Of a DNA stretch of 34,817 nt, positions 1-34,817 are shown piece by piece. Origin of the DNA: Holophagaceae bacterium (lineage in GTDB: Bacteria > Acidobacteriota > Holophagae > Holophagales > Holophagaceae); contig JALRCU010000035.1 of assembly GCA_023257195.1 (NCBI GenBank), forward strand, positions 1 to 34,817. The letters are read 5' to 3'. The position numbers and the translations under genes were made by a program. How positions within the stretch are numbered: position 1 is the first letter of the stretch; each line of letters opens with the position of its first letter. The notes beneath the pieces were generated by a model. It did no database searches and had not been told where the DNA came from. It saw only the letters and a list, made by a program, of their open reading frames with translations.

Positions 1-2
1 TA

Positions 3-629
3 CTTAGGGAAGGGTACAAGCCCATTTCTTTCCCCCTCACCGTCTCTTCCTTTAATCGGGATCTCCCATCTCAATTAAATGACGCCCTTTCTCAAAATAC
101 TTTGATAGATGCATGGATAATTACCTCTCCGACATCCGCACGACTAGTCGAGCCCTTTATCCCAGAAGGCTGCACAATCATTGCGACCAAAGCATCTCAA
201 AATGCATTAACTTATCCGAAGCTATACGATGTGATCATTAGCAATGACCCATCCTCGGAGTCTATGCTTGAGTTAATTAGATCCCATAGACCCAGTGGGG
301 GTGATTTCCTTCTAGTCCATGGTCATCGAAGCCGCCAACTTATCGAGAAGAGCTTTATGAATACCGAATATAGAATCTCGACAATAATCTCCCATGTCGA
401 AATTGCAAATCCTGATCCGCTGTCAGTACCTAGCGCAGGAGCCTATCTAGCCCTTAGCCCCCTTCAAGCAGAGCTTTTTCATCAGAAAACCAGGAGTCTT
501 TTTCCCATAGGTTGGGGTAAGTTATTAGAAAGGACTTTTTTAGATCAAGGCCTTGTTGAGTATCGTGTTTGCGATCCAACCCTCTTTGATCTTCACACTC
601 TCCTTAAAGACATTTACGAGGTGCACTGA
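3..629 (+). CDS. hemD: Uroporphyrinogen-III synthase, 5'-truncated
   Basis: Likely HemD, which closes and inverts ring D of hydroxymethylbilane to give uroporphyrinogen III in the cytoplasm. The reading frame is open from base 3 to the stop at 627-629, so the gene begins before the window; the TTG at 102 is internal. The visible 208 codons show a HemD-like pattern: a strand with PLTV, then a short D-rich stretch and an IITSPTSARL segment, which matches the usual 'fTSpnav' motif, and later SAGAYLALSP. HemD sequences diverge strongly, so much of the call rests on position: the stop abuts the hemB ATG with no spacer, and five further heme genes follow. Confidence is good for family and moderate for details. 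Confidence 0.8.
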   Translation, partial: LREGYKPISFPLTVSSFNRDLPSQLNDALSQNTLIDAWIITSPTSARLVEPFIPEGCTIIATKASQNALTYPKLYDVIISNDPSSESMLELIRSHRPSGGDFLLVHGHRSRQLIEKSFMNTEYRISTIISHVEIANPDPLSVPSAGAYLALSPLQAELFHQKTRSLFPIGWGKLLERTFLDQGLVEYRVCDPTLFDLHTLLKDIYEVH

Positions 630-1598
630 ATGGCCCACAGATCTAGGAGACTCAGGTTATCTTCAGCGATTCGTGAACTTATAGCCGAAACCAGAATCCA
701 TCCCTCTCAGCTTGTGCAACCTTACTTTGTGCAGGCCGCTGAAGGGACTTCTGAAATTCCAAGCCTACCTGGCATAAGTCGCATGAGTATAAATCCACTG
801 TTATCGCAAATCGAGAAAGATCTAAAAAATGGATTGCGCTCAGTTCTTTTATTTGGTGTGCCTGAATCGAAGACGCCTAATGGTCTATCTTCTAAAAATT
901 CAGATGATGTAATACCGAGGGCAATCAGAGATCTTAAAAAGACCTTTGGATCCGAACTGATTGTTATGTCAGACATTTGTCTTTGTGCCTATACAGATCA
1001 TGGTCACTGTGGTTTGATGGTGGATTCCAAAATTCATAACCAAAATTCTGTGGATGCACTTGTTGCCATGGCTTTGAATCATGCTGAAGCCGGAGTCGAT
1101 ATCGTAGCACCAAGTGACATGATGGATTTCCGCATTGGAGCTATTCGTCAAAATTTAGACATGAATAATTTTGAAGATGTTTCCATACTGAGTTATGCCA
1201 TCAAGCATGCCGGAGCCTACTACGGCCCTTTCCGAGACGCTGCAGGATCCTCGCCGAAATTTGGTGATCGCCAAAGCTACCAAATGGATCCCCGTAATGT
1301 GCGCGAAGGACTTAGGGATGCCCTACAGGACGAAGACCAAGGAGCAGATTTTTTGATGATCAAGCCCGCTCTCCCCAATTTAGATTTGATTTCCAAACTG
1401 AAAGAAATGACTTTAGCTCCACTATTTGCTTATCATGTCAGCAGCGAGTTTTCTTCCGTCAAAGCCGCAGATGCTAAGGGTTGGATATCTGGTGATCAAC
1501 TAATGCGTGAGCACTTAATCTCTATTAAGCGTTCTGGTGCCGATGTTATTGTCAGTTATGCTGCTCGTGAAGCCCTAGCCAAAGGCTGGTTCAGTTGA
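630..1598 (+). CDS. hemB: Delta-aminolevulinic acid dehydratase (porphobilinogen synthase)
   Basis: HemB condenses two 5-aminolevulinate molecules to porphobilinogen. The 322-residue length is normal. The metal-site motif SDICLCAYTDHGHCG has Cys117, Cys119 and Cys127, the zinc-type cysteine set rather than the magnesium-only variant. The two active-site lysines are Lys192 (in SYAIKHAGAYYGPFRDAAG) and the Schiff-base Lys245 (in LMIKPALPNLD). The ATG directly follows the hemD stop and the TGA overlaps the TTG of hemL by 4 nt, so translation is probably coupled. All key residues are present and no defect is visible. Confidence 0.97.
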   Translation: MAHRSRRLRLSSAIRELIAETRIHPSQLVQPYFVQAAEGTSEIPSLPGISRMSINPLLSQIEKDLKNGLRSVLLFGVPESKTPNGLSSKNSDDVIPRAIRDLKKTFGSELIVMSDICLCAYTDHGHCGLMVDSKIHNQNSVDALVAMALNHAEAGVDIVAPSDMMDFRIGAIRQNLDMNNFEDVSILSYAIKHAGAYYGPFRDAAGSSPKFGDRQSYQMDPRNVREGLRDALQDEDQGADFLMIKPALPNLDLISKLKEMTLAPLFAYHVSSEFSSVKAADAKGWISGDQLMREHLISIKRSGADVIVSYAAREALAKGWFS

Positions 1599-2854
1599 AC
1601 AACGATCGTCTTTATCGAGAATCTCTCAACCTCTTTCCCGGTGGTGTTAATAGTCCGGTTAGGGCTTTTAAGGCAGTTGGCGGTACGCCAAAATTCTTTA
1701 AAAAAGCGCAAGGAGCTTGGTTTACAGACGAAGAGGATCACCGATATCTTGACCTATGTATGTCATGGGGACCGCTTATTCTTGGTCATGCTCATCCCGA
1801 TGTGATCAACGCTGTAACTGAAGCCCTCAGAGAAGGCTTTACGTTTGGAGCTCCTTCTCGTCGGGAAAATGCTCTAGCTAAAAAAATAAAGAGCATGGTT
1901 CCTTTTGTTGAAAAAATGAGATTTGTATCAAGCGGGACCGAGGCAGTTATGTCTGCAATTAGAGTGTCAAGAGGGTTTACCGGAAGATCGAAAATACTCA
2001 AGTTTGAAGGTTGTTATCATGGTCACTCCGATGCCCTTTTAGTTAAAGCAGGCTCGGGGCTTGCTACCTTTGGAGAGCCATCAAGCGCGGGAGTCCCAAA
2101 GGAAGTTTCATATTTAACCTCCGTACTTCCCTTGGATAATATCGAGGCACTAGAATCTTTTTTTACTCTTCATGGTTCAGAATTAGCCGCGGCGATTATC
2201 GAGCCTATGCCTGCAAATAATGGCTTACTTCTTCAGGATCTAAGATTCCTAAAGCGCCTACGCGAACTATGCACCAAATATCAAAGTGTTCTCATATTTG
2301 ATGAAGTAATTTCTGGTTTTCGTGTTTCACCTTCTGGCGCTTCAGGCCTTTACAAAATTTATCCCGACATAGTGACTTATGGAAAAATTATTGGAGGCGG
2401 AATGCCAGTGGGTCTTTATGGAGGTCGATCAGACATCATGAGTTGCGTGTCTCCTGATGGACCCGTATATCAAGCTGGTACCTTAAGTGGGAATCCTATC
2501 GCCATGACTGCAGGGCTCGCCACGCTCGAACTCTTAGACGAAACCCTTTATGCTACCCTCCAAAAAAGAGGCGCGCAATGGTCCAAAATCTACGAACTTA
2601 TCCCAGGGTGTCGCTGCCCTCATGTTGGGAGTATTTTATGGCCAATTTTTCAACCAAGAGTCAAGCAGTCATCCGAGATTCAAGAATCATCTATAACTAG
2701 TTTTAATAAACTTCACCAAGGGCTTCTTTCCCATGGTGTTTACTTGCCCCCTAGTGGGTATGAAGTCACATTCTTAAGCCTTGCTCATCAAGAACCGGAA
2801 TTATCTTTTTTCCAAGACCAGATCAAAAAAATTATTACACTTCAAGGAAACTAG
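1595..2854 (+). CDS. hemL: Glutamate-1-semialdehyde 2,1-aminomutase
   Basis: HemL is the PLP enzyme that converts glutamate-1-semialdehyde to 5-aminolevulinate, so this organism makes ALA by the C5 (glutamyl-tRNA) route rather than by HemA-type ALA synthase. The 419-residue protein opens with LFPGGVNSPVRAF, a hallmark of the family, has FEGCYHGHSDALLVKAGSG around residue 140, the PLP-aspartate segment FDEVISGFRV near 235, and the PLP lysine Lys264 in TYGKIIGGG. Start is TTG at 1595 within a TTGA overlap with the hemB stop; no ATG gives a better N terminus. The substrate maker glutamyl-tRNA reductase is not in the window. Confidence 0.96.
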   Translation: MNNDRLYRESLNLFPGGVNSPVRAFKAVGGTPKFFKKAQGAWFTDEEDHRYLDLCMSWGPLILGHAHPDVINAVTEALREGFTFGAPSRRENALAKKIKSMVPFVEKMRFVSSGTEAVMSAIRVSRGFTGRSKILKFEGCYHGHSDALLVKAGSGLATFGEPSSAGVPKEVSYLTSVLPLDNIEALESFFTLHGSELAAAIIEPMPANNGLLLQDLRFLKRLRELCTKYQSVLIFDEVISGFRVSPSGASGLYKIYPDIVTYGKIIGGGMPVGLYGGRSDIMSCVSPDGPVYQAGTLSGNPIAMTAGLATLELLDETLYATLQKRGAQWSKIYELIPGCRCPHVGSILWPIFQPRVKQSSEIQESSITSFNKLHQGLLSHGVYLPPSGYEVTFLSLAHQEPELSFFQDQIKKIITLQGN

Positions 2855-3841
2855 TTGGATCCTTTGTTACTTAAAGTCCTGAATGGAGTTCGGACTCCTG
2901 AAACGCCCGTTTGGTTCATGAGGCAGGCGGGAAGATTTTTGCCTGAATATCGCGAAATCAGAAAGCAATATGCTTTTGATCAGGTACTAAATGATCCCCA
3001 ATTATCCAAGAAGGTGACTTTACAACCAATCCAAAGGTTTCCCAAGTTAGATGGGGCTATCATTTTTAGCGATATTTTAATCGTATTAAATGCGCTAGGC
3101 TGTAACGTTTCTTTTGAGCATGGATCTCCATCTATTGGCCGCACTCTCGATCAAATCTCCCTAAATGATCCGGTCGATTACTCTCATTTTGATACAGTTC
3201 AGGCTGCACTTAAATCAACTCGACTAGATTTACCCTCTCATGTCACATTAATTGGTTTTGCGGGAGCACCCTGGACCCTTTTTGCCTATGCTTGCGATGG
3301 ATCTAATAAAAATGGTTGGAAAAAGGCAAAAGAGCTCCTAACCCAAAAGCCATTAGAAGCTGAAGCATGGCTCAGTAAAATTAGTCGTGTAACGCGGGAT
3401 CTTCTACTACTTCAAATTGCTTCCGGAGCCCAAGTAGTTCAACTCTTTGATAGTTGGGCTGGAGATTTGTCAAATGATGAATATCTATCATGGGCGCTTC
3501 CCTACGCTGAAAAGACCCTCAAAGATCTTAAAGTGCCAAGAATATATTTTCCTAAAATGCAGGAAATCCCCGTACAGCTCCAATCTTTCGACTGTGAAGC
3601 ACTCTCTATTTCCTGGGAGAGTAGTCTTTTGTTAGCTCGCTCCCGTTTTTCAACAAAAATTCTTCAGGGTAATCTAGACCCAAAGGTTCTATTAGGCGAC
3701 GAAAACGAACTTGATAAACACGTTCAGGCAATTATGGAAAGCATGAAGAATCATGGTCATATTTTTAATCTTGGGCATGGAATACTTCCGCAGACTAATC
3801 CTAAAGCTATTCAAAGAATTCTAGATATGGTTAAGTCATGA
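2855..3841 (+). CDS. hemE: Uroporphyrinogen decarboxylase
   Basis: HemE removes four carboxyl groups from uroporphyrinogen III to give coproporphyrinogen III. The 328-residue protein has the signature PVWFMRQAGRFLPEYR at residues 18-33 with its substrate-binding arginines, FSDIL near 70, and the second signature GFAGAPWTLFAY near 138, and ends with FNLGHGILPQTNP, typical for the family. Start is a TTG immediately after the hemL TAG; upstream lies hemL coding sequence, and the N terminus at this TTG matches family length. Its last codons overlap the ATG of hemN (ATGA). No unusual residues were noticed. Confidence 0.96.
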   Translation: MDPLLLKVLNGVRTPETPVWFMRQAGRFLPEYREIRKQYAFDQVLNDPQLSKKVTLQPIQRFPKLDGAIIFSDILIVLNALGCNVSFEHGSPSIGRTLDQISLNDPVDYSHFDTVQAALKSTRLDLPSHVTLIGFAGAPWTLFAYACDGSNKNGWKKAKELLTQKPLEAEAWLSKISRVTRDLLLLQIASGAQVVQLFDSWAGDLSNDEYLSWALPYAEKTLKDLKVPRIYFPKMQEIPVQLQSFDCEALSISWESSLLLARSRFSTKILQGNLDPKVLLGDENELDKHVQAIMESMKNHGHIFNLGHGILPQTNPKAIQRILDMVKS

Positions 3842-5205
3842 CGCCCTCTCTTCAAGAACTGATCACTCGTTACGATAAGCCTGGTCCTAGATATACGGGA
3901 TACCCAATGCCTCCCGCATGGAACGATAATCTTGACGAATCTGTACTTCTTGAAGCCATAGATACTGTTTCGGAGCATGATGATTATTTAAGCGTCTATG
4001 TCCACTTACCTTTTTGTAAACGCCGCTGTTCTTATTGCGGCTGTAATGTAGTAATCAGTCCACAGTATGATCCTGTTGAAAACTTTTTGAAGAGCCTAGA
4101 CAAAGAGGCCGATTTGTGGAGTAAGCGCCTCATTAAGCCCCGAAAGATTATTCAAATGCATTGGGGCGGTGGGACCCCTAACTATCTAAATGCCAGTGAT
4201 TTATCGAGAGTTTTTCGCTCCGTAACTTCTAGGTTCGAAATTCTCCCAAATGCTGAAGTAAGCATTGAGATTGATCCAACTTTCCTCACTGTTGATCAAC
4301 TACCTGTTTTAAGAGATCTTGGTTTCAATCGGGTATCTTTTGGTGTACAGGATATGGATTTGGAAGTCCAAGAACTCATTACGCGCGGTCAAACACCCGA
4401 TCAAACTATTACGGCAATCGAGCAGGCACAATCCCTTGGTTTTAAGGGCATTAACATTGATTTGGTGTATGGCTTACCTGGACAAACCCCCAGTAGTTTC
4501 AAAATAACCATTCAAAAGATGATAGAACTCAACCCCAGTCGTCTTGCTATTTATGGTTTTGCATATTTACCCTCACTTTTACCATTCCAAAAATCCATTC
4601 CTCTTGAAAAACTTCCCCAACCCTCTGAAAGGCTAAATTTGCTATTAATGGCTTCCAGTATGCTTGAACAAGCAGGATACATTGCCGTTGGAATGGACCA
4701 TTTTTCAAGTCCCTCAGATGACCTTACGACTGCTTTGAATTCGGGTAAATTAGGTCGGAACTTTATGGGTTATGCTCCTCAAGTAGGAGAGCACATGGTG
4801 AGTATGGGGCCTAGTGCTATCTCGAATATTGGCAATGTTTATCATCAAAATCATAAAAATCTCAATCAATGGACTCAAGCAATCAATGAAGGTCATTTTG
4901 CCATGAGCAAAGGCATTAAATGTACCCCGGACGACTTATTAAGACGATGGGTTATACACACTCTGATGACGGAGTTCAGACTGGTATGGGCTAATTTTGA
5001 AAATAAATGGAAAATGGACGGAAAGACATACTTTCGTAATGAAATCGAATCACTTACCGCTGAAATTGAATATGGAACTGTGCTGATAACAAATGAGAGA
5101 ATCGAAATAACTGATATTGGAAAGCGGTTTATAAGAAATCTCGTGATGCCTTTTGATCGTTACTTGACGAATATTCCTAAGAGTAAATTTAGCCAAACTG
5201 TGTAA
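3838..5205 (+). CDS. hemN: Oxygen-independent coproporphyrinogen III dehydrogenase
   Basis: HemN is a radical SAM enzyme that oxidatively decarboxylates coproporphyrinogen III to protoporphyrinogen IX without oxygen. At 455 residues it is the full-length HemN type, not the shorter HemW. It opens with KPGPRYTGYPMPP, the HemN N-terminal motif, has the cluster cysteines Cys60, Cys64, Cys67 plus Cys69 in CKRRCSYCGC, a SAM-binding GGGTPNYL near residue 110 and the C-terminal segment VIHTLMTEF. The ATG overlaps the hemE TGA. No oxygen-dependent HemF is present here, yet a HemY-type oxidase follows two genes later. Confidence 0.95.
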   Translation: MTPSLQELITRYDKPGPRYTGYPMPPAWNDNLDESVLLEAIDTVSEHDDYLSVYVHLPFCKRRCSYCGCNVVISPQYDPVENFLKSLDKEADLWSKRLIKPRKIIQMHWGGGTPNYLNASDLSRVFRSVTSRFEILPNAEVSIEIDPTFLTVDQLPVLRDLGFNRVSFGVQDMDLEVQELITRGQTPDQTITAIEQAQSLGFKGINIDLVYGLPGQTPSSFKITIQKMIELNPSRLAIYGFAYLPSLLPFQKSIPLEKLPQPSERLNLLLMASSMLEQAGYIAVGMDHFSSPSDDLTTALNSGKLGRNFMGYAPQVGEHMVSMGPSAISNIGNVYHQNHKNLNQWTQAINEGHFAMSKGIKCTPDDLLRRWVIHTLMTEFRLVWANFENKWKMDGKTYFRNEIESLTAEIEYGTVLITNERIEITDIGKRFIRNLVMPFDRYLTNIPKSKFSQTV

Positions 5206-5224
5206 GAAATTATGGACACCCGCC

Positions 5225-6175
5225 ATGCATGCTAAAACAGCCATCGTAATGTTAAACCTAGGTGGCCCTGTCACCCTAAGCCACGTAGAACCTTTTTTGA
5301 AAACGTTATTCGGAGATCGAGATCTTATAAAATTACCTGGTCCTGCCTGGTTTCAGCCAACGTATGCATGGGGGATTGCAAAAATCCGTACAAAAGGAGC
5401 TCAGAAAAAGTATGCAGAAATTGGTGGCGGCTCTCCATTGCTACGCGAAACAGCCCTACAAGCCTCTTCACTGAGAACCGAGTTGAGGAGCCTAGGTTTT
5501 GAAGGTCCAATTAAATTAATATTTCGAACCTCTCAGCCAAGAGCAGAGTCGATGCTTAAGGTTCTGAAAAGAGAAGGTATTCATCAAATATTACCCTTAT
5601 CTCTTTATCCCCATGACTGTAAAGCCACAATTGGATCTAGCATGCGGGAGTTAGAACAACTTGCACCTAAATATGGAATTTCTATTCTTCCAGGAGTCCT
5701 TCATTATGCCGATCACCCAAAATACATTACTGCCCTAGGTCAGCTCATTCGGGATAAATTAGATGAACTCCCTTATGCTACGGTTATCTTTAGTGCCCAC
5801 AGTCTTCCAGTTAATCAGATTGAAAATGGGGATCCCTATGAAGATGAAATCCATAAATCAGTTGAGGCTATCAAACAATTTCTTGGGGATATTCCTGGTG
5901 GTTACCTGTTGGGTTACCAGTCTCGCGTAGGTCCAATCCGCTGGTTAACGCCATCCCTTAAGACTGTTCTCAAAGACTGCAGGGGTAGGGATGTGATTAT
6001 CGTTCCCATTTCTTTTGTTTCGGAGCATATTGAAACGCTACATGAACTCGATATTGAATACAGAGAAACTGCCCAGAAATTAGGTATCCGTAATTATGCA
6101 AGAGTTCAAACTGTGGGAATCAACTCTGAATTTATTCACTGTTTATCACAATTAGTGATTCAGAATCTTAAGTAG
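5225..6175 (+). CDS. hemH: Ferrochelatase
   Basis: HemH inserts ferrous iron into a porphyrin to make heme. The 316-residue protein starts with TAIVMLNLGGP, has GGGSPLL near residue 68, the catalytic His192 in FSAHSLP, the second active-site motif YQSRVGPIRWLTP near residues 231-243, and Glu270 in SEHIETLHELDIEY. The order hemN-hemH-hemY suggests the protoheme branch, with ferrochelatase acting on protoporphyrin IX; a coproporphyrin-dependent route is less likely because HemN is present. The spacer to hemN is 19 nt with no clear Shine-Dalgarno. No transmembrane tail is seen. Confidence 0.95.
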   Translation: MHAKTAIVMLNLGGPVTLSHVEPFLKTLFGDRDLIKLPGPAWFQPTYAWGIAKIRTKGAQKKYAEIGGGSPLLRETALQASSLRTELRSLGFEGPIKLIFRTSQPRAESMLKVLKREGIHQILPLSLYPHDCKATIGSSMRELEQLAPKYGISILPGVLHYADHPKYITALGQLIRDKLDELPYATVIFSAHSLPVNQIENGDPYEDEIHKSVEAIKQFLGDIPGGYLLGYQSRVGPIRWLTPSLKTVLKDCRGRDVIIVPISFVSEHIETLHELDIEYRETAQKLGIRNYARVQTVGINSEFIHCLSQLVIQNLK

Positions 6176-6181
6176 AAACTC

Positions 6182-7447
6182 ATGAAGAAAATTCTCATTA
6201 TCGGCGCTGGTATCTCGGGGCTCACTGCAGCCTATCGCCTTCAATCAGAGGGTTACGATGTTACGATCGTCGAGTCTAGTAAGGTTCCGGGGGGGTGGGT
6301 TCGAACTTTAGTTGATCCAAACGAAGGAAATATTGAAAAGGGCCCACAACTAATTGCGGTAGAATCCGGGACTCCTCTACGCTACCTACTTGACTCACTT
6401 GGAATACCTTTAACTATTCATCGAAATCTTTCAAGATTCATTGGCATTGACGGAAAACTAGTTCGCGTTCCAAGAAGTGTATCCGAGCTCTTTAGGAGCC
6501 CATTATTGACTCTAAAGGGTAAGTTACGGATTTTCCTAGAACCTTTATTGTGTTATTTTCTCAATAAAAATAAAGAATATACTCTTCATGAAGCCATAGG
6601 AAATAGATTTGGTTTTGAAATCGCAGATCGTCTTGCCCCAGCTATCGTAAACGGCATTCTTGCTGCTCCACCTAACGAAGTCTCGCAGGAGTCTATTCCA
6701 CTCTTCAGGATGGCTAATGAGGGCAGCGTATTATGGCGTTCAATTATGCGTGGTCATACTGTTTTGTCTACTCCTACAGGCGGAATGGGCGAACTTACTC
6801 AGGCACTTGCATCCAAATGTTCCATCATTTTTAATACCGAAATTACCTCTCTCAATTACTCCCAATCCTATTGGCATGCATCCGGTCCTACATATGATGG
6901 AAAATTTGATTCGATCCTTCTTGCAATCCCTGCTCCAAAGGCCGCGGCTCTTTTGTCTTTGATATCCCCCCGCTTATCTGCGATTTTAAAAAAAATTGAA
7001 TATACTTCCTTGTATTCATTCCATTCAACCCACGCCTACAACAATACTCTAGATAATAGTCTCGGCTTTCTATTGCATCCTAGTGAATCAGAATTTCTTC
7101 TCGGATGTTTTGTTTCTTCATCGCTCACAATACCTGATAAAGACAAAACCATTAAACTTCGAACCTTTGTCAAAATAAATCAGAACTCAATTCCTCGCTG
7201 GCAAGATATTTATAGTGAATTGATCAAATGGGTTCCCGATTTAAGTCCTAGCAATTCATGCCACATAGAAACAGCTTCTTTGGCTATCCCCATAATGAGA
7301 GTCGGTCAGTTTCCAGAGATTGTTAGAGCATTAGAAGATCTCCCTAGTGGGCTAGATTGGATCGGTGGAGCACGGTTCGGTCCAGGAGTAAAAGATATTG
7401 TTGACGGTATTGATTCTTGGATGAGCACATCTCGAATGCATGCTTAA
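6182..7447 (+). CDS. hemY: Protoporphyrinogen oxidase, HemY-type (FAD amine-oxidase family)
   Basis: This FAD enzyme likely oxidises protoporphyrinogen IX to protoporphyrin IX. The N terminus carries the dinucleotide-binding motif ILIIGAGISGLTAAYRL followed by VTIVESS and PGGWVRT, the substrate-proximal glycine-rich stretch. Around residue 155 APAIVNGILAAPPNEVS matches the HemY pattern (FVSGVYAGDPxxLS-like), GGMGELTQAL is seen near 200, and IGGARFGPGVKDIVDGI at the C terminus is the FAD-closing motif. At 421 residues it is somewhat short for HemY (about 450-470). HemY-type enzymes normally use oxygen, which contrasts with the oxygen-independent HemN upstream. The gene lies 6 nt after hemH and 27 nt before dnaX. 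Confidence 0.88.
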   Translation: MKKILIIGAGISGLTAAYRLQSEGYDVTIVESSKVPGGWVRTLVDPNEGNIEKGPQLIAVESGTPLRYLLDSLGIPLTIHRNLSRFIGIDGKLVRVPRSVSELFRSPLLTLKGKLRIFLEPLLCYFLNKNKEYTLHEAIGNRFGFEIADRLAPAIVNGILAAPPNEVSQESIPLFRMANEGSVLWRSIMRGHTVLSTPTGGMGELTQALASKCSIIFNTEITSLNYSQSYWHASGPTYDGKFDSILLAIPAPKAAALLSLISPRLSAILKKIEYTSLYSFHSTHAYNNTLDNSLGFLLHPSESEFLLGCFVSSSLTIPDKDKTIKLRTFVKINQNSIPRWQDIYSELIKWVPDLSPSNSCHIETASLAIPIMRVGQFPEIVRALEDLPSGLDWIGGARFGPGVKDIVDGIDSWMSTSRMHA

Positions 7448-7474
7448 GTTACTATTGTGTGAGAACATATCGTT

Positions 7475-8689
7475 ATGTCTACGTTGGCACTAAAATACAG
7501 ACCCGTACTCCTCGATGACCTTATTGGTCAAGAAATGAGCGTTCGGGCTCTAACCAATATTTTGACAAGGGCCAAAGATAGGGGCTTTCTTCATCAAGCT
7601 TATCTTTTTGCGGGGTTAAGAGGCACGGGTAAGACTAGTACAGCTAGAATTATGGCCAAAGCACTCAATTGCGAAACGGGGCCTACGCCACATCCGTGCG
7701 AGAGGTGTCCATCATGCCTCGCCTCTATTTCCCCTGATGGACACTTGGACATAGTTGAAATAGATGCGGCTAGTCGCTCATCCGTTGAAGATGCTCGAAA
7801 TCTTAGGGAACAAGTCCAAACTCTCCCGGCATTTAGTCGCTATCGAATTTATATCATCGATGAAGCCCACATGCTTTCAAAGCAGGCTTTCGACGCCTTA
7901 CTTAAAATGCTTGAGGAGCCTCCAAGTCATTCTATTTTTATTCTTGCTACCACTGAAATTGACCGTGTTCCAGACACCATTAAAAGCAGAGTTCAAATAT
8001 TTCCATTCAGGCTTATCCCCATACCGCTTATTGAGGCAAGACTTCAAGCGATTGCCCTTAAGGAGTCCATTAAATTATCACCAGATTCATCCCGTTTAAT
8101 TGCAGAAACTGCTGATGGATCCATGCGGGATGCATTAACAACGCTTGATCGTATCGTTGCATCAACTGTAGACTCTACAATTTCTGAAGAGTCCGTGCGA
8201 TCTCAACTTGGAGTCGTGCCAAAGTCCGTAATGTTAGAGATATCTGATGCAATAACTCAATCAGATACGCCCAAACTGATCATCTTACTAGATTCATTAG
8301 CTAATTTTGGCATTGATTGGATTGTCTTCTGGAAGGAATTAGTAATCAATTTCCAAACACGTCTTCATTCAGAAATAAAACTTAATTCTACTCCCCAAGC
8401 AATTCTCAAATGGGCTAGAATCTTGCAAATATTGGTTTCACGCGAGAGAGATATCAAAGAGAGTTCCTTGCCAAGAGTTGTTGTAGAAATTACTCTGGTG
8501 ACTCTTTCCAATTTGCCCAATCTTGCTCCCCTAGAGTCCCTACTTTCACCCTCGGGTTCCTCGCTAAATTCAGCGACGCTTACTCTAAAGGCCAAAAGTG
8601 AGACCACGAATCTTTCTCAAGCTAAAGTTGCTAAATCAGATCAAGGATTAGACGACCTCTTGAAGATGACAGGTGGTACCATAGCCTAA
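7475..8689 (+). CDS. dnaX: DNA polymerase III clamp-loader subunit, short gamma-like form
   Basis: DnaX is the AAA+ motor of the clamp loader that opens the beta clamp. It begins LALKYRPVLLDDLIGQ, has Walker A GLRGTGKT at residues 47-54, a zinc module with Cys66, Cys75, Cys78 and Cys81, Walker B with DEAH at 129-132, and the sensor/arginine-finger region DTIKSRVQ, where the usual SRC motif has Val in place of Cys. At 404 residues it ends after domain III, like the E. coli gamma form (about 430), and lacks the tau extension that contacts DnaB and Pol III alpha. A tau-like product would have to come from another gene. It is the last gene of the heme operon; the TAA lies 1 nt from the convergent moaD stop. 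Confidence 0.93.
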   Translation: MSTLALKYRPVLLDDLIGQEMSVRALTNILTRAKDRGFLHQAYLFAGLRGTGKTSTARIMAKALNCETGPTPHPCERCPSCLASISPDGHLDIVEIDAASRSSVEDARNLREQVQTLPAFSRYRIYIIDEAHMLSKQAFDALLKMLEEPPSHSIFILATTEIDRVPDTIKSRVQIFPFRLIPIPLIEARLQAIALKESIKLSPDSSRLIAETADGSMRDALTTLDRIVASTVDSTISEESVRSQLGVVPKSVMLEISDAITQSDTPKLIILLDSLANFGIDWIVFWKELVINFQTRLHSEIKLNSTPQAILKWARILQILVSRERDIKESSLPRVVVEITLVTLSNLPNLAPLESLLSPSGSSLNSATLTLKAKSETTNLSQAKVAKSDQGLDDLLKMTGGTIA

Positions 8690-8690
8690 A

Positions 8691-8912
8691 TTATCCCCCA
8701 CTTACCGGGGGAAAAAAAGATACTCGAGAGCCTGACTCGATGATGTCAGATCCCGATGCAATTTTATGGTTGATGGCGATCAAAGCATTGGGGGGGATTG
8801 GCGTAAGTTCAGTTCTATCAAGAAGATCCCTTACGGTTCCTGTGAATTCGATATCCAATTCGGTTTTACCTATTAATTCTCGATACCGAGCAAAAAAGGT
8901 GATGTGGATCAC
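8691..8912 (-). CDS. moaD: Molybdopterin synthase sulfur-carrier subunit, MoaD-like
   Basis: A small beta-grasp ubiquitin-like protein ending in the diagnostic Gly-Gly (SFFPPVSGG), the C terminus that is thiocarboxylated to donate sulfur, here most likely to molybdopterin. It contains ITFFARYRELIG, the standard MoaD N-terminal pattern. I place the start at GTG 8912-8910: it overlaps the tamB TGA as GTGA, the usual coupled arrangement, and gives 73 residues beginning VIHITFFARY. A TTG at 8927 would add five residues that the family does not have. No moaE, moaA or other cofactor gene is in view. A ThiS-like carrier is an alternative, but the FFPPVSGG ending favours MoaD. Confidence 0.82.
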   Translation of the reverse strand: MIHITFFARYRELIGKTELDIEFTGTVRDLLDRTELTPIPPNALIAINHKIASGSDIIESGSRVSFFPPVSGG

Positions 8913-11900
8913 TTGTGCGAACTCCAATTAAATCTTAGTTCTCCCGAGGGATAAATACTATATCCAGCTGTTTGACTAAGGCCAAAATTGGCGAGTCCAA
9001 AAGGAAAGCTCCATTGAAGCTTCGCAGAGTTGATTCGGAGATCGCCAATCTGATTCTGGCTCAATATAAGCGGGTAGGGAGTATTCCATAAATTGATCCC
9101 TACCTGATAACTACTCTCTAATCTCCCACTAGCTCCAGTTCTTATATTGATCAGAACTCGATCCAATCCTAAAGACTTCCTTAGTCTAGTTTGAAGATCC
9201 GACAAGATGAGGGAAGTAAAGAGGCTGCTTCCACTACTGCTATAGGCTTGGTTTGAAAGGGCTTGATACCCAGTTGTACCTGTGTAAGAAACCGTTGAAG
9301 AGTAGAGTCGTGTTGCGTAGTCAGGATCCATTAATAAGGCAAATATCTCGTCTCTTTTTAGAGACGGAGTTGCTGCTGCTTGGATTTTTAAATCTGAAAG
9401 TTTCCCAACTAATCCTAGATTAAGTTTGTAGCCAGGCACAGTGAGCGAGCCTTGAATGTCTATCTGGGGGTCCTTCAAGTCGTCAATGATCTGTATTACT
9501 CCTCGCTCTAATATCAAGTCTCCCGCAGGAAAGACGTTGGCGACTCTCCCGGTAGAGGTAAGCGCAATTTCACCTTGGAAAATGGGGCGGAGGAGGGTTC
9601 CAAGAACCTTAAATGGTCCACGTGGCTTTAGTTCAGCCTTAATAAATTCAGAGTCATAACGCCAAGAATAATTGGAGTCGATATTGATATCCAACTGTAA
9701 ATTATCAAGGAAAAGATCATTTTTTGTAACGAGATCCCCCCTTTTCTTCGAACTAGAGGATATTGTTTCAAACAGTTGATTCTCGTCAAAATAGGATAAT
9801 TCTTGAACATTAAGATTACCCGTTAAGACATTGGAAGATGCCGATGATATAAACCCAAATGAAGCGTCAGCTTTAATTTTTAGACCGTCCCAACCAGGGA
9901 AACTTTGTATGTAGATATTTTTGGCTTGAGCAGATAATTGTATATTTTTTACTTGTCGCAAATTCCAATCCGCTCCCCCAGTTATTTTCATGGAAGATCC
10001 AAAGAAATCTCCTCTGATAGGGTTTTTCGCATCTATATCGATCCGAAGATCAGTCAGATTGATCTTGCCATCAAAGTGTTGAAGTAAGTTCACCTTCTGA
10101 TAGGTGAAAGCAGCATCCCTTAGGTCGATTTGACCTGCTAACTTTGGGGTATCTGCATCACCTGTCACTTTTATTTGATAATGGCTTCGACCACTTAATT
10201 CGTATTCTTGTTGAACAAAAGGTCCCGTACTAGATCGGAGGCGAGTAAGAATATCCGATAGGTCCTTAATTGAGGTTTGCCCTAAGATTTCCAAATCGTA
10301 TTGTGAAGAAGGGCCCCAAGGAAAAAATCCTTTGATGGTAAAGAATGATGTTTCATTGGCTTCCTTTTCTAGAAGATTAGTAAACGAGAAATTTACACTT
10401 ATACGATCTTGATTTCCCGAAAGAGTAAATTCTTTTTTTCTGTCTAACCCGTATTTATTAAGAATTCCGGTCAGATTTAAAATATTGAGAGAATAGTTGA
10501 ATTCGGAGAGCTTCGAGTCAAACTGCCCTTCAATATCAAATGTCGAAGATCCCAATAAACGCTCAAGGTAGGTATCAGTCAGAAAATAGCTTAAATAGTG
10601 GTCATTCAGCTGCTTCACCGAAAATATTCCCTTACTAGCTGACTCATTTCCAGTGGCCTTGAGTTCGACGAGGCGTTGCTCCAATTCGATGTCATCAAGA
10701 GTCACACTTAAGTCCTTGCCATCGAAGGCATAGAGGAAACGAAGCTTATTTTTTGAGTCAGGATAGGGAACAATCTTAATTTGGCCAAGGGGGTAAGAAA
10801 AATACCCAAAAGGTCTGTTTAGGTCTCCATCGAGGTCTACATTAATCAAGCCAGAAATAATGTTTCCACGCGCTTGTATGGTTGACTTTAAGTCCCCAGT
10901 AATCTTTATTGAAGATGTCCGCTCTTTAAGATTGAAAAAGGCTTCTCCCTTTAGCCCCTTTGCATCTGTCATGGGTGAGGAAGAGGTTGTATCACTAGTA
11001 ATAGTTTTGAAATCTAGTATGCCAAGTTTCTTTCGTCCTTCATCGTATCTAACTTCGAATGAGAGAGGAGGAAGTGAATAAACACCCCATCTCGGGTTAT
11101 TTAAAGACAACTTCGCATTAATATTTAAGCTAGATCTTTGTCCGTTGATATCTAGGCGACCTGAAAAAGTAGAATTAAAAATGGGATTAAAAGTCCATAA
11201 ACTCATCATTTCTCGATAATCATTATCAATGAAATTTATATGGCCTGTGATCCCCTCTTTGCCGGAGCCCAATGGGTAACTTAAGGCACCGGATAGTTTA
11301 TTTCTTCCTTGAGATTCAAGTTCTGTTAATTGGATATGATTTGGTGTAATTGATATTTTTCCCGAAAGGGTATCAAAACGTAGCAAATTGACGTTGAGGT
11401 CTTTAATAGTGAAATCGCCATCAATCAACCTTAGATCATCTTCTTGAAAAAGGGTCCCTTTAGCTTCGAAATGACCCCCTAGGGACGTAAGCCCACCTAA
11501 TGCAGCAGAGTTACCCACCTTCAAAGACTGAAGATTGTATTTGAATATAAAGTCAATCTGATTGGGTGGGGGCATTGGAGATGTGATCGACCTAACAGAA
11601 AGCTCTCCACTAGTAAAAGATAGGGTTCTCAATCTTATTTTTCCATCTTGAAAATCAAGATCAAAGTTTCCAAGATTTTGATTATTTTTTACAAAATTAC
11701 CTTTAAAATCTGAAAAATGAAGATCATAAAGGGATAAGAGATTATGAATTCGCATTCGTCCCGTTGCATTTATATTGATCTTATTTAAATCCGATATCGA
11801 GAGAGGCAGTTTAAATAGTTTTATCGGGTACTTCATTATGCTGACGGTGAACTCGTCTTGATCCATCTTTGTTAACTCGATCAGTCCGCGATCCATTGTA

Positions 11901-12847
11901 ATTTTTGTGTAGTCTAGTTTAAGTATTTTGGTGTAAGAATTGGTGGGAATATGTGCTAGAAGTTGCGCTTTGATGGGTTGTTTTGAAGAAGTTAATTTCA
12001 CTTCGGTATCAATAAAAAATCTCCAGTCCGAATCTTTCGACATTCGGTTTATTTTTATCGATGTTTGCGTATGTTTAATATTCGAAGCCCCTAAAGCTGA
12101 GAGAAGGCTGGGGGGTTTTAAAAAAATATTACTGTCTGAATAAAGCGAATACTTTGTCTCACCCGTACCGAGATGGATCTGGCCATCACCTTGACCCGTG
12201 ACTTTGGGTGTTTGAAATGCTATTCGAGTTGTTAAATAATTACCTGAAGACAATTCGCCAATCAAATTCATGGAGATAGGCACGCTTACTCCGCTTTGCC
12301 TTAGAACGAATCGTGAATCACCTCTAAAGTTGATATAGCCATCTTTTCCTTGAGAAAGCTGGGCATCAAAACGATAAAGTCCCATGCCTAAGACTAGACT
12401 TTGATCTAAAACATTGGCTATTGCTGATTTGATAGTTATTTTTGGAACCGCTAAGAAACTCGATGAAGCAGTTTGGGACTTCCAATTAATTCTCGAGCGT
12501 GTCTTTTCAGATAAATTAATTACAGGGTTCTCTATTTCAATTGAATCAATTCCAATACCACCTTTGATAAGATCTATCACGGCTAATTTTATATTCGCTT
12601 TAGGTATAGTAACTAATCCTTCGCCTAGTTCAATTTCGTTGAGGACAATAGTGCGATTAATAAATTCTACGGTCCCGCTTTTCACACGAGTGTTGAGACC
12701 TGTACGCCTCTCGATTTCGGCAGATACCAAGTTAACCACTTTGGTCGTTATCCATGATTCTTTTGAGGGCGCATATTTCTCGCTACTCGAGCTCTGAGCT
12801 ACGAGTAAATTAACGGACAGAAAAATAATTAATTTAGTTCGCCACAT
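8909..12847 (-). CDS. tamB: TamB-like translocation and assembly module / AsmA-superfamily bridge protein
   Basis: A very long protein (1312 residues from ATG 12847) with a hydrophobic N-terminal signal or anchor (KLIIFLSVNLLVAQS) and then almost entirely short alternating beta strands, as in TamB/YdbH-type periplasmic beta-taco proteins. The last about 300 residues fit the TamB C-terminal domain (DUF490): GRVANVFPAGDLILERGVI, IDIQGSLTVPGYKLNLGLVG, ATPSLKRDEIFALL and a final strand SGELRFNWSS. Such proteins bridge inner and outer membranes and act in outer-membrane protein or phospholipid transport. A GTG at 12856 would add three residues; ATG is preferred. The start overlaps the upstream kinase by 19 nt. 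No tamA or bamA is adjacent. Family assignment is firm at the C terminus, weaker elsewhere. Confidence 0.85.
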   Translation of the reverse strand: MWRTKLIIFLSVNLLVAQSSSSEKYAPSKESWITTKVVNLVSAEIERRTGLNTRVKSGTVEFINRTIVLNEIELGEGLVTIPKANIKLAVIDLIKGGIGIDSIEIENPVINLSEKTRSRINWKSQTASSSFLAVPKITIKSAIANVLDQSLVLGMGLYRFDAQLSQGKDGYINFRGDSRFVLRQSGVSVPISMNLIGELSSGNYLTTRIAFQTPKVTGQGDGQIHLGTGETKYSLYSDSNIFLKPPSLLSALGASNIKHTQTSIKINRMSKDSDWRFFIDTEVKLTSSKQPIKAQLLAHIPTNSYTKILKLDYTKITMDRGLIELTKMDQDEFTVSIMKYPIKLFKLPLSISDLNKININATGRMRIHNLLSLYDLHFSDFKGNFVKNNQNLGNFDLDFQDGKIRLRTLSFTSGELSVRSITSPMPPPNQIDFIFKYNLQSLKVGNSAALGGLTSLGGHFEAKGTLFQEDDLRLIDGDFTIKDLNVNLLRFDTLSGKISITPNHIQLTELESQGRNKLSGALSYPLGSGKEGITGHINFIDNDYREMMSLWTFNPIFNSTFSGRLDINGQRSSLNINAKLSLNNPRWGVYSLPPLSFEVRYDEGRKKLGILDFKTITSDTTSSSPMTDAKGLKGEAFFNLKERTSSIKITGDLKSTIQARGNIISGLINVDLDGDLNRPFGYFSYPLGQIKIVPYPDSKNKLRFLYAFDGKDLSVTLDDIELEQRLVELKATGNESASKGIFSVKQLNDHYLSYFLTDTYLERLLGSSTFDIEGQFDSKLSEFNYSLNILNLTGILNKYGLDRKKEFTLSGNQDRISVNFSFTNLLEKEANETSFFTIKGFFPWGPSSQYDLEILGQTSIKDLSDILTRLRSSTGPFVQQEYELSGRSHYQIKVTGDADTPKLAGQIDLRDAAFTYQKVNLLQHFDGKINLTDLRIDIDAKNPIRGDFFGSSMKITGGADWNLRQVKNIQLSAQAKNIYIQSFPGWDGLKIKADASFGFISSASSNVLTGNLNVQELSYFDENQLFETISSSSKKRGDLVTKNDLFLDNLQLDINIDSNYSWRYDSEFIKAELKPRGPFKVLGTLLRPIFQGEIALTSTGRVANVFPAGDLILERGVIQIIDDLKDPQIDIQGSLTVPGYKLNLGLVGKLSDLKIQAAATPSLKRDEIFALLMDPDYATRLYSSTVSYTGTTGYQALSNQAYSSSGSSLFTSLILSDLQTRLRKSLGLDRVLINIRTGASGRLESSYQVGINLWNTPYPLILSQNQIGDLRINSAKLQWSFPFGLANFGLSQTAGYSIYPSGELRFNWSSHK

Positions 12848-13785
12848 TTTGGGCACACGGTCGACATTCTAGCAAGAGGTGTATAGCAAAATATACAAAC
12901 CTTGCCTGTTACAGAATTCTTGGGGGCAGGTACTCTTGATAGAGTCCTGGAAACAGTACCTGTCGTTAAGGGATTTGCGGGTCGAGATTCATTTTCTTTC
13001 ATTACTTTTAGAGCATTCAAAAGCTTTTCTGTTGATGCATATCTTTCACCTAAATTGACCTGAAGACATTTCATTATAATTTCTGAGAACGCTTTGGGTA
13101 CTTCCAGGACTTTAAGGTGAGGTGAAATAATTCTCTGTTCATCAATTGATTGCGCTATCTTCAAGGGATCGGGATCATAGAAAGGAACAGTACCGGTTAG
13201 CATTTCGTAAAAAGTAATACCCAAACTCCATATATCAGATTGAAAAGTTGCTAGTCCCCGGAAGTGTTCAGGCGCCATATAGGGCGGGGATCCAACTCGC
13301 GTCATTGCAGGGGTCAGGGCTAAAATACGGCTCGTTCCAAAATCCGTAACTTTAGCTATACCTTCTCTTGTAATCAAAATATTGGCAGGTCTGATGTCCC
13401 GATGTAAAACCTTCTTGGAGTGAGCAAAAGCAACTCCCGAGGTGATGCCGATAGCAAGATCCAATGCTAGTTCGGGCAAAAGTTTTTTTTCTCTTCGGAT
13501 CATCTTATCAAGACTTTCACCCTCGATGTACTCTAAGACCATAAAAAATATTCCATTTGTTCGCTCGGCTGTAATCATTTCTGCAATATTTAAGTTTTTT
13601 AGCTCCGACATAATTCTAGGCTCTTTGAGCATTTCTATAACTTCCTCTTCTTGTTGGTGAGGAACCTTTATCGCTACTTTACGATTTATCCAGGTGTCCA
13701 ATGCTAAGTAGACCGAACCAAATCCACCCGAGCCTAGGCGATCAAGGATTTGGTATTTACCGAGCGTTTGGTCTTTAGCGAGCAC
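12829..13785 (-). CDS. Ser/Thr protein kinase (PKN/Hanks type) with C-terminal zinc ribbon
   Basis: A soluble eukaryotic-like kinase of 318 residues with no membrane segment. Kinase landmarks: glycine loop GSGGFGSV (18-25), Lys40 in VAIK, catalytic HRD (128-130), DFG (148-150) and MAPE (170-173). The catalytic loop reads HRDIRPAN, with Arg where Ser/Thr kinases nearly always have Lys two residues after the Asp. After a Thr/Ser/Pro-rich linker (about 265-295) the protein ends in a zinc ribbon, CxxC at 297/300 and CPKC at 311/314. Start is GTG at 13785 with AGGAG 7 nt upstream. It sits between rpoD and tamB and its end overlaps tamB. The target is unknown; regulation of RpoD-linked functions or the envelope is only suggested by position. 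Confidence 0.9.
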   Translation of the reverse strand: MLAKDQTLGKYQILDRLGSGGFGSVYLALDTWINRKVAIKVPHQQEEEVIEMLKEPRIMSELKNLNIAEMITAERTNGIFFMVLEYIEGESLDKMIRREKKLLPELALDLAIGITSGVAFAHSKKVLHRDIRPANILITREGIAKVTDFGTSRILALTPAMTRVGSPPYMAPEHFRGLATFQSDIWSLGITFYEMLTGTVPFYDPDPLKIAQSIDEQRIISPHLKVLEVPKAFSEIIMKCLQVNLGERYASTEKLLNALKVMKENESRPANPLTTGTVSRTLSRVPAPKNSVTGKVCIFCYTPLARMSTVCPKCGELN

Positions 13786-13845
13786 TCAAGGACTCCTATC
13801 TAGAATTGTCCTACACCGAGTGTTAACCTCAAAATACTCTGAGAT

Positions 13846-15573
13846 TTAGCCTAAAAAGGCCTTAAGGGTCTTTGAATGCCTTGGATGACGTATTTTCCTT
13901 AGCGCTTTGGACTCAATCTGTCTGATACGTTCACGGGTGACTGCAAACTCACTTCCAACCTCTTCGAGAGTATGCTCAGAGGCTTCTTCGCCGACACCGA
14001 ACCGCATTCGGAGAACTTTTTCTTCGCGCTCCGTGAGGGTTTTGAGGACCTGATTAACCGTGTCTTTTAGTCTTGAATTTACGACTTGTTCAATAGGTGA
14101 ATCTACAGTTTTATCCTCAATGAAGTCACCGAGATGAGAGTCTTCTTCTTCACCGATAGGGGTCTCGAGAGAAATAGGTTCTTGTGCAATTTTCATTACT
14201 TTACGAACTTTATTTACCGGCATATCCATCTCTTTCGCGATCTCCTCACTGGTTGCTTCACGACCCAATTTTTGGACGAGTTCACGTTGTGTTCGAATCA
14301 ATTTGTTAATGGTTTCAATCATGTGAACTGGGATGCGTATCGTTCGGGCCTGGTCAGCAATGGCTCTCGTAATAGCTTGCCTGATCCACCAAGTAGCATA
14401 GGTTGAAAACTTGAATCCCCTGGAGTATTCGAACTTATCGACTGCCTTCATCAGGCCAATGTTGCCCTCTTGAATGAGATCTAGAAATTGGAGCCCACGA
14501 TTGGTGTAGCGCTTTGCTATGGAAACTACCAATCTCAAATTAGCCTCAATGAGTTCAGCTTTTGCAGAACGAGAAATCTTGGTTGCATCCATAAGAAGTT
14601 GATAGTCATTGTGGAATAATTCACTTGTCGTTTCGTTCTTCGTAAAGAACTCTTTTAGTTCTTTTTCTATATGGAGAACTTCTTCTTTATAAAATTCTTT
14701 CTTTTTGGCGTACAGGGGATTTTTGATGTATTCCCTTATTTCTCTTAGTCGACGCTCGCCTGCAACCACGCGTTCGTGCTTGTTGTTTATTTTGTCGATT
14801 AATCTCGTAATAGCCAGGCTGTTCAATCCAAGTTTTCGCACCTGTCGAGATAGGTATGCACGCGCTTTGATAATCTCTCGATCTAACTTTCTTCGCTTAG
14901 GGATAGTCTTAGTCCCCGCTGCAACATCTATCTTCAAATTAAGTAATTCCTGGAGGGCGGCATCGTAAGCTAGTAACTTCTCGAACTGATGATGAACATG
15001 CTGGGTCGCACTCGTATTCTCAGCATCCTCATCGTCGTCGAGTTCGTCAGAGAGACCCACGACCTCACGTATCTTACCGGGGTTGTCTTTGAGCATCTTG
15101 CCTATCTCGATGAGAAGTCCCACTGCCAAACGGGACCTAGATAGGGAACGCATAACTGATCGAACACCAATTTCAATACGTTTAGCTATTTCTACTTCAT
15201 CTTCTCTTTTTAGTAAGGGGACAGTCCCCATTTCCTTGAGGTACATTCGGACAGGATCATTAAACTTGTCGCCTTCAGACCCTTCTACAGTAACGTCCTC
15301 ATTATCACCTTTTTTATCGGTCGCAAAAACTCTATATTCAGGCTCGATGTTCTCTCTGGCTGCTAGACCCTCTTCTTCTGTTTTACCGTAACCAATATTC
15401 AAGCGTTTCAAAGAAATGATAATTAAATCTATATCTTTGGGAGAAAATCCATCAGGTAAGAAATTATTGAGTTCATCAATAAGAATAAAACCACGCTTCT
15501 TGCCTAATCTGACCAAATGCGTGGTGAATTCAAAAAACTCTTCTTGAGCCAAGAAAGGACTGATCACTCGCAC
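13846..15573 (-). CDS. rpoD: RNA polymerase primary sigma factor (sigma-70)
   Basis: Housekeeping sigma factor of 575 residues. An N-terminal region 1.1 (about 1-70) is followed by an acidic linker, region 1.2 ([17 protein letters not shown], 105-121), a charged non-conserved region, then region 2 with [19 protein letters not shown] and the minus-10 helix [17 protein letters not shown], region 3 with [13 protein letters not shown], and region 4.2 [19 protein letters not shown]. It ends 12 residues after the region 4.2 helix, as in other RpoD proteins. Start is GTG at 15573, but a second GTG at 15567 (residue 3) has AGAGG 5 nt before it and may be the real one. It lies downstream of dnaG, as in the classic macromolecular-synthesis arrangement, and has its own candidate promoter. 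Confidence 0.96.
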
Positions 15574-15610
15574 CTCTAAATTTATTGAAAATAGTTGAGC
15601 TAACCCTTAT

Positions 15611-15641
15611 ATTATATCTCTTTTTTAAGGTTTTTTTACAA
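15611..15641 (-). promoter_or_regulatory. Candidate sigma-70 promoter for rpoD
   Basis: On the minus strand a perfect TATAAT lies at 15616-15611, with TTGTAA at 15641-15636 as a possible -35 box. The spacer is 19 nt, longer than ideal, and very A-rich. Predicted transcription would start about 30 nt before the rpoD GTG. It would allow rpoD and the kinase-tamB-moaD genes behind it to be expressed apart from dnaG. Read from sequence only. Confidence 0.45.
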
Positions 15642-15661
15642 ACTCACCTAGCTTATAACGG

Positions 15662-17392
15662 CTATTTTGTCCGTCGGTCCTTGGCTAAAAGATCGCTCTT
15701 TCGTTTGATTAAAATCGATATTTCATTTTCCAATTGCTGAAGCATTTTTGGGTTTATCAAAGTCGCAGGCTCTTGAATTTTCCGTTGCAAACTCAGCCTT
15801 TCTCGGTCTAAATAGGCCATTTCTAGCCTCCTTTTCACGCCATCCATATTGGGTAGGTATTCGCCAGCTCCGCGGGAGGAATATTGAGCGTCGATGGTGG
15901 AAATAACCTGCTCAATCTCTTCTTCTCGTTTACCATCCCCATATTCTAAGTCTAGGGCTTGTTGGAGATAACTTGAACCCTCAAGTTCAATCCACCACGC
16001 TTCAGGAATCTGCCGTATTTCATCTTTTTCATGCCCCTTGGAGAAAAGAAAGAGCATTTCTTTGACAAGGTCATTAAGGCGAAGCTTAGGTAATACTTTT
16101 GATGAAACTTCCTGAGGTTCATTTTTTATCTTGATAGTAGAAGTATTCATTGCTTTATTCATCTCGCTCACTGGGATCTGCAATTGATGTCCTAGTGATG
16201 CGAGAAGGGATCGAGATTCAGTGTTTTTGGGAAGATAGGGTAGAAACTCGGTCATCAATTTAAAGACCGACATTCTCTCTGATAGTCTCGATAGATCTTT
16301 ACCGGTTAATAATCGATTGAGGATAAAAGAGGTCCAATCCGGGGCATGAATAAGAGCCTCTTTAAATCCCTCAGATCCTAACTTTAGAGACCAGCTATCT
16401 GGGTCTTCGTCTTGAGGCAGTTCGAGAAGACGAAGCTCGAATTCCATAGGAAGGGCTGCCTTCAGAGAAGAGTGCATCGCTTTTCTTCCAGCGTCATCTC
16501 CGTCGAAACAAAAAATTAGACGGTGGGTGTAGCGCTTTAAGACTTTTAGATGATCCTCTGTAAGAGCGGTACCCATGGGGGCAACCCCTTGAAGGATATT
16601 TAGCTTCTGAAGTTGGAGGACATCAAAGTATCCTTCGACGATGAGTAGACCCTCCTTGGCGTTATGCCGAGCTTTGTCCATGCCAAAAAGCGTATGACTC
16701 TTTTTGAACAAATTAGTCTCCCGGGTATTCAGATACTTCGGTTGGCTGTCCCCCATGGTTCTACCCGCGAAAGCAATAATTCGGCCCCTTGGATCTCGAA
16801 TAGGTATCGTAATTCGATCTCTGAGGAAGTCTATGGACTTCCCCTTTTCGGTCTTTGAAGACAGACCCGACAAATGTATTTGTTCAATTGAGTATAGTGA
16901 AGATTGAAGATGGTTTATTAGTTCATCCCATGAATCATTAGCAAAACCGAAGCCAAAGTCAGATATTTGTGATTCATTAAATCCTCTTTTTTTAATATAT
17001 GCGATGGCTTTAGGGTCCTTCTCTAAATTTTTCTGAAAAAATAATTGAGCCTGCTCCAGGATATTCCTCAAAGATTCATCTTGTGCTACGGCTTGAGAAG
17101 ATTTTTGCTTTCGATTTGGTAATTCAATACCAGACTGTTGGGCAAGTAATTCGAGCGCCTCTGAAAAAGTTATATTCTCTCTCTCCTGAATCCAATGAAA
17201 AACATCCCCAGTCTTTCCACAGCCAAAGCAGTGAAAGTATTGGCTTTGAGGGTTAACATAGAAACTTGGAGTCTTTTCGGAGTGAAAAGGACATAGCCCT
17301 TTAAAATTTGCCCCCACTTTCTGAAGTTTGACGTTTTGACTTATAAGGGCTACCAAATCAATAGCATCTTTAACTTGCTTAGTAACATTCAT
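15662..17392 (-). CDS. dnaG: DNA primase
   Basis: DnaG makes the RNA primers for replication. The 576-residue protein has the N-terminal CHC2 zinc finger (Cys34, His37, Cys55, Cys58, in CPFHSEKTPSF and FHCFGCG), the RNA-polymerase core with GFGFANDSW and FRDRITIPIRD, and the Toprim metal site in VEGYFDVLQL and CFDGDDAGRKA. The last about 150 residues are helical and poorly conserved, consistent with a DnaB-binding domain. ATG start at 17392 without a strong Shine-Dalgarno. The gene is followed by rpoD after 88 nt and preceded by an MFS transporter gene 47 nt away. Confidence 0.96.
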   Translation of the reverse strand: MNVTKQVKDAIDLVALISQNVKLQKVGANFKGLCPFHSEKTPSFYVNPQSQYFHCFGCGKTGDVFHWIQERENITFSEALELLAQQSGIELPNRKQKSSQAVAQDESLRNILEQAQLFFQKNLEKDPKAIAYIKKRGFNESQISDFGFGFANDSWDELINHLQSSLYSIEQIHLSGLSSKTEKGKSIDFLRDRITIPIRDPRGRIIAFAGRTMGDSQPKYLNTRETNLFKKSHTLFGMDKARHNAKEGLLIVEGYFDVLQLQKLNILQGVAPMGTALTEDHLKVLKRYTHRLIFCFDGDDAGRKAMHSSLKAALPMEFELRLLELPQDEDPDSWSLKLGSEGFKEALIHAPDWTSFILNRLLTGKDLSRLSERMSVFKLMTEFLPYLPKNTESRSLLASLGHQLQIPVSEMNKAMNTSTIKIKNEPQEVSSKVLPKLRLNDLVKEMLFLFSKGHEKDEIRQIPEAWWIELEGSSYLQQALDLEYGDGKREEEIEQVISTIDAQYSSRGAGEYLPNMDGVKRRLEMAYLDRERLSLQRKIQEPATLINPKMLQQLENEISILIKRKSDLLAKDRRTK

Positions 17393-17439
17393 AGTCGATC
17401 ATTTTACTATCAAGGTATTTAGGGTTGAAAGAATGGTTA

Positions 17440-18780
17440 TCAATGGCGCGCCGATGGACTGGGATCTGCGTTCCACATCTTCAGCATTACAAAAGCACCA
17501 AATAGACTACAGGGGAGAAGCAAAGCCGCCCAGTACCATGCATTTAGAGGCATGGCTTCCGGACCCCATCCGTATGTTTTGAGAACCCAACCCATCACAA
17601 TGCCGCTAAATCCACTCCCAAAATATTGAAAAGAATCGACAAAGCCCACGACTGTTGCGGCACCCCGTGTTCCCCCAAAATCTGCTCCCGCCGCTCCGCT
17701 TAAAAGCCCATGGATACCTAGGGCTAACATGGTCCCGAGGCCCATACAAACGATGGCTATGATTTGACCCGTGGTTGAAGTGGCGTATGGCGAGTACCCA
17801 AGGATCGCAAAAATGAATAGTTGGGCTACAAAAAAGATGAAAGCAGACGGAGCCCTTCTAGATTGAAAATACTTATCACTAATCCAACCGCTCAACAAGC
17901 TACCAGATGCTCCACCGGTAAAAAGGGCAATTCCAGACCATGCAAAGAGGGGATGAGACTTTGACATCGACTGAACTTCATTGAGGTATTCGGTAGCGTA
18001 GAGCAGCAGTCCTTGTCTGATAAATCCCGTAAAAAACTCAGCCATGACCAACATAAGAATTACAGGTCTGCTAAAAAGCTTTTCTCTGAAGTGCGAGAGG
18101 GTAATTTTACTCAGCCGGGTATCACCCTTTATTGATCCATCTCCCGTATCGATATCTTCTAGGCCACATTCGCTAGGGGTATTCCTGACAACATAATAAT
18201 CAATGATCGAAAAAATAAACATTAATACAGAAGGTACAAACCATATGAATGTCCAAGAATAGTGAGAGATAATCCAAGCTCCGAATGTATTCGTCAAAAT
18301 AAAACTTGTAGAAAGCACGGCTCCAAAGATCCCACCGAAAATACCGCGCTGTTTAACGGGAAACCAAGCGCTATTGATTTTGACAATCGAGAGGCCGCCC
18401 CAACTTTGAAAATACATGTTGAGTGACCAAAGTATAGTAAGAGGTATCAGAATTTTCGTAACCTGAGTGTTTAGGAAAAAAAAGCCAATCCCGGCGTTCA
18501 AAATAGCAGACCCTACGGTAGCGACAATTATTCCTTTTCGTCCACCTAAACGATCTATGATGGATCCATTAATAGCAACCGATAGCGCATAGGTCCAGAA
18601 ACCACACGCAGCAATTAAGCCCATTTCGGCTTTATCCAGATAGAAGGTTTGCCCAATATCATCTTTTACTAAATTGAAATTGAAGCGACCCATGTACATA
18701 CAAGAGTATGTAAGCGCTAGTGGGATCCAATTCAATGATCGCCGCTTATTAAATGCCCCCGCCATAGTTTGAAGATTCAT
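17440..18780 (-). CDS. MFS transporter of the organophosphate:phosphate antiporter (GlpT/UhpT) type
   Basis: A 446-residue inner-membrane protein with about twelve hydrophobic segments. SYMCMYMGRFNFNLVKDDI near the N terminus and SWGGLSIVKINSAWFPVKQR followed by GIFGGIFGA in the middle match the OPA family (GlpT, UhpT, PgtP), which exchanges phosphorylated small organics such as glycerol-3-phosphate or hexose phosphates for phosphate. The substrate cannot be told from sequence. It is divergently arranged with a class I aldolase gene, which makes a sugar-phosphate or triose-phosphate link tempting but unproven. ATG at 18780; an internal ATG five codons later is possible. It may be co-transcribed with dnaG. 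Confidence 0.85.
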   Translation of the reverse strand: MNLQTMAGAFNKRRSLNWIPLALTYSCMYMGRFNFNLVKDDIGQTFYLDKAEMGLIAACGFWTYALSVAINGSIIDRLGGRKGIIVATVGSAILNAGIGFFFLNTQVTKILIPLTILWSLNMYFQSWGGLSIVKINSAWFPVKQRGIFGGIFGAVLSTSFILTNTFGAWIISHYSWTFIWFVPSVLMFIFSIIDYYVVRNTPSECGLEDIDTGDGSIKGDTRLSKITLSHFREKLFSRPVILMLVMAEFFTGFIRQGLLLYATEYLNEVQSMSKSHPLFAWSGIALFTGGASGSLLSGWISDKYFQSRRAPSAFIFFVAQLFIFAILGYSPYATSTTGQIIAIVCMGLGTMLALGIHGLLSGAAGADFGGTRGAATVVGFVDSFQYFGSGFSGIVMGWVLKTYGWGPEAMPLNAWYWAALLLPCSLFGAFVMLKMWNADPSPSARH

Positions 18781-18803
18781 CTTGCTTTAAGGGTATCTTA
18801 CTT

Positions 18804-18857
18804 CATAGTTGCTATGACTTAGGCTAAATGCCGCCCATCTGTATTTGCGATAGCCTA
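18804..18857. repeat. Inverted repeats in the divergent transporter/aldolase spacer
   Basis: The 121-nt spacer holds a short hyphenated palindrome, CATAG-TTG-CTATG at 18804-18816, and a pair of 7-nt arms, TAGGCTA at 18820-18826 and TAGCCTA at 18851-18857. Their place between two divergent genes would suit an operator, but repeats this short can be chance. Confidence 0.25.
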
Positions 18858-18875
18858 GACAATATCGACTAAAAT
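18845..18875 (+). promoter_or_regulatory. Weak candidate promoter for the aldolase gene
   Basis: TTGCGA at 18845-18850 and TAAAAT at 18870-18875 resemble -35 and -10 boxes, with a spacer of 19 nt, two longer than ideal. The start codon lies 27 nt after the -10 box. The right-hand arm of the inverted repeat falls inside the spacer, where a repressor could act. Speculative. Confidence 0.25.
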
Positions 18876-18901
18876 AATCAAGTACCCTCTAGGACCACCT
18901 T

Positions 18902-19819
18902 ATGACAAAACGAACCGATGAAATTTTATCTTGGTATAAATCCGACTCGCCTATGGTCCGAGAAAACCTCAAAAAATTATTGACTCACGGAGAACTCTCT
19001 GGAACTGGTAAATTTGTGATTCTCCCAGTCGATCAGGGCTTCGAACACGGACCGGCCCGATCTTTTGCGGTCAATCCACCCTCTTACGACCCCAATTATC
19101 ATGTCGAACTTGCTATTGAGTCAGGTTGTAATGCATACGCTGCCCCCTTGGGTTTTATAGAATTTGTCGCAAGCGAATACCGAGGAAAGATTCCCTTCAT
19201 ATTGAAATTGAATAACTCTGATGTACTTAGCAAAGGCCACGATCCCCAAAGTGCAATCACCGCATCTGTTAAAGACGCCCTAAGACTAGGTTGTACGGCT
19301 GTGGGTTACACCATCTATCCGGGCAGCGCCCTGAGGAATCAGCAATACGAGGCTCTACGGAAAATTATTGCTGAAGCCAGAGATGCAGGGCTTCCAACTG
19401 TTGTGTGGGCTTATCCACGGGGTCAAGGCCTCTCTAAAGAGGGTGAGACTGCTGTTGATGTTATCGCGTATGCAGCTCATCTATCGTGTCAACTAGGTGC
19501 GCATATTGTTAAAGTTAAGCCTCCCAAAGATCATATTGAGCATCCCGCTGCCCTAGAAGCATTCAAGAAGGCATCCATATCGACTTCGTCACTAAAAGAC
19601 CGAATCAGCGAAGTAGTTCGAAGTTCTTTTGCGGGCAAGCGAATCGTTATCTTTTCTGGTGGCGAAACAAAGTCTAAAGAAGAAATCTTGAAAGAAGTAT
19701 CTGAGATTGCTGCAGGTGGAGGATTTGGCTCCATCATGGGAAGAAATGCTTTCCAGCGTCCCCGAAGTGAGGCGCTAACCCTTCTTCGGGAAGTTATGGA
19801 TATTTATAAAGCGAGTTAG
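18902..19819 (+). CDS. Class I fructose-bisphosphate aldolase, archaeal/DhnA type
   Basis: A 305-residue TIM-barrel Schiff-base aldolase, likely cleaving or forming fructose-1,6-bisphosphate. It shows ILPVDQGFEHGP near residue 40, the characteristic opening of the DhnA family, GYTIYPGS near 135, the presumed Schiff-base Lys204 in HIVKVK, and the phosphate-binding ends FSGGETKS and GSIMGRNAFQRP. This is not the zinc class II enzyme common in proteobacteria. The protein is slightly longer at the N terminus than archaeal forms. ATG with AGGA 8 nt upstream. A related aldolase of another pathway (such as LsrF-like) is possible, but the length and the N-terminal motif favour FBA. Confidence 0.88.
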   Translation: MTKRTDEILSWYKSDSPMVRENLKKLLTHGELSGTGKFVILPVDQGFEHGPARSFAVNPPSYDPNYHVELAIESGCNAYAAPLGFIEFVASEYRGKIPFILKLNNSDVLSKGHDPQSAITASVKDALRLGCTAVGYTIYPGSALRNQQYEALRKIIAEARDAGLPTVVWAYPRGQGLSKEGETAVDVIAYAAHLSCQLGAHIVKVKPPKDHIEHPAALEAFKKASISTSSLKDRISEVVRSSFAGKRIVIFSGGETKSKEEILKEVSEIAAGGGFGSIMGRNAFQRPRSEALTLLREVMDIYKAS

Positions 19820-19834
19820 TCTCGTTCTCTTCAT

Positions 19835-19969
19835 TCAGCTCAATTGGCATGTTTCGCCATTGCAGCACTCTTCCGAATTAGTCCCACATTTAGAGCATTG
19901 TCCATGACCATGGACCCAAATCAAATCGGCTAGATTACCACACCAGTGACAAAAGATTTGAGGATACAC
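19835..19969 (-). CDS. Unlisted small zinc-ribbon-like protein (44 aa)
   Basis: The minus strand of the spacer between the aldolase and SCP2-domain genes encodes 44 residues from GTG 19969 to TGA 19835. Seven cysteines are packed into it: CHWC (7/10), CSKC (25/28), Cys35, Cys36 and Cys41, with WVHGHGQC between the first two pairs. Two CxxC knuckles about 15 residues apart look like a zinc ribbon. GAGAG lies about 8 nt before the GTG. The spacing of Cys, Gly and His and the start signal argue for a real gene rather than chance. Function is unknown; I have only a vague memory of similar small CHWCG proteins elsewhere. No partner is evident nearby. Confidence 0.65.
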   Translation of the reverse strand: MYPQIFCHWCGNLADLIWVHGHGQCSKCGTNSEECCNGETCQLS

Positions 19970-19983
19970 TCGACTACTCTCTC

Positions 19984-19989
19984 TATAAT
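19984..19989 (+). promoter_or_regulatory. Candidate -10 box for the SCP2-domain gene
   Basis: A perfect TATAAT lies 22 nt before the ATG at 20012. No good -35 box is found at 16-18 nt; TTGAGG at 19958-19963 is 20 nt away. It would fire away from the small minus-strand zinc gene. Confidence 0.35.
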
Positions 19990-20011
19990 CAAATTAGTAT
20001 AAGAGCTAAAA

Positions 20012-20656
20012 ATGTCGGTAGAAAAAGTATTCAAGCAAATGCCCGATTTATTCCGACCTGATCGCGCCCTTGGTCTTAACGCCACATATCTTTTTATCTG
20101 CAGTGAGTCAGAAGAGGATACCTTTCAGGTCTCCATAGAAGATCAAACAATCTCCATCCAGAGAGGTCGGTCTAAAAAACCTGATGTGATAGTTAGGGTC
20201 AAATCAGAAGACTGGGTAGCAATCTCTGAAAATAGACTTGATGGATTGAAAGCTTACCTAGAGGGCAAAATAAAAGTGGAGGGTAGCCTTGCCCTTTTCC
20301 AGAGATTCTCAAAGCTTTTCAAGTCGCTACATCGTCGAAATTCAGGAAGGCCCCTCGAAGAGATTATTTCTCAACAAGTTACGAGTAGTGGAGAGAACAT
20401 CAAAATTAGCCTCCTAAAGCCATCTTCCTCGACCAATGCTCTGTGGGGTGCTGAAGATTACCTAAGGCCTGTTCTTGAAGGCTCCTCTTCTCCCAATGCC
20501 TGGTTCTTATCTGGACACCTAGGCTGGTCAGGGGACCCCGACACCATAAATAGGTTTTGTAATTACTGTAAATTAAATCCCATCAAAGCTCGTAAGGTTC
20601 CACTTTGGCAGCTGGTGTTAACGTTTATAAAAGCCAAATTAAGGTTTTTTATTTAG
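20012..20656 (+). CDS. SCP2 sterol-transfer-domain protein with unknown C-terminal part
   Basis: The first about 100 of 214 residues fit an SCP2 fold, which binds lipids in a hydrophobic tunnel: FQVSIEDQTISIQRG, KPDVIVRVKSEDWVAI and LEGKIKVEGSLALFQRFSKLF follow the usual beta-rich pattern and closing helix. Residues about 110-214 have no family I recognise; they include SGHLGWSGDPDTINRF and a hydrophobic, basic end (LWQLVLTFIKAKLRFFI) that could touch a membrane. The start is ATG at 20012 with AAGAG upstream. The last 18 nt overlap the 3' end of the convergent lipoprotein gene. The ligand is unknown. Confidence 0.75.
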   Translation: MSVEKVFKQMPDLFRPDRALGLNATYLFICSESEEDTFQVSIEDQTISIQRGRSKKPDVIVRVKSEDWVAISENRLDGLKAYLEGKIKVEGSLALFQRFSKLFKSLHRRNSGRPLEEIISQQVTSSGENIKISLLKPSSSTNALWGAEDYLRPVLEGSSSPNAWFLSGHLGWSGDPDTINRFCNYCKLNPIKARKVPLWQLVLTFIKAKLRFFI

Positions 20657-21172
20657 GTTTATCGTTTGGCTAGTTAGAGAAGGGTGTAAAAGGTTAAAAG
20701 GAATAGGCTTGGATTCACTCCCCATAGAGAAAACCCGGTAGGGAAACTCCTCAGACTTGCTATTCAGTGTATAGAAAAATGGGTGACCCCAACCATCGAG
20801 GGGCAGGGTGCTTAAGTACTGCGGATAGAGTTCATTGAGAGTGCTAGGTAGTTTTTTCTTATCAGTACGATAACGTTCAATAGCAATTACGATTCTAATC
20901 ATTGATCGCCTGGTCTCGAGCATACGGTTATCGAAGTCTTTATCAAGTCTCTTGGTGACAAAAAATAGCTCCGCTTTGGCCTTAGTAGCCTCATCCGAAT
21001 TTGGATAGTCAGTAATGATTTGATTTAAAAGAACTTGGGCTGCTTTGTATTGATTCTCATTAGTGAGAATTCTCGATTGGTCAAGTAAGAGGCGGGGAGT
21101 ATCGGATGAGCAGCCTAGCGAGGCTGATACTATTAGGGTGCTTATGATTCGATAGTTTTTTGTAAAGAACAT
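20639..21172 (-). CDS. Lipoprotein with a GspG-like (pseudopilin) C-terminal domain
   Basis: A 177-residue protein with a basic, hydrophobic N terminus ending in a lipobox, SASLGCSS, predicting lipid attachment at Cys20. Residues about 25-70 form helices like one tetratricopeptide pair (ENQYKAAQVLLNQIITDYPNS). The C-terminal half resembles the mature part of type II secretion pseudopilin GspG: an N-terminal helix with IAIERYRTDKKKLPSTLNEL, then YLSTLPLDGWGHPFFY and YRVFSMGSESKP. True GspG has a cleaved prepilin signal and no lipobox, so this is a domain swap of that fold, not a pilin. No secretion genes are near. Divergent from udk and convergent with the SCP2 gene. Function unknown. Confidence 0.78.
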   Translation of the reverse strand: MFFTKNYRIISTLIVSASLGCSSDTPRLLLDQSRILTNENQYKAAQVLLNQIITDYPNSDEATKAKAELFFVTKRLDKDFDNRMLETRRSMIRIVIAIERYRTDKKKLPSTLNELYPQYLSTLPLDGWGHPFFYTLNSKSEEFPYRVFSMGSESKPIPFNLLHPSLTSQTINLNKKP

Positions 21173-21225
21173 AGACTGAAGTATATCTATCTCGAGAGTA
21201 AGATGGTATTTGAGGGTAATTTACT

Positions 21226-21858
21226 GTGAATAAAGGACCTTGGCTCATCGGGATTGTCGGTGGATCCGGAAGTGGGAAAACTTCTGTAGCTAAAGCCCTC
21301 TCCCAAAAACTTACAGAAGAAGGGGTGACCCCTACTCTATTAGATTTAGATGCTTACTATAATCCCAAAGAAGTTAATAAAAATAAGTTTGCTCCTGACC
21401 CGATCAATTACGATCATCCCAAGGCCCTAGATGTAGAATTGATGGCTAAACATCTTTATGAACTCAAACAGGGGAGGACTATAGAAAAGCCTCTATATGA
21501 TTTCACAGTGTCCGATCGTAAGGGATGGGACACGCCCATGGTTGCTGAAGAAGTTGTCATTCTCGAAGGACTACTTCTTTTTGCCTTACCTGAAATTAGA
21601 AGTCAGTTAGATGTCAAAGTATTCGTAGATACGGACTCGGATATCCGATTGATTCGAAGGCTCAACCGTGACATGAAGGAAAGAAAGAGAACTTTTGAAA
21701 GTGTCATTCGGCAGTACGAATTTAGCGTAAGGCCCATGCACCTTGAGTTTGTCGAGCCCAGTAAAAGATGGGCTGATATCATCATTCCCGTGGGTGTAGA
21801 GAACACAATGGCGTTAGATATGCTTTTTCATCATGTTTTAGCCCGAATCAGGAAGTAA
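21226..21858 (+). CDS. udk: Uridine kinase
   Basis: A 210-residue P-loop kinase of the uridine/cytidine kinase family, which phosphorylates uridine or cytidine to the monophosphate in pyrimidine salvage. GIVGGSGSGKTSVAKAL is the P-loop; LDLDAYY and the following NFAPDPINYDHPKALD-like stretch are the substrate region of Udk; RLIRRLNRDMKERKRTFESV matches the lid. Start is GTG at 21226 with GAGGG 9 nt upstream. The stop region merges with the AAAGGA ribosome site of the next gene, so the two are probably co-transcribed. Confidence 0.93.
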   Translation: MNKGPWLIGIVGGSGSGKTSVAKALSQKLTEEGVTPTLLDLDAYYNPKEVNKNKFAPDPINYDHPKALDVELMAKHLYELKQGRTIEKPLYDFTVSDRKGWDTPMVAEEVVILEGLLLFALPEIRSQLDVKVFVDTDSDIRLIRRLNRDMKERKRTFESVIRQYEFSVRPMHLEFVEPSKRWADIIIPVGVENTMALDMLFHHVLARIRK

Positions 21859-21868
21859 AGGACTTTTC

Positions 21869-22780
21869 GTGGAATCAGGACTCATAGAGATTAATAAAGC
21901 ATACGAGAGAATCTCTCCCTATGTACGTCGAACACCGCTTCTTGAAGTGGACTTTCATATCAATAATAGAACCCAGAAGTTGCTTTTGAAACTCGAATAT
22001 CTTCAGGTAGGAGGAAGTTTTAAATTGAGGGGAGCTCTCAATAAAGTAGCAACCACCCAATCTTCAACGGTTATCGCTTTTAGCGGCGGAAATCATGGTA
22101 TTGGGGTTGCGTATGCCGCTCAATGCTTCAACAAAAAAGCAATTATATACCTACCTAGCTGGGCGCCATCCTTTAAGGCAAAGATTATTAAATCATTCGG
22201 AGCCGAGCTGAAGATGCTAGACGACCCTATGCATGTCGTCTATGAAAGAGCAATAAGCCACTCGCAGGATATACAAGCGTCTTTTATTCACCCTTATGAC
22301 GACCTCGATGTCATTCATGGGGCTGGAACTATAGGCTTAGAGCTTGATCATGCGCTTCATCCTAAAGACTGGCTTGTTGGCGTCGGCGGCGGAGGCTTAT
22401 TAAGCGGCTTAACATTAGCGCTTCCACACCAGAACGTTCTGCCGGTTGAAAGCGTTCTCTGCCCAAGTTTATTCGAAGCTCAGCGCAAAAATAAACCTGT
22501 GCCTGTTTTACCCTCTGGCATTGCCCAAAGTGGTCTAGGGGCTCCTTCTATCGGTCAGTACAATTGGGACATCATTCGTGAAAAGAATCACCCCGTTAAG
22601 CGCGTATCAGACGAAATGATTAGGTCTGCTCAAAATTGGCTTTGGAGTCATTGTCGAATTCTTCTGGAGCCTTCGGGAGCCACGGCGCTAGCAGCGCTAT
22701 TTGAAGCTGATTGGCAATTCTCGACAGACCCGGTGGGCATCATTCTTTGTGGTGCAAATACGGATGAAATGCCATCATAA
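21869..22780 (+). CDS. Threonine dehydratase / serine racemase-like PLP enzyme
   Basis: A fold-type II PLP enzyme of 303 residues without the C-terminal ACT regulatory domain of biosynthetic IlvA. Hallmarks: YVRRTPLLEV, the PLP lysine in GSFKLRGALNK, SGGNHGIGVAYAA, and the phosphate-binding loop VGVGGGGLLSGL. It should deaminate threonine or serine to a 2-oxo acid, or racemise serine; the sequence does not decide. GTG start at 21869 with AAAGGAC about 8 nt upstream, in the tail of udk. It is somewhat shorter than catabolic TdcB (about 329). Confidence 0.88.
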   Translation: MESGLIEINKAYERISPYVRRTPLLEVDFHINNRTQKLLLKLEYLQVGGSFKLRGALNKVATTQSSTVIAFSGGNHGIGVAYAAQCFNKKAIIYLPSWAPSFKAKIIKSFGAELKMLDDPMHVVYERAISHSQDIQASFIHPYDDLDVIHGAGTIGLELDHALHPKDWLVGVGGGGLLSGLTLALPHQNVLPVESVLCPSLFEAQRKNKPVPVLPSGIAQSGLGAPSIGQYNWDIIREKNHPVKRVSDEMIRSAQNWLWSHCRILLEPSGATALAALFEADWQFSTDPVGIILCGANTDEMPS

Positions 22781-22805
22781 ATAATAGGAATGGAGAACCC
22801 ATCTT

Positions 22806-23309
22806 ATGGCTTCAGAATGTAGTTTTGATGTAGTTTCTAAAGTAGATTTTCAAGAGGTCAAGAATGCTACAGAGCACTCGTTGAAGGAGATTAAACAGCG
22901 GTATGATTTCAAGGGCTCAGTATCAAATATTGAATTAAGTGGCACGGACAAGATAATTCTTACTAGTGATGATGAAATAAAACTCAAAGCAGTTATTGAT
23001 GTTCTTCAGAGTAAACTCTTTAAGCGTGGAGTAAGTATTCGCTCCCTGACATACGGCAAAATACAGCAGGCATCCAAAGGGACGGTACGACAAGAAATCA
23101 CCATCTCACAGGGTATTCCGCAAGATAAAGCAAAGATCTTCGTTAATGGCATCAAAGAAAAAAAATTCAAAGTCCAAGTCTCTATCCAGGGAGATCAGTT
23201 GAGAGTTTCAGGCAAAGACAAAGATACTCTACAAGAAGTTATTGCCTACATTCGCCAGGAACAAAATCGAGCTAATATCGATGTTCAAATTGTTAACCTA
23301 AGAGGATAA
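22806..23309 (+). CDS. yajQ: YajQ family nucleotide-binding protein
   Basis: A 167-residue UPF0234/YajQ protein. The opening ECSFDVVSKVDFQEVKNA, then EIKQRYDFKGS, and QEITISQGIPQDKAKIFV in the second half are near-invariant in the family. Two ferredoxin-like halves bind nucleotides; a Xanthomonas relative is a cyclic-di-GMP effector, but whether this one is cannot be told. Start ATG at 22806 with a GGAG-containing leader. The TAA is immediately followed by the ATG of the prenyl synthase. Confidence 0.94.
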   Translation: MASECSFDVVSKVDFQEVKNATEHSLKEIKQRYDFKGSVSNIELSGTDKIILTSDDEIKLKAVIDVLQSKLFKRGVSIRSLTYGKIQQASKGTVRQEITISQGIPQDKAKIFVNGIKEKKFKVQVSIQGDQLRVSGKDKDTLQEVIAYIRQEQNRANIDVQIVNLRG

Positions 23310-24308
23310 ATGAGCATCGTCACTTCCGCTCGTATCTTTGATTCAGTCCGAGGGGATTTGTCCTTAGTTGAGTCCGAGCTCTCAAGACTTCTGACCCAAA
23401 ATAAAATTGAGGTCATTGATAAATTTTCCTCCCACATACTCAATACATCAGGTAAAAGATTACGCCCAGCACTGCTTCTTTTATCGACCAAAGCTTTTAA
23501 CGTCTCGTCTGAAATAGCTATAAGGTTTGCTTGCGTTTTTGAGCTAATTCACACGGCTACCCTAATTCATGACGATGTAATTGACCACTCAGCGACCCGA
23601 AGAGGAAGCAAAACTCTCAATGCACTCTGGGGCAATAATCTGACAGTGCTTTTTGGCGATCTTCTCTATCTTCGAGCTATGTCCTCTGCAATTGAGGGCC
23701 GAAATTGGCGTATGATGGAAGTTCTCTCCGAAGTAACATCCAAAGTCATCGAGGGAGAACTCATACAGCACGATCATCTTTTTGATATTCACCTAAATCG
23801 AGACCAATATTTTGATATTTTAGAACGTAAAACAGCATTGTTATTCGCAGCATGCTGTAAGTCAGGCCCAATTCTATCTGGCGCACCAACTGACATAGTT
23901 AGGGACCTTGAAACTTATGGACTCCACCTAGGAAGAGCTTTTCAACTTATCGACGACCTGCTGGACTATTCTTCAACAGAGTCCCAATTAGGTAAGCCGG
24001 TGTTCACGGATCTGAAAGAAGGTAAACTGACACTTCCACTTCTCCTCCTCAAAGACGTAATCCCCAAGATAGCCGACCCTCTGATAGAGGACTTTTGGTC
24101 CATGAACCGCACTGCAGAAAGTCTTAATTCTTCAGCTTCTCAATTAAAAACCCTACTCCTGCAGCACCAAACACTCGAGCAGACCTATAACCTAGCCAAG
24201 GAAGAAACTGAGAAAGCTCTAGCCATTTTGGATACCCCTTTTTATAAAAGCGATTCCTTCAGTTTTTTAAAAATATTACCGAATTTACTGCTTGATCGCA
24301 TAAAATAA
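23310..24308 (+). CDS. ispB: Long-chain polyprenyl diphosphate synthase, IspB-like
   Basis: A 332-residue trans-isoprenyl diphosphate synthase. Both aspartate-rich motifs are present: DDVID in LIHTATLIHDDVIDHSATRRG and DDLLD in FQLIDDLLDYSST. The small residue (Ala in HTATLIHDD) before the first motif fits an octaprenyl/heptaprenyl-type, long product, probably the side chain of a quinone. It abuts yajQ with no spacer. The next gene is a rhodopsin 45 nt on; this enzyme makes linear prenyl chains and is not by itself a retinal gene. The symbol is by similarity; chain length is not proven. Confidence 0.88.
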   Translation: MSIVTSARIFDSVRGDLSLVESELSRLLTQNKIEVIDKFSSHILNTSGKRLRPALLLLSTKAFNVSSEIAIRFACVFELIHTATLIHDDVIDHSATRRGSKTLNALWGNNLTVLFGDLLYLRAMSSAIEGRNWRMMEVLSEVTSKVIEGELIQHDHLFDIHLNRDQYFDILERKTALLFAACCKSGPILSGAPTDIVRDLETYGLHLGRAFQLIDDLLDYSSTESQLGKPVFTDLKEGKLTLPLLLLKDVIPKIADPLIEDFWSMNRTAESLNSSASQLKTLLLQHQTLEQTYNLAKEETEKALAILDTPFYKSDSFSFLKILPNLLLDRIK

Positions 24309-24326
24309 AACTGTCAACACCCATTC

Positions 24327-24352
24327 AATACCCCCATAATTGAGGTATTTTT
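24327..24352 (+). promoter_or_regulatory. Hairpin with U-tract overlapping the rhodopsin ribosome site
   Basis: AATACC at 24327-24332 can pair with GGTATT at 24344-24349 (6 bp, 11-nt loop), followed by T residues to 24352, just before the ATG at 24354. The 3' arm contains the GAGG Shine-Dalgarno (24342-24345) in part. It could be a weak terminator of the prenyl synthase transcript or a switch that hides the ribosome site. The stem is short and AT-rich, so the folding is doubtful. Confidence 0.3.
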
Positions 24353-24353
24353 A

Positions 24354-25040
24354 ATGATCGAAAATCCGCTTATATCCAGTGCTTACTCTTTTGCAATAGC
24401 GTGTTTTGGAGCGACCACTGTCTTCTTGTTCCTTCAAAGACAACAAGTCGCAACTCAATACAGGACAGCTGTTACGATTTCAGGAGTCGTAACCCTAATC
24501 GCTTGCTATCACTATTGCCGTATTGCTTACGACTATTCACTTCTTCGATCCACAGACTCCTATCGCTACGTTGACTGGCTTTTAACAGTCCCCTTACTTT
24601 TAATCGAATTCATTCTAGCGTTACGATTATCCGAAAGCGAGACTCGCTCTAAATCATTTCTTCTCTCTATCCTCGCCATCTTGATGATTGTTATTGGCTA
24701 CAAAGGTGAAATGGCCCCAGTTGGAAGCTCGGATGGACTTCTCTACTTCATTCTTTCCTGTATCCCATTCATTTTTATCCTTCACCAACTATTCTTCGGT
24801 CTTTCAAAATCTATCGAGGCCCAACCAGCATCCTCCAAATCATTAATTTTGAATGCTCGTAATCTAATTGCAATTACGTGGTTTTTCTATCCTGTTGTAT
24901 ACGCCCTGAGATTTACAGGTTTTGATCCCGCATCTCCGTCTATCCAAATAGGCTATACGATTGCTGACATTGTGGCTAAATCCGGTCTAGGTATTATGGT
25001 TTACTCCGTCAGCATGAGAAAAACTGCATCAGGAAATTAG
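24354..25040 (+). CDS. Proteorhodopsin, predicted green-absorbing proton pump
   Basis: A 228-residue seven-helix microbial rhodopsin. Helix C reads RYVDWLLTVPLLLIEF: Arg71, proton acceptor Asp74, Thr78 and proton donor Glu85 form the DTE set of proteorhodopsin proton pumps. Leu82 is at the spectral-tuning position 105 of proteorhodopsin, where Leu gives green absorption. His53 (CYHYCRIAY, helix B) matches the Asp-partner histidine; helix F WFFYPVVYAL gives Trp176, Tyr179 and Pro180; retinal lysine is Lys209 in ADIVAKSGLG. At the helix E site where antenna-binding pumps have Gly, this has Phe by eye, so a carotenoid antenna is not expected. RBS GAGG 8 nt upstream. Retinal synthesis genes are absent nearby. 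Confidence 0.93.
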   Translation: MIENPLISSAYSFAIACFGATTVFLFLQRQQVATQYRTAVTISGVVTLIACYHYCRIAYDYSLLRSTDSYRYVDWLLTVPLLLIEFILALRLSESETRSKSFLLSILAILMIVIGYKGEMAPVGSSDGLLYFILSCIPFIFILHQLFFGLSKSIEAQPASSKSLILNARNLIAITWFFYPVVYALRFTGFDPASPSIQIGYTIADIVAKSGLGIMVYSVSMRKTASGN

Positions 25041-25146
25041 TACCACACTGTAATCTCCTGCTTACCCCTATTTCTTCGCATAGGATATCAAAGTTAACCC
25101 TAAGTTGTTCCTTGACTAAATTTTAAAAATATCTTCTGAGGTAGTT

Positions 25147-26316
25147 TTGAATATACATGAATATCAGGCAAAAGAGCTCCTAAGAAAATTCGATATTTCC
25201 ACTCCCAACGGGCAGATTGTAGAGAGCCCAGAGGAGGCCTTTTTTCTGACAAAGTCCTTCGGTGGAACTTCAATTCTTAAGGCACAAGTTCATGCTGGAG
25301 GACGTGGGAAGGCAGGAGGGGTCAAATTCGCTCGAAGTCCCGAAGAAGCCAAATCCCTATTCAATTCAATTATGGGGATGACTTTAATTTCTCCACAAAC
25401 AGGACCCCAGGGAAAGATTGTTAGAAAAGTTTATATAAGTGATCCTGTTGATATTGATCGAGAGTTTTATCTGAGTATCCTAGTGGATAGAAAAACAGGC
25501 CGTGTTGCAGTAATTGCCTCTCGGGAAGGGGGGGTAGAAATCGAGAAAGTTGCTCATGAAACTCCCGACAAAATAATGACTTTTACAATCGATCCTGCAG
25601 TTGGACTCACAGATTTTCAAATTAGAAAACTTGCAAGTCTTTATGGCCTCGATACTCCACAAGTTAAGTCTCTAAAATCCTTCACATCAGCTCTTTACAA
25701 GTTATTCCTTGAAAGCGATTGCTCATTAGTTGAAATTAATCCCTTGGTGGTCACCAAGCAAGGGAGCCTTGTCGCCCTGGACGCAAAAATCTCCCTTGAT
25801 GATAACGCCCTAGGTCGCCATCCTGATCTTTTGGACTATCGAGATATAAATGAGGAAGTAATTGAAGAAATAGAAGCCTCTAAATATAATTTAAATTTCA
25901 TCAAACTGAATGGATCGATTGGGTGCATGGTCAATGGTGCCGGTCTCGCCATGGCCACAATGGATATTATTCACTTTTACGGATCCGAACCTGCTAACTT
26001 TCTTGACGTGGGAGGAGGCGCAAGCGAGAACGCAGTAAAAAATGCATTTAGAATCATTCTTCAAGATCCTCAAGTTAAAGCTGTTTTGATTAATATCTTT
26101 GGCGGTATTATGCGGTGTGATATCGTAGCGTCCGGAATTGTAAAGGCAGCCCAAGAAATAGGCATGAAGGTTCCAGTAGTTGTTCGTCTTGAAGGCACTA
26201 ATGTTGACAAAGGTAAAGAAATATTAAAACAGAGTGGCTTGAATCTCATTGTTGCGGATAATCTTCGTGATGCTGCCGAAAAAGCGGTCGCAGCCGCCAA
26301 GGCTACCCATGACTGA
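25147..26316 (+). CDS. sucC: Succinyl-CoA synthetase, beta subunit (ADP-forming)
   Basis: The ATP-grasp beta subunit of succinyl-CoA synthetase, which in the TCA cycle makes ATP from succinyl-CoA. 389 residues. It begins NIHEYQAKELLRKF, has the nucleotide-loop LKAQVHAGGRGKAGGVK, the Mg-binding VEINPLVV near 197, and the C-terminal NIFGGIMRCD with the family ending VVRLEGTN. Start is TTG at 25147 (codons TTG AAT ATA) with GAGG 5 nt upstream; this gives the canonical N terminus. It overlaps the next small gene by 8 nt. The spacer to the rhodopsin gene is 106 nt. Confidence 0.96.
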   Translation: MNIHEYQAKELLRKFDISTPNGQIVESPEEAFFLTKSFGGTSILKAQVHAGGRGKAGGVKFARSPEEAKSLFNSIMGMTLISPQTGPQGKIVRKVYISDPVDIDREFYLSILVDRKTGRVAVIASREGGVEIEKVAHETPDKIMTFTIDPAVGLTDFQIRKLASLYGLDTPQVKSLKSFTSALYKLFLESDCSLVEINPLVVTKQGSLVALDAKISLDDNALGRHPDLLDYRDINEEVIEEIEASKYNLNFIKLNGSIGCMVNGAGLAMATMDIIHFYGSEPANFLDVGGGASENAVKNAFRIILQDPQVKAVLINIFGGIMRCDIVASGIVKAAQEIGMKVPVVVRLEGTNVDKGKEILKQSGLNLIVADNLRDAAEKAVAAAKATHD

Positions 26317-26656
26317 CCAAGATAAAGATCAGTATCAAAATCTCCTTAATGAGTTCAGGGAAGTGATGTATCAAAACACCTGGAAACTAGGGTGGAATTT
26401 CTTTTTTCTATTTGTTGGGTTATTACCCCTCATGTACTTTTTCGTTTGGATTATTGGCGCAGAGAACTGGGAACTTACTCTTTTTCGTACACCATCCTTA
26501 ATGTTGGTAGGCTCCCTTGTCTCGCTTCTCATTGTTGTTACGCTACTAGTTAAAATCTACCGAGATAATCTCAAATTAGACGCGCTTAAAAACGATTATC
26601 TCACTCGACTCAATGCCATGAGACCCGAGATTCATCAAGACCAGCCCCAATTATAG
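26309..26656 (+). CDS. Small two-helix membrane protein between sucC and sucD
   Basis: An unrecognised 115-residue protein. After a charged N terminus ([15 protein letters not shown]) come two hydrophobic segments of membrane length, about residues 32-54 ([20 protein letters not shown]) and 66-91 ([20 protein letters not shown]), then a charged C terminus. The ATG at 26309 lies inside the end of sucC and overlaps its TGA by 8 nt; the frame is open further upstream but that would run inside sucC. It is 14 nt before sucD, so all three are likely one transcript. This position splits a pair that is nearly always adjacent. The role is unknown. Confidence 0.75.
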
Positions 26657-26670
26657 AAAAAGGTGTTTCT

Positions 26671-27540
26671 ATGTCGGTACTTGTAACTCCATCAACTCGA
26701 CTCATTGTTCAGGGTATCACTGGCAAAGAGGGGCTTTTCCACGCCAAGGGTTGTCGTGACTATGGCACTAATGTAGTTGGTGGGGTTACCCCCGGCAAGG
26801 GAGGGACTTCGATTGACGGCTTCGACGTTTATAATTCAGTCGAAGAAGCGATCTCTAAGACTTCTGCAAATGCCACCATGATATTCGTGCCTCCTTTATT
26901 TGCGGCCGATGCTATTCTCGAGTCACTCTATGCGGGAATCGAAGTAATCGTTTGTATCACTGAAGGAGTTCCGGTTTTAGATATGGTGAAAGTCAAACGT
27001 GCGTTGTCTGATTTTCCCCACTCTAGGCTCATCGGCCCCAATTGCCCCGGCGTTATTTCGCCCGGCATTGGAAAAATCGGGATCATGCCCGGATCAATCC
27101 ATAAGCAAGGAAATATAGGGGTCGTCTCTAGGTCTGGGACTTTAACTTATGAAGCTGTTGGTCAACTTAGTGCTCTCGGAATCGGTCAGTCATCTTGTAT
27201 TGGCATCGGAGGTGATCCCGTTAATGGAACTAGTCATATTGATGCCTTATCGCTGTTCAATCAGGATAAAGATACCCACGCAGTGATTTTGATAGGTGAA
27301 ATAGGCGGAACTGCAGAGGAAGAAGCTGCAGAGTGGATTAAACATCACTTTAAAAAGCCCATCGTTGCTTTTATTGCAGGTCAAACGGCCCCCCCTGGTA
27401 GAAAAATGGGGCACGCTGGGGCCATTATATCGGGTGGAGCAGGCACCGCTTCCTCTAAGATGGATGCTCTTAAGGCTGCTGGTGTCCATGTTGTCGAAAG
27501 CCCTGCAGAACTAGGTTCTACACTCCAATCCTTGATTTAA
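26671..27540 (+). CDS. sucD: Succinyl-CoA synthetase, alpha subunit
   Basis: The alpha subunit that binds CoA and carries the phosphohistidine. 289 residues. [18 protein letters not shown] near residue 10, GGVTPGKGG and [10 protein letters not shown] in the Rossmann half, [10 protein letters not shown] near 170, and the active-site His in [14 protein letters not shown] near residue 247. ATG start with AAAGGTG just upstream. Together with sucC it forms a complete synthetase, despite the gene between them. Confidence 0.97.
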
Positions 27541-27566
27541 TCTCTTTTATAATCGAGTATTAATCC

Positions 27567-27974
27567 ATGCTAATTAAACGTGAAATGGCTTTGGATCAAG
27601 ATATTGGACTCAATGGTGCCCTTTTTGGGGGCGACATGATGGCGAATATGGATCAAACGGCTGGAATAACTGCTAGTTTGGTGAGTTATAATCGACGCTT
27701 TGTAACTCGTAAAGTTTCCGAGTTGATCTTTCATAGTCCGGTCCGACCTGGAGATATTATGGAATTTTATGCCCATGTTATTCAGACGGGGACCACTTCC
27801 ATTACAGTCTCTTTAAAAGTTAAGGTATACCAGCCTATCTCTGACAAACGGAAAGATGTTACGAGCGGTGAATTTGTTATGGTTGCTGTCGACGATAGCC
27901 TCAAGCCAGAGCCTATCTTGTGGAAAAAAGAAATGATCGATAAGTGCAATAAAGCCGATGAATTTGATGACTAA
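27567..27974 (+). CDS. Hotdog-fold acyl-CoA thioesterase (YciA-like)
   Basis: A 135-residue hotdog protein, probably hydrolysing an acyl-CoA. LNGALFGGDMMANMDQTAGI is the helix-containing motif of the acyl-CoA thioesterase family, with an Asp two-thirds along; VSELIFHSPVRPGDIMEFYAHVIQTG is the beta-hairpin typical of YciA/BACH. The substrate is unknown. ATG start with no clear Shine-Dalgarno; a TATAAT lies only 14 nt upstream, too close to be a usual promoter. The end overlaps the start of the radical SAM gene. Confidence 0.83.
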   Translation: MLIKREMALDQDIGLNGALFGGDMMANMDQTAGITASLVSYNRRFVTRKVSELIFHSPVRPGDIMEFYAHVIQTGTTSITVSLKVKVYQPISDKRKDVTSGEFVMVAVDDSLKPEPILWKKEMIDKCNKADEFDD

Positions 27975-28839
27975 CTCTCGACTAGAAGCGCATAGAGATC
28001 ATAGAAGAGAATGGCAGAATTTTGATTACGCCTATCCTGTTCTTTCGCGACGCTCTAAAGGAATAAGCGTAGGCATTAACCTCAATCCAGACAAAGTCTG
28101 TAACTTTGATTGTGTATATTGTGAAGTCAATCGAAAAACACCCGGAAAAAGATCAGATATTTCACTAACCCAAATAACCCAAGAAGTCGAAGAACTTTTG
28201 GATCTTGTTGAGAATGGGCTACTCTACGAAGCAAACCCATTTCGTGACATTCCTTCACACCTGAGACGCCTAAATGATATTGCCTTCTCTGGAGATGGGG
28301 AGCCCACCACATGTCAAGAATTTCCTTTGGTAGTTCAAGAAATAACTAATTTACTCAAGTCGAGAAATGATTCTAAAACTAAACTCATTCTCATTACCGA
28401 CAGTAGTAATCTCCTTGCACCACATGTTATCAATGCACTAGAGATTATGATGGCAAACAGAGGTGAAGTTTGGTTAAAACTTGATGCGGGAACTAACGAG
28501 TACTATAAAGAAATTAATCGTACCCATGTCCCTTTTGAGAAAATTCTTCACAATATCGAACGTACATCCCAGCGGTACCCCGTAACTATTCAATCGCTTT
28601 TCCTTAGGTGGAATGGCCTCATTCCAACCCGAGAAGAAATTGACTCCTTTGCAAATCATCTACAACGCTTCATACGAAATGGATCCCAATTACAAGCCCT
28701 TCAAATTTATACTGTTGCAAGACCTACGCCCGAGTTAAATGCCACTGCGCTAACTTTGAAAGAATTAAAGCTTATAGAAAAGTGGGTTCTAGAAAGAGTC
28801 CCCAGCCTTCCAATTGAGATATACGAAGGAAATGCCTAA
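27958..28839 (+). CDS. Radical SAM protein, TYW1/COG0731-like
   Basis: A 293-residue radical SAM enzyme with the cluster motif CNFDCVYC (Cys48, Cys52, Cys55), preceded by GISVGINLNPDKV, which fits the COG0731 'Fe-S oxidoreductase' group related to wybutosine TYW1. Further on are FSGDGEPTT, a SAM-binding GGE-like loop, and GEVWLKLDAGTNEYY, then IQSLFLRWNGL. Its substrate is unknown; archaeal and eukaryotic TYW1 modify tRNA, but bacterial relatives are uncharacterised. Two ATGs (27958, 27967) both overlap the thioesterase stop; the second gives the smaller overlap. The stop overlaps the convergent phosphomutase by 4 nt. Confidence 0.82.
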   Translation: MNLMTNSRLEAHRDHRREWQNFDYAYPVLSRRSKGISVGINLNPDKVCNFDCVYCEVNRKTPGKRSDISLTQITQEVEELLDLVENGLLYEANPFRDIPSHLRRLNDIAFSGDGEPTTCQEFPLVVQEITNLLKSRNDSKTKLILITDSSNLLAPHVINALEIMMANRGEVWLKLDAGTNEYYKEINRTHVPFEKILHNIERTSQRYPVTIQSLFLRWNGLIPTREEIDSFANHLQRFIRNGSQLQALQIYTVARPTPELNATALTLKELKLIEKWVLERVPSLPIEIYEGNA

Positions 28840-30557
28840 GCCAGGAAAGACTGGACTTTTTCTTTGAGAAAGTCGAGGTGTTCATTACTCGTACAACTCT
28901 GGAGATAAATTTTTAACTTTGGCTCTGTACCGCTAGGCCTTAATGCAATGAAACTTCCATCATTGAGATAAAACTTTAATACATTTGAAAGTGGAATGGG
29001 CCTCGCTTTGTTTAGATCGTCCTGCCGGTCTAAGAGGATGCTCGAGCGCCCCTCTACATCAGTGGCGAGGCCAATTGAATAATCTTCTCGGGATATTACT
29101 GGAAGATCCCAGAAGTTATCTAGTTTTATAGTTCGTAACGTCTGCATTAATTGGTTGAATCGCTTAATGCCACTTGGCGAGGGGTCCTCAAGATTAACCA
29201 GATCATTATAAAAAACCCCTGTGGACCGCTGTAAATCTGAGATAGCATCCCACACTGAAATCCCCCGAGATTCAATATCCTGTAACATGCTAGCCACAAA
29301 AACAGAACTGCTTACCCCATCTTTATCTCGAAGTTGCCCATTGATTAAAATCCCATAGCTCTCTTCTGCACTGAATACGTAGCGATCCCCAATCTCGGTG
29401 AGACGATTCATTGAATTTGCAATATTTTTGAAGCCCGTTAAGGTTTTCACAACTCCCAACTGGTGTTTTCTGGCTACGGCAGATAAGAAATCCGAGGTAA
29501 CAATAGTGGTTATGATTGTGCCGGGCGTAGGCCTCATCCTTGCTAAATAGTCCAACGTTAAAGAAGCTAAGTCATTTCCGGTCATTAATTTCCAGCTATT
29601 TCCTAATTCATTGATATACCCCTTTTTCTCAGTTACTAGGCCTATTCGATCCGCATCAGGGTCATTGGCTATGATGTAGTGCGCCTTAGATTGCGACGCA
29701 TCAGAGATTACTGCGGCATAGCTTTTAATTTCTTCGGGGTTAGGCCGAGGGCAAGTTGAGAAATTACCATCCATTAAAGATTGCGAGGGTGATAGCAAGA
29801 GGGGTATCTTCGCCCTTTCAAAAATTCTTGTTACAAGCGCTGCTCCGGTTCCATGAAAAGGTGTGTACATAATTTTAGGATAAACTTGTGCTTCAGGTTT
29901 AGGAGGCAAAAAGGAACAAGCGCTAGAAATGAATTCCTCTTGGATTTCTGAGGGTATGAATTCAGCTTCGGAAACATGACTTAAGGGTGCTGTCATAACC
30001 AGAGGTGACTTAAGGATGAGCTCTGTTATACGCTTATCCCATGCTTCTACAATTTGACCACCTTGGTTATCGTAAGCTTTTAGTCCGTTATAGCTTTTTG
30101 GATTATGAGAGGCGGTGATGATAATCCCGCAAGATGATCCGAGCCTTCGCATGGCAAAACATAAAAATGGAGTTGGAGTTGGGGTTGAAGATATCCACAC
30201 TTTAAACCCTTGATCCATGAGGACTGCCGCAGCGTGTTCGGCATACTTTCTCGAGTTTATTCGAGTATCATAGCCCACTACTGCAGTCATGGGACCCCTT
30301 GCGAGTTCTTTGGTTGTTTGCCCTAAGGCATTGGTTACTTTTCTTATGGTTGGAAGATTTATACGGTTGGTCCCTGCACCCATTAGGCCTCTAATACCGC
30401 CCGTACCAAAAATTAACTGCGATGCAAAACGAGATTGCATCTCCTCCAACTGACCTGCATCTAGGTTACCTGTATTGGGAAAGAGGGCTAAAAGCTCATC
30501 TCGGTACTCGTTCTCTAGCGACTTATCATTTATATAGTTTAAAAAGGTCTCCAACAT
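28836..30557 (-). CDS. Phosphoglucomutase / phosphomannomutase (alpha-D-phosphohexomutase)
   Basis: A 573-residue phosphohexomutase. The phosphoserine is Ser150 in IIITASHNPKSYNG, the magnesium loop is DPDADR at 299-304, the sugar-binding loop is AEESYG at 397-402, and the phosphate loop is RPSGTEPKLKIY near the C terminus. Length and the EESYG loop put it with PgcA/PGM2-type enzymes that act on glucose-1-phosphate, rather than with GlmM. It links glycolysis with sugar-nucleotide supply. It is separated from coaE upstream by 2 nt. Confidence 0.92.
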   Translation of the reverse strand: MLETFLNYINDKSLENEYRDELLALFPNTGNLDAGQLEEMQSRFASQLIFGTGGIRGLMGAGTNRINLPTIRKVTNALGQTTKELARGPMTAVVGYDTRINSRKYAEHAAAVLMDQGFKVWISSTPTPTPFLCFAMRRLGSSCGIIITASHNPKSYNGLKAYDNQGGQIVEAWDKRITELILKSPLVMTAPLSHVSEAEFIPSEIQEEFISSACSFLPPKPEAQVYPKIMYTPFHGTGAALVTRIFERAKIPLLLSPSQSLMDGNFSTCPRPNPEEIKSYAAVISDASQSKAHYIIANDPDADRIGLVTEKKGYINELGNSWKLMTGNDLASLTLDYLARMRPTPGTIITTIVTSDFLSAVARKHQLGVVKTLTGFKNIANSMNRLTEIGDRYVFSAEESYGILINGQLRDKDGVSSSVFVASMLQDIESRGISVWDAISDLQRSTGVFYNDLVNLEDPSPSGIKRFNQLMQTLRTIKLDNFWDLPVISREDYSIGLATDVEGRSSILLDRQDDLNKARPIPLSNVLKFYLNDGSFIALRPSGTEPKLKIYLQSCTSNEHLDFLKEKVQSFLA

Positions 30558-30559
30558 TA

Positions 30560-31201
30560 TTAAGCCCTTAGGTTATTTAACTTTGCCCATTCTTTGATTG
30601 TTTCATTACAAATACCCTCGATCACTTGATGGAGATCGCGTCCATCATTGATGATTGTATACATAGGCGAATCAATTTTAGGGGATGATTTGAGTTGGTT
30701 TAAATTAATCTCCTTGAAAAGACCTAACCCGTCAGGATTCTTTACTAAAAAACGCTCTACTCTCTTGTGTTCTGGAGCTTCAACAACCCAGATTGAGTCA
30801 AAAGTTGGAATTTCCTCTAACTGTCTCCATATCGCCGATTCGATTAAAAGTCCCTTTGGATAAGGGGGGACTAGCGTGTCGAAAAAAATCTGTATATTTT
30901 TAAATACTAGAGGATGAATAAGTGCTTCGTATTCTTTTAGCATTGTAGGGTTAGAAAAAAGCGTTTTTCCGAAGGCTTTATCGATCGACCCATCCAATCT
31001 AACTGGTTGGATACCCGTAATTGTTTGGGCGTGCTCTTGGATTTCTCGATCTTGCCTTAGAATATTTTTTGCAATATCGTCAGTATTAATGTGTTCGAAT
31101 CCAAAGGACCTTGCGATACTCGCCACAAACGTTTTACCCGAACTTATCGATCCCGTGAGACCAACGATGGGAAAACCGTAGTGCCCTATCCACGTGTTCA
31201 T
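30560..31201 (-). CDS. coaE: Dephospho-CoA kinase
   Basis: CoaE adds the 3'-phosphate that completes coenzyme A. 213 residues. The P-loop GLTGSISSGKT ends at Thr24, a longer N terminus than usual because of an extra NTWIGHYGFP. INTDDIAKNILRQ is the family's substrate segment, IHPLVFKNI and LLIESAIWRQ follow in order. The ATG is at 31201, 2 nt after the stop of the secreted-protein gene upstream. No odd residues. Confidence 0.92.
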   Translation of the reverse strand: MNTWIGHYGFPIVGLTGSISSGKTFVASIARSFGFEHINTDDIAKNILRQDREIQEHAQTITGIQPVRLDGSIDKAFGKTLFSNPTMLKEYEALIHPLVFKNIQIFFDTLVPPYPKGLLIESAIWRQLEEIPTFDSIWVVEAPEHKRVERFLVKNPDGLGLFKEINLNQLKSSPKIDSPMYTIINDGRDLHQVIEGICNETIKEWAKLNNLRA

Positions 31202-31203
31202 AG

Positions 31204-31746
31204 TTATTTATTTAGCATGTTTTTAATGAGTAAGCTGTAGGGCTCACCGAATGTATTATCTTCTGTGGTGTCCGCTATCACGTATATAGTTTTAGTTTGA
31301 TCAGAATCATTGATGTAACTTGCGTAGGGGTACCCTCTCTGAATAATATTTTGAGTCATCCCCTCTTCGATTTGTCCCCACTTATTAATAACCCGGAGCG
31401 CAAACCAAGCGCGGCGCTCCGCCATGATTGTGAACTCATAAGATGACTTGGGGGGTATATCGAATCGATAAGCTTTCCAACCGGCTTGATCATTGACTTT
31501 ATCCTCTATAATCGCCTCAAGGGTAGGGGCAGCAACAGCAGAAATAGTCGAAGTTCTTCTTGCCAATCTTCTAAAGTTCATGTCCTTGGGTGCTCCTGGC
31601 CATCGGCTAGGATCCATCCTTGATTCATCGACCAAGGGTCCTGGAACTTTTACTAGTTTTGTGCCATCGATCTTGGGAATATCACCTGACCCCGTTAGGG
31701 ATAGGCAAACAGATATCAATGTGATGAAAAAAATCTTTTGTTTCAT
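31204..31746 (-). CDS. Secreted protein of unknown function
   Basis: An unrecognised 180-residue protein. A signal peptide is likely (KQKIFFITLISVCLSLTGS, then a cleavable small-residue site), so it should be exported to the periplasm or surface. There is no lipobox cysteine. The middle has a patch of basic residues and PAVAAPT, then a beta-rich C-terminal half (PPKSSYEFTIMAERRAWFAL, VINKWGQIEE, KTIYVIADTT) that could be a small beta domain. It heads the coaE-phosphomutase run and is transcribed away from the Lpt-like gene, across a 259-nt spacer. No function is suggested. Confidence 0.7.
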   Translation of the reverse strand: MKQKIFFITLISVCLSLTGSGDIPKIDGTKLVKVPGPLVDESRMDPSRWPGAPKDMNFRRLARRTSTISAVAAPTLEAIIEDKVNDQAGWKAYRFDIPPKSSYEFTIMAERRAWFALRVINKWGQIEEGMTQNIIQRGYPYASYINDSDQTKTIYVIADTTEDNTFGEPYSLLIKNMLNK

Positions 31747-32005
31747 ACCTAGAGGATCCCTTTAAAAATAAATCATAAACAAGTCGACTACCCTCCCATT
31801 TTCTCACAAGTGACCATAATGAGCCCAAGAAGCCTCTGAAGGGCAGATTTCGACAATCTATTAAACTTAGAGTAGGGTGTCAATGCCGACATACTGATTC
31901 TACGAGCCCCCCGAGACTTATGCTTCCCTCCCAAATTTTATCCCTGCCTACAATCCTAGTTGCCCGAGTGCGTTCAATTGGGGTAGGCAAGTTTGAGAGT
32001 TTCCA
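31747..32005. other. Divergent intergenic region with a possible leader stem
   Basis: This 259-nt spacer separates the secreted-protein gene from the Lpt-like gene and must hold promoters in both directions; I cannot assign them firmly (a TATGAT at 31777-31772, minus strand, has no -35 partner). Near its right end, TGCCTACAAT at 31945-31954 can pair with ATTG at 31977-31980 and TAGGCA at 31984-31989, with a 3-nt bulge. This might be a leader hairpin for the Lpt gene. The spacer shows no open frame that looks like a gene. Confidence 0.3.
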
Positions 32006-33706
32006 ATGATGGATTCGAGGATTATTATTCGAGTCGGGTGGAGTTTACTGATTCTAGTGATTGGTCTAACCCCCTTTTTTGTAAAAAATATTAAATCTGT
32101 TGACAAAAGTATTACTTTCAAGAATTACAGGGAGGGGGTAGAAGGGAAAACCGGAACTCTAAGAGAAACATATGAGAATCGCCAAATCACCCTAGCGTAT
32201 GATTCAATTTCAACTCGCTCGTCTGAAATATTAATCAAACCTGCGCGTATCACTTTTGAGGATCAATCAGGTAAATGGTTTATTGAGGGTTCTTCTGCAA
32301 TCCGAAGAAGCGACGAATGGACGATCTTCGGCCCAATTAAATTGTCCTTCAGGAACCTTAATGATGCCCTCATCGGTGAAGGTTTAGCCCAAGGAGATAT
32401 CCCCTGCCTTATTTGGTCACGGGGTGTTTGGAAAGGCCTCGTGCCTGTAAAGTGGACCTCTCTATCTGGCCTTTTCCAAGGTCAATGGGCACTTCCCGCA
32501 GGTTGGGTTAGAAGATCTAGCGGAGTCTTTGAGTCCCAATTAGCTCCGATAACCTTTCTAGCAAGAGATAACAATAAAAATAGTCTCAAATCTCTTAAAG
32601 CTGATGCGGTAATTACAACGCCAAATTTAGATGAAATTCTTCTAATGCAAATTCAATCAAATCTATTATCGGGACAACTTACAACAAGCAAGGCAGCTGT
32701 TACCAATGGGGAGATTAGTTTTCCGACCAAGGTATCGTTTATTCGTAAGAATGAACTTATATTAAACAGCGATAATGCTCTATACTCCGAAAGTGAATCC
32801 TCGTCTAAGCTTGGGCTCAGTAATGTCCGAGGATCGAAGCTTGAGGCTAATACTGCTGAGAGTATTCGTTCAGAATCGGCCTTTATATTCCCCGATCTCT
32901 CAAGGTTTATTGGCAATGTCGAATTCAATCGTTCTGAGGGATCTAATAGAACAATAATCAGAAGTCCTGATATTTTCATGCGCGAACGACAAGGGGCTTC
33001 CTACCCCACTGATATTCAACCCGATGAAGTCTTTTCTCCCCAATCAACCGAAATAATCTTGAACGATCTTAAATTTATATCTCAAACTCTACGCTTCAAT
33101 AGAAGATCCCTTACGTGGTCTCTAGGTCCCACTGTTCGGGGAGAGGGTAAGGATGGCACCTATTTGGGAGGGGCGGCATCTGGAAACCGAGATTTGTGGA
33201 CGATCCAAGGGCCCGTCAAATACGAATTAAATAATAACGAAGGAGTGCTGTCGGGAACTCTTCTAAGGGGATCAAAGCTTCAATGGACTTTATCAGGGGA
33301 TCCTATAATTTGGCGACGCGATTCGGATACAATCACAACCTCTAAAATTATAAAAAATACTTCTCTGATCAAATTCCCCGAGCCTCTCCGTGGGACTTTT
33401 CTAGAGCAAAAGGGCAGAATAACAGTAGATGCCGCTAGTGGCTCATACGAAAATAATAGGATGCTACTCGGAGGTCCAATTGTTCTTAATGGGTTAGGTT
33501 GGTCATGTAATGCCCGAGGAGCATCGATTGTATTCGATCAATCTAGAAAAATATCAGTAATAAGGCTTGAGGGTGAGGTAGTCCTTAGGGGCAAATTAGG
33601 TGAGGGTTCTGGAGACCGCCTTGAGATTACGCCAAATCCGAAAGATAAAACCTATACTATTTATTGGCAAGGTCGTGTGAGAGGAAGTAATAAAATTTAT
33701 GACTAG
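32006..33706 (+). CDS. LptC/LptA-like lipopolysaccharide-transport protein, unusually long
   Basis: A 566-residue protein with one N-terminal membrane segment (about residues 8-28, VGWSLLILVIGLTPFFV) and then only short beta strands, in the manner of the LptC/LptA/LptD-N beta-jellyroll (OstA) superfamily. Repeated patterns such as SSEILIKPARITFEDQSG, GRITVDAASGSYENNRMLL and KISVIRLEGEVVLRG resemble LptA/LptC jellyroll strands. Classical LptC is about 190 residues, so this may hold several jellyroll units that fuse LptC and LptA roles. Direct overlap with lptB supports LPS export. Single best family is not certain. ATG at 32006 (or 32009) with GAGAG upstream. Confidence 0.7.
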   Translation: MMDSRIIIRVGWSLLILVIGLTPFFVKNIKSVDKSITFKNYREGVEGKTGTLRETYENRQITLAYDSISTRSSEILIKPARITFEDQSGKWFIEGSSAIRRSDEWTIFGPIKLSFRNLNDALIGEGLAQGDIPCLIWSRGVWKGLVPVKWTSLSGLFQGQWALPAGWVRRSSGVFESQLAPITFLARDNNKNSLKSLKADAVITTPNLDEILLMQIQSNLLSGQLTTSKAAVTNGEISFPTKVSFIRKNELILNSDNALYSESESSSKLGLSNVRGSKLEANTAESIRSESAFIFPDLSRFIGNVEFNRSEGSNRTIIRSPDIFMRERQGASYPTDIQPDEVFSPQSTEIILNDLKFISQTLRFNRRSLTWSLGPTVRGEGKDGTYLGGAASGNRDLWTIQGPVKYELNNNEGVLSGTLLRGSKLQWTLSGDPIIWRRDSDTITTSKIIKNTSLIKFPEPLRGTFLEQKGRITVDAASGSYENNRMLLGGPIVLNGLGWSCNARGASIVFDQSRKISVIRLEGEVVLRGKLGEGSGDRLEITPNPKDKTYTIYWQGRVRGSNKIYD

Positions 33707-34448
33707 TTTGCATACACCGTCTCTATCCGTCTTGTCTATTAGAAATCTGCGTAAATCTTATGATGGTCATCCAGTTGTAAAAGATGTATCCCTTGAGATA
33801 GGCCCCGGTGAGATCGTTGGTTTACTGGGTCCTAATGGTGCAGGCAAAACCACTACCTTTTACATGATAGTGGGTATTGAGACACCTGATGAAGGCGTTA
33901 TTTATTGGAATGAGATCAATATCTCCTCTATGCCAATGCACAAAAGAGCCCAACTTGGTATTGGTTATTTACCGCAAGAATCCAGTATTTTCAGAGGACT
34001 TACAGTACGCGAGAATATCATGGCGATAGCTGAACTTTTGTATTCACAGGTCTCTGATCAACACCTCATCACCGATAATCTTATAAAATCTTTTCGACTA
34101 TCAAAAGTTGAAAATGTTCTTGGCCGACAACTTTCTGGAGGTGAACGTCGTCGATGTGAATTAGCCAGAGCTCTGGTATCTAATCCCAAAGTTATCCTAT
34201 TAGATGAACCATTCGCAGGCATAGATCCCAAAAGTATCAATGAAATTCATGAATTAATTCACGAGTTAAAATCTAGGGATATAGGTGTGCTAATTACTGA
34301 CCACAATGTGAGAGAGACCCTACAAATTGCCGAACGAGCCTACATTCTTGTCGATGGCGTGATTTTTAAAAATGGTACTCCCCAAGAAATTGCCGCTGAT
34401 CCTGATATAAAAAAGGTTTATTTGGGTGAAGGTTTCTCATTAGTCTAG
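33699..34448 (+). CDS. lptB: Lipopolysaccharide export ABC transporter ATPase
   Basis: LptB powers extraction of LPS from the inner membrane with LptF/LptG. 249 residues. Walker A GPNGAGKT, Q-loop LPQESSIFRGLTVRENI (the family-typical LPQEaSiFRkLtVxeN pattern), signature LSGGERRR, Walker B ILLDEPFAGIDP and switch TDHNVRET. The C terminus AADPDIKKVYLGEGF is also the LptB ending, rather than an LivF/LivG type. Start ATG overlaps the upstream LptC/A-like gene by 8 nt. No LptF or LptG gene is in the window. Confidence 0.94.
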   Translation: MTSLHTPSLSVLSIRNLRKSYDGHPVVKDVSLEIGPGEIVGLLGPNGAGKTTTFYMIVGIETPDEGVIYWNEINISSMPMHKRAQLGIGYLPQESSIFRGLTVRENIMAIAELLYSQVSDQHLITDNLIKSFRLSKVENVLGRQLSGGERRRCELARALVSNPKVILLDEPFAGIDPKSINEIHELIHELKSRDIGVLITDHNVRETLQIAERAYILVDGVIFKNGTPQEIAADPDIKKVYLGEGFSLV

Positions 34449-34483
34449 TTTTTTGATAAAATTTACCCTCAAGGAGCATTCAT

Positions 34484-34648
34484 ATGCCGGATCCCACCAA
34501 CATCACAGCTCCTAAGGACACGCAAGAACCCGTACAAGTTTGTGATAAATGTCGTGGGCGTTTCTTGATGGACCACTTCAATCATGGAATATCTGGACAG
34601 GATTCTGTTTGTAAACGATGTCTCGTTGTTATGGGTTATCGTTTATAA
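34484..34648 (+). CDS. Small CxxC-CxxC zinc-ribbon protein (54 aa)
   Basis: A 54-residue gene too short for ordinary calling. It starts at ATG 34484 after a strong AAGGAG (34471-34476, 7-nt spacer) and ends at TAA 34648. The first about 18 residues are polar (PDPTNITAPKD), then comes CDKC (20/23) and CKRC (43/46) 19 residues apart, a treble-clef or zinc-ribbon pattern, with GRFLMDHFNHGISGQD between. It lies between lptB and the radical SAM gene that follows 3 nt later, so it is probably co-transcribed. Function unknown; a metal-binding regulator or RNA-binding role is only a guess. Confidence 0.75.
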   Translation: MPDPTNITAPKDTQEPVQVCDKCRGRFLMDHFNHGISGQDSVCKRCLVVMGYRL

Positions 34649-34651
34649 ACC

Positions 34652-34817
34652 ATGCCTCTTGCTACTGCTGTTCTATCCCATGATGCTTTGTTAGACAAAG
34701 TATATTCCTCACAGCGTTTATCGATTGATGAAGCGGCTACGCTTTATGACTCTGCAAGTCTGCCAGAACTTAGTCAAGCAGCAACATTCATTCGAAATAA
34801 ACACAATGATCCATCCA
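34652..34817 (+). CDS. Radical SAM enzyme of the MqnC/MqnE/CofH type, 3'-truncated
   Basis: Only the first 55 codons are in the window. ATG at 34652 lies 3 nt after the zinc-ribbon stop. LLDKVYSSQRLSIDEAATLYDSASLPELSQAATFIRN follows the helical N-terminal pattern of the family (kv..gerls.eea..Ly...dl.eLg.lA...r). These enzymes act in the futalosine route to menaquinone (MqnC, MqnE) or in F420 synthesis (CofH). The cysteine motif lies beyond the end, so which one it is cannot be told; menaquinone is likelier for this kind of organism. Confidence 0.6.
   Translation, partial: MPLATAVLSHDALLDKVYSSQRLSIDEAATLYDSASLPELSQAATFIRNKHNDPS

Follow-up and report, generated by a model that had tools for sequence, protein, structure and literature searches.

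A rhodopsin gene at 24354–25040 of the window, by which we mean the whole stretch of 34,817 nucleotides analysed here, raises the question of what type of pump it encodes, in which host, and how the retinal is supplied. Our analysis, which draws on sequence comparison and a predicted structure, suggests with good confidence that the product would be a functional, light-driven, green-absorbing pump of the xanthorhodopsin type that moves protons outward, that its host is a freshwater member of the Acidobacteriota with a streamlined genome, and that its retinal would be obtained from the environment.

The open reading frame was bounded exactly at 24354 and 25040 on the + strand, beginning with ATG and encoding a product of 228 aa, in which residues 11–217 matched the Pfam family Bac_rhodopsin with an E value of 1.1e-35. 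The AlphaFold model of this protein exhibited seven long helices with a mean pLDDT of 93.9. In an alignment with green proteorhodopsin (GPR), for which the reference sequence was verified against PDB entries beforehand, H75, R94, D97, T101, L105, E108, and K231 (GPR numbering) corresponded to H53, R71, D74, T78, L82, E85, and K209 of the window protein, bearing out all seven positions that a sequence-only reading had named, and D227, W197, and Y200 (GPR numbering) were likewise retained. The features of a type I proton pump were present, with Lys209 in helix G, the D74-T78-E85 set in helix C, R71, and the helix G counter-ion D205. The motif set is complete, and the claim of a proton-pump rhodopsin with green-type residues is supported.

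The same locus was found in a Lake Biwa MAG of the same genus (BJFQ01000005.1, 'Acidobacteriota bacterium LBMAG_Acidobacteria_hypo.bin1'), in which the rhodopsin was 81% identical to that of the window and the gene order was the same. A chance open reading frame or a misbinned contig was ruled out by this shared gene order in an independent MAG. Between the two rhodopsins, dN was 0.14 and synonymous change was saturated, similarly to the housekeeping neighbours, which indicates that the protein has been kept under selection; judged from these substitutions, the purifying selection is strong. It might be supposed that the gene is non-functional, or that its product serves as a light sensor or as an opsin without retinal, as no known retinal pathway was found. 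However, this is highly improbable in view of the low dN, the fact that both species retain every pump residue, among them Glu85 as the cytoplasmic donor, and the finding that no transducer gene is adjacent to the rhodopsin gene. The G+C and GC3 of the gene were those of its neighbours, giving no sign of a recent arrival. A scan of viral contigs for a viral origin gave no relative, and a promoter scan returned about as many matches as were obtained with shuffled sequences.

The sequence-only reading had taken the protein to be a green-type proteorhodopsin. To the contrary, a phmmer search ranked xanthorhodopsin first (5e-42), followed by Gloeobacter rhodopsin, psXR, and Kin4B8, whereas GPR reached 2e-28, and the best fold matches by Foldseek were psXR, xanthorhodopsin, Kin4B8, and Gloeobacter rhodopsin, ahead of proteorhodopsins. 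In a tree of 49 sequences including two outgroups, a split with a support of 99.5/100 separated the window protein, its Lake Biwa counterpart, their alpha- and gammaproteobacterial relatives, and the xanthorhodopsins from the proteorhodopsins and the two outgroups. The sister grouping of the window protein with the proteobacterial sequences was weakly supported (33/52), and the AU test did not reject its position outside the proteobacterial and xanthorhodopsin sequences (p 0.44). A true membership in the marine green-proteorhodopsin clade would be in line with Leu105, the Phe at the fenestration position, and the short B-C loop, all of which match GPR, but we consider it scarcely tenable, because the tree places the protein with the xanthorhodopsin-type group, the AU test rejects its grouping with the proteorhodopsins (p 0.032), and xanthorhodopsin-type pumps top both the sequence and the fold matches. 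GPR itself (2L6X/7B03), although sharing the DTE residues as well, lies in a separate clade and is 28–29% identical to the window protein over the fold alignment. Thus, as indicated by sequence, predicted fold, and tree, the window protein belongs in the xanthorhodopsin-type group.

Within this group, xanthorhodopsin (3DDL), Gloeobacter rhodopsin (6NWD), and Kin4B8 (7YTB/8I2Z) are the most similar to the window protein in sequence and fold and carry the same DTE residues. They differ from it at the site of the carotenoid antenna, where Gly156 of xanthorhodopsin gives space for the carotenoid (PMC13093654). The position of the antenna-type Gly (156 in SrXR and 153 in Kin4B8) holds a Phe in both the window protein (Phe132) and its Lake Biwa counterpart, and the B-C segment that corresponds to His62–Arg93 of xanthorhodopsin consists of 19 residues in the window protein, compared with 32 in those three pumps and in most of the group. 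In close proteobacterial relatives, the fenestration position is occupied by Gly in seven of eight sequences and by Trp in the remaining one. Because Phe132 fills the lateral antenna site, the window protein probably lacks an antenna and would pump without one. It may be possible that the change from Gly to Phe and the loss of the long B-C hairpin accompanied the loss of carotenoid and retinal synthesis, resulting in a minimal antenna-free pump that depends wholly on scavenged retinal, but we put this forward tentatively and lean somewhat against it. Both the Phe and the short B-C stretch resemble proteorhodopsin, and they could be old features that have been retained rather than losses, the tree being compatible with either history. 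The combination of a closed antenna site in a protein of the xanthorhodopsin type and a genome that lacks carotenoid genes offers a simple and testable prediction.

With respect to the host, a deltaproteobacterial-grade lineage had been considered, but all the evidence points elsewhere. The host MAG belongs to the Acidobacteriota and has a size of 1.195 Mb at 97% completeness, whereas the rest of the sampled Holophagaceae have genomes mostly of 2–5 Mb. UBA12189 (Acidiparvus) is the sole Holophagaceae genus of this small-genome kind that Wong et al. 2024 describe, with genomes of 1.12–1.37 Mb, MAGs from Lake Biwa among others, and a haem pathway that is complete in most of its MAGs (PMC11561045). 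The host of the window shares these traits, having a Holophagaceae genome of less than 1.4 Mb, haem genes, and the Lake Biwa MAG as a genus mate, and several lines thereby converge to indicate that the host genus is almost certainly UBA12189/"Acidiparvus". The genes of the window and the Lake Biwa MAG were 71–84% identical at the DNA level, indicating that the two are different species. The GC content of the window contig, a value for this contig only, was 42.1% and thus slightly below the published genome range of 44.3–48.7% for Acidiparvus (PMC11561045); this small mismatch may be local or may mean that the window comes from a further species of the genus. As a separate observation, the compact haem biosynthesis cluster of the window (630–7447, + strand; hemB, hemL, hemE, hemN, hemH, and protoporphyrinogen oxidase, then dnaX) agrees with the published Acidiparvus haem pathway.

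To examine the source of the retinal, the MAG was searched by protein families; at 97% completeness, a few genes could be missing. The remark that no crt or blh gene lies nearby held for the entire window, and its extension to the genome gave the same picture. No match for blh (PF15461) was obtained in three genomes of the genus, whereas each of six control genomes with a rhodopsin had it; crtB and RPE65-type oxygenases were unmatched in the genus genomes, the window MAG included, with the control genomes being positive for both. The search for crtI retrieved only a short N-terminal nucleotide-binding fragment and no full gene: the match at 6194–6307 comprises merely 38 residues of an FAD-binding N-terminus, and the gene that contains it is protoporphyrinogen oxidase (6182–7447). 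The match for crtY, also of 38 residues, was under the cut-off and likewise represents a nucleotide-binding fragment. Two MAGs of the genus lack the whole retinal pathway, and crtY, crtI, crtB, and crtE are reported to be absent from all 66 UBA12189/Acidiparvus MAGs (PMC11561045), to which the absence of blh and of RPE65-type cleavage enzymes is an addition. In two relatives (G048 and G061), the rhodopsin gene is found in one stretch with crtI, crtB, crtY, and blh. Among the 396 genomes sampled, seven bear a rhodopsin, of which two are Acidiparvus; blh was found in all five others. These five (L071–L075) are Acidobacteriota with proteorhodopsin-like or other rhodopsins, and in two of them (L073 and L075) Lys replaces Glu108.

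As none of the known retinal-making genes is present in the cell, other organisms are the most likely suppliers of its retinal. A comparable case would be the actinorhodopsin of Rhodoluna lacicola (9HFK), a xanthorhodopsin-type pump of a freshwater host that lacks blh and needs external retinal (PMC7734400), although it is only ~36% identical to the window protein and has Gly at the fenestration position; according to the account of Keffer 2015 given in PMC7734400, pumping in R. lacicola occurred only once retinal was added. By analogy with this bacterium, uptake is the most likely source. The pump could also be functional with retinal that the cell makes by a novel route, as there is a precedent in Aurantimicrobium minutum, a small-genome freshwater bacterium that lacks blh and diox1 and produces retinal by an unidentified route (PMC7734400), and the strong purifying selection on the rhodopsin would suit this as well. 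It is, however, unlikely, since the 97%-complete MAG contains no crtB and gives only fragments for crtI and crtY, so that nothing points to a carotenoid precursor, and the crtI fragment is part of protoporphyrinogen oxidase.

With retinal taken up from outside, the pump would operate as follows. On illumination, the retinal attached to Lys209 would isomerise, and its Schiff base would give up its proton to Asp74, the partner of His53. A proton would be released to the outside, and Glu85, on the cytoplasmic side, would reprotonate the Schiff base. The green absorption would be set by Leu82, Phe132 would occupy the lateral antenna site so that pumping proceeds without an antenna, and the retinal would be supplied by other organisms. 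We infer this cycle, with Asp74 as the acceptor, Glu85 as the donor, and Lys209 as the Schiff-base residue, from the mechanism that is established for DTE rhodopsins, and we likewise infer pumping, colour, the lack of an antenna, and the retinal source; what the analysis itself shows is the predicted fold, the residues, the lineage, the purifying selection, and the absence of the genes.

The sequence-only reading had also proposed that, given a deltaproteobacterial-grade host, the gene would widen the known host range or point to transfer, but rhodopsins in this genus have already been published by Wong et al. 2024, who found 62 rhodopsins in 66 Acidiparvus MAGs, all with DTE, all with Leu105, and with conserved flanks (PMC11561045). 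Those rhodopsins are nearest to alpha- and gammaproteobacterial DTE rhodopsins, have conserved host flanks without crtEBIY in the genomes, and show no essential difference from that of the window. They are named proteorhodopsins there, and the main text makes no mention of carotenoids or xanthorhodopsin (PMC11561045). The principal facts, namely the rhodopsin gene and the absence of crtEBIY, were thus published in 2024, and the detail of the antenna site is a modest addition. As the bacterium is abundant in lakes, a pump for which the pigment probably has to be obtained from outside the cell bears on the sharing of retinal in plankton.

Regarding the gene neighbourhood, the identities proposed for the upstream polyprenyl synthase and the downstream sucC were confirmed, but a meaningful link between the rhodopsin and the prenyl synthase was not. 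The rhodopsin gene follows a gene for a YajQ-family nucleotide-binding protein (22806–23309, + strand) and one for a long-chain polyprenyl diphosphate synthase (23310–24308, + strand), for which solanesyl, heptaprenyl, and octaprenyl (long-chain) models scored highest, none of them at its cut-off. The synthase is ~47–57% identical to a gene in all the sampled Holophagaceae genera, in most of which it lies directly or closely after yajQ, as in the window. The YajQ–prenyl synthase pair is old and occurs in genomes of other Holophagaceae genera that have no rhodopsin; among the sampled Holophagaceae, a rhodopsin is found behind the synthase in the window's genus only. As judged by homology, the synthase is probably an ancestral host gene for the quinone side chain, and the possibility that it is a relic of crtE was rejected because of the family-wide YajQ neighbour. 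For the genus member G001 (84% complete), a loss of the rhodopsin was not concluded, since the long-chain prenyl synthase next to it is absent from this MAG too and the locus is therefore probably missing from its assembly. Elsewhere in the window, a 1315-aa protein without a Pfam match is encoded at 8909–12856 on the − strand and adjoins a protein kinase gene (12829–13785). Downstream of the rhodopsin gene, sucC (25147–26316, + strand) and sucD (26671–27540, + strand) encode the beta and alpha subunits of succinate-CoA ligase, and this usual pair is split by a gene at 26249–26656 (+ strand) for a small protein that has hydrophobic stretches and no Pfam match and is 69% conserved in the Lake Biwa MAG.
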